Origin: Cheiracanthium punctorium
Lineage: Eukaryota; Arthropoda; Arachnida; Araneae; Cheiracanthiidae
Direction of reading: 5' to 3'
NCBI GenBank assembly: GCA_038373885.1
Contig: JAWZYV010012343.1
Span: 62,001-126,000, forward strand
Length of the DNA: 64,000 nucleotides
In this document: positions 1 through 64,000 of the stretch, one piece after another
Position numbering within the stretch: the stretch's first letter is position 1
Layout: the number at the start of each line of letters is the position of its first letter
Made by a program: the position numbers and the translations under genes
The notes under the pieces: generated by a model
The model's input: only the letters and a program-made list of their open reading frames with translations
Database searches by the model: none
What the model was told of the DNA's origin: nothing

Positions 1-370
1 AACATTCTACGACCCATAGTTTTTGAGATATGCGAGTTACATACATACGTACATACGTACGTACAGACGGCATGGAAAAACTGGCCACAATAGACTCGCC
101 GCTGATCAAAATGAGTTGCAGACGCGTTAATAGGATCGTGCATGATAGCCTACGATGAGATGCATCGAAAAAATTTTTAAAATTCAATTTAGAGGTAGTC
201 AAAATCGGTATTTTTGTCGAAATTTGGCCCCCAAAATTTTTTGGGATCACATTACTTCCTTATACTACGTACAAGGAAGTAAAAAAATTGAAAAGTGACT
301 CGACGCTCTCGCGTAGACAAAAAACCCGCGATTGAAAGAAATAGCACTTTCAAGTGCTAAAAAAATTAAA
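1..370 (+). repeat. Decayed dispersed repeat with (CATACGTA)n tract
   Basis: A short ACATACATACGTACATACGT tract at 41-64 and an ACTTCCTTATACTACGTACA hairpin near 255-282 resemble in layout the ACTTTCCGAACA family. The last part (290-370, AAAGTGACTCGACGC and AATAGCACTTTCAAGTGCTA) recurs at 15340-15420. No gene seen. Confidence 0.45.
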
Positions 371-390
371 TACTTTATTTTTATTTTTCA

Positions 391-527
391 CAGGGGCGTA
401 GCCAGGGGGGGGTATCGGGATATATCTCCCCGCCAAAATTTTTAGATTAGTGATGAAATTCCGTCTATTTATGCAGATATAAGTTCATATCCCCCCCTCC
501 CGAAAAATTTTCCTGGCTACGCGCCTG
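391..527. mobile_element. hAT-like miniature element (CAGGGGCGTAGCC ends)
   Basis: The 137-bp element has inverted ends CAGGGGCGTAGCCAGG and CAGGCGCGTAGCCAGG. Its flanks do not show a clean 8-bp duplication. A decayed, one-ended relative lies at about 10198-10260. Confidence 0.7.
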
Positions 528-1168
528 TTTTGCACTATATATTAAAAGCGCATCATCGCCCAGTGCGTTCGAGCTATTTATATTTCGTATTTCATTATGC
601 TGGAAAGTGCATCCTAAACCACGCCCTCGCCCTATTTACTTTTCTTTTTTCATTATGTTGGAAAGGATATCATAATCCATGCATCGAACCCTCATTTTTC
701 ATTATGCTGGCCAGTCTTCTCATAATCCATACGATTGGATGCGAGACGAGATAGTTTATTTTGATAGGCGAGTATTTTGCGAGGCTTTACGGAGCCTTGT
801 TATTATATTTTCGCCAGGTATGGACAATCTTTGGAAAGTTGAGGGCCAAACTTTAGGATGTGAGTGAAGACGCGGGCCGTATAATTGGGATTTAGATGGA
901 AATTTCAATGCTTCATAGGGAGCTTCGATATGTTTCGCGGGCATTTTGCGTACTTTTTCTTGTTTTATTATTATTTATTTTATATTTTATATTTCATTTT
1001 AATCTTTATTTCTTTTTTATCTATCCTTACGTGATTTCGTGATTTTTTTTTATTTTCCAATTGGTAACTTGCTGTTCGCTTTCGTTTCTTTATATTTCAG
1101 TGCCCGGTTTTATTTATATCATTCAACACCCGTTTTGTGTGAGTGTTTCTTAATAAACTTCTCTATAT

Positions 1169-2085
1169 TGTTACGAATTTTCGGGGCAACCCGCTGCTCT
1201 GTGGCTTAAAATGGTTTAAAATTCGTATTCTACGCTTCAAATAGATAAATTTTGCTTTTTGTTGCATCAAAATCGGCCAATTAGGACTGGAGATATGGAG
1301 GTTTCGGTTTGCCATTGTTTTTCAATGGAGGTTCTAGAAAACTCGAGAAATATGAGTCCTAGAGCTTAGATCTCTTCACATTTGGGGACTTATTTTTGGC
1401 GCCCAATTGGGCGATATTTCGCCAAAAGTCGCCAATCTTGGCGACTTTTTGGTCATTGGGCGCGATTTTGACAATGGGGCCTGGAAGTTGTTTTTCCTGC
1501 ATTAAAACGCATAACCTAACATTTCTCTTCTATGACGTAATCAAAATTCAGGCTTTATGTAGAACCCTCGAGAAATTGACTCTTCTGGAAACCTCTTGTA
1601 CCTCCTGCGTCGGCTATTTATAGAAGCGCGCATCGCCCCGAAAGTTCAGTGCGAGTTGAACGCTCAATGTGTGAAGAGCTCTCGGTACGTTTGTTTTGTG
1701 TGAATGGATAGTGCTATAGAAGCTGTGTTTTAGCTTGCTTTGTGAAGCTGTTTTTAAAGTGCTGTGTGTCAATTCTTCATTGCTGTGTCTTAAGGGATTG
1801 TGTTCTATATCCCTCGAATATTTCCACGGAATTTTTGCCTGTGAAAGTGACTTATTTTGTGTGAGAAATACAGCCTTTGTGAGAGCTTCTGATCCAAGCG
1901 CATTGTTAAAAGCACGTTACTGCTAGATTGTGCTTGTGAATTGTGTACAGCTGATTGTTCTACGAAGTTCTAGAAGCCATAAAGTTCGTGTTCCATCCTG
2001 ACAAGTGACTCTTTACTTGAACTTTTTACACCAACAGGACTTTAGAACGACGAACCCCCAGGAGTAGCAGAGTAATTCCGCAACA
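1169..2085 (+). mobile_element. Solo LTR of a retrotransposon
   Basis: The 917-bp segment begins TGTTACGAATTTTCGG and ends GTAATTCCGCAACA, giving the TG...CA ends of an LTR. It is flanked by ATAT on both sides (1165-1168, 2086-2089), a 4-bp duplication typical of gypsy-type integration. No primer-binding site or gag follows the right end and no partner LTR is nearby, so it is a solo LTR left by recombination. Its left half resembles, in reverse orientation, sequence at 33510-34330. Confidence 0.75.
1615..1650 (+). promoter_or_regulatory. LTR core promoter: TATA box and initiator
   Basis: TATTTATA at 1615-1622 is followed about 30 bp later by TCAGT at 1646-1650, an arthropod initiator consensus. 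The spacing is that of an RNA polymerase II core promoter, and the position in the middle of the solo LTR matches a U3/R boundary. Confidence 0.6.
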
Positions 2086-2597
2086 ATATCCAACCCTGAA
2101 CATATGTTCAATATCTCTAGAGCATTAAGAGCTTGTTTGAGAGTTCATCCAATTATGAAAGCAAAAACGATTGCATAGAAATACATGATACTTTTGCCAT
2201 TACTAGTACTGTACGGTGCCTCACCCCCTTTGCTTAAAAATACCTCTGGGCATTTTTAGTATGAAAGACTAAAACTATGTACAAGGTCTACATAAAGTAC
2301 GGGACGCATTTTACTAAGATTGGTTTCCTTTTGTATGGGGACACATGAAAATTTATATTTTACATTGTTTAGATGGAATTTCCTGAAACTTTCAATCGAT
2401 CCAATAACATCCTGAACTTTTTTATTCATAACTAGGGGCCAAGGCCCCTAGACTCGCTACGCTCGCTTTTCGTGTGAAGCATTCGGCCCCTTATATGGCT
2501 TATTCGTAAAAAAGACATAATTTCAACAGGCAAAACCCGAAGATTTGATCAGATGGAATGTTACTGAGCTACACGTCGCTTGGTTCTTGCATGCTCA

Positions 2598-3687
2598 TCT
2601 ATTTAAATGAAATTAGACTTTCGTCTATACATTTCTTGGAATTCAAAAATTTTGCGATTTCTATCCGTTTCAAGCACTCGGGAATCCGATGCGACCCTCA
2701 AAAAAAAAGTTTGTCTGTCTGTCATTCTGTCCGTGACGCTTTTTTGTTTAAGCATCACGTAAAAACGACTGAAGCGAATGATATGAAATTGGGTGACATG
2801 ATAGGTGGTCACTCAACTTAAAACATTGGCGTCGAATTTTTAAAAAATCACGATTAGATTTTCAGATTTTGCAAAAATCGTTTCAAACTGCGTAAATTTG
2901 TGTTCGAGCATCACGTAAAAACGACTGAAGCGACTGAAATGAAATTGGGTATCATCATTGGTAGTCACTCAACTTAAACTTTAGGCAGCGTATTTAGAAA
3001 AAACCTTGATTAGATTTTCAGATTTTGTGAAAATCGTTCCAAACTCCTTAAAATTGTGTTCGAGCATCACGTAAAAATGACTGAAGTGAATGAAATGAAA
3101 TTGGGTATCATGATAGATGGTCACTCAACTTAAGACATTGTCGTCGAATTTTTAAAAAATCTTTATTAGATTTTGAGATTTTGCGAAAATTGTTTCAAAC
3201 TGCGTCAATTTGTGTTGGCACATACCGTAAAAACTGCAAAGGTGAAAAAATGGTATTGGGTGAAATGATAGGTGGTCACCTTAAGCTATAAGCATGTAAA
3301 AAAAAGTCTATCAGATTTTGGGATTTTGCGAAAATCGTTCTAAAATGCTGAAATTTTTATTCCAGCATCACTAAATAAAGACTGCAGGGAATGAAACGAA
3401 ATTGGATGACATGATAGGTTGTCACTCAACTTAAATTCTAGGCTTCCAATTTTGAGATTTTGAGATTTTGCGAAAATTATTTCAATATCTGTAAATATTC
3501 GTTCACGCATCACATAATTACGAATAAAGCGAATGAAATGATATTACTTAGTTATTCTCTAACCTGTAATATTTTAACAATACATAAAAATTCTAACTTC
3601 GCTTTCTTTACTTTGGCAACATACTACATCCATTCTGTGTACTCCTACAATGCTGAGGGAAGTTCTTGCTTTTTAGAAATTTGCATT
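2598..3687 (+). mobile_element. 3'-truncated Helitron family 2 copy inside family 1
   Basis: The segment starts TCTATTTAAATGAAATTAGA like the copy at 46920 and contains about six of the same ~156-bp units. It stops at GCATTCA, without the hairpin and CTAG end. The host element's last ~88 bp before the insertion (2511-2598) are repeated right after it (3696-3783). Confidence 0.8.
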
Positions 3688-4634
3688 CAGTACAAGACAT
3701 AATTTCAACAGACAAAACCCGAAGATTGGATCAGATGGAATGTTACTGAGCTACACGTCGCTTGGTTCTTTCATGTTCATGGGTACATAAAAATTTAAAC
3801 TTCACACTACAGTAGACCACTCCCCCATATCACGGTAGATATTTTCTTATTAGGAATCCGTGTTCTACGGGTCCTGAGCTATACTCTACCTGGAGTGTGG
3901 ACTCCGCGTATAATCGCTGGAAAAATTATTTGCACTCTTCAGAAACACAATGATATTGAATGTTTCCATTCAAAAGTTATATTAATTAGGAGCTAAAGCG
4001 TAATAAAATCAGAACATCTGTTTGAGTTGTATTTTTAATTATGTAAAACCTATTGGACACCTTGCGTATTTTCCACCCACGGCGATTTTTCATTATTAGG
4101 CGACTTGCGTATATGTATAGTTACTAATGATCTCTAAGAAAACAGCACTTTACGTGCTTTCTTTGATAAAAACTACGGAACAGCTAGGATAGCTTGCCAC
4201 CCATGGCGACTTTCCATTATTGGGCGAGTTACACATGCTCACGACCTATGATGACTGCTCATGCAAGGTTCCCGGAAAACCGTTATCCATATTTTCATAC
4301 ACATAATCCTTTGCAGATGGGCGTATTGAGCACCACGAATTATATCATCTCGCCGCGCTGGCAAATAGGCGTAGTTAACGCCACCCAAAATGTCTACTGG
4401 TAGGAAATACTCCAGCTGGACCGAACAGCCTTTAAAATAATCTGCACTTTAATTATTTTTCATTTTCAAGACACTGGGTTCCAGCATTCTGGAACTCTAA
4501 GCGTATTCACCCTGCTTGGAAAGATACTACTTTGCCAAATCATTCCTAATGCTAAGATGTCGCTTTTAAAATCAGCTACATTGAGTTACTCTGTTTTGGA
4601 AAAACGAATAGTCGCTCATTCTAAACGCTTGTTG

Positions 4635-4807
4635 CAGGGGCGTAGTGACGGGGGGGGGTTAGGGGGGTCATAACCCCCCCCCATGAGGAATTTTTTGCCA
4701 TGCAAAATGCATATTCTTCACTACATTATCGCACACGCGTATACATATATATGAGTTGTAGTAGTCGTAACCCCCCCCCCCATTAAAAATTTCTGACTAC
4801 GCCCCTG
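4635..4807. mobile_element. hAT-like miniature element with perfect 8-bp duplication
   Basis: The 173-bp element has inverted ends CAGGGGCGTAG and an exact 8-bp target duplication GCTTGTTG at 4627-4634 and 4808-4815. It is inserted in the inverted Helitron family 1 copy; the Helitron at 49838 lacks it. It shares internal sequence with the element at 32316. Confidence 0.9.
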
Positions 4808-5199
4808 GCTTGTTGTCTAAGCGAACTTACAATTTGAAAATTCTCAACTTTGTGTAACACACTTTCAGATATTTATTTCATATACTTTTTAATTGGGCGT
4901 AAAATGGGCGTCATTCTAACTCATGTTTGTAAATTTCACGCGAGTCTAGATACTTGAAAACGCCTTGTTGCAAAGGAATGAGTGATTTTATGCCAAATCT
5001 GGAAACCATTCTGTTTATTTTTTCAGTTTTTTATTAATATCTTCTAAAATATTTCGATTTTCAAAATTTAAGTCAGCTTAGCAGGTAACTTCTTTAACTG
5101 TCGTAAATAGGCATCTATTTCTACGAAATTTATACACGTTATTAATATATACATTACCCTGTAGCCTATTGATGAGGGTGAATGTTACATTCAGTTATT

Positions 5200-5500
5200 T
5201 TACAGGACCACTCAAAAGAATTCGTATACCTAACGTTGTATGGGTCTTCATTCTTGAGTGCGTATTTTAGAGATATTCTTTATTTAAAACAAACCAAAAT
5301 TAATGCACGTTATTAAACATCCCATAATAACGCTCTCCGTCGAAAATAGTATCTACAGCATTCAGAGTTCTTCTAAAGGAGCACTCGAAAGTATTCCGAT
5401 ACGTGACAATCTATGGCAGTTTGGAGATATTCATCTCTTTCGAGTGCAGTAGCAAGGAGTCAATAAACGTGTATAACAGTTGACCCTCCAGCTAAAAGAT
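5200..5500 (+). repeat. Tandem repeat also present inverted at 19.85-20.13 kb
   Basis: Two ~180-bp units carry TACAGG-CCACTCAAAAGAATT and AGGAGCACTCGAAAGTATT blocks followed by an ATACGT-ACAATCTATGGCAGT-like block. The inverted relative lies at 19846-20130 and a short one at 23060-23125. Confidence 0.6.
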
Positions 5501-5504
5501 GGAA

Positions 5505-5865
5505 ATAACTAAGTTCTTTTACAGGGTTACCATAAGTGATACACAGGGGGTAAACGAAGAATATCCCTAAAATCTCGATAGATTGGAGCACAATGCATCA
5601 AGCGCAAAAATAGTGTGGTGTGAAGTGTTTTATAATCGATGTGCTTGGCATGATTCATATTTCTTGCTTCTTTTTTCCAAACCAGTAGTGTTTCGTAGCA
5701 AAAATAACCCTTTAATGCGATTAAACATTCCAATAGCACGTGAGAAGGAACGTGAAATTTCACTTCAACACCTCACTCCCACCCCCGGCATTATTTTCCT
5801 AGCACCGCAAACATATTTACCTTTTATTGACGGTGCATACTTGAAGATCCTCGAAGATTTTTGCA
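5505..5865. other. No supported gene
   Basis: Overlapping frames on both strands (5527-5876) show no motif, and I see no repeat here. The region ends at the TTAA site of MITE copy 1. Confidence 0.5.
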
Positions 5866-5869
5866 TTAA

Positions 5870-6384
5870 CCCTTAAAGCGCAGTGTTCCCGCTCTGGGAA
5901 CACCCGACTCTGACGTTTTCACTTTTGCCAGTCACGAAGAATAGATTGGATTTCTATAAAAATAGTGGCGGGTGACCTAGCTCCACGAGAATATTTTACT
6001 TTTGAGCACGTCCTTTCCCGCAAAAGAAATGGTCACGATTCTTTTTAACAGCACTGACATCTGCTGAAAAATGGAAGTATGCGAGAACAGATGGATAGAT
6101 TGCCCCATGCTGAAAAAGGGGCAGCCGTTGCCATCGCTCGACTGAACGACCCGCAAGAGGGAGGGCGATCGAAACGTTCATCGCGTGCCACAGATCTAGA
6201 GACCCCCCTTTTTTGACGCAGCCGGCTGTGCGCGGACACAGCCGGCTGCGTCAAAAAAGGGGGTCTCTAGATCTGTGACACGCGATGAACGTTTCAATCA
6301 TCCGCCCTCTTGCTGCTAGTGAAATCGAGCGATGGCAACGGCTGCCCTTTTTTCAGCATTGGGAAAGGGTTGCGCCTCGAAGGG
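5870..6384 (+). mobile_element. piggyBac-like foldback MITE, copy 1
   Basis: The 515-bp element lies between TTAA sites (5866-5869, 6385-6388). Its ends are CCCTTAAAGCGCAGTG and, inverted, CCCTTCGAGGCGCAAC. Next to the first end is a GTGTTCCCGCTCTGGGAACAC hairpin, split here for length as GTGTTCCCG-CTC-TGGGAACAC. The inner half is a large palindrome of roughly 130-bp arms centred near 6230 on GCAGCCGGCTGTG. TTAA duplication and CCCTTT ends are the hallmark of piggyBac-type insertion; there is no transposase. Confidence 0.85.
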
Positions 6385-6388
6385 TTAA

Positions 6389-8750
6389 GTATTGATCCAT
6401 GCACGTGACTATCCCGAAATTGCATTTTAAATGACAACTGTCGCGACACGTCAGCAAAATACCCATTGTAGACTAAATGAACGCATTAAGTCGCGTGTTA
6501 GCAAAGATGACGTTGGAAAGGCAACATACAGAACAGCTGTCTGCCGGATATATCAATTGACCGGCGTAATTGAGATTTTATTGACCAGACTAATGGCAGG
6601 GTTGTCGGCTCAATGCAGGTCTGTTTGTCCAGATAACGGATATATTATTGGAATGCACACACGCGAGTCGCCTCCGCTCAAAACTATGCATCTGGCTTAA
6701 TGGAAGCTCTAGGACAATAATGGATGGACCCCGGCTATCCTGTCAATAAACTGACCAGACACGACCTCGTCGTAAAGAAATGACCTTTCTGGGATCTTCT
6801 CAAATTAATGTTAGGAAGAGTTATTTTAAAACTGAAAGATATATTTAAATCCATCTATATATATTATTTAAACGAGAAAATAAAGTATGAGTAAAATAAA
6901 TACAAGGTATCAGAAGCTCAGTTAAATAATGAATATGTAATTGAAATAATATACCTATTGCTTATGATGTGTAAGTATATTGAATGCGTACTATGTTCTA
7001 CTTTGTAGAAGTACTTCTAGTTTCAAATATTATAGGACGCGTTCATTTTAACCATTTCTATGACTTTAAAAAGGATATAGAATGCTTTTATTTTAAACTA
7101 GCCGAGTACCCGTTCTCCGCACGGTAGGGAACGAAACTTTTTCTTACATCTATAATTCGAATGGATTCCAGTGATTTGGAATCTAAAAATAAGCAAAATG
7201 ATTTGACTCTGGTCGTAAAGTGACTCATTAGTTATTCGTAAAGTTAGTATAAGTACTGACCTAAGGCCATTGTTAATATTATGACACAAAAACTATGTCG
7301 GTGTCATTCGCGATCAGAAAAAGAAAAGCGTGACGGTTTGCAGCGAAAATTCCTATCTTTCAAAATATCTCATTTCTACATCATACTCTTTTTTAGATTT
7401 AAGTTATACCATAGATACTACATGATGTATAGAAACGATTTTTTTTTATAGTTAAATAGTTGTGTACCCACTCTTCGCAAGGGAAAAAGAGAACATTTTC
7501 CCAAAATGTGATTATAGCTACTTGTGACAAAACAGAATCTTCGAGAAAAAAGAATTTCTGTTACAATCTTTTCTGTTGAAACTACCGCGGGATATATTAA
7601 CGCGACGTAGAATTACTTAATGTTTAGTTAGCTGTGACGTAAGATGGTTGTTGAAAATGGAATAGAACACTTAGTTTCACGAAATATTTATTAATGTGGT
7701 ATATTGTGCTTTGATCAATATTGCCCTAGCATATCTACTAACTATTACTTATACTAACTTTTACTGATACCAATACAATATATTTTCGTTTTTCAATCGT
7801 TAATGTTTAATTTAAAGAAACGGCTTAGATATATGCCACGAATGTAGTCTTTTATTCTTTGGTGACTTTTATAATTTACGCATTAGTATAAATGATAATC
7901 ATTTCACTTTATGGTTGGCACTAAAACAGCTCTCCATACATTTGTATGCATAATTCTTGTCAGATTGGCGTATTTAGCACCAGGGCCCTGTTATCTCACG
8001 GGCAAATTGCGACTTTGCACAGTGCCCCAGGCTAAAAATGGCCCCCGATTTGAAAATGTTAATCGGAAATATTCTTTTTTATAAGAAAATTTTATGAAAA
8101 ATAAAACAAAATTCCATAGATATACGACAAATACCTCCCTATGAGTGTTTAATTCGTTACTGGATTTTGTTACCCACATCTCGACTCACAAGCCTAACTC
8201 GAATCCATTTACCACCTTGAAAATAATGAAGTTGAATTCATGTTTACGAGACCTAAATGATCCTTTCGAATTTAACATAATTTTAAGGTGGGTAAAATGG
8301 GCAGGTATTACTTTTTTTATCAAATATACAAACAGTTTTTTTTTTTTTTTTAGGACGATCAAGAGTTACATGCAGCATGTTTCTTACTACTTTCTTCAAA
8401 ACATAAAAATGCCCTTAAAATGCGCGTCCAACAATGACTAGTTTCCCTGAGCAGAAACTTAATAGAATTAAGTAATATAAAAATAAATACTATGTAATTT
8501 GTGTAATATGTAGTTCATAAATACATATTGCATAAGTATGTAATTAAGCAAGAAATGCTTTTGATGCCCACACACCCTTTTCAATAGAATTCCAGGTATA
8601 TATAGAGCTTAAAAGATACCAATACCCAAGTTATTTGGAAATTCAAGCAAATGAAAAGCCGTTAGTAAGCAATACAGAGACCTAAAAATGGTAACTGTGT
8701 ACTTTATTAAAAATATTAGAGTTCTAACTTTCATTTTTTACACATAAATT
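6389..8750. other. AT-rich intergenic DNA with repeat fragments
   Basis: Apart from the Helitron-like end at 7098 and a hAT-type end fragment at 7981-8110 (CAGGGCCCTG), no gene or regulatory site is supported. The 89-codon frame at 6431-6700 has no recognisable motif. Confidence 0.5.
7098..7235 (-). mobile_element. Helitron-like 3' end, family 3
   Basis: On the minus strand the sequence ends TACCGTGCGGAGAACGGGTA then CTCGGCTAG with T beyond. The CCGT/ACGG hairpin before CTAG is a Helitron 3' terminus. About 140 bp upstream match 44650-44791 (shared TTTTGCTTA, TTTTAGATTCCA and AGTCAAATCATTTTGC). The 5' end was not found. A more decayed copy of the terminal hairpin lies at about 7452-7485. Confidence 0.6.
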
Positions 8751-8755
8751 TGACA

Positions 8756-9095
8756 TTAAACGAAATTTAGAAATTCTTGCGACTGCTTGGCTGGGCCAAC
8801 AAAGTTAGTCTTATCCAGGATATCCTGATATACTTTGGAAATCCCGGCCAACTCAAATTTATCTACAACACCTCGCGGCTATATGTTTTCCAGGGGCTTA
8901 AGAAGTCCCTTAGTATACGAGGCACGATTTGATTTTACGACGCAGTGTTTCAAATTCACATACCGTAGATTTTTCCTGGCAGACATAAAGGGCATTTAAA
9001 AGTTTGTTGCCTGAACACCTATATTTCTCATTCTGTTCTTTAGAAAACTCTAGGGTCCATTTTTTTATCAGGAATAGTTTAGAAATCAGTATTTA
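8756..9095 (-). pseudogene. Unidentified coding relic, two overlapping frames
   Basis: On the minus strand one frame gives about 61 codons ending at 8910-8912, including WTLEFSKEQNEKYRCSGNK, LLNALYVCQEKSTVCEFE and TLRRKIKSCLVY. The neighbouring frame takes up directly with TKGLLKPLENI, an in-frame stop, then DKFELAGISKVYQDILDK and TNFVGPAKQSQEFLNFV to a stop at 8756-8758. The join of two protein-like stretches at a single frame change suggests an old gene, probably of a retroelement or DNA transposon. I do not recognise the family, and the case rests on composition rather than a known motif. Confidence 0.35.
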
Positions 9096-9739
9096 GATTC
9101 GTTATGTTCCGATATGCAATACGAGCTAAAAACGTCCGAAATTGTTAATTTAAATTTTTGTTTGTGTTTTTAAGTGGAGTAAATATAGTTTTGAGAACGC
9201 GAAATCGAAAAATACTATTGATGTTTTAGATAGTGTAATTCCTGCAAAAATAAACCACACTCTTTTCTGCGTCCTCTAAATTCCATATATTTACATACAT
9301 TTTACTTTTTTGCAGTGTATTCATATAGTGTTTTAATGTGTCTTATGAAAATTTAATGCAAAAAAAAAAAAAAAAAACATTCGTAGAAGAAATTCGCGAA
9401 GTCACACCTTGAAAGAGATTTTTTTGAATACTTATTGTTTTAAATATTTACTGTGTGATCCATTTCACGCGGAGTAATGTCGCGATAATATGCCCCCACA
9501 TTAATAGCATGTTATGTCAGACTGTGAATTTCCTTCATGAAGCCAACGCAAACGGTAAATTATGTATCGAAATCTACTTTCCGTTTTGTCTTGTAATTTT
9601 TGCCCCCTCCCACACATTCATTTTCGTCCTGTAGTCATCCTGAAAATTGGATTCAAGATTGTAGGGATCAAAGGGCGGATCTAGGGATACTGCGAAGGGG
9701 GCGTGTGGCACACCTGATATAAATATACAGTACTGGTCA

Positions 9740-10150
9740 TTTTATTATGGGGGTGACCTAGCAGGCGTCTATAATTACCATCCCTCCCCCATGAAGGGAG
9801 GGATGAGTTCAGGCCCAAGCCAGGAATCGAACCCGAACCCTAGACGTGATAGATTGATTGTGTGCGATTAAGGCAAACCTGCGCGAGGGGTATCTGACTA
9901 AGATGAGGGATGCCTTGGTAGGCGCACTTCTTAAGGGGTTCTAACGCGTATTCACTTTACATCTGGAGAAAACCTACCAAACCTCCAGACCGTTAGATCG
10001 ACGACTGCGCGATGGGACCCGGACCGGGGACCTTCACACTTCGGCCGTCTCCAATTTTCAGTGATATAAAAACTGTCCCATGGTGAGGTAGACGTGATAG
10101 AATGGTTCTGTAGACACTAAACGACCTGAGAAGCCTCGTGGTCATATAAT
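9740..10150 (-). mobile_element. Second tRNA-derived SINE family hosting the family A insertion
   Basis: With the inner SINE removed, the minus strand reads TCGTTTAGTGTCTACAGAAC (A box region), then CTATCACGTCTAGGGTTCGG and GTTCGATTCCTGGCTTGGGC (B box), then a GGGAGGGATGG tail region. This is tRNA-like order and spacing. Outer ends are uncertain. Confidence 0.6.
9854..10088 (-). mobile_element. tRNA-derived SINE, family A, with 13-bp duplication
   Basis: Read on the minus strand, the segment starts ACCTCACCATGGGAC, has the B-box region CCGGGTCCCATCGCGC, and continues with AACGGTCTGGAG and CGTGAATACGCGTTAG-like body sequence. It is flanked by TAGACGTGATAGA at 9841-9853 and 10089-10101, a perfect 13-bp duplication. 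It is inserted in another tRNA-like SINE. Confidence 0.85.
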
Positions 10151-11940
10151 AGCGTTATGTAGTACCGTTTTAAGTATACAAAGGTACGCTTTCAATCAGG
10201 AGCGTAGACAAATGGGTGGGTATCGGGATATATGCCCCTAACAAAATTTTCCCAATAGTAAGCATGAGCTTTCAGATTTTTACATTCTGAAGGAATTTCA
10301 TTAGTTTCTCGAATTTTGTTGTCTATCTCCGCCGTAGCATTCAATTTAACTGAAGAAAAATCGACATTTTCTCCTTAAATTCTAAGAGATACATTTGCAC
10401 TAAAGAAACAAACAAACAACTAGAAATGTTGAACTCTAGAGAGAATTTAAAGAAAATGAAAATAGAAACTGTTTGCATATTGGTTTGCTACGTTTTATTT
10501 TTACATATACGTGCACATATGCATGGGTTGCATGAGCGTAAATCAGACTTAATAAATTAAAATTTAAGCTGTTGTAATGACAGATTTTAACAATATCTAT
10601 CACTGACCTTTCAAAATGAGACTTAACAGAAAATACAGAGATAAAAAGCACGCCATTAAAGTGCACTTAAGAGCTCTGTACTATAAAGTAGAACTTTATA
10701 GAGCAGACTGCGTAACTCAGAAGAATTTACAACTATCCGTTAATTATTTCATTGAAAAGAAAGTTGTAATGGTAAAGAATTGAAAGTGTAGAACGTATAA
10801 ATTTAATATATAACTTTTTTGAATATACATAAAACTCTGCAGTCTCCACACGTTTTCGTATTATTGCTTCTGAATTTACATTAGAAGGGGGCATTTAAAA
10901 GATATATGCGCTCCAGTATATTACTTTAAGACCCACTACAATAAACAATATTTTACGAATTCTTATTCCGTAAAGTTGGCATTTTATAGGGATATAGATC
11001 TTGGCTATGGGATGATAGGAAAGTTTGGGGTTGTCTGTTTTGTTCAAAATTGAATCAATCCAGTCAACAAGAAAAATAATGCCGCAGTGATTTTAAAACA
11101 TCCCAACAGAATCTGCTTCATGGAACAGGGTAATTCTATAACTTATCCCTGCTACAAATAACCCTTTTCAATAGGCTACGTAGCAGTATAATATTGAGAA
11201 GCAATCAACACTTGTGTACTTAAATAGATAAATAAGCCGACCAGCTTTAAATTTCACACTAATGAAAAATAAAGAATCCATCTTACTTCGCCAAAATTCA
11301 CTTACCGCGGTGGAATTTTGAAAAGGAATAACCGCGCGAATAACCGCGCTAAACAAGGGATGGCTGTACTTATTTACACAAAGCGTGTGGATTACATTAA
11401 TAATCAATTTATCAGCAATATATAATAATAAATTTTTAAGCAAAAGTTCTCCTTTTTTCTAAACTTCGATCCCCAAGTTTTCTACATTTTTGTCACATTC
11501 ATAGCATATTTAGAGCCTCCAAACTGGAACAGGAATACATTTATAAATTTATTCGAAAATTGGGCATTTATGTTACTTATTATATTTTCAACTTTTCTGT
11601 GCTAGCTGGGTAAAAATCCGGAAACTAAAAATATTTCTGAAAAGTGTAACTTAAAAATTTTTTGGCTGCTTTGGCATGATCAGAACCCCTAAAGTAGAAC
11701 CGGAAGATATTTATTGACTATTCTAAAATTTCGAATTTACGGTTTCTTGTATATTCTTCCAACTTTTCCGCTCTGGCGGGAATCGGAGAGTCAACAATTC
11801 ATCGAAATGTGAAAATTTCCGTAGCTCTCGGCTAATTTTGCATACTTAGACCTCAAAATGGAAACAGTAGGTATTTATTGATTCATCTGAAATTTTGTGA
11901 GTAGGTGTCTTAGAAAACTTTTTCTCGCTGGCGGGAAAAG
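10150..11940. other. AT-rich intergenic DNA
   Basis: It holds a decayed hAT-like end near 10200 and otherwise nothing I can name. Open frames at 10436-10666 and 11168-11443 look like chance. Confidence 0.5.
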
Positions 11941-11941
11941 A

Positions 11942-12690
11942 AATTTGGCAAAAATATTTGTGACACTCTACTCTGATAAACAGCAAGACCATCAAAAGTA
12001 AATGCTGAAAAGGAATGTTGTACAAATAACCAATCCATCTTAGCAACCAAAGAAGGAAATAAGCTAAAAATTAAATTCGTATCTATACATTTTTGAAGAG
12101 CCTCTTATTTTCCGATTCCTCAACCACTCCTACATTAAGCAATGATGTTTTTGATCTAAACAATCTGACAGAAATTTGGCAAAAATGTTTGTTACACTCT
12201 ACTCTGATAAACAGCAAGGCCATCAAAAGAAAATACTGAGAAGGAATGTTCTACAAATAACCAATCCATCTTACTTAGCAACCAAAGAAGGAAATAAGCT
12301 AAAAATTACATTCGTATCTATACACTTTTGAGGAGCCTTTTATTTTTACATTCGTCAACCACTCCTGCATTGAGCAATAATGTTTTTGATCTAAAATTTC
12401 TAGAGAAGTCATATCCCATTTAAAATACCTCGTTGCAATGTATTTTATCTCTTTAAGCTAAGTTGAATGAACGAGGAATTTAAATTTTAATACATTTTTC
12501 CCCATTCCCTAAAGTATCATCATGGTTCATGACTCTTCAAAGCAAGATTGCTCTTACAGACGCTTGACGTTCGGTAATAACTTTTTCACATTCAGTTGAT
12601 GAACTCGCAGTGCTTTAAAGAAAGGGCGGTTTTTCTTTTTCTTTTAAAAAGAAAACGAGTGTCTATCCAGACAATGATTTAAATGTTAAT
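11942..12690 (+). repeat. Tandem 231-bp repeat with an inverted copy at 23.4 kb
   Basis: Two direct units (11942-12172 and 12173-about 12400) share CACTCTACTCTGATAAACAGC and AACCAATCCATCTTA. The second unit and the following ~290 bp (to about 12690) recur inverted at 23420-23930. Confidence 0.75.
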
Positions 12691-13244
12691 TTTAAAATGT
12701 CGCGCGAATGGAGACGATGCGTCAATTTCCTTGGAATTTTTTTTTCTTTTTTACCCCTTATTCTATCTTCTCAAAACTGCTCAAGAATGAAATTATTTTT
12801 ACATTTATAGTATTTTGAAGTTCGCTGTCTTTCTAGTCCACGTCTTAGCATAAAAATGACACTGCGCTTGGATGACTTTCCAGTGGTAATCATTACGCAA
12901 CGAGAAAACACAGCTTGGTGCAAAAGGTAATAAGCATCAAAAACACAACATATACGAGCACCATTACAAAAACTTCGAACAAATCGGCTATTTGAATGAT
13001 GGACGGTTTACAAAATTGCTAAACTTTTGTTTCCTATAATTGTGTGGCAAAAAAAATCTGATAGATGGACTTTGGAAAGAGGTTCCGAAATGCGTAATTA
13101 GCATGACTACTGTGCCAAGTATTTGGCAATGTGATTTTTTAACAGGATGGATCACCTTCACATGGATCAATGCCTGTGCGTTATTCTATCAATATTTCAC
13201 AGACGGTTGGATAGTAGGGCTAGGCCAAAAATGGATATTTTAGG

Positions 13245-13985
13245 TGTGGTTCATTCCACATCAAATCATCCAAAACTTTTCGGAAATGACACCCTCTGTC
13301 ACGGATTTTGAGGAAATTTGGTACATACGTACAATTTTTTTATGCTGATTACAAATGTATATACTTTTGTACATACTTTAAAAAGGTAATTATATATGGA
13401 TAAATGATCTTTAAGAAAATAGAACAATGCACCGATAATAAGGATGCGTGTACTTGTTCAGAATTTTATTTTTGAAAACTTTATCTATGAAATACCCATA
13501 AAACTTTTTCAATCAGATATTACAGCATACTCTTAACTACTTGTGTATAAAATTTGGTGAAAATTCTAAATGGAGCACTTCACGAAATCAGCTGTTGAAG
13601 TTATTCACTCTGTAAACCAAAAAAAAATGAGAAATAAACGGACTTTACAGTTACTTTAGAAAAGTTGTACAATATTGACCCTGCTTGGGTAAAATATGTG
13701 TATTTTTCTGATCAAAACAACACAAATTTGAAGTGTGTAGGACAAATTTTAAGAAAATTATGCCTATTTATGTGTGTATATAAGTGTCATTCAAGATGGC
13801 ATCCAACAGGGCATCACAAATGAAATTTGAAAGCTCGTAACGTTTGAATCCCTCAATTAATCTCAAAAAAATTGATATATTTGTAATCAGCATCAAAAGA
13901 TGTGCATATGTACCAAATTTCATCAAAATCTGTGACGGATGATGCCATAGCTTCGTTGATCGACATGGAATGACTCGTAAGCGAT
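13245..13985. repeat. Foldback repeat with ~120-bp inverted arms
   Basis: The left arm carries TTCATTCCACATCAAATCA, GTCACGGATTTTGAGGAAAT, TTGGTACATA and ATGCTGATTACAAATGTAT. The right arm has the same blocks inverted (13860-13980). The interior is AT-rich and non-coding. No clear duplication was seen. Confidence 0.7.
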
Positions 13986-14099
13986 TTCTAAAAGAAAAAA
14001 AAAAAAAAAAAAAGTTTTACTTGCCATCCTTAATTTGGGAAAAATAATATAATAAAAAAAAATGAAGAAAATCTGAAACCTTTTCACATTTTAAATACG

Positions 14100-15240
14100 C
14101 ACCAAGGTGCTATATATTAAAAGCGTATCATAATTTATGCGTCGTCCCTATTTTCTTCCTTATTCCATAAGGTTGGAAAGTGCATCATTGTTCATGAGTG
14201 GGCCGTATTTTTCTTGCTTGTTTCATAAAACTCATCTTTGGAATCGAAATCTATCTTAAAATCGCCTACTAAAACTATTTTACAATCTTCGCCAAGTATA
14301 TTACAACTATACTTCACCGTTTTAAATAGTGTTTCGAATGTGCATCCTAATCCATCAGTGTGCCGTGTTTGTCTTTCTTGGATTGATTTCTACTTTAACG
14401 TCCCAACTCTCGCCAAGGTGGCGATCATTAAAAATATAGAGTAACCATGACAATTTTTTGTATTTGTGTGGCAATCGTCATTTAGAATTAAAATTTCGAT
14501 TTGGAACAACCTGTAACTACAGCATTCCGTTACATTTTTATTTATGTTGGGTTGACAATGAATGTAGTTTTAATGATTAAGTGTATTCAAATTCCTTAAC
14601 TAGGGCGTTTATCACTAATTTGTTCACTTTAGTTTTCATGTAGTTGTTTAGGGAGCGTTGAAACTTGTGCATAACTCCTAGAGACCCATGACTTCTAAGC
14701 TCTCCAAAGGGCGGGGAATATTTAGGTTGGCGAAAGTAGGGGCGTTAAAATAGGAATCGCCTCTTTCTTGAACCATAAAGCACATCTTTGGGATCCAAAT
14801 CTATCTTAACCTACGCCTATTCATACTGTTTTAAAATCTACACCAGGCATATTTGAACTATAGGCATATTCCAAATATATCTCGTAGAACTTTTAAATAC
14901 TGTTTGGAATGAGCATCCTTATCCATGAGTGTATCGTGTTTTCCTTCTTTGTTCCTTAAAACACTTCTTCGGAATAGAAATCTACATTAAAATCGCCTAC
15001 CAAAACTGTTCAACAATTTTCGCCAGGCATAGTCAAACTACACTTCACCTTTATAAATACCATTTGGAAAGTGTATCATAATCTATGATGTGTACCGTAT
15101 TTGTTTTCACTATTCTATAAAACACTTCTTCGGAATTAAAATCTATATTTAATCGTCTACTAAAACTATTTTACAGTATTCGCCAGGCGTTTTCTAACTA
15201 TACTCAAAATATATTTATAATAAATTGTCGCATTTTGGCA
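14100..15240 (+). repeat. Degenerate tandem repeat, ~175-bp units
   Basis: About five diverged units carry a TTTGGAA-GTGCATCATAATCCATG-like block, an AAAACACTTCTTCGGAAT block and a TTCGCCAGGCAT block. A related start (CTATATATTAAAAGCG) and shorter units occur at 530-760. Confidence 0.65.
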
Positions 15241-15566
15241 CCCAGTTGAGCGATCCTTTATCAAAAATTGCAAACCTTGTGCGACTTTCAACATTTTATT
15301 AACGCCCCCCCCCCTCCACGTTATCTGGCAAATACATTTCAAAAGTGACTCGACGCGAAAATTGTACCAAAATCGTGCCTACACAAAAAGCAAGGTTGAA
15401 ATTAATAGCACTCTGGTGCTAAAAATAAATATTTATACCTTTAGGTCGCCCATGAGACCCTCAAAATTTGAAAAAAAAGGCTAAAAAAAATGATAAAATT
15501 AAAAATATGTATGTATTGAAATGCAAATATTAATTTTTTCTAGTACCATTCACGTCCTTCATTTTA

Positions 15567-15675
15567 CCCCAGTAGCACAATTAGTCCAAAAAACGTTTAA
15601 AACACGTTTTTTAACGTCAAGAAACGTGTTTCCAACGTAATTTAAACGTTTTTTGAACTAGTTGTGCTACTAGGG
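15567..15675. mobile_element. Palindromic MITE with TA duplication, inserted in foldback arm
   Basis: A 109-bp element is almost entirely palindromic: one end reads CCCCAGTAGCACAATTAGT and the other, inverted, CCCTAGTAGCACAACTAGT, both leading into CAAAAAACGTTTAAA. TA flanks both sides (15565-15566, 15676-15677). The opposite arm of the host foldback element lacks the insertion and reads straight through as CATTTTAATACTC, giving an empty site that proves the boundaries and the TA duplication. Confidence 0.9.
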
Positions 15676-16471
15676 TAATACTCTTTTCATATATCTTTGA
15701 GAATATTTATGTTCTTTTGCAGTTTTTAGGTCTCGCATGCGCCGTAAATTTTTGGAAAATTAACCAATATTCGACTTTTTTAGCTTTTTTTAGATGTTGC
15801 AGAGTTATATTTTTTTACGTAGTCCAGTTTCACACTTTACTGAATAAATGCGCACTCTGTAGCTTTTTTCTTGCTATGCAGTTTTAATTTATTGCATTAA
15901 CAACCCAGAACTCACCAAAAGCAGGTGGCTACACTTCAAGTTCCACCCTGCAATTCCCATCCACCAAGCCATGAAAAACAATTATTTACATATTGACAAT
16001 ATATTCACATTTAAAATTACTACATTATTTTAAACAAGGTTCTACCTTTGGATTCAGGTTTGAAGTTGGAATCGTGACTCAGTGTCGGCATTAATGATCG
16101 CGAGTATAAAGTTCTTCTCATGAATCCATCAGTTTTGTCTTCCCCGAGTTACCTTCTCTGTAGATTGCCTGACCAGTTTCGCAATCCTTTCAACAGCTTG
16201 AGTGTGACACAGGAATTTTAGGAATTCAAACTTTGGCAATGGGTTGGTTTCTAGAAATGGCGGAATATCCTAGTTTGTCACATTTTCTACCACTGGAGGA
16301 GTAAAAAGTGAACAGCGTTGACCAGTCGAGAACCCAGATTCAGGATCCTGGAGAAATACATCTGGGACAAGAGACACCTGAAAGAGGTACTGGTTTCAGA
16401 ATACCTGGAAAAATTTATCAATATTGGGCGGGGGGAGGGGGGGGTAATGTTGACGTGAGACAATTCGTCGA

Positions 16472-17163
16472 GATTGGCTGTGATGGTACAGCTGTAAATA
16501 TGGACCAGGGATGGCGCAATTCTAAAGATTGAAATGAAACTTCACTTGCCTGCTCCATTTCAATGAGGTTTCTTTTAGGCATATTTTTCAAGATTTAGAG
16601 GTCTAACTATAGTCCCTGCTAAGTTTTGGGGATTTATTGGAAAAGCCTTAACTAGCTGTGAAAAATTAACTGTTTTTAACTCTGAAAGAATTCAGTCGGA
16701 AGAAATCGAAGTTTCAGAGACTGACTTAAGTAACGACCAAAAGTGTTTATTGAATATTGTCAGACCAATACAGAAAGGAAAATGTGACCCTTCGCTGTCA
16801 GAAATACAGGACCTTACATCATTCACGTTGGTTAATGTGCGCTAACCGAAATCTGCGATATTTCCCAAACTGAACTTACCAATGATATGAAGATATTCGT
16901 AAATTATATCTTAAAAGTTATGCTCCATTATGGTTCGATAAAAAAAGAGACATTCTGTAAAACATGGACATGTAGTTTGTATAACTTTCAAAAAGTGTAC
17001 GAGACGTTTTCTTTATAATCTCCTAAAAATCGCGGATCCAGAGACTCAAAGACACGTCTACTTTGCTAACCCTGAGAGCTTGTTAGCCATGGCAGTAGGC
17101 GACAGGCCACAAAGAATGGGTAGAACCTTGTTTAAAAGGTTTTTAAAGTCATACAGTAATTGA
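16472..17163 (+). pseudogene. Broken transposon protein inside the foldback element
   Basis: Several adjacent plus-strand frames form one decayed protein. From left to right they read EIGCDGTAVN (near 16475), LHFNEVSFRHIFQDLEV (near 16551), an 88-codon open stretch at 16579-16842 with FIGKALTSCEKLTVFN and LSNDQKCLLNIV, then LTNDMKIFVNYILKV (about 16875-17019), then DPETQRHVYFANPESLLAMA (about 17000-17163). From memory, the order matches a protein seen repeatedly in arthropod assemblies with cores like IGCDGT, SGPIGKAL, STDQKYL, VYAPMWF and NAYFAHPENLLLAM. I do not know a formal name or activity for it. At least three frame changes and several stops make it non-functional. Its last codons run into the inner edge of the right arm, as expected if the gene filled the centre of the element. 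Confidence 0.6.
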
Positions 17164-17721
17164 AAATATATTGTCAATATGCACATAACTGTTTTAAATG
17201 GCTTGGTGGATGGAAATTGCAGGGTGAAACTCGAAGTGTAGCCACCTTCTTAGTTCTGGGTTGATAATGCAATAAATCCCAATTGCATAGCAAGCAAAAA
17301 GCTGTACAGTGCACATTAATCAGAAAAGCGTAAAAATTAAACTATAAAGCAGAAATACTGCAACATCTAATAAAAGCTAAAAAAGTCGAATTTTGGTTAA
17401 TTTTACAAAACTGTACCGGCTTTTACGCGACCTAAAAAGTGCAGAAGAATATAAATATTTTTAAAGATACATGAAAAGAGTATTAAAATGAGGCACGTGA
17501 ATGGCATTCGAACAAAAATGTATAATATTTGTTTTTTAGGATTTTTTTTTTTTATATATCACATTTCTTTTCAAACTTGGAAGTTCATGCGCGACCTAAA
17601 GATATAAATATTTATTTTTTTAATTATTTTACCGAAATTAAGTATGTCAAAGTACAACTTTTTTTCCCTATCAGAAATCGCTTATCTAAAATATTCATAT
17701 TTCGGCCTACCCTAATGGATG

Positions 17722-17978
17722 AATAGAGGTGGTCCAATTCAGTGGCCTCCCCGATCGCCGGATTGAACCTCCTTGATTTCTTTTTCAAGTGGGGCTACGT
17801 TCCAGATGTCGTTCACAGGACTCCATGTCCTAATGTACAGGAACTCAAGCAGAGAATCATGGCCGCTATTCACATTATAACACCTCGGATGTTTTGAAAT
17901 ACTTAGAATGCAATCGAATATCGTTTAGACGTTGTACGAGACATCAAAAGATCTCATATTGAAAGCTATTTATTCTAT
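17722..17978 (+). pseudogene. IS630/Tc1/mariner-superfamily transposase C-terminal remnant
   Basis: The plus strand encodes NRGGPIQWPPRSPD (17722-17763). After a one-base frame change it continues LNLLDFFFKWGYVPDVVHR and NVQELKQRIMAAIHIITPRMF to a stop at 17895-17897, then NAIEYRLDVVRDIKRSHIE further on. The PPRSPDLNLLDFF block, the TP-x-ELKQRI block and the closing RLDVV-HIE pattern are those of the catalytic end of many arthropod mariner-like transposases. The upstream catalytic residues are absent. It begins about 100 bp beyond the right arm of the foldback element, so the latter may have landed in an older transposon. Confidence 0.7.
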
Positions 17979-17999
17979 TATGTATGGATGCAATTAGTT

Positions 18000-19147
18000 A
18001 GCAATTACATTTTAATGCTACTGTGTTCTAAATGCTTCTATGTAATTTCATAAAGTGTCCAATAATTTGCTGGCATCTGTAATGTACTACAATTTTAAAT
18101 TTCATTGCATGCGCTTGAAGCCAAATAAAGTTATTTAAAAATAGCATTTTAAAAATATTGTACTTAAAATTTACTATTCATTTAAAATTACCTAACGCGA
18201 AAAAGAATTTTCACACTTCCAAGCAAGTCTTAAAAAACTTTCAACTCGCAATGTATTGTTTTATAACATTTGACTTAAAGTACCGACATCAGAAACAGCG
18301 TAGCATGAGAAAAACACCCAATTTCACTAAATATGTTATTTAGTTTTATTAACATAAAATCTAAATGCACCCACGAGTTCTTGGAGAAGGTATTCCTCGA
18401 TAAAATAAATCTTCTCCAAAGGGCTTCCTTCCAAACTGCCTCGATTTTTTATTCCCAAACTGACATTTAAACGAGAAAGGGGGGAAAATTAGGTCACGGT
18501 TGAAAGGCAGTGTTAAATGAATATTGGAGATGAATCTGCTGCCAAAACACTCTTTCCCCAAAAGATGTTATTTTAAAAGCTTTAGATACTTAGAAAACTT
18601 AAAGCTAGACTCTTTTCAACATCTTTAAGTATTAACAACTTTTAATATATTCAAAGCAAATTCGCATAACCATAAATAAATATACCAGAGCCATGTTAGT
18701 TTACGCGCCGAAAAGTAAAAGTTTCCACGGAGTTGCCCAGAATTAGGATTCATGTGTTTCAAAACCCCATTTTAATTATTTCTCCGAACTGGGCGAGTTT
18801 TATACTGTTAAAAATTATCCGTATTAGCGAAATAACTTGTTATTTGTGTTAAGAGATGATTGGGTTCATCTCGAGAGAGTGGGATGTGTTAACATATTTC
18901 TGGTTTTTCCCCAGAGAGGTTAGCTTGTAAAACTCCGATTGATTCTATTTTAAAAGTAATCACTACAATAAATCGAGTCAACTCTACGAAACTGAAGTTT
19001 GAAAACATTATAGAGTTTAGATAGTAAATTTTAAGAAACTTTACACAAATAGATCGGTTATTGGTTTGTAAGTTTAACGCCATGATGCAGTCCGTTCAAT
19101 TAGAATTAAACTAGCTTCAGATATCATTTAATTATTTCAAAAACTAA
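18000..19147. other. AT-rich intergenic DNA
   Basis: No element end, gene or regulatory signal was recognised. Confidence 0.45.
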
Positions 19148-19155
19148 GTATGTTG

Positions 19156-19356
19156 CAGTGGCGGATTATTGCAAGTTTGTCGGGGGGGGCTGTTAGTTTG
19201 TCGGGGGAGCGGTTAGTTTGTCGGTGGGGGCGGTTAGTTAGAAGATTGACATATACATTCATTTTATGGAAGTAAAATAGGATCTTTTACATTAATTTCT
19301 TTCTTCTCGGCGGAGGAGGGCGGTCGCCCCCTCCGCCCCCCTTTTATCCGCCCTTG
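19156..19356. mobile_element. hAT-like miniature element (CAGTGGCGGAT ends)
   Basis: The 201-bp element reads CAGTGGCGGAT at one end and ATCCGCCCTTG at the other. Its flanks are GTATGTTG and GTGTGTTG, an 8-bp duplication with one mismatch. The left part holds three copies of a GTTAGTTTGTCGG unit. Confidence 0.8.
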
Positions 19357-19559
19357 GTGTGTTGTTTGAAGACATTTATATTATTAATATCTAAGTAATG
19401 AGAAAATGTAAACATAATGCAGTATATTAAAACTGATCTATATAATTACAAGAAAGATAAATCATGTCAAACGCATCCATTAGAAAACACTTTCCAGCCA
19501 ACAACATCTTTGTGCCAAATCTGGCGATGCATTCTATTTGGCAAGATTTTAGTTTAGTG

Positions 19560-19770
19560 GTTAAGATAAAGCAATAGAAGGGCTATCTATCTAACTGGGG
19601 ATTCCTTAGACACAGGATCGTTTTAACTATTTCTGACGTATATTCACGTTACACCTATAGAAAATCGACCTTAACTCCAGCACGTTAGAGTGACCGTCAG
19701 GGATAGTCCGAAAGCTAGGGCCTTCACACTTTGGAGAGATTTTAGAGATAATCTTATAAAAAGCTGTATA
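19560..19770 (-). repeat. Decayed SINE family A copy
   Basis: Fragments such as CGTATATTCACGTTACACC, CTCCAGCACGTTAGAGTGAC and GGGCCTTCACACTT follow the family A order on the inverted strand but with many substitutions. Confidence 0.5.
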
Positions 19771-20254
19771 TCACTATTAATTTAATTTTGCGCGACCCTG
19801 AATTTTTTTTTTAATTTATTTCCATCTTTTAACTGGAAAAGAAGCATTTATAATCGTTTATATACTTACTGCATCGCGCTTGAAAAGGATGAATATTTGT
19901 ACACTGCCAGAGACCGTAACGTATTGAAATTATTTTGAGTGCTCCTGTTAGAGAACTAAAAGGCTACAGGCAGTATTTTCGATCGAGATCGTAATTTTGT
20001 GATCTTTAATAATATATATAAATTTTGTTTTTCCCAGCCAAATATATCTTCACTTTACAAATGCACTTTAAAGAATGACTGCCCATAGAGGGTTATGTGT
20101 TGGAAATTCTTTTGAGTGTCCCCTGTAAAAGAAAAATCCTTCATACAGCTTTTTCAAGTGAGTACATACTACTGTACAGTGTACATAGGAATAACATACT
20201 TAAATTTCGTAGTTGTCGATGGAACAGACGGACGGACTTTGTTGCTGAAATCTT

Positions 20255-20843
20255 AGGGTTCAGTTCCGATTAAAAATGCTTCACCCTTCTTTTGCAAATT
20301 CTCTCGATCGAAATCCGAAAATAATCCAGAAGGAAAATATTCAGGCAATTCCATGCCACGTAGCAGGAGGCTAATGGATTCAATAGCTGCTGAAAAGAGA
20401 GCCGAAAAATGGAATATCCATAATTTCTGACGTTTTGACAAATGGCGATGAACTCTTGGCTACAAAAGAATTTCGCCAAGAAAACAAGACGCAATCCCCC
20501 TCCCCCCTAGTATCCATTTCAGTTTGTCAAGGGAGCACAATGCCCTCATCCACGTAAGTTAAAACTCAATTTTTCATGGCTTTTCCCAAAAAGTTTGTAT
20601 ACTGAGGCACTTCAGTTTCTAGTTACACAAACTATATGAAAGGGGAAGCCTCACCATTGATTTTTATGCAATGGATCCAGACTATTAATTTTGGAAAATG
20701 TCTTCGCTTTTCACCGTTGAGCGCGTGCAAGGTTTATCCATCAAAATGTTTAACCGAGTATTGGCTTTCCTTTTTTACAGAAAATGAATCGATCTTCCGT
20801 AAATAACAAGCAAAATAGCCTTTAATCGGAGAATTACGGCTTC
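20255..20843 (+). repeat. LTR-like repeat, inverted relative of 34.5-34.96 kb
   Basis: The copy shares GACGTTTTGACAAATGGCGA, TGAACTCTTGGCTAC, CACTTCAGTTTCTAGTTACA and CGGAGAATTACGGCTTCT with the other one. It ends exactly where piggyBac-like MITE copy 2 begins. An apparent open frame on the minus strand (20253-20441) is not matched by an open frame in the other copy. Confidence 0.65.
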
Positions 20844-20847
20844 TTAA

Positions 20848-21370
20848 CCCTTTGAGGCGCAATCCAGAAAATTCGCAATCCTTTCCCAAAGCTGAAAAAA
20901 GGGCAGCCGTTGCCATCGCTCGACTGAACGACCAGCAAGAGGGCGGTCGATGGAAACGTTCATCGCGTGCCACAGATCTAGAGATCCTTTTTTGATAGTT
21001 GCGCAGCTAGCTGTGCCGCACAGCCGTCAAAAAAGGGTCTCTAGATCTGTGGCACGCGATGAACGTTTCCATCGTGCGCCCTCTTGTTGGTCGTTAAGCC
21101 GAGCGATGGCAATGGCTGCCCTTTACAGCATGGGGCCATCTATCCAGCTTCTCTCGCATCCTTCCCTTTTTCAGCAGATGTCAGTGCTGTTAAAAAGAAT
21201 CGTGACCTTTTTTCTTTACGGGAAATGACGTGCTAATACGTAAAGGATTCTCGTGGAGCTCTGTCACCCGCCACTATTTTTATAGAAATCACATCTATTC
21301 TTCGTGACTGGCAACAGTCAAAACGTTAAAGTTCGGTCTTCCCAGAGCGGGAACACTGCGCGTTAAAGGG
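20848..21370 (-). mobile_element. piggyBac-like foldback MITE, copy 2
   Basis: The 523-bp copy is inverted relative to copy 1 and flanked by TTAA at 20844-20847 and 21371-21374. It starts CCCTTTGAGGCGCAATCC and ends with the GGGAACACTGCGCGTTAAAG segment. The palindromic core about 20880-21125 is intact. Confidence 0.88.
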
Positions 21371-21379
21371 TTAAAATGC

Positions 21380-23420
21380 GATGTATCGAAATGAGATGGA
21401 ATCAAACGCAAAAGTGGATACTCATGGATCTTTCTTGAGTAATATGATTCATTAGCCTATTTTAATTACTTTCTTAATTCTACTCCGAGATCAACCTTCA
21501 CTTAATATTTTTAATAGTCAAGCAACAATATCAATTTACAAAATTTTATATCAATTAGCTAGTAAAGTTTTTTACGATCCATTTTCTCTATAGTATCACT
21601 AAGTCCACGTTTTCTTTCACTTTTCAATCATAAAATTTTCTTGAAGAACAAGTTTCCACATCAAACTGCTGCAAACATTACCTTTACAAAAAATGAACAC
21701 AATTATGAAAAAAGAGCATTAAAAAATAAACACCGTAGTGGTTTTTTTTCTTCCCATCACGTTGTCCACTTTCCACACTTGTGGTTTTTCATTTTTATAA
21801 AAACTGCGGCAATGTTTCTTCCACAGTTCAGTGCCGAACATACTTAACGTATTCTGATAATCTTTCCCATGAGTTTTTCCCACTTTTTCTTGTAGATAAG
21901 ACTTTTAAAAATAGTTGGAAATTTATTGTATTATATAAAAAACGGCGAATTCTGTGGAGGTTTAGAAGAGTTATTTTCAAGCCCTTTTGCGGAAAAGTTG
22001 AAAACACTTTAACTTTGAATTTGACTCTAATCTATTTTGACATAAAATTGCTTTTATTGTTGGCACATTTATACAGCCTGGATTCAACACAAAGTGGAAT
22101 CACTTAGTTACACTTACCAGCAACACTGTTGAAACTTATTCATGATTTCGGTTGTCTGCCTGTCTAAGTATATCGTAAGTACTATTAAATTCATCTTATA
22201 AAACCTCCTTAACGAACAATCCACATTAAGGGACATTTAAGGCCCTTTTTCTGTCAATTACCGCACTCCTGATCACTTCCCATGAATGGTCATAAATCGT
22301 ACTTCCGAGGGTGTCCGCTGTTCAGAGGTTTAACTGTATTTTATTCCTATGTTCTGTACCATGTAACCGACTGCAAACGGTGTACGTAGCCAGAGCCTGA
22401 CTAAAGGGAAATCCCCCCCTCCCAACATTCGCAAGATTCTATTAAACTTGACGAAATTAGATACCTGATTGGCAATTTTGGCAAAAAAAATATTAACAAA
22501 AATTATAATTTACTTTATATTTCTGGTACACCTGGCAAACTTGCGCAAATCCAGAATGCAAAAGTAAGAAGCTGGTAATATAATTGATAAAAAAATTAAT
22601 AAGTTGGCAAAAATCGATTCTTTCGACAGTTTATTGACAGAATCAACAGTTTATCGACCCCCCCGCCCCCCAAAATATCTTAGCAATGGCTCTGAAGGCA
22701 GCTGCCCCCCCTGGCCAAAGGTGAGCCCCCAAAATCAAGTAATGTTCCTACTGTATATTATAGAAGTGGGTCGTTTCTAGGTAATTTGCTCTCTCTCTCT
22801 ACTTAAACATTCAATGTGAAATTGTACTGGAAAAAAAAAAGTTTTCAATAGATATTTGATTAAAACGATGAATGTCTGGTCAATATGATCATTTTGGGCC
22901 GTAGGTCCACCCTTTTTCAGTTGCAAAAAATTCCAAGCATCCATAACCTGGAACTTAACCGAGCCAGTAGTTCCAGAATTTTTAATTAATGTAAACTAAA
23001 TGAATGGGCACGTATGAGAGGGGCCACCGTTCCCTGGGGCCCATTTTGCCTTAGTCGGTCTCCGTACATAGCATTTAGAGCTCTTTTACAAGAGCACCCA
23101 AAATACATTTCAAATACATTGTAAGCTTTATGGGCAATCCTTATTTGGTTATTCAAACGAAACGAAATCAATAAATGTGGTTAAGTATTTGAAAATAATC
23201 TCTCCGACGAAAATAGTGCTCATATCAAAGTATCATAATTACAGGACAAAAATCATCCAAGCGAAATGTAATATTAATCCAAAATCGCAGACTAGAAAGA
23301 TATTGAACTTCAAATATACTATAAATGTAAAAATAACTTCATTTCTGAGAAATTTTGAGGAGAGAGCAAAAAGGAAAAAAACTTCCCAAGAAAATTGACA
23401 CATCGTTTCTGTTCGTGTGG
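21380..23420. other. AT-rich intergenic DNA
   Basis: It contains the dispersed repeat at 22385-22735. The 108-codon frame at 21781-22107 is AT-rich, lacks any domain and is not supported as a gene. Confidence 0.5.
22385..22735 (+). repeat. Dispersed repeat shared with 38.33-38.56 kb
   Basis: Both regions carry C-rich/G-rich edges, then AAATTAGATACCTGATTGG-type and AGAAGTTGGTAATATAGTTGAT-type blocks in the same order. The copy at 38330-38560 is shorter. Non-coding. Confidence 0.6.
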
Positions 23421-24540
23421 CATTTTAAAATTAGCATTTAAATCATTGTCTAGACAGATACTCATTTTCTTTTAAAAGGAAACGAAAAAACACCCTTTCT
23501 TCAAAGCACTGCGAGTTCATCAACTGGATGTGAAAAAGTTATTACCGAACGTCAAGCGTTTGTAAGAACAATCTTGCTTTGAAGAGTCATAAACCATGAT
23601 ACTTTAGGGAATGGGGAAAAATGTATTAAAATTTAAATTCCTCGCTCATTCAAGTAGCTTAAAGAGATAAAATACATTACAATGAGGGATTTTAAATGCG
23701 ATATTACTCCTCTAGAAATTTTAGATCAAAAACATTATTGCTCAATGCAGTAGTGGTTGGCGAATTTAAAAATAAAAGGCTCTTCAAAAGTGTATAGATA
23801 CGAATTTAATTTTTAACTCATTTTCTTCTGGAGTTGGTAAGATGGATGGGTTACTTGTACAATATTCCTTTTCAGCATTTTCTTTTGATGGCCTTGCTGC
23901 ATATCAGGGTAGAATGTAACACGAAAGCACGAAACAGCTAAAAAGACTGAACTCTGCTGTGGATCATACAGAACAAATAAATTATTATGCATTTAACACA
24001 TTACCTGTAATTCTTTCATATGTATTCATTAATAAATTAACTAATATTCATTGTATCACTGTATTCATCGTATGACTAAATTTATTTGCATAGATTCTCA
24101 AAAAACTGCCGAATGATGTTAAAAAAAGACTGAAAACTTTCGTGCCTGGTAGCAAACATGTTTGCCAAATTTCTGCCACAATTTTTTAGATCCAAAACAT
24201 CATTGCCTAATGGTGGTGTATGTATAAAGAAAATGCTTTCAAAGCACTGAGTGAGGCACTAAAAGCGGCACTCTCCCCCCCCCCCTTAGGAAAAAGAAAT
24301 TAAATAAGAAAGATGAGCGATCCTATTTTACATTATGCACTGGCATAGAAAAATGGGCAAATATGAATTACCCACCTCCACCGATCAAACTGCATTCATT
24401 CGTCTCTGTCTCGAAGATTATATTGAAACTAATTAAATTTTTAACCTATATTTGCTTCCACGGTTGCTAAGGCAAAATAGTTATGTGCAAGACATTCCTT
24501 TTCAGCATTTTCTTTCGATGTCCTAACTGCATAGCCACTC
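23420..24540 (-). repeat. Inverted copies of the 11.9-12.7 kb repeat
   Basis: 23420-23930 matches 12170-12690 in reverse (shared AACGTCAAGCGTTTGTAAG-type block, CATGATACTTTAGGGAATGG, TTAGATCAAAAACATTATTG). A second, poorer copy of the unit lies at about 24180-24535 (CATTCCTTTTCAGCATTTTC). Confidence 0.7.
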
Positions 24541-24818
24541 AACATACCCCAAAATCTTTAAACCCATTATGATTCATAAGCTGTTAGAACATTCTGAAAT
24601 CATTAAACTTTAGGGATTTCAGATTCTTGTTAACTGAAGATTCTAGTTGGTTTTTTCCATGAGTGTAAAATTTCAAGGTGGTAGGTGTACCTATCTATCT
24701 AGAGTTTGGGTTAGTAATGTCCGGTACCTTGAAATTTCTAATTTTTTTATTAACAATGACAGTTTAGTGGCGTCTAGAAGTTTCTGGGATGCCGAGAGAG
24801 AGGAATAATCGTATAAAT

Positions 24819-25048
24819 CAGGTATGGGCAACTTTTGAAACGTTGCGGGCCAAAGTTTAGGATGTTAGCGAAGTCGACGGACAAACTTCGAGATGTTAGC
24901 GAAGTCGCTGGGCCGTATAATTGGGATTTCTATGGAATTCTGAATGATTCATATGACTTTTAGACGAGGTTTTGATATGCTCCAAGGGCCAGATCAAAAG
25001 CCGTGGCCGGCTACATCCGACCCGTGGGCCAGAGGTTGTCCATATGTG
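24819..25048. mobile_element. hAT-like element (CAGGTATGGGCAAC ends)
   Basis: The 230-bp element has inverted ends CAGGTATGGGCAAC and CACATATGGACAAC, flanked by GTATAAAT and GTGAAAAT (6 of 8 match). A related one-ended piece lies at about 815-950 (shared GGGCCGTATAATTGGGATTT). The interior has a short tandem duplication of GATGTTAGCGAAGTCG. Confidence 0.6.
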
Positions 25049-25049
25049 G

Positions 25050-26890
25050 TGAAAATCCTCCGTCCAGCACAGTATTTTGTAAGAAAAAAAGTTATAAAAG
25101 TATTGATAGTAGCGAATAGGAAAGCTTATTTTTTTACTGAGTAACCTTATTTCACCCGCCATGAACACAAAAAGATGCATTTCAAAATCTCAACTAAATT
25201 TATTTTGGCCATCACAGGGCTCGAAATATGTTTGGGCAACCATGGCAAATGCCATGAAAACTAACCCTATCACAGATCGAATTGATCAGCAGTTCTCGAG
25301 GAAAATTTAGCTGCGAATATTTAAAACTTCATGACTCGAGCGTTCCCTTTCTTTCTAAGATGTACTTTTCAAAATATAAATGAAATTACAGAATGTATTT
25401 TCAATCTATACATGAAGTTGCACAATTCTTAAAAATAAGAAATGCAAAGCATTTTCTTTTGTTCCCCTCTTCTGTATCGCTGATTAAATTTTTTTAAAAT
25501 TAAGCGGGAAAAAAATTGCAACAGAAATTTACCGTTATAACGGATCTTTAAAATTTTTTTGTGAGATGCATAGTTCTTGTCAGCTTCGAAATTTCATTTC
25601 GAGCCCTGGCTGGTCCTTCATGATAACAGCACAACAGATTTCCGTAGCAACTATTTCCACTCACAAAATCAGGCATTATACACATTATTATTATAATACT
25701 GACATAACGCCTCCTCCTTCGCACATGCTCCAAAATCACTCAAAATCGAAAATCTCTTACTTAAACTGTAGCTAAAACAGTGTCGTAAAACTCCTCACTT
25801 AAAATCCGGGGATCTATTGACGGGGGGGGGGGAGGAGGGCTTTATAGTCAACGGAAGAACTTTACATTCTTTGTCCAAGGCAAACCACAATGACATTTAT
25901 GGAGTGGCGCAATTTATTTTTAATTTCCAGGGGCATTATTTCCTCCTTTTTGAATCTGCAACGAAGGAAAATCTCAATTTTTGAAAAGAGAGGCTTCAAT
26001 TAATCTCCGAAAAGATAAGTGTAAATACTCTTAAGTCATAAATCTTTTCTTTTGTTCTTTAAAGTAACTCTTTGAAGCTTGAAGCAATCGATCCAATATT
26101 TGGAAGGAGGGATGGTGTGGGGAAAAATGATCTTACCGCTGTTGTAGTAAAAGGCGTCCCTTATATTCAGAATTAAAGCATTTCTTTGATGTTCAATAAC
26201 AATAACATTGCCATAAGGTTTGGGGGAGGGGAAGAGTTTGGAATATAAATGCTAATTAAAATGGAAGGCTCCGAGTTATCATGTGTAAACGAGGAACCCA
26301 TTTAAAAAAAAGTACTGCAGGTGGATTTAATACACTTCTTTGTGGATGTTTGTGCGTAAAAAAGTTCTATTAAATGCAACGTGTGAGAAAACAAAACATT
26401 TAGTTTCATTCAAACTTTAAGTAATTAAATGCTATTTTCATCTCCTGTAGAAAGGAATAAAAAAGACAAAGGTTAATTTGTGGTTTTAAGTTTGCATATG
26501 TATACTCTTAAATAATAGTGTGTGTTTTTTTTCTAATCAAACAAAAGAGTTATGCGAATGAGTCATAATTTAAAAAGTATTGTTACTTAGTGTATTTTTG
26601 GATACAGTGACCAGTAGTGTATGTAGGTTTCTCTCCAGAGCACACTCCAATGCGATTTTTTTTTTAATAGGATTACATAAAAGATCGTGTGTCCGTGGCC
26701 CCTATGCCTCATGATACAGAAAATTGACCCCAAAGGATGACAACTGCATTTGCTAATGGTCGTCGCGACATGTTAAAGTGAGTGTGGCGAGGGAAGAATT
26801 TGTCTTTAGACGTGATATCTGCTGCATCACGAAAAGTCCACATATGGAACGTTTATGAAACTAGTAACATTTCTCTCTCTAATTAATATA
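25050..26890. other. AT-rich intergenic DNA
   Basis: No gene seen. A G-rich run near 25820 and a GGAGGGCTTTA motif recur near 29500, suggesting a small shared repeat. Confidence 0.45.
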
Positions 26891-26896
26891 TATATT

Positions 26897-27960
26897 TGAG
26901 ACGTCAGATATTTCAAGTAAAGTCTCAGAATTAAGGCAGGTAATATGGTTTATTGAACATTACATTTAAGTTACAATTTAGAATGAGAAGAGGGGAGGGG
27001 AGACGGGTACAAGAATCAGCGTGGACTCATTAAGCAGTTCCAGTGGCAGAAGTCCCCCGATTTTCGATGTGCGGGAGTATTTACGCTTACCACACCACGT
27101 GGTTTGCGAAGACATAACTCCGCCTCTCTCTTATCTCTGATCGAACCACACACATTGACCAACATGACCCGCATCCGGGGCTACAAAGGCGTGGGGACAC
27201 GTGTACATCTAAAGAGCTCAGAATCGACGGCCTGATGTCTGACAAATAACAAAATAAATAAAACATAGCTCCAGAGCGCGCGTGGCAAGTATGACAGGAA
27301 AGCAAAACTTACAGTGAAAGTACCCGCTTGAACACTACCCAAACTAGTAAAACCCAAATTACCTTTTTATACATTACATATATATATAACATTACAAATC
27401 AAAAAATCAATGAAAAATCCCATATTTCTAGAACTACGCAGTTTAATTCAGTTGGAACAAAGAAATCCGCCTTCAAAAACTGCAGTTACTACACGGTCCT
27501 TTGCAATTCCTTTGTAATTTTGTAGACGGTCCCGGCAGCCAGCCACAAAGGCGGGTTAAAAGTCGTAACAGACCTAGGAAAACCGCTGCCCAGTTTCTGG
27601 GATCGACCCATAATTGCAACGCGTTTAGATCATGTGACACGACCTCAAAAGTTGTTAAAAGGGGATGCAGCAGCCCATGAGCGGATTCTTCCGCGTGACG
27701 CAACTGCCAAGAAAAGATGTATCGAATCACCAATAAAGTAATGTAATCGGAGTTCGACTTATTTCTTCCACCCTTGGCTCGACTACGAGTACTAGCAGCG
27801 GGCGGCCGGGGAAGGCTCTACGCCAGGGCTCCCCCCCCCCCGCCGCCTCGCATCTCCTGAACCTGACGATGTCATGACCCTACGCCGCACCAAACCGCAT
27901 ACGCGGCCTCTTTTTATTACATATATATGTGTGTGTGTGTATGCATATTATTTTTACTTT
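26897..27960. repeat. GC-richer LTR-like sequence, two possible ends
   Basis: On the minus strand, 27422 to 26897 has a TATAAAAAGG box (27361-27372), an AATAAA signal (26949-26954) and ends GACGTCTCA, with weak TATT flanks. On the plus strand, 27525-27780 begins TGTAGACGG and has AATAAA at 27732-27737. Both look like LTR R-U5 sequence, but no primer site or coding region confirms this. Confidence 0.3.
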
Positions 27961-28690
27961 CCGAACATGTATCATGTAAGGAAAGTATTGTAATCATGAA
28001 AAAATTCGAATTCGAGATTTTGGTGTATTGACACGTTTTGAGGTCTTCTGAATTCATTTATGCTATTTTTACGAGATGTATGTATGTATGTATGTATGTA
28101 TGTATGTATGTATGTGTGTATGTGTGTGTGTGTATGTATGTGTGTATGTGTGTGTGTATGTATGTGTGTATGTGAGTGAGTGAGTGAGTGAGCACGATAG
28201 CTCCTGAACGGGGCATGCGATTGAGCTCAAATTGGGTATATATGTTATAAACCACTGTCGCAAGACCGGTATTGATTTTGGTGTGTATAGGACTTACAGT
28301 TTTTCTACAGGGCTAAAACAAAGATTTCTTTTACATTTTGGCCTATGGGGGAAAATTCTGGAAATTGCTCTAGCGTTTAAACGGCACATTCGATTCAGCT
28401 CAAATTGGGTATACATGTTATAAACCACCATCGTAAGTTCCGATTTTGATGCGTATAGGACTTACAGCTTTTCTAGAGGGCTAAAACAAAGATTTCTTTT
28501 ACATTTTGGCCTATGGGGAGAAACTCTTGAAAGTGCGCTAGCGTTTAAACGGTACATTCGATTGATCTTCAATTTGGTATATATTTTTGAATGATTCATC
28601 GATTAAAATTTATTTAAATGCTTGGTCATGATCTTAATCGTAAGTGTTCGGAAAGTCGAGTGGAGTCACTCCAGATTTTTTTTTTTTTAT
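27956..28690 (+). repeat. ACTTTCCGAACA repeat family, copy A
   Basis: The copy starts with a hairpin-like ACTTTCCGAACATG...GGAAAGT, carries a 115-bp GTAT/GTGT tract (about 28079-28193), then two ~180-bp tandem units. Each unit has ATTGAGCTCAAATTGGGTAT, TATAGGACTTACAG and TTTTACATTTTGGCCTATGG. It ends GTGTTCGGAAAGT, GGAGTCACTCC and poly-T. The two ends share inverted ACTTTCCGAACA. Confidence 0.8.
28079..28193. repeat. (GTAT)n/(GTGT)n/(GAGT)n microsatellite
   Basis: The tract runs through TATG repeats, mixed TGTG/TATG and finally GTGA repeats. It belongs to repeat copy A. Confidence 0.95.
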
Positions 28691-29812
28691 AAACCTTCCA
28701 AACCCTGGAGCGAATTATGACACATCCTGTATATTACTAATGAATTCCTTATTTAATTAATTGTCATTTAATAATATATCCGAACAGACAACAGAATAAA
28801 AATTTGAGGAACAAAACTCGAAGTTGAAATATAATATACTAATTAAAATGCAATATAATGAAATATTTACTGAATAGACAAGCACGTAACTGTTGAAAAG
28901 AGAAAAATGAAAATTTCTCTTAATTCAAGTAAGAGAAATTTAAGTAATAAAAGTTCCGACCGAAGAAAAGTCGTCTTTAACGTTCCGCAAGTTACGTACT
29001 GCATCTTTACAAATTTGTAAAACAAATAACAAGTCTCGTAAATTCTTCGTAACTTTATTTGGAATAGTTTACATTTAAAAGTCTGAGCAAGTGTTTAAAA
29101 AGTAATGTTTTGAAACTTCTCGTGTGCAAATCAATTCAGCGTGTTTATTCGTTTTATACTTTCGTAGAACTGGACGAACTTCTAATATTTAACAGTCTGT
29201 CTTAAAGTACTCTTTTATAAATAATCGACAACTCGAGCATCATTATTAAATTTACAAGTCGGATGGCATACAGAGAGTCCCGAAAATTGGTCGATGTAAA
29301 TTAAAGAAATATTTAATATGAGTTAGGAGAAAAAAAATCCTCTCGTTATTTTTCAAAGAGTGGCGCTTCTTAAATGAGTATATCACTCCTGCACAAATAA
29401 TTCAAATTAGTAAAATAGGCTTCACACACACTAACAGTTGATGGACAAAATTTGAAACTTTCATCATAAAAAGTCTCAAAAATGATCCGGGGATGGGGGA
29501 GTGGTGGGGGGGAGGGCTTTACATAAACTATGTACACTTATTAGAGAACAACGGATTATTTTCTTGCATTATTCGTACAACCCCTGAAATGCGAGCATCC
29601 GATAGAAGGGTTGTTCTCGTCGAGAGCCATTGAAAAAGGGTTAAGTCAGTATTTATTTATTTTGGTATCTCTAACGCTTTTTTGGATGCCATTCTCAAAT
29701 TTTGCGCATCACCTCATAAGTGTATGGGCGGCACACTTTACTATTGGTATCAGGTGTGAAATGGCTGAAAAAGAGACGGGTGTCCACCCTGTGTTGCCAG
29801 ATATTAAACTTT
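28691..29812. other. Spacer between two inverted copies of the ACTTTCCGAACA repeat
   Basis: About 1.1 kb of AT-rich sequence lies between copies A and B, which face each other with their poly-T and poly-A ends. No gene is supported. Confidence 0.5.
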
Positions 29813-30285
29813 AAAAAAAAGAAAAAAAATCTGGAGTGACTCCACTCTACTTTCCGAACACTTACGATTAAGATCATTCCCAAGCATTTAAGTAAATTTT
29901 AATCAATGAATCATTCAACCAATTGAAGCTTATCGAATGCGCCGTTTAAACGCTAGCACACTTTCAAGAATCCCCTCCCCCATAGGCCATAATGTAAAAA
30001 ATCTTTGTCGTAGCCCTGTAGAAAAACTATAAGTCCTATACACATCCAAATCAATACCGGCGACGGTGGTTTATAACCTATAGACCCAATTGGAGCTCCA
30101 TCGAATGCCCCGTTTAGAAGCTATCGTATTCACTCACATACACGCAAACACACACACATACATGTTGCAAAAATAGCATACATGAATTCAGAAGACTTCA
30201 AAACGTCTAAATACACCCAAATCTCGAGGTCGAATTTTTTCATGATGACAATTACTTTCCTTACAGGGTACATGCTCGGAAAGTA
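29813..30285 (-). repeat. ACTTTCCGAACA repeat family, copy B (single unit)
   Basis: Inverted relative to copy A, with poly-A then TCTGGAGTGACTCCAC at one end and ACATGCTCGGAAAGTA at the other. It has only one ~180-bp unit, and its CA-rich tract (30122-30165) is short. Confidence 0.8.
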
Positions 30286-31046
30286 CAAATGAAGTCAAAC
30301 ATTTCAGTTTTTGCACTTAATATTGGGCACGTAACAAATATTATAAATGCCCCTATAACACATCTGGATTAACAAATTGGATATACCAGTGCAATATTAT
30401 ACACCAGTTGTTTTTAAACAACTGCACAAGTTTAACTGCATCAAGCGCATTTATAAGCACTGGGCATCAAAAGATGGGCGGCAGATGGTGGCATAGAAAG
30501 ATGAGTCATTCACACATCTCCCCCCCGGGGGGAGGGGGAGTGGGTTAATCGCTTATTTATTTGGAATGGAAATGCGACCTAAATACGAAATACTTCGACC
30601 TGCCTTAGCTGATAGCTAATCGAAACTTATGGGGGCAGGAAACATTATACATCTCGGCGAACTAAAGTCATCTTTTGATCGATGAAGCTGCCATTTTCTT
30701 CTATTGCCGAGAAGTCATCTCCGAGAAAATTGTTTCTCTCTGCTATCGAATATCGATAGCGCAACTCTTAATAAAAATACTATACGGCGGCGTGCTTACT
30801 TAACGTGTACTGAGACTGAACACGTGTTACCTCATTTCTTAAAAAAATGTATCGCCGATTCTTATCCTTTCTTTTGGAGGCATGTGCGTAATATAATCAC
30901 GTCCATAAAGAAATGATTAGTTTTGGTAAAATGGTGCATTTTCAATCAAGACAAATGGGTGGTGTCAATCAATCGCAAAAAGTATATTTCTTCGCTCATT
31001 ATGAAATTTTGGATGTTTATACTGTGTTACTGGACTGTGAAAATCA

Positions 31047-31184
31047 CTAACGGCCGAATTCACCAAATACTTGATGAATCCAAACATACGTGTTAAAGTC
31101 ATTGGAAAGATATCTTACCCATGACTTTAACACGCGTGTTAGGGTTGATTCACGTGTCTAGTATTTGAAGAATACGGCCGTTAG
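31047..31184. mobile_element. Palindromic MITE (CTAACGGCCG ends)
   Basis: The 138-bp palindrome starts CTAACGGCCGAATTC and, inverted, CTAACGGCCGTATTC, with ATGACTTTAACAC blocks on both sides of the centre. I see no clear target duplication. Confidence 0.75.
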
Positions 31185-32315
31185 TTTAATTCATTAAAGC
31201 TGTCCGAGAGTTTAATAAAGTTAAAATGTGCTATAGTATATATTTATAAACTATGCTTATTGAATTTTGTTGAATCTTTCTAAAATTTGGTAAAAAAGTG
31301 TTTCCTAAAGGTTTGAATATAGTTTCAGTATACTATATATCGGGTGATTCAAAATAAACGTTAAAGCGTTATCTCCTGAACCGTAAGTGATCGAAGCGTA
31401 CTTTTAATGAGAAAAATTTGTGAAATAAAGATATTGTTCTTTTTACTAGGGGCTGCATACATATTAAAAAGTGAAATTCAATCATTATACGGTCCCTCCT
31501 TTCCTAACACTTACATTTGAAAAAATGTTGATCTGCGCCTAAGAAAATTAATTAAAAATAAACATATCTGTAAGTGAAATAATTCGCGAGATGTTTAATG
31601 TTAAAGTGGACGACATGCACCACTTTACCTCCTGTGTCGACGTTCTTTTTCTGGCAAAGAAATCTATACATTAGTGGAGCCACTATGAGTGTACAAGTTA
31701 AATGATTATCCCTTTTGCAGGAAAATGGCAATGAGGCACATTCAAATGAATGAAATTAAATGGTACGATTTTATAACTCAACTGATAGACAATGAGTTGT
31801 GAAATTATTGATAGTTTAGTTTTTTAGAGGGTCATCCACTCATTACGTCACGCTTCCGCATGCATTGCAGGAATGCATTGCAGCAAACATGCGTTGCAGG
31901 AAAATTCCAGCTGAAATAGGATTTCCAGGAACCGAATGTAGCTCTAATAATCGCGGACATAAAGGAAGATGAAAATGAATTCAGTTGAAAAGTATTTTTA
32001 CTTTTCTCCATTTTTGAGACATCTCCTTAGTATTTTTGTGGGTTTTTTTTTTATACCTAAGTTTTGATTACCTGTGTTTTTGCTAGCGATAAAGAGATAG
32101 GGTAATAATGTTGCTGAAAAATGCGCTTATTTTTCGGGTTCACAGCTTTAAAGTCCACGGCATGTAGAAAATTCCAATAAACATTGTTATTGAGTAGCTG
32201 ATAGGACAAAACCCAAGTTTTATAGTTTCACGAACAAACTTCGATACACAATCATAAGCGTAAAGTTTTCAAAATTATTGGGGGGGCCGGGCCCCACAAC
32301 CATATATATTCACGT

Positions 32316-32479
32316 CAGTGGCGTATCCAAGGGGGGGCTAGGGGGGTCATAACCCCCCCATGAGGAATTTTTTGCAATAAAAAATGTATATTCTTCATTC
32401 CCTTATTATACACCCGTATACATATACGTGAGTTGCAGAAGCAATACCCCCCCATGAAAAATTTCTGGCTACGCCACTG
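32316..32479. mobile_element. hAT-like miniature element with perfect 8-bp duplication
   Basis: The 164-bp element has inverted ends CAGTGGCGTA and is flanked by ATTCACGT at 32308-32315 and 32480-32487. The interior (ATGAGGAATTTTTTGC, GTATACATATA) matches the element at 4635. Confidence 0.9.
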
Positions 32480-32500
32480 ATTCACGTACATGTAACTTAC

Positions 32501-32668
32501 TCATAGCTACCAACTACTATGGAATATAATTAACCACTTTTTCTACATGATTTTTCGGCTTAAAATATAGCAAAATTTTTGTGGTTATTATTTTGAAAAA
32601 AATAATTAAAAAAATATACTGTTTACGAAAAGTGGTTAATTATATTCCGTAGTAGTTGGCAGCTATGA
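32501..32668. mobile_element. Palindromic MITE (TCATAGCTACCAACTACTA ends), 5-bp duplication
   Basis: The 168-bp element has arms of about 44 bp: TCATAGCTACCAACTACTA and, inverted, TCATAGCTGCCAACTACTA, leading into GAATATAATTAACCACTTTT. CTTAC flanks both sides (32496-32500, 32669-32673). It lies 22 bp from the hAT-like element at 32316. Confidence 0.8.
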
Positions 32669-33509
32669 CTTACTGTATATAAGTTAAATTATTGGAGGCG
32701 CTCGAGCTCTATGGGTCCATAGAATTCTACACCTATGTAAGGTAAGTATCCATGTTAGTATCTTCCTACCATGTTATAAGTTAAAAATAGAAGCAAAGTA
32801 AAAAATCCAAAGGAGGAAAAAAAAAACATTTTCGATGAGATAGTGCATTTTAGACACATCTGAACTTTTCTTCATTTCATAATCTGATTTTAATTAACCA
32901 GAGCCTGGCGAGGGCAACTTATAGTAACATTGTGTGTTACGTGGCGTCACAATGAATACTGAATCATGATTGAAATCAAAAGAAGGAAATTTTTAAAAAT
33001 ACAAGTAAAGGTTTTTTTAAACGTTTGTAAATGGAGTGAAATACTTTTTTTATGGTAGTATAAATTAGTTTTCTGTATTGAGTGGTAAATTATTGGGTGG
33101 GCTCAGCCCCTAGTCACAATTTATTGGGGGGGCTCGAGCCCCACGGGCCCATATAACTCTACGCCTATGTACACAATTCACATAAAGTAACAGGCAATAA
33201 CTCGATTTCTAATAGTCCAGAGGTTAAACACTCCATAGAATACTGGAGTAGACCCTTTAACTACTCTCCAGAATATAAAAATGCAAAACTCGCAGATAGC
33301 TTTCGAAATAAGCTTCGAAAAACAAGCAAAAGAAACAGCGTATCTCGCAGAGCAATACGGTTCTTAACTCATGAATAATAACTCACAACTTAACTGCTCG
33401 GGCGTGTCCTGCGAAACTCTATATAAACTCCCCGAACCCTCTAAATATTATCACGAGATTCCATTTCTAGAAAACCGTCCGCGTATCTTGCGTAATAGCG
33501 CTCATGCTA

Positions 33510-34960
33510 TTTGCCTAATACCAATACAGGAAAGCAAGCATTACAGACCCCTAACAAAATCGCGCCCCATGTCGTTTTTTTTCGAAAAATTGCCAAATTT
33601 GGCGCCAAAATAAATTCCCCACATCTTAAATTAGCTGATTGATATCGAAAATATTTGGCGAAAAAACACGAAATCCCATGTTTTCTACGATAAAGACAAA
33701 GGTCCCTATCTCGGCTCTAATTAATCGATTTTCATGCAACAAAATGCAAAATTTCAAATATTCGACCAGTAGAAAACGAATTTTAGCCCGGAAAAACAGA
33801 TCGCACTAATAGTTCGAAAAAACAGTTTTTACAGTTAAAGTATTAAACGTTCGCAGTAAAGTAAAAATATTCATAAACTTTTCTTCTCTACAGCAAGCCG
33901 TAATTCTTCGATTAAATGCTATTATTAGTTTGTTTGTTATTTAAGGAATTCTGTTCTATAAAAAGGAAAGCCAATAATGCATAATAATGCATATGCATAA
34001 TAATGCTAATGCTTAACACCAATGCAGGAAATAAAATATCACAGGCTAGCCAATAAAATCGCGCCCAATGTCCCCAACCTTGTAGTCATTTTGTCTAACT
34101 ATCGCCAAACTTGACGCCAAAAATGAGTCCCAAAATCTGAAATGATAGGAGCGACATCGCCAATATTTCGCGATAAAACGCCCAATCCCATGTTTTCCTG
34201 TGGTAAAGACTATGGTACCTGTCTCGCGCTCCAGTTAAAATGATTTTCATGCAACAAAATACAATATTTTAATTATTCGGAGCGTAGAAGACGGATTTTA
34301 ACCCAAATTTAACTCGCCGAAAAACAGATCACCCCAAAAGTTCGAAACAATAGTTTTTTTTTTTCCAGACTTCGATAAAATATTCATAAACTTTTCTTCT
34401 CTATAAGAAGCCGTAATTCTCCGATTAAAAGCTATTATTACTATTTTGCTTTTTATTTACGGGAGATCGATTTATTTTCTATAAAAAGAAAGCCAATACC
34501 CAGTTTAACATTTTGATGGATAAACCTTGCACACTCAGCCAGTGAAAAGCGAAGACATTTTCCAGAATTAATAGTCTGGATGCATTGCAGAAAAATCGAT
34601 GGCGAGGCTTCCTCTTTTATATAGTTTGTGTAACTAGAAACTGAAGTGCTTCAGTATACAAACTTTTTGGAAAAGCCATGAAAAATTGAGTTTTAACTTA
34701 CGTAGATGAGGGGGGCATTGTGCTCCCTTGACAAATAGAAATGGGTACTGGGGGGCTTTGCATCCTGTTTTCTTGGGCGAAATCCTCTTGTAAGCCAAGA
34801 GTTCATCGCCATTTGTCAAAACGTCAGAATTATGGATATTCCAATTTTTGGCTCTGTCTTTTCAGCAGCGAGCCCTTATTGAATCAGCCTGCTTCGTGGC
34901 CTGGATTGCTTAAAACATTTTCTTATGGATTCTTTTTCCGATTCGGATCGACATAAAATT
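33510..34960 (-). repeat. LTR-like repeat with a ~500-bp tandem duplication
   Basis: Two direct copies (about 33510-33985 and 34015-34505) share AAAATCGCGCCC, TTTTCATGCAACAAAATGCA, ATATTCATAAACTTTTCTTC and AAAGCCAATA. The remainder (34490-34960) matches 20255-20843 inverted. On the minus strand a TATATAAAAG box lies near 34615. Part of the unit resembles the U3 of the solo LTR at 1169. Confidence 0.6.
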
Positions 34961-35428
34961 GTTGGTACGAAATTTTCGTAAAACGGAATATCCCCCCCCC
35001 CCATTACGGCATGATTATGTATCTTATAGAAGTACAGATCAGAAAACAAAAGATAACAGTGCATGGTGTCCACCCATGTCAGACGGCAAAAATAGTATCA
35101 TTAGTAGCCTCACTGACATAAAAAAGTCTGCTAGTTTAGCAGTCATTTTCTTAATTTTAGTTGCCAAAGTAGTAGCATTTTTACATGATTTTGTAGTTAT
35201 GAAATAACCATACATCATTTAGCCTCATTTAAGAAAGAATGAATAAAATGATAAATTAAAAAACTTCATGAGTTATACAACAGAACATGTAGTACTTTTC
35301 ATTATAATACGATTAAAATGATAGATTATAATATTTGATGAACGACCAATCGCAACGGTGAAAAGAAATGGAAGTTGAGAAAAACCAAAATCTGACTTCA
35401 AAGGAGGCACAAGTAGCCAAAAACTTAA

Positions 35429-36001
35429 GGGGACCAGGTAAGCAAAATTCCGTCAAAAAATCGATTATTCTTTTCATTGCATTAAATACTTTAAAATTTT
35501 ATCTTTCTAACGATATATTACACTTGCTTATCTGAAAAACAGAAGTATTAGAAATTTTTATATTTCCCCAAGGCACTTCATAGTTTATACGCTATCTAAA
35601 AATCTTCAAAGCGGATTTTCTCAAAACTATGGATTTTACAGATTCGTGTTCCTTTTTCTCAATATCTATTAAACTTTTAAACTTATGAACTCAATTTTTT
35701 CATGACAGATATATCATATTATATTGCATACTTTCACATGGCATTTTGTTATTATATTGAGAATTATTCATTTTAGGCAGCAATATTCTATCAAAAATGC
35801 AAATTTAAAAGTGATTTTCAGTAAAAAATTAATAGTACTTTAAATTTTTATTTAGAAAAAAACTGACCCTTTAAAGTATGTAAAATATGTTATTCTAACT
35901 GCTGTTAAAATTTTTCTACCATTATCTTTCACCATTTCTGAGAAAAAGGTACATAAAGTTGATGAATTTAACATGGCGGAGATGGGGCTTACCCGGTCCC
36001 C
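35429..36001. mobile_element. TTAA-flanked MITE, GGGGACC family
   Basis: The 573-bp element lies between TTAA sites (35425-35428, 36002-36005) and has 15-bp inverted ends GGGGACCAGGTAAGC and GGGGACCGGGTAAGC. The interior is AT-rich and non-coding. The TTAA duplication points to a piggyBac-type mover, though its ends differ from the CCC families. Confidence 0.8.
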
Positions 36002-36771
36002 TTAAAATTAGTATGAAAGTGGCGATTTTTATTTTAAAAGGTCGCCTTATCTTTCAATTAGAAGCAAAAGTCGCCTTTTTAGTGGCCGGTGGACATCCTG
36101 TCAATGGCATTTCCGTAAATTGACACCTAACATATTTTAACTCCCCAATATTGCTTCTAATTGAAAGATTGTTTCCCATTGCAGAATCGGGGGGGCAACA
36201 CATTTCCTATTGTAGAAAATACTTTTTCGAGTGGGTGATATCTAAATTTTCCTCAATTTTAGGAAGGAGTGGGGGGGGGGCAATTGACATTCTTACCCTT
36301 CGTAACTTACGCCTATGATCAGTGGCGTGTTCCAGTTTAGGTACGGGAGGGTGGCCTACAAATACATTTAAATTTGATAACGCTACTTTTTTTTATTGTG
36401 CAATTTTTCAACAGCGTTTTAAAAAATTCGTTGGTGCTAGATAATCGAAAAAATTTAGAATGTCACTCGGCAAGTTGTACTACGAACTATTATTAACAAT
36501 GAACGTGTAACAAACAGTTAGGAGAGAAACGTTCAGGAGAAAATGCTGAACCTACAGAATTTCGCGATATTTCTCCCAAACAGTTCTTATAACACTTCGG
36601 CCTGTTTCTTGAAGATAGTTTTTATGCTTGCTTTTTTCTGAAAGTTATGCGAGACATAGGTTAACTGTTAATACTATTAGTGAAGATAATTAATTTTTTT
36701 CCAGTGTTTAACTTCATAAGTTTGTGTAAAGTCACGTGAATCATATCGTGTTCCGAAATAATCACCCTTAA

Positions 36772-37265
36772 CCCTTTGAGGCGCAACCCTTTCCCGATGC
36801 TGAAAAACGGGCAGCCGCGTGCCACAGGTCGAGAAACCCTTTTTTGAGGCAGCTGGCTGTGCCGCAAAGCCAGCAGTCGTCAAAAAAGGGTCTCTCGATC
36901 TGTGGTGTGCGATGGACGTTTCGATCGTCCGCCCTCTTGCGGGTCGTTCAGTCGAGCGATGGCAACGGCTGCCCTTTTTTCAGCATGAGGCAATCTATCC
37001 AGCTGTTCTCGCATTCTTCCATTTTTCAGCAGATGTCAGTGCTGTTACAAAGAATCGTGACCCTTTTTTGACGGGAAATGACGTGCTAAAAAGTAAAGGA
37101 TTCTCGTGAAGCTATGTCAGCCGCCACTATTTTTGTAGAAATCCAATCTATTCTTCGTGACTGGCAACAATCAAAATGTCAGAGTTATGGTGCAATAACT
37201 CTATTACGCTAGAGTGTACGCTTGTACGCTCTGTTCCCAGAGCGGGAACACTGCGCGTTAAAGGG
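36772..37265 (-). mobile_element. piggyBac-like foldback MITE, copy 3
   Basis: The 494-bp copy has TTAA on both sides (36768-36771, 37266-37269). It is inverted like copy 2. The palindrome is shortened on one side, because the GTTGCCATCGCTCG block is missing from the left arm, and about 30 bp of extra sequence (near 37190-37220) lies before the GTTCCCAGAGCGGGAACAC hairpin. Confidence 0.88.
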
Positions 37266-37269
37266 TTAA

Positions 37270-39771
37270 CAGTGACCATACCGTTAAAATTCGGTACAGT
37301 GTCCCTGTACGAAGTCTGCCAATAACGAAATTTTGAATCGGAGCAAAACCTAAGGTAATTCAAATGGGCTGGTAGTGAATCGTTACGTATATGTAGTAGT
37401 TAACTATTGCGAAAACCATTCTAAGATGTCATTAGTTTTAAACTGCTTAATTTTAGAGCCGTTTTCAGTTCTATGTTTCCCTTTGCGAGGATTTCCAAAT
37501 AGCCGGGGAAGGGGAAGGTCAGTAAAAAGTCGCCAGGGACTGTCATTTCTGGGGATGGCGAGACATTGCCAAACCCTTATGTTTATTTTTATGAAAATAT
37601 TCATGAGGTGAAGTAGAGTTTGAATAAGCAAACGGGAAAGATTGCAAAGCGGATTTAGTAGATGATTTTGATTTCAACTCGGTGTTTTATGGAACAAGAA
37701 AGGCAAGTATGCCACACTCGTGGATTATGTTCACAAACTCAGTGGCGTACTGTAAACACCCTGCTTAGTACATTCTATTAATGATATTTCCAATATTTCA
37801 CTGAACAGAAAAATAGATTGAAATCAGCATTAATAAATTTAAACAACAAACTGCAGAAGACCTAAAATTTGGTCTTTCAGGACTCTCAGATCGGTTCGAG
37901 GCGAAACGAGTCCTGATTGGTTTGTCCCCCGAAAACAGGTTTGTGTGAAAACGGGAAGAAATTCTCGAGTCGATGGCATCGCTGGAGTTTGCCTACTATG
38001 TAAAAATTCACTCTGAAAAAAGAATTACAGGAAATGAGCTACTACTCAAATTAAGCCTTGGATATGCTTTTAAAATGTGAGTTTCAGATTTTTTCGTTTT
38101 TTGTAAAACAAAATAAAATTTAACTGTAAAAATAAATGTAAAACAAAATAAAATTTAGAAAAGTGTCATCGCTAGAAATCCAAATGAATCACCGAATGAT
38201 TTTTACAAGTCAAACTATCATAGACTTAAGCGCGAAGTGATAGATGACAGCAAATGCTTTTTATCTTTAAAAAGAAGTGGCGACAGCAATTGTCTTTCCT
38301 AGTTCATAGTTGCTTCCAGGGCCCTTGCTATCCTTGCTCAAATGGGGGGGAGCCTCCCCCCAACACTGTGCAGTTCTGTTTCATTAGGAAAAATTAGATA
38401 CCTAGTTGGAAACATGGTAAAACTAATTTTTAACAAAAAAAAAAAAAATAGAATTTACTTTCTATATCTCGTGTAGTTGGCAAAATTACAGAAACCCAGT
38501 TTGTAACATTAAGAAGTTGGTAATATAGTTGATTTAAAATAAATAAATAAGCTAAAATTGTGCTTAGTTCTTTTTTTTTACACTTTCTTGGCGTCAAAAT
38601 AGATTAAAAGCGAGTCCCAAATGAAATTTCTGCATCCGTCAATAACTTTTTCAAGATGGGTTTAACAGAGACCCCAAATTTCCAAACCCTTCTTTTTCTC
38701 GATACAAGAATGGGTCCTTTTTATTATCCAAGGCGACCTTTTTTTTTACGGATAATTCTGTTTCACTTTCTAAGATTTTGCAGACAATTTCACGGGAAAG
38801 GTTAGGCATTTGCTTACCCCATGACAACCTACGGATGCTTATCAATAAATGGAAGCACGTAACTGAAGCCGCCCAATAATTCATCTGGACAACGGGTGGA
38901 AAACCCAAGCTGAGACAATTTTTAGATAAAACGCTAAACTTATTTAAATTTATTGAAATAAGTTTTACTTTATTCGCAGATAAAAGAAAGGGGAGAAATT
39001 CAAATGCCACGAATTTATTATTTAAATGGATCTGTTGAAAAAATGCGCTTTTTGTGCTAATTTAAAAAAAAAAAAGTTATCTATACATGAAAAGGCACGT
39101 ATTCAAATTCTTATCTGTTTAGTCATTAAAGAAAATACTTTTCATAAAATGTGTTGCTTCAAAGAGTAAAACATATAAATATGTATGATGCATATCCTTG
39201 CAATAAAAGCAGCAATATATATAATATGCCTATATAACTAACTTGCTTTACACATGTATGATTTCATCATAAAAAAAATACTTTAACCGTGTTTTTAATC
39301 TTTAACGTCAAAACTATCTGTTGACATAACGTATGCAAAATAAAATCCCTTTTTAGTTATCAAAGAAACTTTGTGAAAAGCATATTTTAAACATTCTTTT
39401 TAAAGAGAATTTTGTTTATATATTATTCAAAAATCATGAAAATATAACGTTTGCTTTTGATGTCAATTTTGAGTCGTTGAAATATTTTCGAAAGCTATTT
39501 TTTTAACAAATTGCTTTGGTTTTTTTTTAAGTATTGACACCGTGTGCTTTTAGGTTTCTGAATGGCAGCATCTTAAAAAAGTTCAAATATGTGCTATTTT
39601 CGCATTTTAGTAAAATGTTCTCAGTTTCGTTAGTTCCGACAGAAAAATAAGTATTGCTTTCAGAACTGTTTACTCATCATTAGGAAACAGTGGCATAGCC
39701 TGATTTCTCATTCGAGGGATGGAGGGGGGGGGGATGTTCCAAAATTTTTCCTGCGAAGTTTATAATTAATA
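37270..39771. other. AT-rich intergenic DNA
   Basis: It holds the shared repeat at 38330-38560 and a 119-codon minus-strand frame at 38651-39010 without recognisable motifs. No gene is supported. Confidence 0.45.
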
Positions 39772-40121
39772 TTAGGTTGTAACGAAAGTTACCCGCCACT
39801 GCATGTATTATCTGCGCAAACTGGCGTCTTTGCCAATATTTTATCAAATGATTCTCTTTATTTCAAATAAAAAGATTTCTTTTAAAACACTGTGTTGTGA
39901 AATCTGTAAAACAATATCGTAATGATTGAGTATAACGTGTCTGAAATGGGACTATCCCGATACCAGATTAGAAACATTATTTACTCCCAGTTCTTTTGAA
40001 AAAAAGTCAGAAACACAATGCCAGCGAATCATGTGTACAGCTTAAGGTACTATAGTTGTATCATATGACACTGTGAAGGTTCGTTGCCGGAAATTCAAAA
40101 ACGAGGACTATAGACATTTAA

Positions 40122-40472
40122 GATGCAGAGTGCTCTGGCCGGCCTACTGATGTTCAAGAGGCCCGCCTGCGAAAATTTGTGGAACACGATAAAATATTCA
40201 ATCTCACGAGAGCTAGCTAAAAAGAGTTAGACTTTAGTGCCATGTCCATTAGTCGCGGTATGCATCACATAAACTTGATGTATAAGACCAATCGTTGGGT
40301 ACCACATGAGCTGACTCAAGCAAATTTGGTGGAAAACTTTCGTTACAATCCGATACTAATAATGGTTGCTAAAAAGCAAGTTAACTCTTGTGTTACAGCA
40401 ATGTCAGTCAGATTTTCCAGATCGTTACAAAGGCTTTTTTGCAATACATATTGTAATAAAGCGAAAGTATGA
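40122..40472 (+). pseudogene. Mariner transposase DNA-binding-domain remnant
   Basis: Read on the plus strand, the segment gives SGRPTDVQEARLRKFVEHD, then a stop, then KELDFSAMSISRGMHHIN and KTNRWVPHELTQANLVENF. A GRP linker, a helix-turn-helix and the W-VPHELT box in that order mark the N-terminal half of a mariner transposase. No catalytic DDE/D region follows, and stop codons lie inside and just upstream. The plausible left terminus is at about 39772 (TTAGGTTGTAACGAAAGT), resembling mariner inverted repeats; I found no matching right end. The element is dead and truncated. Confidence 0.65.
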
Positions 40473-41304
40473 AACAATCATGCATGCAGAAATTTTTGGA
40501 CGAGCTCATTGAATCTAAACAAAGTGTACAGTGAAGAAAAACGTTTTATTTGTTTTTTTCTTGGGGGGGGGGGGAATAGGGTGGAACTTCCTAACTCTAC
40601 AAAGGAAAATCATTACAACTCGAAATCGGATGGTACGGTTTATATCAAGGAGAAAAAAATATCGCAAGAAATATGTACTTTTATGGAAGAAATTTTTAAA
40701 GAATGGGTAAGACAAGATCACACAATAGAAACTATGATACAAAATTATGAAAACATCCAATATTAAATCCGTGTGGAATCTAATTCCAGATGTGAAGACA
40801 GCTATTCATGCTAAGTCAGTTTTTATTAGGAAGCATCTTTACATTAAAATCCAGAACAAAGTTTGCGCTGTCATTAAAAAACCCGTTTATATAGAAGCAT
40901 GCCGGTTACTTGTACCTTTATTAAAATCCGAAACAAAGTTGGAAAACGGTATTTATAGTATAACAAAAATATAGTATCCCCGATTTCCTCCCCCCCCCCC
41001 ATACACACGCACAAATAATCATATGGGAGCTCATGGAAACTTATACAGTAGCCATACCTATCCAAGTATATAGTAGTAGCATCCAATATGGCCACTTAAA
41101 CAGTAGCCCATATTGGAGGCTCATAAATGTAGGAAGTTTAATGCTAACTCCTTAGCTAACGTCTTTACATCATGTGTGGCGCGGCAGTCGCCCAGCAAGC
41201 ATAACATGTTCCTACTGCGTAATCCATAGGGGCATTAACTGCAGCCGACTAGAAAAGACGTCTCCGCCGCTCAGTCTGTAATCTAAGTGTTTATAACTGT
41301 TAAT

Positions 41305-41480
41305 TAGGGATGGACGCGAGACGAAAAATAGCCGTCTCGCGTCCCGCAAAATAGCCTAAAACCTTTGTCTCGTCTCGCAAAAATCCCTATATCGTAATGT
41401 TAAAAATATGTGTCTCGTCTCGCAAAAAAGATGTAAATCTCTGTCTCGTCTCGCAAAAAGCCGTCTCGCGTCCAACCCTA
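41305..41480. mobile_element. hAT-like miniature element built of TCTCGTCTCGC repeats
   Basis: The 176-bp element has inverted ends TAGGGATGGACGCGAGACG and TAGGGTTGGACGCGAGACG with an exact 8-bp duplication CTGTTAAT at 41297-41304 and 41481-41488. The interior has three tandem copies of a TGTCTCGTCTCGCAAAAA unit, so much of the element echoes its own end. Confidence 0.9.
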
Positions 41481-42149
41481 CTGTTAATTGTCCGTGTGTA
41501 ATTGTTGTGATAATTAAGTACCTTGTTTGTTAATATGGTCGTAGCCTTTTCCCCATATAAATAATAAGAATATTTTAATGAATTTGATTCCGTGGCATTT
41601 ACAAGTACTAAAAATTTCCTATTTTCATCATTAATTGGCATACTTCCCCAATAGCCCTACGTAAATTAGCGCAATTTTAATAACAAAAGTTTATTCATTT
41701 CGATTTATCTATCTATCAATTTATCTATCTTTTGTACCACCCTAAAATCAGAAACAAACGTCAGTCATTCCAGCGATGAAATTGTGATGGATGTAGAACA
41801 AACATATCAGCAATTATTAAGGATCTTCCTTTTGTGCATCCCTGATAACCACTAAATAGAACTTAGAAATACTAGAGACTTACTTTTAAAAGAAAAATCC
41901 ACGTCTATGTTATTTTGACAAGACACGAGAAAAAGATGATGCATTCTGGTGATCCAAAGCGTACGTTCCTTTTATCAAAAATTATTCCCAATAACAGACA
42001 TTGGCAACAGTCACTTAAGTATAAACACCGTAGGTTATGGAGATCTTTGATTATTAAGACCCTTATCCAGGAGGCTGTCATCTCGATTGCTACGAAGTAC
42101 AGAGATCTAGGACTCTTTTGGCAGTTTGTTAGATTTTGTAACATGCATT

Positions 42150-42265
42150 TCGGATCCGTGTGCTTGGCTCAAACAGACCGCTTATAAATCCACGTCAAAT
42201 GGATTCTGAGGGTTTTGGAGAAAACCGCAAGCGTCTTAATTCTCAGTCAGGCACCTTCCCTCTCC
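42150..42265 (-). repeat. SINE family A 3' fragment
   Basis: The plus strand contains TGTGCTTGGCTCAAACAGA, CCGCTTATAAATCCACGTCA and TTTTGGAGAAAACCGC, the tail half of family A. The tRNA-like head is absent. A hAT-type end fragment (GGCAGGGCCTTATTTTA) follows at about 42306-42420, related to the fragment at 7981-8110. Confidence 0.55.
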
Positions 42266-43159
42266 TAGTCCCATTAACTTGGAACATGTATTGGATGAAG
42301 GACAGGCAGGGCCTTATTTTATCGCATGGGCAAATTTGGACTTTGCCCAGGGCCCCCAGCTTAAAAGGGCCCCAATTTCAAATGTTGCTCTGAAATTTTC
42401 TTTTTTATATCAAAATATGCATCGAAGTTCCCAATTAAGAAGCTCAGAAAAGGCGGATGCAAGTTGCTAGTGTTCATGATTGGACGTCACGAGAATTTTA
42501 AAAAAATGCACACTCACTAATGAATAAATGGACTATCCGTTGAAAAAAAAATGGAGCATTAATCTAATTTCCCAGCTATATAAATAAAACAAATTATAAA
42601 ATGTTTGTCGGTCGCGTAGCTGCGAGACGGGTAGTCTTAAATAGGCCTACCGAATTTTGTATAGATATATATATTCGTGAGTTCTTTTCTTTCCCCCTTC
42701 TTTTAGTAATTCATGTCAGATATCGCGACAGAGAATGACGTCATGAGCTTATAACGAGTTAGAAATCTAATTAGGTTAAAAAGGCTGGGACGTAAAAATT
42801 TAAAACGTCAGCGCATTTTGTTTAGCTATGGCAGTTTTGGGGCACTGTGATTTTTCAGCAACCCTAATAATACAATGAAACTTGTATTTTTTTAAATCAC
42901 AGGAAATTCAAAAGTTGTCACAAGGTGGAAAATACTAATTAACCGTAATACACAGTACTCACTAACAGAGTTTGACAACGGTCGACGAATGTATTCCCCA
43001 AAATCGCGCAAAACGTCGCCAAGTTGTGACGACTTTTTTTTCTTTTACAAAATAACTGTAAAATAAGACGGTTGTGTAGTGTCTAAGGTTTTTCTAATAG
43101 CGAATGACACTATGGTTTTTGTATAACTAAGTAGTACCTTAACCCTTTATAAGGCTTGC

Positions 43160-43432
43160 TTGTTTGTTGTTGTGAACATGTATATCGGATTTGTATGCTT
43201 GGCTCGGAACCCGCTTGTAAATCCTCGTCAGAAGGACAACACAAGGGGGTGCCCTCCGTGGGTGTCTTTTTAAGGGGTCCTAACCCGTATTTACGCTAAG
43301 TTTCGGAGAAAAACACGGAAAACTTTGAACGGTTAGGCCGACGGACGCGCGATGGGACCCGAATCCGGGACCTTCACACTTCGCCCGCCTGTCATTTCCA
43401 TAGTGACATAACCACTGTGCCAGGGTGAGGCC
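43160..43432 (-). mobile_element. SINE family A copy (uninterrupted)
   Basis: The minus strand reads CACCCTGGCACAGTGGTTAT (A box), GATTCGGGTCCCATCGCGC (B box), GGCCTAACCGTTC, TACGGGTTAGGACCCCTTA and GACGAGGATTTACAAGCGG. It serves as the uninterrupted reference for the copy at 44981. Confidence 0.8.
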
Positions 43433-43609
43433 CCTTTCTACGGCCGTGGTAATAATAGTTACCAACTACGGTCTATTAAATACAGAAATCAATTACTATT
43501 TGTGAATTTTCTGACTTTTGTTCAGTTATATCGGATGTATATTTTTTCCATACACCTAGATTCTAAATTATATTTATCTTTTGAACTTTTATTTCATTCG
43601 TCATTTTAA

Positions 43610-43885
43610 CCCATTTATGCCTAGTGTCCCTTTTTTGGGACGGCATTTTCGCTATCAGTCGAGAACGTCATTTATTTTTCCTAGCCTTTATTCATGAGTA
43701 TTGAGCCTCAACTCTACAAAATATTTTAACATGACCCAGTAGGATGTTGATATTTCGATTTTTATGCATAATGATTTTAAAAGAAATCATCCCTTGTTCA
43801 AGAAATTGACATCAGAAATATATCTATTATTTCTGTTATCAGTAAAAATCGAAGAAAGTCGCAAAAATATCCAGGCACAAATGGG
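43610..43885. mobile_element. TTAA-flanked MITE, CCCATTT family
   Basis: The 276-bp element sits between TTAA sites (43606-43609, 43886-43889). Its ends are CCCATTTATGCCTAG and, inverted, CCCATTTGTGCCTGG. A GTCCCTTTTTTGGGAC hairpin follows the first end, much as a hairpin follows the end of the CCCTTT family. Confidence 0.85.
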
Positions 43886-44014
43886 TTAAAGAAAGCACGA
43901 ATAATGACTCGAAAATTGAGCATAAGAATCATCGCTTTGAATTATATATTTTTGCGTTCAATTCAGTGTACAAACAGCAGGTAGTTTTCCGACTTTGATT
44001 TTGTGAATAATTAA

Positions 44015-44504
44015 CCCTCCCGTCACCCTGAACCTCATAGGAGGCTCCTACTTCAAATAGCAATATTTAGAGAAACAACAATTCAATTGAGTATTTTTTT
44101 CTTTCAGCAGTGATATCAATATCATTCATTCATGTAGAAAGTATAGGGGGCTCTTAACTAGATGCATAAATCTCGCCATTTAGATCATTTTTTCAGTTTT
44201 TGCTCCATTGTTTCAGGACAAAAATTAAGAAAATAGGGACGCTGCTTTTTGACCGTTTTTTTTCTTTTTAAGGTGTGTATAGTTTTTTTTCTTATTCCTC
44301 AACCTTTACCTAATCTGTGCATCCTTTTAAGTTAATTTTAGCATAACAAAATGCTTCGAAAATGCAGAAATTAATATTAGAAAAATCTAATATGAATCGA
44401 CATTAGAAAGAAATATTTTTCCATGATTTATAATAGTATTTCAGATACATTGAATGCTAGACAGATTTTTTTCTCTGATTTTTCATAATTCGGTGACGAG
44501 AGGG
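44015..44504. mobile_element. TTAA-flanked MITE, CCCTCCCGTCACC family
   Basis: The 490-bp element has TTAA at 44011-44014 and 44505-44508. Its inverted ends are CCCTCCCGTCACC and CCCTCTCGTCACC. The interior is AT-rich with no open frame. Confidence 0.85.
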
Positions 44505-44649
44505 TTAAAGTATTATCCTGCAAAATTTTTACGTTTGTTTAATACTTGTTTCTCCAGTTTCCACGTGGCATATTACAGTAGAGAGAAAATATATGAATGA
44601 ATCCTAAAAAATGGGCCAGAAAAATCCCAAGTACTTCTGACTCTCTCCA

Positions 44650-44791
44650 CAGAAACTCGCCTTATGAAGGGTAAGGTCAAAGTCAAATCATTTTGCTTAC
44701 TTTTAGATTCCACATCAGTGGAATGAAGTCTCATTATATATGAAAGAAAATACTCCGTTCTCTACCGTGCGAAGAACGGGCACGCAGCTAG
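44650..44791 (+). mobile_element. Helitron-like 3' end, family 3, second copy
   Basis: The plus strand ends TACCGTGCGAAGAACGGGCA then CGCAGCTAG, matching the terminus at 7098. The base after CTAG is A instead of the usual T. Similarity to the other copy fades upstream of about 44650, so only the 3' fragment can be supported. Confidence 0.55.
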
Positions 44792-44980
44792 AGAATAAAT
44801 ATTTTTGAAAAATAAAAGGGAGAAAGAATCGCATAAAAAGACGTTGATTAACGCGCATATTCACCGACTACCTCGTTCGTCGGTATATACCATTTGAGTG
44901 TTCGATCAAGAATTAGATAGTAGCCAGTAAATAGAGTAATTAGATATTTCTTTTGAACTTTGCATTTGAACAACATATTC

Positions 44981-45290
44981 CATGGCACAGCGGTTATGTA
45001 GACGATCGAAATGTGAAGGTCTCGGGTTCGGGTCCCATCGCGCGGCAGTCGACCTAACCGTTCGGTGTTTTCCGTGGTTTTCTCTGAAACTACCCAGCAA
45101 ACACACATAGGTTCTCTTAACGTCTATTAACGTTCAGAAGACGTCTTCTGAACGTTAATAGAAGTTCAGAGTACCTATGTGTGTTTGCTGGGTAGCGTAA
45201 ATACGGGTTAGGACCCCTTAGAAAGACCATACGGAGGGCAGCCCCCCCTGTGTCGTCCTTCTGACGTGGATTTATAAGCTGGCTTCATCA
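44981..45290 (+). mobile_element. SINE family A copy interrupted by a palindromic MITE
   Basis: The plus strand reads CATGGCACAGCGGTTATGTA (A box), GGGTTCGGGTCCCATCGCGC (B box) and CGACCTAACCGTTC up to 45090. It resumes at 45193 with TAGCGTAAATACGGGTTAGG and ends about GGATTTATAAGCTGGC. The A and B boxes look intact, but there is no cloverleaf tRNA here. Confidence 0.85.
45093..45192. mobile_element. Palindromic TA-flanked MITE inserted in a SINE
   Basis: The 100-bp element is a near-perfect palindrome: CCCAGCAAACACACATAGGT at one end, its complement at the other, and TCAGAAGACGTCTTCTGA in the centre. TA flanks both sides (45091-45092, 45193-45194). The SINE at 43160-43432 reads through the same spot without it. 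Confidence 0.9.
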
Positions 45291-45299
45291 GAAAAGTAA

Positions 45300-46919
45300 A
45301 GGGAAATACGATTTTCGTCAAGACTTCGGGCAAAAAGTCTTGTAATTAATAAGCTAACTTATTAATTACAGCAATTATTCGCTTGTCCGTCAGCTTGTTT
45401 ACGAATAAATTTTACCGTAATCGGCATCTGCTAAACTTGAGCATGTGCGATATGGTTCAAAACCAATTATAGCAGGTTAAGTAGATTCAGTCCTTCCCAC
45501 TTCTTCTCTAACTGGATCTTTTTTTCCAGGAAATGCTTCTGCGTCAACTTCAGAAACAGTGAGCGTTTACATTCAGCTATACTCGCCTTCTCCTATATCG
45601 TTTTCTACTGTGCTTCCCTCCACATCCCTTAAAAATCCCTTAAACTCCCCGTCTCCCCCACATAACATTGACTTTTAAAAGATATTAATTGGTACAAAAC
45701 TGAAAAGAAATTAATAAATAAAACAGTTATTCCGTGGACTTTGCTGGTCGCAAAATAGAATTTGTGCTACTGAGCATCTGCAACAATAGACGTGAACAGA
45801 TTATTTCCCCCTTATCACAAGCAATTTTACAGTTATTGCAGTTACACGCAACAATTATTAGTACTAATCAGGTAACTGTAACTAATAATCATAGTCAGTA
45901 GTATTTAGTAATATTTTATTAGTACTAATCAGGAAGATGGTAATTTTCTCTCAAAATCAGTATATAACACACATTAAGACTATACACATTAAGACTAAAA
46001 TTCTCTTAGTATCTTTTAGCAGAATTTTAATATTTATACTAAAGAAAGAAATTTAATAATTATTATGTATGTTTGTCTAATAAAAGACACTTTCAGCATT
46101 TATATAACTGAAACAGTAGCAAAAATTGAATTATCTTACATGAAAGTTAATATCGATATTGAAAATACAATAAATGCAATATAAACAGACTTTCTCATAA
46201 GATAAAAGTAATTTTTTTCCTCTAAAGTTATTAAATATATTTATTAAATACAAGTGAAAAACTAGTAATTTTTATAGTGAAATTGCAAAACAATACATGT
46301 AATATAAACAAAGCTTTTTTTTCAGTAAATACAAAGTTTAAATTATATTAAAATAGAAAAAGGAAAACTAAAGTAATTTCGATATCGAAAATACAATAAT
46401 ACACCAGATAACTATAATGATTATATCAGTAGTTTTTTTTCTTCTTCAGTAAATACCAATTTTAAATAAATGTACTTATTGAATATAAAACAGAAAACTG
46501 TTCTAATATATTTTAAAGATATTTCAGTTTCATATAAATCTTTTAAACAAACAATATTTTCAATTTCAAATGCAAGATACCAATAAGAAAAAAAATAATA
46601 AATGTTTTTTCAATGTGAACTCTTTCACAATTTGATGCATGATCTGTTTTACAATTTTTGACCTAGCAAAAATTTGTATTTCATGTCAATAAATGTAGTC
46701 ATTAAATTAAGTCAATATGATCAAATGGCGATTTCTTATAAATTTTATTTTTCAAATTCCGTAAGATATTGCTTAACAATTGCTAAACTTGACAAGCATT
46801 CTATTAACACTATTATTATACGTGCTGTATGTTAGATTCTTTCGAAATATCAGTGTGCTTTGAAACCGAGACGAGATTTCCTAATTCCATTTAACCATTA
46901 AATTTTAAGCTTTATAAAA
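45300..46919. other. Very AT-rich DNA without recognised features
   Basis: This is the longest stretch where I can name nothing. It has long A- and T-rich runs and short AGTACTAATCAGG repeats near 45860-45935. It ends at the A that precedes the family 2 Helitron. Confidence 0.5.
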
Positions 46920-48427
46920 TCTATATAAGTAAAATTAGACTTTTGTCTGTACATTTCTTGGAATTCAACAATTTTGCGATTTCTATCTGTTTCAAGCACC
47001 CGGGATTCCGATGCGACCCTCAAAAAAAAGTTTGTCTGTCTGTCATTCTGTCATTCTGTCCTTCGTCATTCTGTCATTCTGTCCTCTGTCATTCTGTCAT
47101 CTGTCCGTGACGCTTTTTTGTTTAAGCATCACGTAAAAACGACTGAAGCGAATGATATGAAATTTTGTGTCATGATAGGTGGTCACTCAACTTAAAACAT
47201 AGGCGTCGAATTTTTAAAAAATCTTGATTAGATTTTCAGATTTTGCGAAAATCGTTTCAAACTGCGTAAATTTGTGTTCAAGCATCACGCAAAAACGACA
47301 GAAGCGAATGATATGAAATTGGGTGTCGTGATAGTCGGTCACTCAACTTAAAACACAGGCATCCAATTTTTAAAAAATCCTGATTGGATTTTGAGATTTT
47401 CCGAAAAAACTTTCAAACTGCGTAAATTTGTGTTCAAGCATCACATAAAAAGGACTAAAGCGAATGATATGAAATTGGGTGTCATGATAGGTGGTCACTC
47501 AACTTAGAACATAGGCGTCGAATTAAAAAAAAAATCTTCACTAGATTTTGAGATTTTGCGAAAATCATTTCAAACTGCGTAAATTTGTGTTCGCACATCA
47601 CGTAATAACTGCAAAGGTGAAAAAATGATATTTGGTGAAATGATAGGTGGTCACTCACCTTAAACTATAAGCATCTAATTAAAAAAAATTGATCAGATTT
47701 CGAGATTTTGCGAAAATCGTTTAAAACTGAGTGAATCTTTGTTCCCGCATTAAGTAATAATGACTAAAGCGAATGATATGAAATTTGGTCACACGATAGA
47801 TGGTTGCTCAACATAAACTATAGGTGTCCAATTTTTTAAACATTTTTATTAGATTTTCAGATTTTGTGAAAATTCTCTCAAAATACGCTTATATTTCTTC
47901 AAACATACGTAATAACGACTAATACGAATGATACGAAATTTAGTGATAGGATAGGTAGTTGCTAATCTTAATTTATAGGCGTTGAAATTTTAAAATATAT
48001 TGATTACATTTTGAGATTTTGCGAAAATCGTTTTAAAATGCTGAAATTTTGTTCCAGCATCACGAAATAAAGACTGCAGGGAATGGAACGAAATTGGGTG
48101 ACAGGATAGGTTGTCACTCAACTTAAATTCTAGCCTTCAAAATTTTTCAAAAATGTTGATTAGATTTTGAGATTTTGCGAAAATTATTTCAATATGCGTC
48201 AATATTCGTTCGCGCATCACATAATTACGACCAAAGCGAATGAAATGATATTACTTAGTTACTCTCTAACCGGTAATATTTTAACAATACTTAAAAATTA
48301 TAACTTCGCTTTCTTTACTTTGGCAACATACTGCATCCATTCTGTGTACTCCTACAATGCTGACGAAAGTTCTTGCTTTTTGGAAATTTGCATTCACTAA
48401 CTCGTCAAGGACGGGTACTTCAGCTAG
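46920..48427 (+). mobile_element. Complete non-autonomous Helitron, family 2, with minisatellite core
   Basis: The 1508-bp element begins TCTATATAAG and ends with a CGTC-aag-GACG hairpin followed by GGTACTTCAGCTAG, lying between A (46919) and T (48428). The 5' region has the TTTGTCTGTCTGTCATTCTG tract and GTCCGTGACGC common in insect and arachnid Helitrons. The interior is about eight tandem units of roughly 156 bp, each with a CAT-CACGTAAAAACGACTGAAG block and a GGTCACTCAACTTAAA block. No helicase gene is present. Confidence 0.85.
47030..47110 (+). repeat. Irregular TCATTCTGTC minisatellite
   Basis: Several copies of a TCATTCTG(TC) unit follow a GTCTGTCTGTC run near the 5' end of the family 2 Helitron. 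The copy at 2710-2740 has only one unit, so this tract has expanded in one element. Confidence 0.8.
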
Positions 48428-49097
48428 TAATTAATAAAATTTTAACTGTGCAATTAAAATTCTGCTGTACAAAAAAAAAATTTCTTCTTTTTTCAGTTGT
48501 CATATCTTCATTTTGGAGATATCTTGCATTTATTTATATGCAATACACTCCCTCTAATTTGCACAAGTTGGAACCACGTGTCCTGTAAATTATAGAATTT
48601 CATAAATTATGTCACTGTTTTGGTTATCATCCGAATAACGAATACATCAGTGAAAAGTATTGTTGATATCAGCATGTAATGACAGAAATAAAACAGAATC
48701 AATTATGAAAGCTTTTTATCAAAATTAGAATATTACTAAAATTAGAATATTTATAATATATATAAAATTAAGAATATTTTTTAATCCTTTCCCTCTTAAA
48801 AAAGCTTTATTCGAAAGCTATTAAAGAAAATTTAAAATTAAACTTAACCAATTTGATCCAGCAGCGTATTAGAAATATTCATTTGTTCTTTGAGACCCAA
48901 GCTTGTTACTGCCAAACTGATATTATTGTGGATTATAGGTATTTTTGCATATTATACAGTTATGGATTAGAGAGATTGTACTGCATACATATGTTCATAT
49001 TGACATCTACATATAGAAATAAACATAATCTATTTTATATAAACTTAAATAAATATTTTAAAAACAGTTAATAAATCCTTTAGCTTAGAATATTTAA

Positions 49098-49418
49098 TTT
49101 CTCTCTATTCTAAAAAAAAGTAAAGGCCGCTGGCGCTGTCAATAGCTTGTCGACCTATCTCCTCCTAAACCGTGGGGATTTGAGTTTCGACTAAGGTACC
49201 CACAGATTCGAAAAATTCCGAGGAGCCTGCTAAGCTGATTTTATTTAAATTTCGAAATAAAATTAAAAAAATTAAATTTCAAAAATCAAATTATTTTAGA
49301 AGATATTAATAAAAAACTGAAAAAATAAACAGAATGGTTGCCAGATTTGGCATAAAATCATTCATTCCTTTGCAACAAAGCGTTTCCAAGTATCTAGAAT
49401 CGCGTGAAATTTACAAAG
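49098..49418 (+). repeat. Partial copy of Helitron family 1 (5' end only)
   Basis: This stretch repeats the first part of the downstream element, starting at the same TCTCTCTATTCTAAAAAA and including AAAGGCCGCTGGCGCTGTCA, up to GCGTGAAATT. It then changes abruptly to unrelated sequence. The two copies are about 740 bp apart in direct orientation. Confidence 0.8.
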
Positions 49419-49837
49419 TTAACACAAAAAGCCTATTAACTTCTTCACTGTTTGCACGATCCGCTTGAAAATTTTCATGATCATGTATAAAAATATAGAA
49501 AACAATCTGCGCTTCTTTAAAAATCTGAAAATCCACCCGTTCCCTCCTTTTTAAGCAATTTTTCGCTATTTTCAGCACCATTTTATTTCCGAGAGTCATA
49601 AAAGTAAATCATTTGCGTGACAAAATTACCCTTTTCAAGTGAATATGACGTCATATAATTGGGATTCAAATTCGTTTAAAAAAGCTTTTCCAGATTACAC
49701 AGTTTATTATCATTTTCTTTTTTTCACAAATAAATCGTTTGCATGGACATGAGAATAGCTCTGTACACAAAACGAAATCTTTCGACTGCGAAAAGATTCC
49801 CCGAGTTTCCAGAACAGCATGAAATTTAATTTGGGTA

Positions 49838-51058
49838 TCTCTCTATTCTAAAAAAAGTAAAGGCCGCTGGCGCTGTCAAAGCTTGTTGGCCTATCTCCTC
49901 CTAAACCATGTGGATTTAAGTTTCGACTAAGGTGCCCACAGATTCGAAAAATTCCGCGGACTGAACTAAATTTCGAAGCTGACTTAAATTTCGAAAATCG
50001 AATTATTTTAGAAGATATTAATAAAAAACTGCAAAAATAAACAGAATGGTTGCCAGATTTGGCATAAAATCATTCATTCCTTTGCAACAAAGCATTTCCA
50101 AGTATGTAGTATCACGTGAAATTGTCAACCATGAAGTAGAAATACACCCATTTTATGCCAAATTAAAAACTACATGAAATAAGTAACTCAAAATGTGTTA
50201 CACAAAGTTGACCATTTTTAAATAGTAAGCTCGCTTAGACAACAGAAGTTTAGAATGAGCGATTATCCCTTTTTCGAAAACAGAATGACTAATATCTTGA
50301 AAATGAAAAATAATTAAAATGCAGATTATTTTAAAGCCGGTTCTCGTCCAGCTGGATTATTGGCTACCAGTAGAAATATTGGGAGGCGTTCACTATGCCA
50401 TTATAGCAGTTACAGTACACTTTGGATATTCGCTAGTTCGACGAGATGGTACAATTCGTGGTGCTAAGTACGCCCATCTGCAAACGATTATGTAAATGAA
50501 AATATGGATAACGGTTTTCCGGTAACCTTAAATGAACAGTCATTATAGGTTGTGAGCACGTGTAAATCGCCAAATAATGAAAAGTCGCCATGGGTGGCAA
50601 ATTCGCAAGGTGTCCAATAGGTTTTACATTATTAAAAATACAGCTGAAACAGATGTTCTGATTTTATTATGCTTTAGCTCCTAATTAATATAACTTTTGA
50701 ATGGCAACATTAAATATCATTGTGTTTCTGAGGAGTGCAAGTAATTTTTCCAGCGATTATAAGCGGAGTCCGCACTCCAGGTCGAGTATAGCTCAGGACC
50801 CGTACAACACGGATTCCCATAACAAAATATCTTCCGTGTTATGAGGGGGAGGGTGTCTACTGTAGTGTGAAGTTTAAATTTTTATGTACCCATGAACCTG
50901 CAAGAACCAAGCAATGTGTAGCTCAGTAACATTCTATCTGATCCAATCTTTCGGTTTTGTCTGTTGAAATTATGTCTTTTTTACGAATAAGCCTTATTTG
51001 GGGCCGAATGCCTCATACGAAAAGAGAGCGTAGCGAGTCTGGGGGCCTTGGCCCCTAG
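49838..51058 (+). mobile_element. Complete non-autonomous Helitron, family 1
   Basis: The 1221-bp element starts TCTCTCTATTCTAAAAAAAG and ends in a GGGGCC-TT-GGCCCC hairpin running directly into CTAG at 51055-51058. It lies between A (49837) and T (51059), as Helitrons do, and has no inverted repeats or target duplication. A 5'-truncated-insert or fragment copy of its first ~320 bp lies just upstream at about 49098-49418, and a 3'-complete inverted copy lies at 2432-5087. There is no Rep/helicase gene. Confidence 0.8.
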
Positions 51059-51778
51059 TCTTTTAAATTATTGTTGGTTTCTCTAAAATAAAATTTAGTT
51101 TCTGGAAAAAAAAAGAAAATGATTTTTATTTTAATAAAACAGCATTTACAAGTTTCTAAGCATTAATTTGGCCTGAGGAAACATAACATTGAAATTAATA
51201 GGTTCTAGTAAGAATGAGTTCTTTTTTCTTCCCATCCGTAATAAAACCTTTTCAATTACAGAAAATAAGACCTTATTAGTCTTATTGGCAACAACAAAGT
51301 TAACCTTACGTTACCTGACTTGAGAACATATATAGTACATAATATAGTATGCAACATAACATAGAATGAATATACAGGATTGAATACATTGCTAAATACT
51401 ATTTTCAAATCATTAAAATGAGGAATTTAATTTAGCCAGTAGTAATGAGGCATTACTTCATTTTACGTTCTATTGATGTACAAAATGACATTAAGCAGTT
51501 TACTGAAATTCTTTAAAAGGTTAAAGTCTATTTACTATGATAGAGTTTATGTTATCTGCTGTTCAAGAAATGTTCAAGTTTATTAATAGGGTATGACTTA
51601 TGTTCCTTAGAGAGTTCTTGCTCATAACTAGCGAAGAAGCATGGTGTACCAGGGGGTGGGGACATAGAACAAATTCTCAATGACAGTTTATGAGAGTTCA
51701 GGGTTCCTTCAAGGCAATATTACACTGCTGGCCACCCAAATTGCAACACCAAGAAAAACAAGAGATATCACAACAAAA

Positions 51779-51784
51779 TTTATT
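51779..51784 (-). terminator. Candidate polyadenylation signal of the Tc1 transposase
   Basis: AATAAA on the minus strand lies about 75 bp beyond the transposase stop and inside the left terminal region, a plausible 3' processing signal carried by the element. Confidence 0.45.
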
Positions 51785-51858
51785 GTGTAGATAACATGTT
51801 GACCAAGTAACAAATGATTAAATTTACAGCATTCTATGAAGCGTGGTTCCTGCCAAAA

Positions 51859-52899
51859 TCAGTACCCAGAGTAGCCGCCGTTGTTGGAGATCACAGCTGC
51901 CACACGCCTCGGCATTGATTCAAAGAGACTTTGAATGTGTTCTTGGGGTACAGCAGACCAAGCAGCTTCCACACGTTGCCAAAGTTGATCTGGTGTGACA
52001 GCTGGGGATGAACTCTGGGTCAGTCGTTGAGCAACCATGGACCACATGTTTTCTATCGGCGAAAGATCCGGAGAGCGCGCCGGCCAGGGAAGCAATTCAA
52101 TCTGGTGATTGACGAAGAACCCTTGGACAATGCGTGCCACGTGTGGCCGTGCATTATCCTGCTGAAATATGGCTGTTGGCAAGCCCTGAAGGTAAGAAAG
52201 GACAACTGGCTCCAACACCTCGGAGATGTAGCGCTGGCTGGTTAAAGTACCGGCAATGCGTACTAGAGGAGTGCGAGAGAGATATCCGATACCGCCCCAT
52301 ACCATAATACCCGGTGCAGGACCAGTGTGACGGTGCATAATGCAGCTGTTCAGCATCCTCTCTCCACGGTGTCTCCAGACTCGAACCCGACCGTCGTGGT
52401 GTTGCATACAGAAGCGTGACTCGTCAGTAAAGAGAATTTCATTCCATTCTGTCGTCCACATCCTTCTTTCATCGCACCATTGGCGGCGGAGACGTCTGTG
52501 GTTCCGCGTCAGAGGTAGACAAAGCAACGGACGTCTTGCGGACAGACCATTCTGCTGTAAACGACGTCGAATGGTACGCGCAGACACTGGATGATGCGTT
52601 ACAGACTGAATCTGCTGTGATATGGTTAGTGATGTGACTGAGCGGTCCGTCACTGCCGTGCGTACAATCTGCCTGTCATCACGTGACGTGGTGCACTGAG
52701 GTCGATGCGGTCGATCACGTCTGTCCGTCGTACCCTCCTGCACCCAACGATCACATATCCGCATCACAGTTGTTTGGTTTCGTCCAATACGACGACCGAT
52801 TTCCCTGAAAGATAACCCACAATCTCGGTATGCCACTATCCTTCCTCTGTCAAACTCGGATACTTGATCAAAAGATGATCGTTGTTTCCTACGAGGCAT
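51859..52899 (-). CDS. Tc1-family transposase (DD34E), intact
   Basis: This 346-residue protein is an intact cut-and-paste transposase that would bind the element's inverted repeats and move it into TA targets. Residues about 14-52 form the first helix-turn-helix (GLSFREIGRRIGRNQTTVMR). A basic RDRPHRP stretch near 62 matches the GRPR-like linker of the family, and a second helix-turn-helix spans about 75-120. The catalytic triad is visible as D159 (FTDESRF), D248 (QQDNARPH) and E283 (SPDLSPIENMW). The last two are separated by exactly 34 residues, the DD34E spacing of Tc1. Length is normal for the family. The Met at 52899 is the first in frame, 232 bp inside the terminal repeat. There is no stop, frameshift or missing catalytic residue, so activity is possible but unproven. 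It is the only convincing intact gene in the window. Confidence 0.96.
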   Translation of the reverse strand: MPRRKQRSSFDQVSEFDRGRIVAYRDCGLSFREIGRRIGRNQTTVMRICDRWVQEGTTDRRDRPHRPQCTTSRDDRQIVRTAVTDRSVTSLTISQQIQSVTHHPVSARTIRRRLQQNGLSARRPLLCLPLTRNHRRLRRQWCDERRMWTTEWNEILFTDESRFCMQHHDGRVRVWRHRGERMLNSCIMHRHTGPAPGIMVWGGIGYLSRTPLVRIAGTLTSQRYISEVLEPVVLSYLQGLPTAIFQQDNARPHVARIVQGFFVNHQIELLPWPARSPDLSPIENMWSMVAQRLTQSSSPAVTPDQLWQRVEAAWSAVPQEHIQSLFESMPRRVAAVISNNGGYSGY

Positions 52900-52972
52900 A
52901 ATTTATCGTTTTTTTGAAAAAAAAGCAAGAAAAACACAATTGCTGTACTTGAAACCGTCGAAATCTCCAAGC

Positions 52973-52982
52973 CTTAAATAGG
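52973..52982 (-). promoter_or_regulatory. Candidate TATA box of the Tc1 transposase
   Basis: On the minus strand the sequence CTATTTAAGG lies about 75-85 bp upstream of the transposase start and inside the element. It is the best TATA-like motif between the terminal repeat and the gene. Assignment is by motif and position only. Confidence 0.4.
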
Positions 52983-53481
52983 GCTTTGAGGTGGCGCCAC
53001 AGGCGCGCTTGATGTGCGTCTGCGCTGAAATTCTAATCATTTGCATATCTCACCTCAGCTAATGCATGTTGTAAATTTCATATTATTTGCATGCTTCCTT
53101 CAGGGTGTTGCATTTACGATGGCCAGCAGTGTAGTTCATTTTTATGATGGCAGAGCGGATCTGGGGAACGCGCTGATAAAAATAACTTCTGGTAGAAGAA
53201 CTTCAATCAGAGCAATGACATATTGGCCTTTCTCCCCAGTCTTTTCAAATAGATTCAACAGGATTCCTCATGGATTTGCATGACACGACTAGCACGAAGA
53301 TTGGCATGCTAAAAGGAAAGAGCAAACAGGTCCACTTCACTTGGCAGAATGACATCCATAACAGCAAGTCCATGGAGAGAATATTTGAGTTCATTTCATA
53401 CTAGTTGTAGCAATCATTGCAACCATTTGAGTAAATTCTGCCTTTTCAGACTGCAGAATGACATGATGGGTAATAGGGCTA

Positions 53482-53989
53482 TCACACTGAGAAAAATCCG
53501 ACCAAATTTCCTTGCAAATCAAGTTTCCGGCTGATTTTCTCCGCCGTTACCTTGACGATCGCGAACTCCAACTTTATCCTTTCCGAAGGAAAAAATCCGA
53601 GTCGGACGAAATTTCGGCCAATCAGAGTACTTCTTCCTGCTACGTCATAAGCAATTTCGAGCACTGGCGACTACTACTATGTTCGAAGCTTGGCAGCTTG
53701 GCTCGATGTCAGAATCACGTGTCAATAAAATTATGGCCGCGTTAAAATGGACTTTGGAATGAGAGATTGCTGTCCATCCGATGCTTCCGAAATGGCTGCC
53801 GATCCGATGTAAATAGACCAACGCACGATAAGTAAAATAAGAACCTGCGCGCCAAATCAGCGATGCGATGGCTATTTGGCGTCGGAGAGAGTTTGTTTAC
53901 TTTTACAACCCTTAAAGATAACCACGCCTTCAAGTCTGTCGGAAAAGTGGGTCCAGCGCGAAGTTTCTCGGATTTTCCCTTTAGTGTGA
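53482..53989. mobile_element. TA-flanked MITE (TCACACTGAGAAAAATCCGA ends)
   Basis: The 508-bp element has inverted ends TCACACTGAGAAAAATCCGA and TCACACTAAAGGGAAAATCC with TA on both sides (53480-53481, 53990-53991). The interior is less AT-rich than its surroundings, without a convincing frame. It lies 350 bp from the Tc1 transposon but its ends do not match it. Confidence 0.65.
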
Positions 53990-53991
53990 TA

Positions 53992-55070
53992 AGGCCATTA
54001 GGCGTAGTTTGACTATCAGAGGTAACTCAACATGTTTTAATTTATGGTTGAGAGGCAAACCTCTCATGTAGGTACTATAATTCAATGAAAGTTCTGACAT
54101 TCAAACAGCAGCAGGATCTGTGGGCAGGAGGATGGGTACTATTGATTTGCACAGTACTAACTTTGTGTAAGCCTGCTTTTCCAGGATTCAGGTCTGGGAT
54201 TCAGTCCCAAGATGAAATGGTGTCTATCAGTTTTAGATGATGAGACAAGAGTTAAGTGGTGAGTATTTTTAGAATCCAATTCATGCCCAAACTACACAGT
54301 TCACAGTCCTCATAGTTGCTGTCAATTTGTGAAATTTTCCCCCTTCTAAATACGATGAATGGCCGCTGAGCGATCTATTTTCTTGATCTTTTGAAGAAAG
54401 CATGCTGTTCAGGAACTTCGCCGTAGGACAAATACAGAAGCTTCAAAATGGCTGCCTTCGAGGGGAAGATACAAGGAAATTCAGTCAGGAATATTTAAAC
54501 GCCAAGGCTGACTTGGAGTGTTTTTCGGTCGTACAATCTATTTGAATAGGGATTTTCGGACGACAGTGGACTGTCCTCCACCGAACAATAGATGGGGGAG
54601 GTGTGAAATCGCAATATTATTCACGGTCCCCAATTACCTTTTGTCGGTTTAATACCGGAGTATCTCCCTCTTTCTCTGCGGCGAGTAAAATTTATTGCTT
54701 ACAAATGAGAATTGCCCATTAAAGTGTTTTCCTACTGGTTTCGGCTGGCGGAAAACGCTCGCAGTCAGCCTTGGCCTTTATAGGGGGATGAAATACAGTC
54801 CCTTACGTCGTCATGAACGTGTTTTCCAATAATAAAAGTAAAATAAAGTCTGAAAGCTCATTGATACCTAATGCAAAAGCGTCGGAATCAACGGCACTAC
54901 ATCCCAATATGCCCCCCCCCCTTCCCTATAAAGCCTATTTACAATTGCGATTGGAAACTGAAAGTGAGGGGGATGGCGAAACCCATTATATTTATTGTCT
55001 AAAATACTAATCTAACAGTTATTTTGTACAGATAAATCAAAACAATCTGTGAATTTGTTTTCGAGGCATA
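53992..55070. other. Intergenic DNA, moderate GC
   Basis: No element ends were recognised. A 65-codon frame at 54813-55010 lacks any motif. Confidence 0.4.
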
Positions 55071-55078
55071 CGAATAGT

Positions 55079-55254
55079 CAGAGCCGTACCCAGAAAATAA
55101 TTCCGGAGAGGGTCCAAAAATTTTGGAGGAAGATCAAACGGTGAAAAAGGCCGAATTTTTCACAAAAATACTTCATCATTACTATTTTGTTAACAAAATT
55201 TTTAATTTCGGGGGGGACCGGACCCCCTGGTCCATCCCATTTGGTACGGCCTTG
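55079..55254. mobile_element. hAT-like miniature element (CAGAGCCGTACC ends)
   Basis: The 176-bp element reads CAGAGCCGTACC at one end and GGTACGGCCTTG at the other, with 8-bp flanks CGAATAGT and CGAATTGT (one mismatch). Confidence 0.8.
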
Positions 55255-55466
55255 CGAATTGTAGACCACTGTTGGATCGATGTAGGGGAAGGCTATTTAT
55301 TAGGCTCTCACCATTTCAGAGGCCGACTTTTGGGTTTACGAAAAGAGAAAAAATGACGAATTCGTACGAAACCAACTCGACGAAAACGACTTAAATAAAA
55401 ATATTTAAACTTACCAAAAACTTGAACCCAAATATTTTACATTGTTTTTTTCGGAATGTTCTATAG

Positions 55467-55762
55467 CAGCGGTTCCCAAACTTATCCAAGTCAGAGGAAT
55501 CCTTAAGAAAATTTGAATTTTGTCACAACACTCTCGTCATCCAATATCTGTGGTGTAGTACTTATGCATAACTTTATATCTGTGCGATTTTGAAGAACAG
55601 ATCCGAGAAGGTGAGCAAACAGTAAGAATATAAACATAATTAAATAAATTGCAATTTAAAATTCAATCCTGTACATTAATGAGATCATTGGCGCTTCGAA
55701 GCACCCCTCACCTCTTAGAGTAGCACCCTGGGGTATTGCGGTACACGCTTTGGAAACCTCTG
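55467..55762. mobile_element. hAT-like element (CAGCGGTTCCCAAA ends)
   Basis: The 296-bp element begins CAGCGGTTCCCAAACTT and ends GCTTTGGAAACCTCTG, a very common hAT end type. Flanks TTCTATAG and CCCTATAG match at 6 of 8 bases. Similar end sequence (GGTTCCCAAACTTTTAAC, minus strand) occurs near 58130-58150. Confidence 0.7.
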
Positions 55763-56005
55763 CCCTATAGCAATTAGCATTTATAGGTTAAGTTAATAGC
55801 TTACGGTACCGCAGAAAAGCTTTTGAGTATGTATTCTGAAATTTCTCTGATTCATGAAATGGTTTGGTTTGTTTCCTTTATTAATTTCTTAAAAATCGCA
55901 TTTTTAAAAATTTTATTATTATTATTATTATTTTAAATAACGAACAGTCTCATCACGTAGACATCAGTGTGCATAAAAACTATAATTTTTGTAAGAGCCT
56001 CTGTC

Positions 56006-56163
56006 CATGGGGGCCGGCAGAATATTTCCCAGGGAGGGGGGGCAAAGACTACTTCCACGTCTGGTTACCATGTTGGAAAGAGCATAAAAACAAGGGAAAA
56101 CAGTGCATGCAAAAATCCGGGGGGGGCACTGCCCACCCGTGCCCTATGCTGCCGGCGCCCATG
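56006..56163. mobile_element. hAT-like miniature element with perfect 8-bp duplication
   Basis: The 158-bp element has inverted ends CATGGGGGCCGGCA and CATGGGCGCCGGCA. Both flanks read CCTCTGTC (55998-56005, 56164-56171). Confidence 0.88.
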
Positions 56164-56984
56164 CCTCTGTCTAACATTATTTAAGGTAGTACAGCAATCT
56201 AAACTACTTCTACTAAAATCTAAACTACGACTATGTGATTACTTATATTTTCTTATGCTATAATTACTGCAAACTTCTTCGCATATGCACAGCACAGCAT
56301 ATTAAAACAACTTTATAATGGATGATACGTATGATTTGATTAAGGGTTTGTATATAACTTTTTCACCTTTTTAAATCTATTTAATACCTCGATTTTATCG
56401 AATTAATAGCAAATTTTGTATTTAAAAAAGACCTCTTTCAAAAATGAATTAACGAAGAAGGCCAATAACTTTTCATTTTTCTTTTGGCATATTTGTAGTT
56501 TATTATTGAATGATTGATTACATTATGTTACGCATAGCTAAAAAAATTGGTCGTTTATTCCCCATTGTTTGATCTAAATCTTTATTAAGAAAGTTTGATT
56601 TTATTAAATCTCAATTAGAAGCTTTCTGTCAAAAAGATGATAAATGACAGGAAAGGTATAGGAGTGATTATAATATGAATAGATTTTTTCAAGAGCTCTT
56701 TATACTTAACAAGATTTATGCATTTTTCAATATATTCTGTTTTCGAAACAAATTTAAGTAAGGAAACATTTGCAAATAATACTTAAAAGAAATTATTGAA
56801 ATGTAGTTGTATTAAAAATATTTTAAATACTCTTAAAATATAATATACAGATATTTTATTGTAGAATGTTTTGAATTGTGTAAAACATCTGTAGACTGTA
56901 ATATATACATCAAAAAAGTTATGGACTGTTTTGTTTTAATAAACAACACAGCTTACAACAGTTGCGGTCGTAGTATGCCTGGCG

Positions 56985-57860
56985 GAGCTTAATGCAAGCT
57001 TGAATCAAGTGTTCAAGTATACACTCGCCCAACTTGCATTAAGCTTGACATAGCAAGCTTGAATCAAGATTGACATATCAAGCTTAGTTCAAGCTTTAAA
57101 AAATTTCTTTTTTTCCTAAACACATGGGCACCGGTTGGCGAACCCGCACCATATATTTTATTTTTCCCCGCATTTTCCCCTCTGCGCTGAAACCTCAAGT
57201 TATTTAAATCTGTTTCCGTCTAGCGTCTGCGGCTGGGATCGATCTCGGTACCACAGGTGTGGGAATCGAGCGTCCTAACCACCATGCCAATTTTGACTTG
57301 CGTTTACATGACTAAAGTTTGAAGTGACTGTCGTCGTTTTTTGGCGAGATGGATCCGTATTGGCCGATGCCGAACTGCTTCTTTTATTTTTCCATGGGAT
57401 GAATCAAAATTAAAATAATGTGTGATTTATAGACTCACTTATAGGGAAAGAAGCATACTATAAACTTAAAAGCAACACACGTTTTAAAGCTTTCAATATC
57501 GCAACACTCATGTTGGGCAATATTGGCCAAAACCGAGACAAACGACTGATTTGTAAATACATTTTGTAGTATATTTGTATTTTATTTTGAAGAATTTCAG
57601 TCTTTGGAAATATAGAATTTTTTTTAATTCTATGGTCAAGCACATTTATGATTGATGGTAAATTATTTGTTATGTGGATGTGGCTTTCCAAATCAAGCAA
57701 TCATTAAGTTGTATTCACGCTTGACAGTTAAAATGACTTAAATTCGGTGGGAAAATATTGGCTGACTCATTTTGTAATCTCCAACCTTGCTGCAAGCTTA
57801 AAATGAATTGAACTGTCAAGCTTGTATCAATACGTCAAATTCAAAGAAATGGCAAGCTAG
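56985..57860. repeat. AAGCTT-rich inverted repeat flanking a SINE
   Basis: Short CAAGCTTGAATCAAG and TTAAGCTT motifs crowd 56985-57110 and recur inverted at 57785-57870. The interior holds the tRNA-like SINE (57120-57300) and AT-rich sequence. Ends are unclear. Confidence 0.45.
57120..57300 (-). mobile_element. tRNA-derived SINE, third type
   Basis: On the minus strand TGGCATGGTGGTTAGGACGC (A box) is followed by CGATTCCCACACCTGTGG and GAGATCGATCCCAGCC (B box), then GTCTAGACGG-like and AT-rich body sequence ending near CACATGTG. Spacing fits a tRNA-derived promoter head. It is not a tRNA gene because the acceptor stem is missing. Confidence 0.6.
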
Positions 57861-58389
57861 ATTTAAGCTTATATGTGCTGTCTGGACAGGGGTGCGAGAA
57901 AAACAGGCAAAAGGCAAGTGATAATGCATGTTTCGAAATATCATCTTATTTATTATTTTTACTCCTAACTACTATTCCATTATCTCTTGAAATGTTTATT
58001 CAAACTTTACCGGTAACAATATTTTATAGAAAAAGTTACTGAAAGATCACTGTTGAAGAATAAAAAAACTGTATAGGAATGTGAGGGCGGCGCCATCGTA
58101 ACTTATCCTTTATTGGGGTGGGGGTTCGACACAATGTTAAAAGTTTGGGAACCGCTATGGTGTGGTAGTGTGGCTTGACAATGCCAGTCAGTCCCGCACG
58201 GCACTTCAAAAAGTAACTGAACTGAACTGCAAGTGGTCAGCCCCAAAATAACTTGGCGACAGTTGTGGCAAAGGCACGGCACTGTACTGGTTTCGCTGCC
58301 GGACATACCGGATATCATTTACCATGAAGGGTCTAGAAAATTCGGTTTAATTTGTTCTTAATACCATACCAGCTCTTTTGCGAAACGTA

Positions 58390-58523
58390 CAGGGGCGGCC
58401 CGACACGGTAAGCAAGATAAGCATTCCATTGGGGCATCATTTGTAGCTTAAACACTGAATAGAGCATAAACGGGGGCGGTATTTTTAACTTTTGCAAAGG
58501 GGCGTACACTGGGGCCGCACCTG
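58390..58523. mobile_element. hAT-like miniature element (CAGGGGCGGCCC ends)
   Basis: The 134-bp element starts CAGGGGCGGCCCGACAC and ends GGGGCCGCACCTG, flanked by GAAACGTA and GAAACGTT (7 of 8 match). Confidence 0.78.
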
Positions 58524-58524
58524 G

Positions 58525-58900
58525 AAACGTTAAACCTCTTCTGAAAGAAAAAAACCTCGTACTTAATTGTGTTTATCCTTTAGGATAAATACTTAAATGA
58601 GGCCTTTCTACAAAAGCAGCCATTTTATGAGCCACTTAGGTAACATATATAGATTTCTTTATTCTGCTTACGTGTGTTAAAATACAATCAACACCACTGG
58701 TGCTCTTGACACCAGCTGTTTTTCGAACAATTTTACAAACGTAAAACCTCTTCTGAAAAGAGGGGGGGGGACTTAAATAATTCAGCTTTAAAATAATATT
58801 TGGATGTCCTTATGAGTGTTCACGTCTTCATTGTGCTGATCCTTTAGGATAAATACATAACTGAGGCCCTTTTACAAAACCCGCCATTTTATAGGAGCAA
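58525..58900 (+). repeat. Tandem duplication of ~220 bp
   Basis: AAACCTCTTCTGAAA and ATCCTTTAGGATAAATAC followed by GAGGCC and GCCATTTTAT occur in the same order at 58532-58630 and 58745-58895. Confidence 0.65.
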
Positions 58901-59099
58901 CGCAGGTACTTAAAGTCAATATCCCCGTCCAATAATCCTTCCTTCTGGAACATTCCAGTAAAAAAACAAACGGTTTGGGGAAAATATATAAATGCAGCGT
59001 AATTGTGCGTTAAGCCCCAATAACAGTCCCTTGTTACGCGGCTAAAAAGAGAATGGTGGACCCAAGCCATCTTATGGATCGATGTATATAACTGCATTC

Positions 59100-60127
59100 C
59101 TGTCCTATCTGCGAGCTAATCTTGGAGGGTGGAGGGCGGATAACGGTTTCCCCTCTATCGAATACCAATAGAGCTCTTTTCTTAATAAAAATAACATTGT
59201 TGTGCTTAGCCGGGATAAAACGCAACACCCAAAAGTGTTATAGGGTTACAATTGCCCCCCTTCCGAAATGATGATGCTTGGAAGAATTTTTATAGTCTTT
59301 GTTCAGCTGTTTTATGTAATGTGTTATATTTCCATGTTTGTGGGTGTTTGGTGTGAAGGTTTTTTTTTTTTAAATATCTACAGAAATAATCGTGATAAAT
59401 ACCTACATTGTACCTACCATTGATAAATTTGCGCTGATACGTGGTAAACGTAACGTATGCACAAAAGTAGGAAACGTAAAGCCGTAAGCTTAAGTCTAAG
59501 CAGCTTATCTCAGTCATAGTGGGTGTCAGGGCCGACATTAGGTAGGGGTGAACGGGGCAACTGCCCCAGGGCTACGCAACTGAAAGTTTTCAGAAAAGGA
59601 TAAAAAGCCAGAATATCAATTACTAACTACATTTAAAACTAATTAAAAAGACTAATTCAAGGACTACTGTATCACAAGAACTTTCTTCCTTAACAACTAT
59701 TTCGGTAGAATACGACACTACTGCACATCTTCATAAAGTTACGCAAGTCTAATGACTGCCTACTGCACTAGAATGAACTATACATCTTATTTTTTTTTAA
59801 ATGGCTGGGGGAGAGAGGAAAAATTATCCATTTCTTTGTAAATACAGGTTTTTTAACTGTTGCATATCTTTCAATGTCACATGTTTTTCATTGTATATAA
59901 TTATTTGGCAACGCATTAACCATTGCAATTTTTAAAACACGAAAAATGTGTGTGTGCTCTCTTAAATTGAACGATGAAAACAGGCCGCTTTTTAATTGGC
60001 TGTTCAGTCACGATACCACCGTAAAAATAATTTTGTAAATGTTCAAAAAAAAACCTTCTCTCCTCTTCGACTTTTATATTTTAATATATAAATATTTCAC
60101 AACTTTAACACACCATTCATTCAACTT
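59100..60127. other. AT-rich intergenic DNA with a hAT-type end fragment
   Basis: CAGGGCCGACATTAGGTAGG and GGGGCAACTGCCCCAGG near 59527-59572 resemble one end of a hAT-like element; the other end was not found. Confidence 0.4.
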
Positions 60128-60603
60128 GCTGTTGTAGTGATTGGAACATGTATTCGGATTTGAGTGCTTGTCCACAAGGAACCGCTTATAAATCCACGTC
60201 AAAGAAAGGTCAAACACAAAGGGGGGGGGGCGGCAAATGCCTTGGGGAGGACTTTTCTGAGTATCTAGAGCGTATTCACGTTACATCTGGAGAAAACCGC
60301 CCAAAGCTCCAGACCGCTGGGCCGACGACCCCGCTAGAGGACAGAACCAACGCCCCCTAGAGAGGAAAGCCGCGGCGCTTACTTGTGACGTCACACGGAG
60401 TAGGTAAAGCAAAGCGTTTGAGTTTCTCCTTTCTCCCGCGCCGTGGGAGAGAGGAGAAAACCAATGGAAATGCTTTGCTTTACCTACTCGGTGTGACGTC
60501 ACAAGTAAGCGCCGCGGCTTTCCTCTCTAGGGGGCGTTGACAGAACCCTGTTCCTCCATTTGAACCATCTACCAATGTCAGTGGCTTTAACCACTGTGCT
60601 ACA
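60128..60603 (-). mobile_element. SINE family A-like copy interrupted by a Mutator-like MITE
   Basis: The plus strand shows the inverted SINE: TTATAAATCCACGTCA, CGTATTCACGTTACATCTGG, CCAGACCGCTGGGCCGACGA, then the MITE, then TTTGAACCATCTACC and GTGGCTTTAACCACTGTGCT (A-box region). A and B boxes are recognisable but diverged. Confidence 0.7.
60349..60538. mobile_element. Mutator-like MITE, 9-bp duplication, inserted in a SINE
   Basis: The 190-bp element has inverted arms of about 70 bp beginning AACGCCCCCTAGAGAGGAAA and including GCCGCGGCGCTTACTTGTGA. It is flanked by a perfect 9-bp duplication GACAGAACC (60340-60348, 60539-60547). Nine-base duplications are typical of Mutator-type insertion. 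It is much richer in GC than the surrounding DNA. Confidence 0.85.
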
Positions 60604-61319
60604 CATTGGTTTCATTCAACTTTTAAAAGTGTAATTTACTTTTGTTTGCTTGCAGGTGCAGGCACTTAAATAGCGAATCCTTATTCCAACTGAATGGAAT
60701 AAGGAAGAAAAAGCGGGAAGGCGCATGTAGTATGATACACCTTTAATACATAGAACTTTAGTGCGTATTTAAAATATACAAGTGTTGCAGATTTTATATC
60801 TTTTTTTTTTTTTTTTTTTCTCCACAATCTAAAATTTTTACTTTGTTGGCGAATATCTTCATGTTCAGAAAGTCAATTGTTGTGCATATATATAAAAAAA
60901 AAATACCCTTATAATATGTCTTACAGCAGGTGCAGTACAAGTTTAAGTCAGATTACGCTGAAAAGGCATTCCACTTACCCGCTTTACCCTAATTTATTTC
61001 TTTTTATGCATATAAAACTTACACACGGAAACAAAAATGTAAACTTGTTGAAAATATTTTCTAGGTGCAGTGTCAAAGTCCAATGTTATTTGAAAAAATA
61101 CTTTTAAAAATTGAAACGTGTCAAACAAACTGGTTGTTTCGTTTCGTTCTTGGAAAAGACTTTCCTGAAACGAAAATATCATTAAAAATCAAGAAACGTG
61201 TGAAACTCGGATGCCAAGACACCAATACAGGCGCCCCCCAGAAAAACTGATCTAGGCTTTTGATATCTAGGCTTTAAATATTGATTACAGACATGCACAA
61301 AAAATGTGTAAGTTACGTT

Positions 61320-61830
61320 AAAAAAAAAATCTGGAGTGACTCCACTCGACTTTCCGAACACTTACGATTAAGATCATGACCAAGCATTTAAATAAATTTT
61401 AATCGATGAATCATTCAAATATATATACCAAAATGAATCTCAATCAAATGTATCGTTTAAATGCTAGCGCACTTTCAAGAATTTCTCTCCATAGGCTATA
61501 ATGTAAAAGGAATTTTGGCGTAGCCCTGTAGAAAAACTACAAGTCCTATACACATCAAAATCGATACCGGTCTTACGATGGTGGTTTATAACATGTATAC
61601 CGAATTTGAGCTCAATCGAATCTACCGTTTGAACGCTAGCGCACTTTCAAGAAATTCCCCCCATAGGCCTTAATGTAAAAGAAATCTTGGTCGTAGCCAT
61701 GTAGAAAAACTATAAGTCCTACACACACAAATCAATACCGGTCTTGCGACGGTGGTTTATGACATATATATCCAATTGGAGCTCAATCGCATGCTCCGTT
61801 CAGGAGCTATCGTGTTCACTCACATACACA

Positions 61831-61895
<65 letters not shown>

Positions 61896-62031
61896 ACATA
61901 CATACATACATCTCGTAAAAATAGCATAAATGGATTCAGCAGCCCTCAAAACGTGTAAAAACACCAAAATCTCGAAGTCCAATTTTTTCATGTCACAATA
62001 CTTTCCTTACAGGGTACATGTTCGGAAAGTA
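61320..62031 (-). repeat. ACTTTCCGAACA repeat family, copy C
   Basis: Same orientation as copy B with the same poly-A and TCTGGAGTGACTCCAC end and an ACATGTTCGGAAAGTA end. It carries two ~180-bp units and a ~100-bp CA tract. Confidence 0.8.
61815..61910. repeat. (CA)n microsatellite
   Basis: An almost pure CA run with a few interruptions (ACAA, CATA) ends in CATACATACAT. It lies inside repeat copy C at the place where copy A has a GTAT/GTGT tract. Confidence 0.95.
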
Positions 62032-62279
62032 AAAAAGAAAGAAAGAAAAACAGAATTTTATGGCATGGATTCGCTTCGGAAGGGAGAAATTTTATACATA
62101 GAATCTCATTAACGGACGGGGCACATTTTACCAATTGCGAAATTTTTTCTACGGGTATAAAAAATGAAATTTTGTTTTTATGTAGATAGATGCAAGGAAA
62201 GTTTAACCGATACCGTACAACTGTACCTTTTCGCGTAACTTTGTAAATTACTTCGTATGTCAATGGTCTATATATTTAA

Positions 62280-63025
62280 CCCTTTAACGCGCAGTGTTCC
62301 TGCTCTGGGAACACCCAACTCTGACGTTTTGACTGTTGCCAGTCACGAAGAATAGACTTGTGTGATTTGTTGTGTGTGATTAGGGAAACGCTACACTAGG
62401 GCGAGCTGCCAAGGGGGGTGCCTTGGTAGGAGGACTTTCTAAGGGTTTCTAACGCGTATTCACGTTACATCTGGAGAGAACCTACCAAAACTCCAGACCG
62501 TTAGATCGACAGCCGCGCGATGGGACCCGAAATTGGGATACTTCTTCATAATTCGGCCATCTACTATTTTCAGTGGCATAACCACTGAGCCATGGTGAGG
62601 TGCAGAATAGATTTGATTTCTATACAAATAGCTGCGGGTTACATAGCTTCACGAGAATCCTTTACCTTAAAAAAAGCCACGATTCTTTTCATAACAGCAC
62701 TGACATCTGCTGAAAAATGAAAGAATGCGAGAGCAGCTGGATTAGATTCCCAATGCTAAAAAAAGGACAGCCGTTGCCATCGCTCGAATTAATGACCAGA
62801 AAGAGGGCGGACGATCGAAACGTTCATCGCGTGCCACAGATCGAGAGACCCTTTTTTTTGACGCAGCTGGCTGTGCCGCACAGCCAGCTGCCGTCGAAAA
62901 AGGGTCTCTCGATCTGTGGCACGCGATGAACGTTTCGATCGTCCGCCCTCTTGCGGGTCGTTCAGTCGAGCGATGGCAACGGCTGTCCTTTTTTCAGCAC
63001 TGGGAAAGGGTTGCGCCTCAAAGGG
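62280..63025 (+). mobile_element. piggyBac-like foldback MITE, copy 4, split by a SINE
   Basis: The copy starts CCCTTTAACGCGCAGTG after TTAA (62276-62279) and ends GCGCCTCAAAGGG before TTCA, a TTAA site with one substitution. It is 746 bp long because a ~246-bp SINE interrupts it at about 62358-62603. The palindromic core (about 62750-63000) is well preserved. Confidence 0.88.
62358..62603 (-). mobile_element. SINE family A copy inside piggyBac-like MITE copy 4
   Basis: The minus strand reads CACCTCACCATGGCTCAGTG, GTTATGCCACTG, TCGGGTCCCATCGCGCGGC and body sequence as in the other copies. It is flanked by AGAATAGAC (62349-62357) and AGAATAGAT (62604-62612), and the three other MITE copies show the empty site AGAATAGATTGG. 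Confidence 0.88.
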
Positions 63026-63029
63026 TTCA

Positions 63030-64000
63030 TGAATAAAACTAATATTTTGGGAACAGCCTGTCTATTTATTTGCGGATTCAAACTTACACCTCAGCTAAGT
63101 TTGAACGCATTTATTTTGCACAACAACCCTTTAAAAAACTTTAGCCACAAATCAAATCCTCGATGACAGATTGTGCACCCAACAACCGTATTACAAGTAT
63201 AAAACCACTCGTGCGCGCAATCCAATTACGTCACTGCAGCAGCAGTTACATTGAATACGCTTATCTGAAACAAGGCGCCGAAATTATAGAGGCCTCCTCC
63301 ACTGTATACCTGTTCAATTTATTACGCGGCGAAACATACACACACTCATATATACATATATACGACTGGCCGTTCGCCCGCATTTCCAACCCAGTGTGCT
63401 TCGGGAACGATTTCTTGGGTACTATCGGCCATCAACAGAACACACCGAGTGCAACTGAGGTGCAGTTTGAAATAGGGGAGGTTTAAATTTCGACCCTATT
63501 GTGTATAACAATACACTCGGCCGAGCGAAGTTAACTGCATCCGCCTGTTCTACGAGCGTTTAAATGCGGTAGTGGACTAGCCGCTTTACCTGAATGTAGA
63601 ACCATAACCGGTTATGCATATCGATTTCAATACCTGTATTATTAATCTCTAAGTACAGAGTGTCCGAAAATTGTTGGGCACTTTTTAAAATTAAAAAAAA
63701 ACTCGGCTGTTCTAGCCTAGTCAGGCGGAGACCGCCCCCCCTTGAATCCCCTCATTTTTTAGTTTCATGATTGCCATTTTAAAACGATATTAATGGACTA
63801 TGTCATTTTATCTCTCGTGTATTTCGCCTGGTAACCCTATGCTGAAATTTTTAGGATTGTAACCTATTTATAGAAAGGTACTAGAGATGAGACGGGCTCG
63901 GGCTCTGTCATTCACGATTGCGTTCGGGCTCGGGCTCGTGAAAAATTTCTCCTTTGTTGAACATACTCCTTGAAACAGATTTTAAAAAGTGATTCATGCT
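63030..64000. other. Intergenic DNA at the window end
   Basis: A 107-codon frame (63163-63486) shows no domain and is unsupported. GAGACGGGCTCGGGCTC near 63898 and GTTCGGGCTCGGGCTCG near 63922 resemble one end of a hAT-like element that may continue past the window. Confidence 0.4.

What the first reader, a model, noticed from the sequence alone, without database searches (positions are those of the whole stretch)
15421..17620. Long-armed foldback transposon carrying a decayed, unnamed transposon protein
Arms of about 500 bp enclose about 1.07 kb in which consecutive frames spell EIGCDGT, SFRHIFQDL, FIGKALTSCEK, LSNDQKCLL and YFANPESLLAMA. I recall these blocks together in many unannotated arthropod proteins. 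Finding them inside exact long inverted repeats ties that protein to a particular element structure, possibly an undescribed or poorly described DNA transposon class.
Basis: partly seen in the sequence, partly recalled or inferred. Interest (0 to 1): 0.78.

Follow-up and report, generated by a model that had tools for sequence, protein, structure and literature searches.

The report
Foldback relative of unannotated hAT-like transposons
This is the wreck of a jumping gene that had lost its own starting half and carried two copies of its tail end facing outwards; it belongs to a transposon family, seen in insects and in this genome, that standard protein libraries do not recognise, and it suggests that two tail ends alone were enough to let it spread.

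Summary
The inverted repeat and the protein blocks are real, but the arms are not exact (78% identical) and the element is larger: 13215-17714, not 15421-17620. Three later insertions interrupt its left arm.

The window copy is a non-autonomous foldback derivative. Its left arm is an inverted second copy of the element's right end, C-terminal codons included, joined head-to-head to the middle of the gene; residues 1-345 are absent. The same junction recurs in 16 of 20 fetched relatives and five further places. Outer ends of the better copies carry 8-bp duplications, so the right-end/right-end form itself moved. Arms are about equally distant within and between copies, implying a burst from a master with near-identical arms, then decay.

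The system works like hAT; sequence-level membership was not shown.

The parts
13207..13214 (.). left target-site duplication TTGGATAG (5 of 8 letters equal to the right one)
13215..13245 (+). left terminus, TAGGGCTAGGCCAAAAATGGATATTTTAGG..
   Evidence: nhmmer with termini of relatives, E 0.006, model positions 3-31; first base set by eye to the T of TAGGG
13246..13977 (.). later insertion 1, 732 bp, with its own 83-column inverted piece (82%)
13978..14061 (+). left arm resumed (TAAGCGATTTCT.. to ..AATAATATAATAAAA)
   Evidence: (I7)
14062..15420 (.). later insertion 2, 1359 bp of degenerate 160-180 bp direct repeats; a partial second copy in L025 begins at the same base
15421..15566 (+). left arm resumed
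15567..15675 (.). later insertion 3, 109-bp MITE (CCCCAGTAGCACAA..TTGTGCTACTAGGG) between TA dinucleotides; the right arm shows the empty site
15676..16049 (-). left arm: inverted copy of the element's right-end non-coding part
16050..16317 (-). inverted copy of the transposase C-terminal codons (P0002 residues about 665-753), with a stop and a frameshift
   Evidence: tblastn, P0002 E 3.6e-15
16318..16337 (.). founder junction: C-terminal codons head-to-head with residues from about 346
   Evidence: shared with relatives
16338..17118 (+). decayed middle of the transposase gene (P0002 residues about 352-621, with the second D, CxxH and RW motifs), several frameshifts and stops
17119..17714 (+). 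right arm and right terminus (..GGCCTACCCTA); in this copy the C-terminal codons after about residue 621 are deleted at 17118/17119
   Evidence: 27 of the 49 other matches end at query 628-650, that is 17097-17119 (counted)
17715..17722 (.). right target-site duplication ATGGATGA

Best explanation
13215-17714 is a dead copy of a non-autonomous foldback derivative of a hAT-like cut-and-paste transposon. Shown: full-length relatives in this genome are 3.4-3.9 kb, begin TAGGGTGG or nearly so, duplicate 8 bp (mostly nTnnnnAn), and where stop-free encode one RNase-H-fold (by prediction) DDE transposase of 773-779 residues. Shown: in the derivative the left end and residues 1-345 have been replaced by an inverted copy of the right end including about 100 C-terminal codons. 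Shown: one junction is shared by many dispersed copies, and the outer ends of the better preserved ones carry 8-bp duplications, so the right-end/right-end form was itself mobile. Inferred: transposase supplied in trans by full-length relatives synapsed two right ends, excised the element and inserted it. Inferred: the founder arose during repair of an excision gap, when the left broken end invaded the right end through the shared terminal repeat, copied arm and C-terminal codons, and was joined to the strand copied from the other side. Inferred from the arm distances: amplification while both arms were nearly identical, then neutral decay. The window copy lost its right C-terminal codons and received three insertions.
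Against: The window's own duplication is weak (5 of 8), and L017, L024 and L027 show only 2-4 of 8. In the test the first base of some termini (window, L010, L012; L033 among full-length ones) was set by eye one base from the nhmmer estimate, to the T of TAGGG. 5 of 20 relatives show no opposed C-terminal piece by tblastn (L013, L014, L016, L027, L028); L016 and L027 still cross the junction, L013, L014 and L028 do not, and L015 crosses it only narrowly. No full-length element of exactly this subfamily was found, so how different its native left end was from the right end is not known. Full-length relatives can have long inverted ends themselves (L029, L031, L033), so long arms alone do not prove a right-end copy; the C-terminal codons in the left arm do. 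No transposition was measured.
Confidence: 0.88

Rival explanations
1. The foldback is a native autonomous architecture: the full element carries C-terminal codons in both arms, and the copies seen have only lost the N-terminal half.
For: Three of five full-length relatives have long inverted ends, two of them with tandem repeats, so ends can be symmetric.
Against: In the six full-length loci examined the coding match runs once, N to C, and no inverted C-terminal piece shows at the left (part of L030's left flank is masked). The derivative joins residue about 651 directly to residue about 346 in many copies, as a single rearrangement would.
Confidence: 0.07
2. Two separate elements inserted next to each other in opposite orientation and were trimmed; the composite never moved as one unit.
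For: Would also give head-to-head coding pieces at one site.
Against: The same junction occurs at many places on different contigs, and 8-bp duplications flank the outer ends of the better copies. One local accident cannot give this; segmental duplication would carry the flanks along.
Confidence: 0.03
3. The protein family is a separate superfamily beside hAT and P elements, which shares only the ancient fold and converged on 8-bp staggered cuts.
For: No Pfam family reached its cut-off; the best of a few unrelated weak hits was E 0.03. Profile comparison with 42 canonical hAT proteins gives only E 0.027-0.043 and probability 1-2%. The PDB sequence search gave only chance hits, E 1.5 or worse. 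The N-terminus is Cys-rich without a BED hit.
Against: The only aligned stretch puts the second D and CxxH in register. Motif order D-D-N-CxxH-RW-E is the same in both alignments. Hermes stands well above other folds. Terminus and target motif are of the hAT type.
Confidence: 0.3

Closest known systems
hAT superfamily (Hermes, Ac, hobo; canonical hATs of the same genome, L035-L044)
   Same: 8-bp duplication, mostly with T2 and A7; most termini fit YARNG; predicted RNase H fold with helical insertion; D, D, CxxH, RW, E in the same order.
   Different: No Pfam hAT model matched; no BED domain hit; Cys-rich N-terminal part; sequence similarity only marginal.
P superfamily, especially Galileo (long, plastic inverted ends; recalled, start of the abstract of PMC4168063 seen in listings only)
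   Same: Foldback forms, variable arm length (recalled); P element transposase is third in Foldseek (E 1.3e-3).
   Different: No Tnp_P_element match; Hermes aligns better; termini differ (P termini recalled).
Tetris, a foldback element of Drosophila virilis (PMC4079207, abstract and outline seen)
   Same: Non-autonomous foldback with long arms that seeded tandem repeats; one arm piece here has also grown a tandem array (C1834).
   Different: A different element; the arms here contain transposase codons that show which end was copied.
Right-end/right-end Hermes complex (PMC10368747, abstract and passages seen)
   Same: Two right ends can be held in parallel by one transposase assembly.
   Different: A laboratory complex; here a natural element with two right ends multiplied.

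Membership tests
hAT superfamily | 8-bp target-site duplication | tested here: met
   13 foldback elements: flank pairs stand out at 8 bp (0 of 2000 permutations), not at 4-7 or 9-11 bp; 12 bp gave 25 of 2000. Full-length L029, L031, L032, L034 8 of 8, L033 7 of 8
hAT superfamily | target motif nTnnnnAn (recalled) | tested here: met
   T2 in 30 of 36, A7 in 33 of 36 octamers of 18 elements
hAT superfamily | terminus YARNG (recalled) | tested here: met
   22 of 34 foldback termini and 10 of 11 full-length termini, read with one-base shifts by eye and counted; the rest deviate, as decayed copies may
hAT superfamily | RNase H fold with insertion between second D and E | tested here: met
hAT superfamily | D, D, CxxH, RW, E residues (recalled set) | tested here: met
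   D323, D397, R521, W522, E707 invariant and C426, H429 at 90% or more in 54 sequences; same order in 42 hATs
hAT superfamily | Dimer_Tnp_hAT (PF05699) or another hAT Pfam domain | tested here: not met
   no such match at E up to 10 in 7 full proteins and 3 window pieces; PF05699 itself gives 150 matches from 150 scored candidates in this genome
hAT superfamily | detectable sequence homology to hAT transposases | tested here: inconclusive
   hhalign E 0.027 and 0.043, probability 1-2%, second D and CxxH in register
hAT superfamily | N-terminal BED zinc finger | tested here: inconclusive
   no Pfam BED match; invariant C134, C136, C159, C161 suggest a metal site
P superfamily (P, Galileo) | Tnp_P_element or THAP match | tested here: not met
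   no such match at E up to 10
Foldback element (structural class) | long inverted arms around a short middle, moved as a unit | tested here: met
   inverted alignments of 824-935 columns in L017, L018, L019 and L021, outer 8-bp duplications
Zisupton, Novosib, other 8-bp-duplication superfamilies | transposase homology | not tested
   no reference sequences at hand

The most novel reading that the evidence does not exclude
The family is an undescribed transposase superfamily beside hAT, widespread in arthropods and invisible to current profile libraries. Unlike asymmetric hAT elements such as Hermes, it can synapse and move two identical right ends, so that a right-end/right-end foldback became a successful parasite of its parent.
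Probability: 0.28. Interest if true: 0.72.

Novelty: new variant of a known kind. Interest (0 to 1): 0.55.

Why it matters
A protein family deposited as 'uncharacterized' or 'hypothetical', and once as 'Defensin' (P0019), is shown to be a likely DDE transposase with defined ends and stop-free, nearly identical copies. Masking that relies on hAT profiles would miss it. The dispersed right-end/right-end copies are a natural experiment on whether a hAT-like transposase needs two different ends, a question raised by the asymmetric Hermes complexes.

Tried and rejected
Rejected: element ends at 15421/17619 (they are inner breaks in the arm homology; relatives continue to TAGGG). Rejected: exact arms. 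Rejected: one continuous gene between the arms. Led nowhere: viral contigs with P0001 and A1 and genome contigs with A1 gave no relatives. The PDB sequence search gave only chance hits. TRF found no array in 13800-17800, although direct repeats are there. Paper searches on the motif strings CHTQAVER and CDGTAVNTG, NELPLRHL, YFDGRKD, HSRWLTTANR, CDGTNVNTG found 0 papers. The terminus strings matched 59 papers, of which I saw 20 titles and abstract starts, none on a transposon of this kind. Topic searches listed no paper that I could recognise, from titles and abstract starts, as describing the family. Repbase and Dfam were not available, so an existing consensus there is possible. P element chains are absent from the 50 VIA rows shown; this excludes nothing.

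Rows dropped: L011 (left terminus too degraded) was left out of the duplication test. L013, L014, L016, L020, L025 and L026, with one terminus found, and L028, with none, could not be tested. L030 was left out of the full-length duplication list because no left end was found. Arm distances used 11 loci and the window (12 of the 13 elements of the duplication test; L027 was left out). Alignment A1 used 54 of the listed family proteins, A2 42 of the 95 hAT hits.

Full report
OBSERVATION. The arms are 78% identical over 448 columns, not exact. Residues about 665-753 of the protein lie on the minus strand at 16317-16050, beside the left arm. They are head-to-head with residues about 352-621 on the plus strand at 16338-17118, which run into the right arm at 17119.

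ELEMENTS IN THE SAME GENOME. The window lies in a 2.53-Gb assembly. A search with P0030 listed 12,620 first-look candidates, scored 60 and reported 88 matches; the other candidates were not verified as copies. Six full-length loci were read. L032 and L034 (one 773-residue ORF, 3.65 kb) and L033 (779 residues, 3.85 kb) have complete open frames; L029, L030 and L031 are broken. Five of the six have both ends found: L029, L031, L032 and L034 have 8-bp duplications of 8/8, L033 of 7/8. The best local alignment of the two ends spans 611 bp in L029, 333 in L031 and 524 in L033. In L032 and L034 it is weak (scores 37 and 29 over about 270 bp); BLAST shows 46 columns in L032 and none in L034. A search with the L034 protein gave three stop-free full-length matches at about 100% identity (C13555, which is L034; C11976, which is L032; C6691) among 63 matches from 58 scored candidates. 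L032 and L034 sit between different duplications (GTGTACAG and TTATGTAT). So the family was recently mobile here.

THE FOLDBACK DERIVATIVE. A DNA search with 16470-17165 gave 50 matches from 40 scored of 65 candidates. In 15 of 20, tblastn shows C-terminal codons opposed to the middle part. In 16 of 20 the junction is crossed with at least 60 bp on either side. A search with the whole foldback L021:3658-6281 (203 matches, 40 scored of 262 candidates, list cut short) shows 20 places with one match crossing the junction at query 876 (from at most 840 to at least 920). These are the query copy, 13 other fetched loci, the window and 5 places not fetched (C8817, C5705, C8683:1890450, C352, C9481). 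N-terminal residues 1-340 were found in none of the 20 loci (best E 0.80) nor in window 11001-20000, but in 6 of 6 full-length loci. Both termini were placed in 13 elements including the window. Their flanks match at 8 bp (0.702 against 0.439 permuted, 0 of 2000), do not stand out at 4-7 or 9-11, and do so weakly at 12 (25 of 2000). Individual scores are 8, 8, 7, 7, 7, 6, 6, 6, 5, 5, 4, 2, 2 of 8, the window scoring 5. With the five full-length elements, the octamers show T at position 2 in 30 of 36 and A at position 7 in 33 of 36, the hAT target motif (recalled).

AGE AND TEMPO. For 12 elements, mean arm identity is 0.785 within a copy, 0.788 left to left, 0.787 right to right and 0.783 left to right between copies. 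In the tree of that call no arm is the nearest neighbour of its partner on the same copy. Two pairs of copies (L009/L015 and L017/L024) join left with left and right with right, as copies of later sub-masters would. The simplest reading is amplification from a master whose two arms were nearly identical, with at least two sub-masters, followed by independent decay without detectable arm-to-arm conversion.

THE WINDOW COPY. Left terminus 13215; insertion 13246-13977; arm 13978-14061; insertion 14062-15420, whose left edge agrees with another copy in L025; arm from 15421; MITE 15567-15675 between TA dinucleotides, with the right arm as the empty site; right terminus 17714. The right-hand C-terminal codons are deleted at about 17118: 27 of the 49 other matches end at query 628-650, that is 17097-17119.

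MECHANISM. Shown: anatomy, shared junction, outer duplications, arm distances. Inferred: trans-mobilisation by full-length relatives; synapsis of two right ends; origin by wrong-end invasion during gap repair. In Hermes, passages of PMC10368747 report a right-right complex with both termini in one dimer and parallel DNA, and an antiparallel left-left complex that cannot support transposition. A right-right element is therefore mechanically plausible for a hAT-type enzyme, though that work was on Hermes, not on this family.

CLASSIFICATION AND LIMITS. It works like a hAT element. Membership is not claimed, because the hAT Pfam test was not met and profile similarity is only marginal. Passages of PMC3985635 place P elements as the one group of the hAT-like clade without the hAT domain; whether this family is a second such group was not tested by a tree. 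Repbase and Dfam could not be consulted, so 'undescribed' is limited to Pfam, the PDB and the paper searches named in Tried and rejected.

Noticed in passing
51859-52899 (-): Open 346-residue ORF that reads like a Tc1/mariner transposase (label from reading the sequence, not from a family search).
   Followed up: no
14062-15420: Insertion of degenerate 160-180 bp direct repeats with hairpin-like pieces near its ends (GCACCAAGGTGC / GCACTCTGGTGC); reads like a Helitron-related element with internal repeats (recalled type). A partial copy lies in L025:3-476.
   Followed up: partly
13246-13977: 732-bp insertion with its own 83-column inverted piece, 82%; family not identified.
   Followed up: no
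15567-15675: 109-bp MITE with 14-bp ends CCCCAGTAGCACAA and a TA duplication.
   Followed up: partly
G000:C1834:602751-605414: Seven listed about 121-bp units from the foldback arm (L021 query 1873-1996), between longer arm pieces; several are head-to-tail (list cut short): perhaps a small satellite born from an arm, as the abstract on Tetris reports for another element.
   Followed up: no
G000, 13 places such as C1:1021978-1024017 and C7239:606332-608371: Copies 94-95% identical to the L034 protein over residues 1-697, all with a 685-residue open frame (13 rows): apparently a second truncated derivative that spread.
   Followed up: no
19183-19243: Three G-rich 20-bp tandem units.
   Followed up: no
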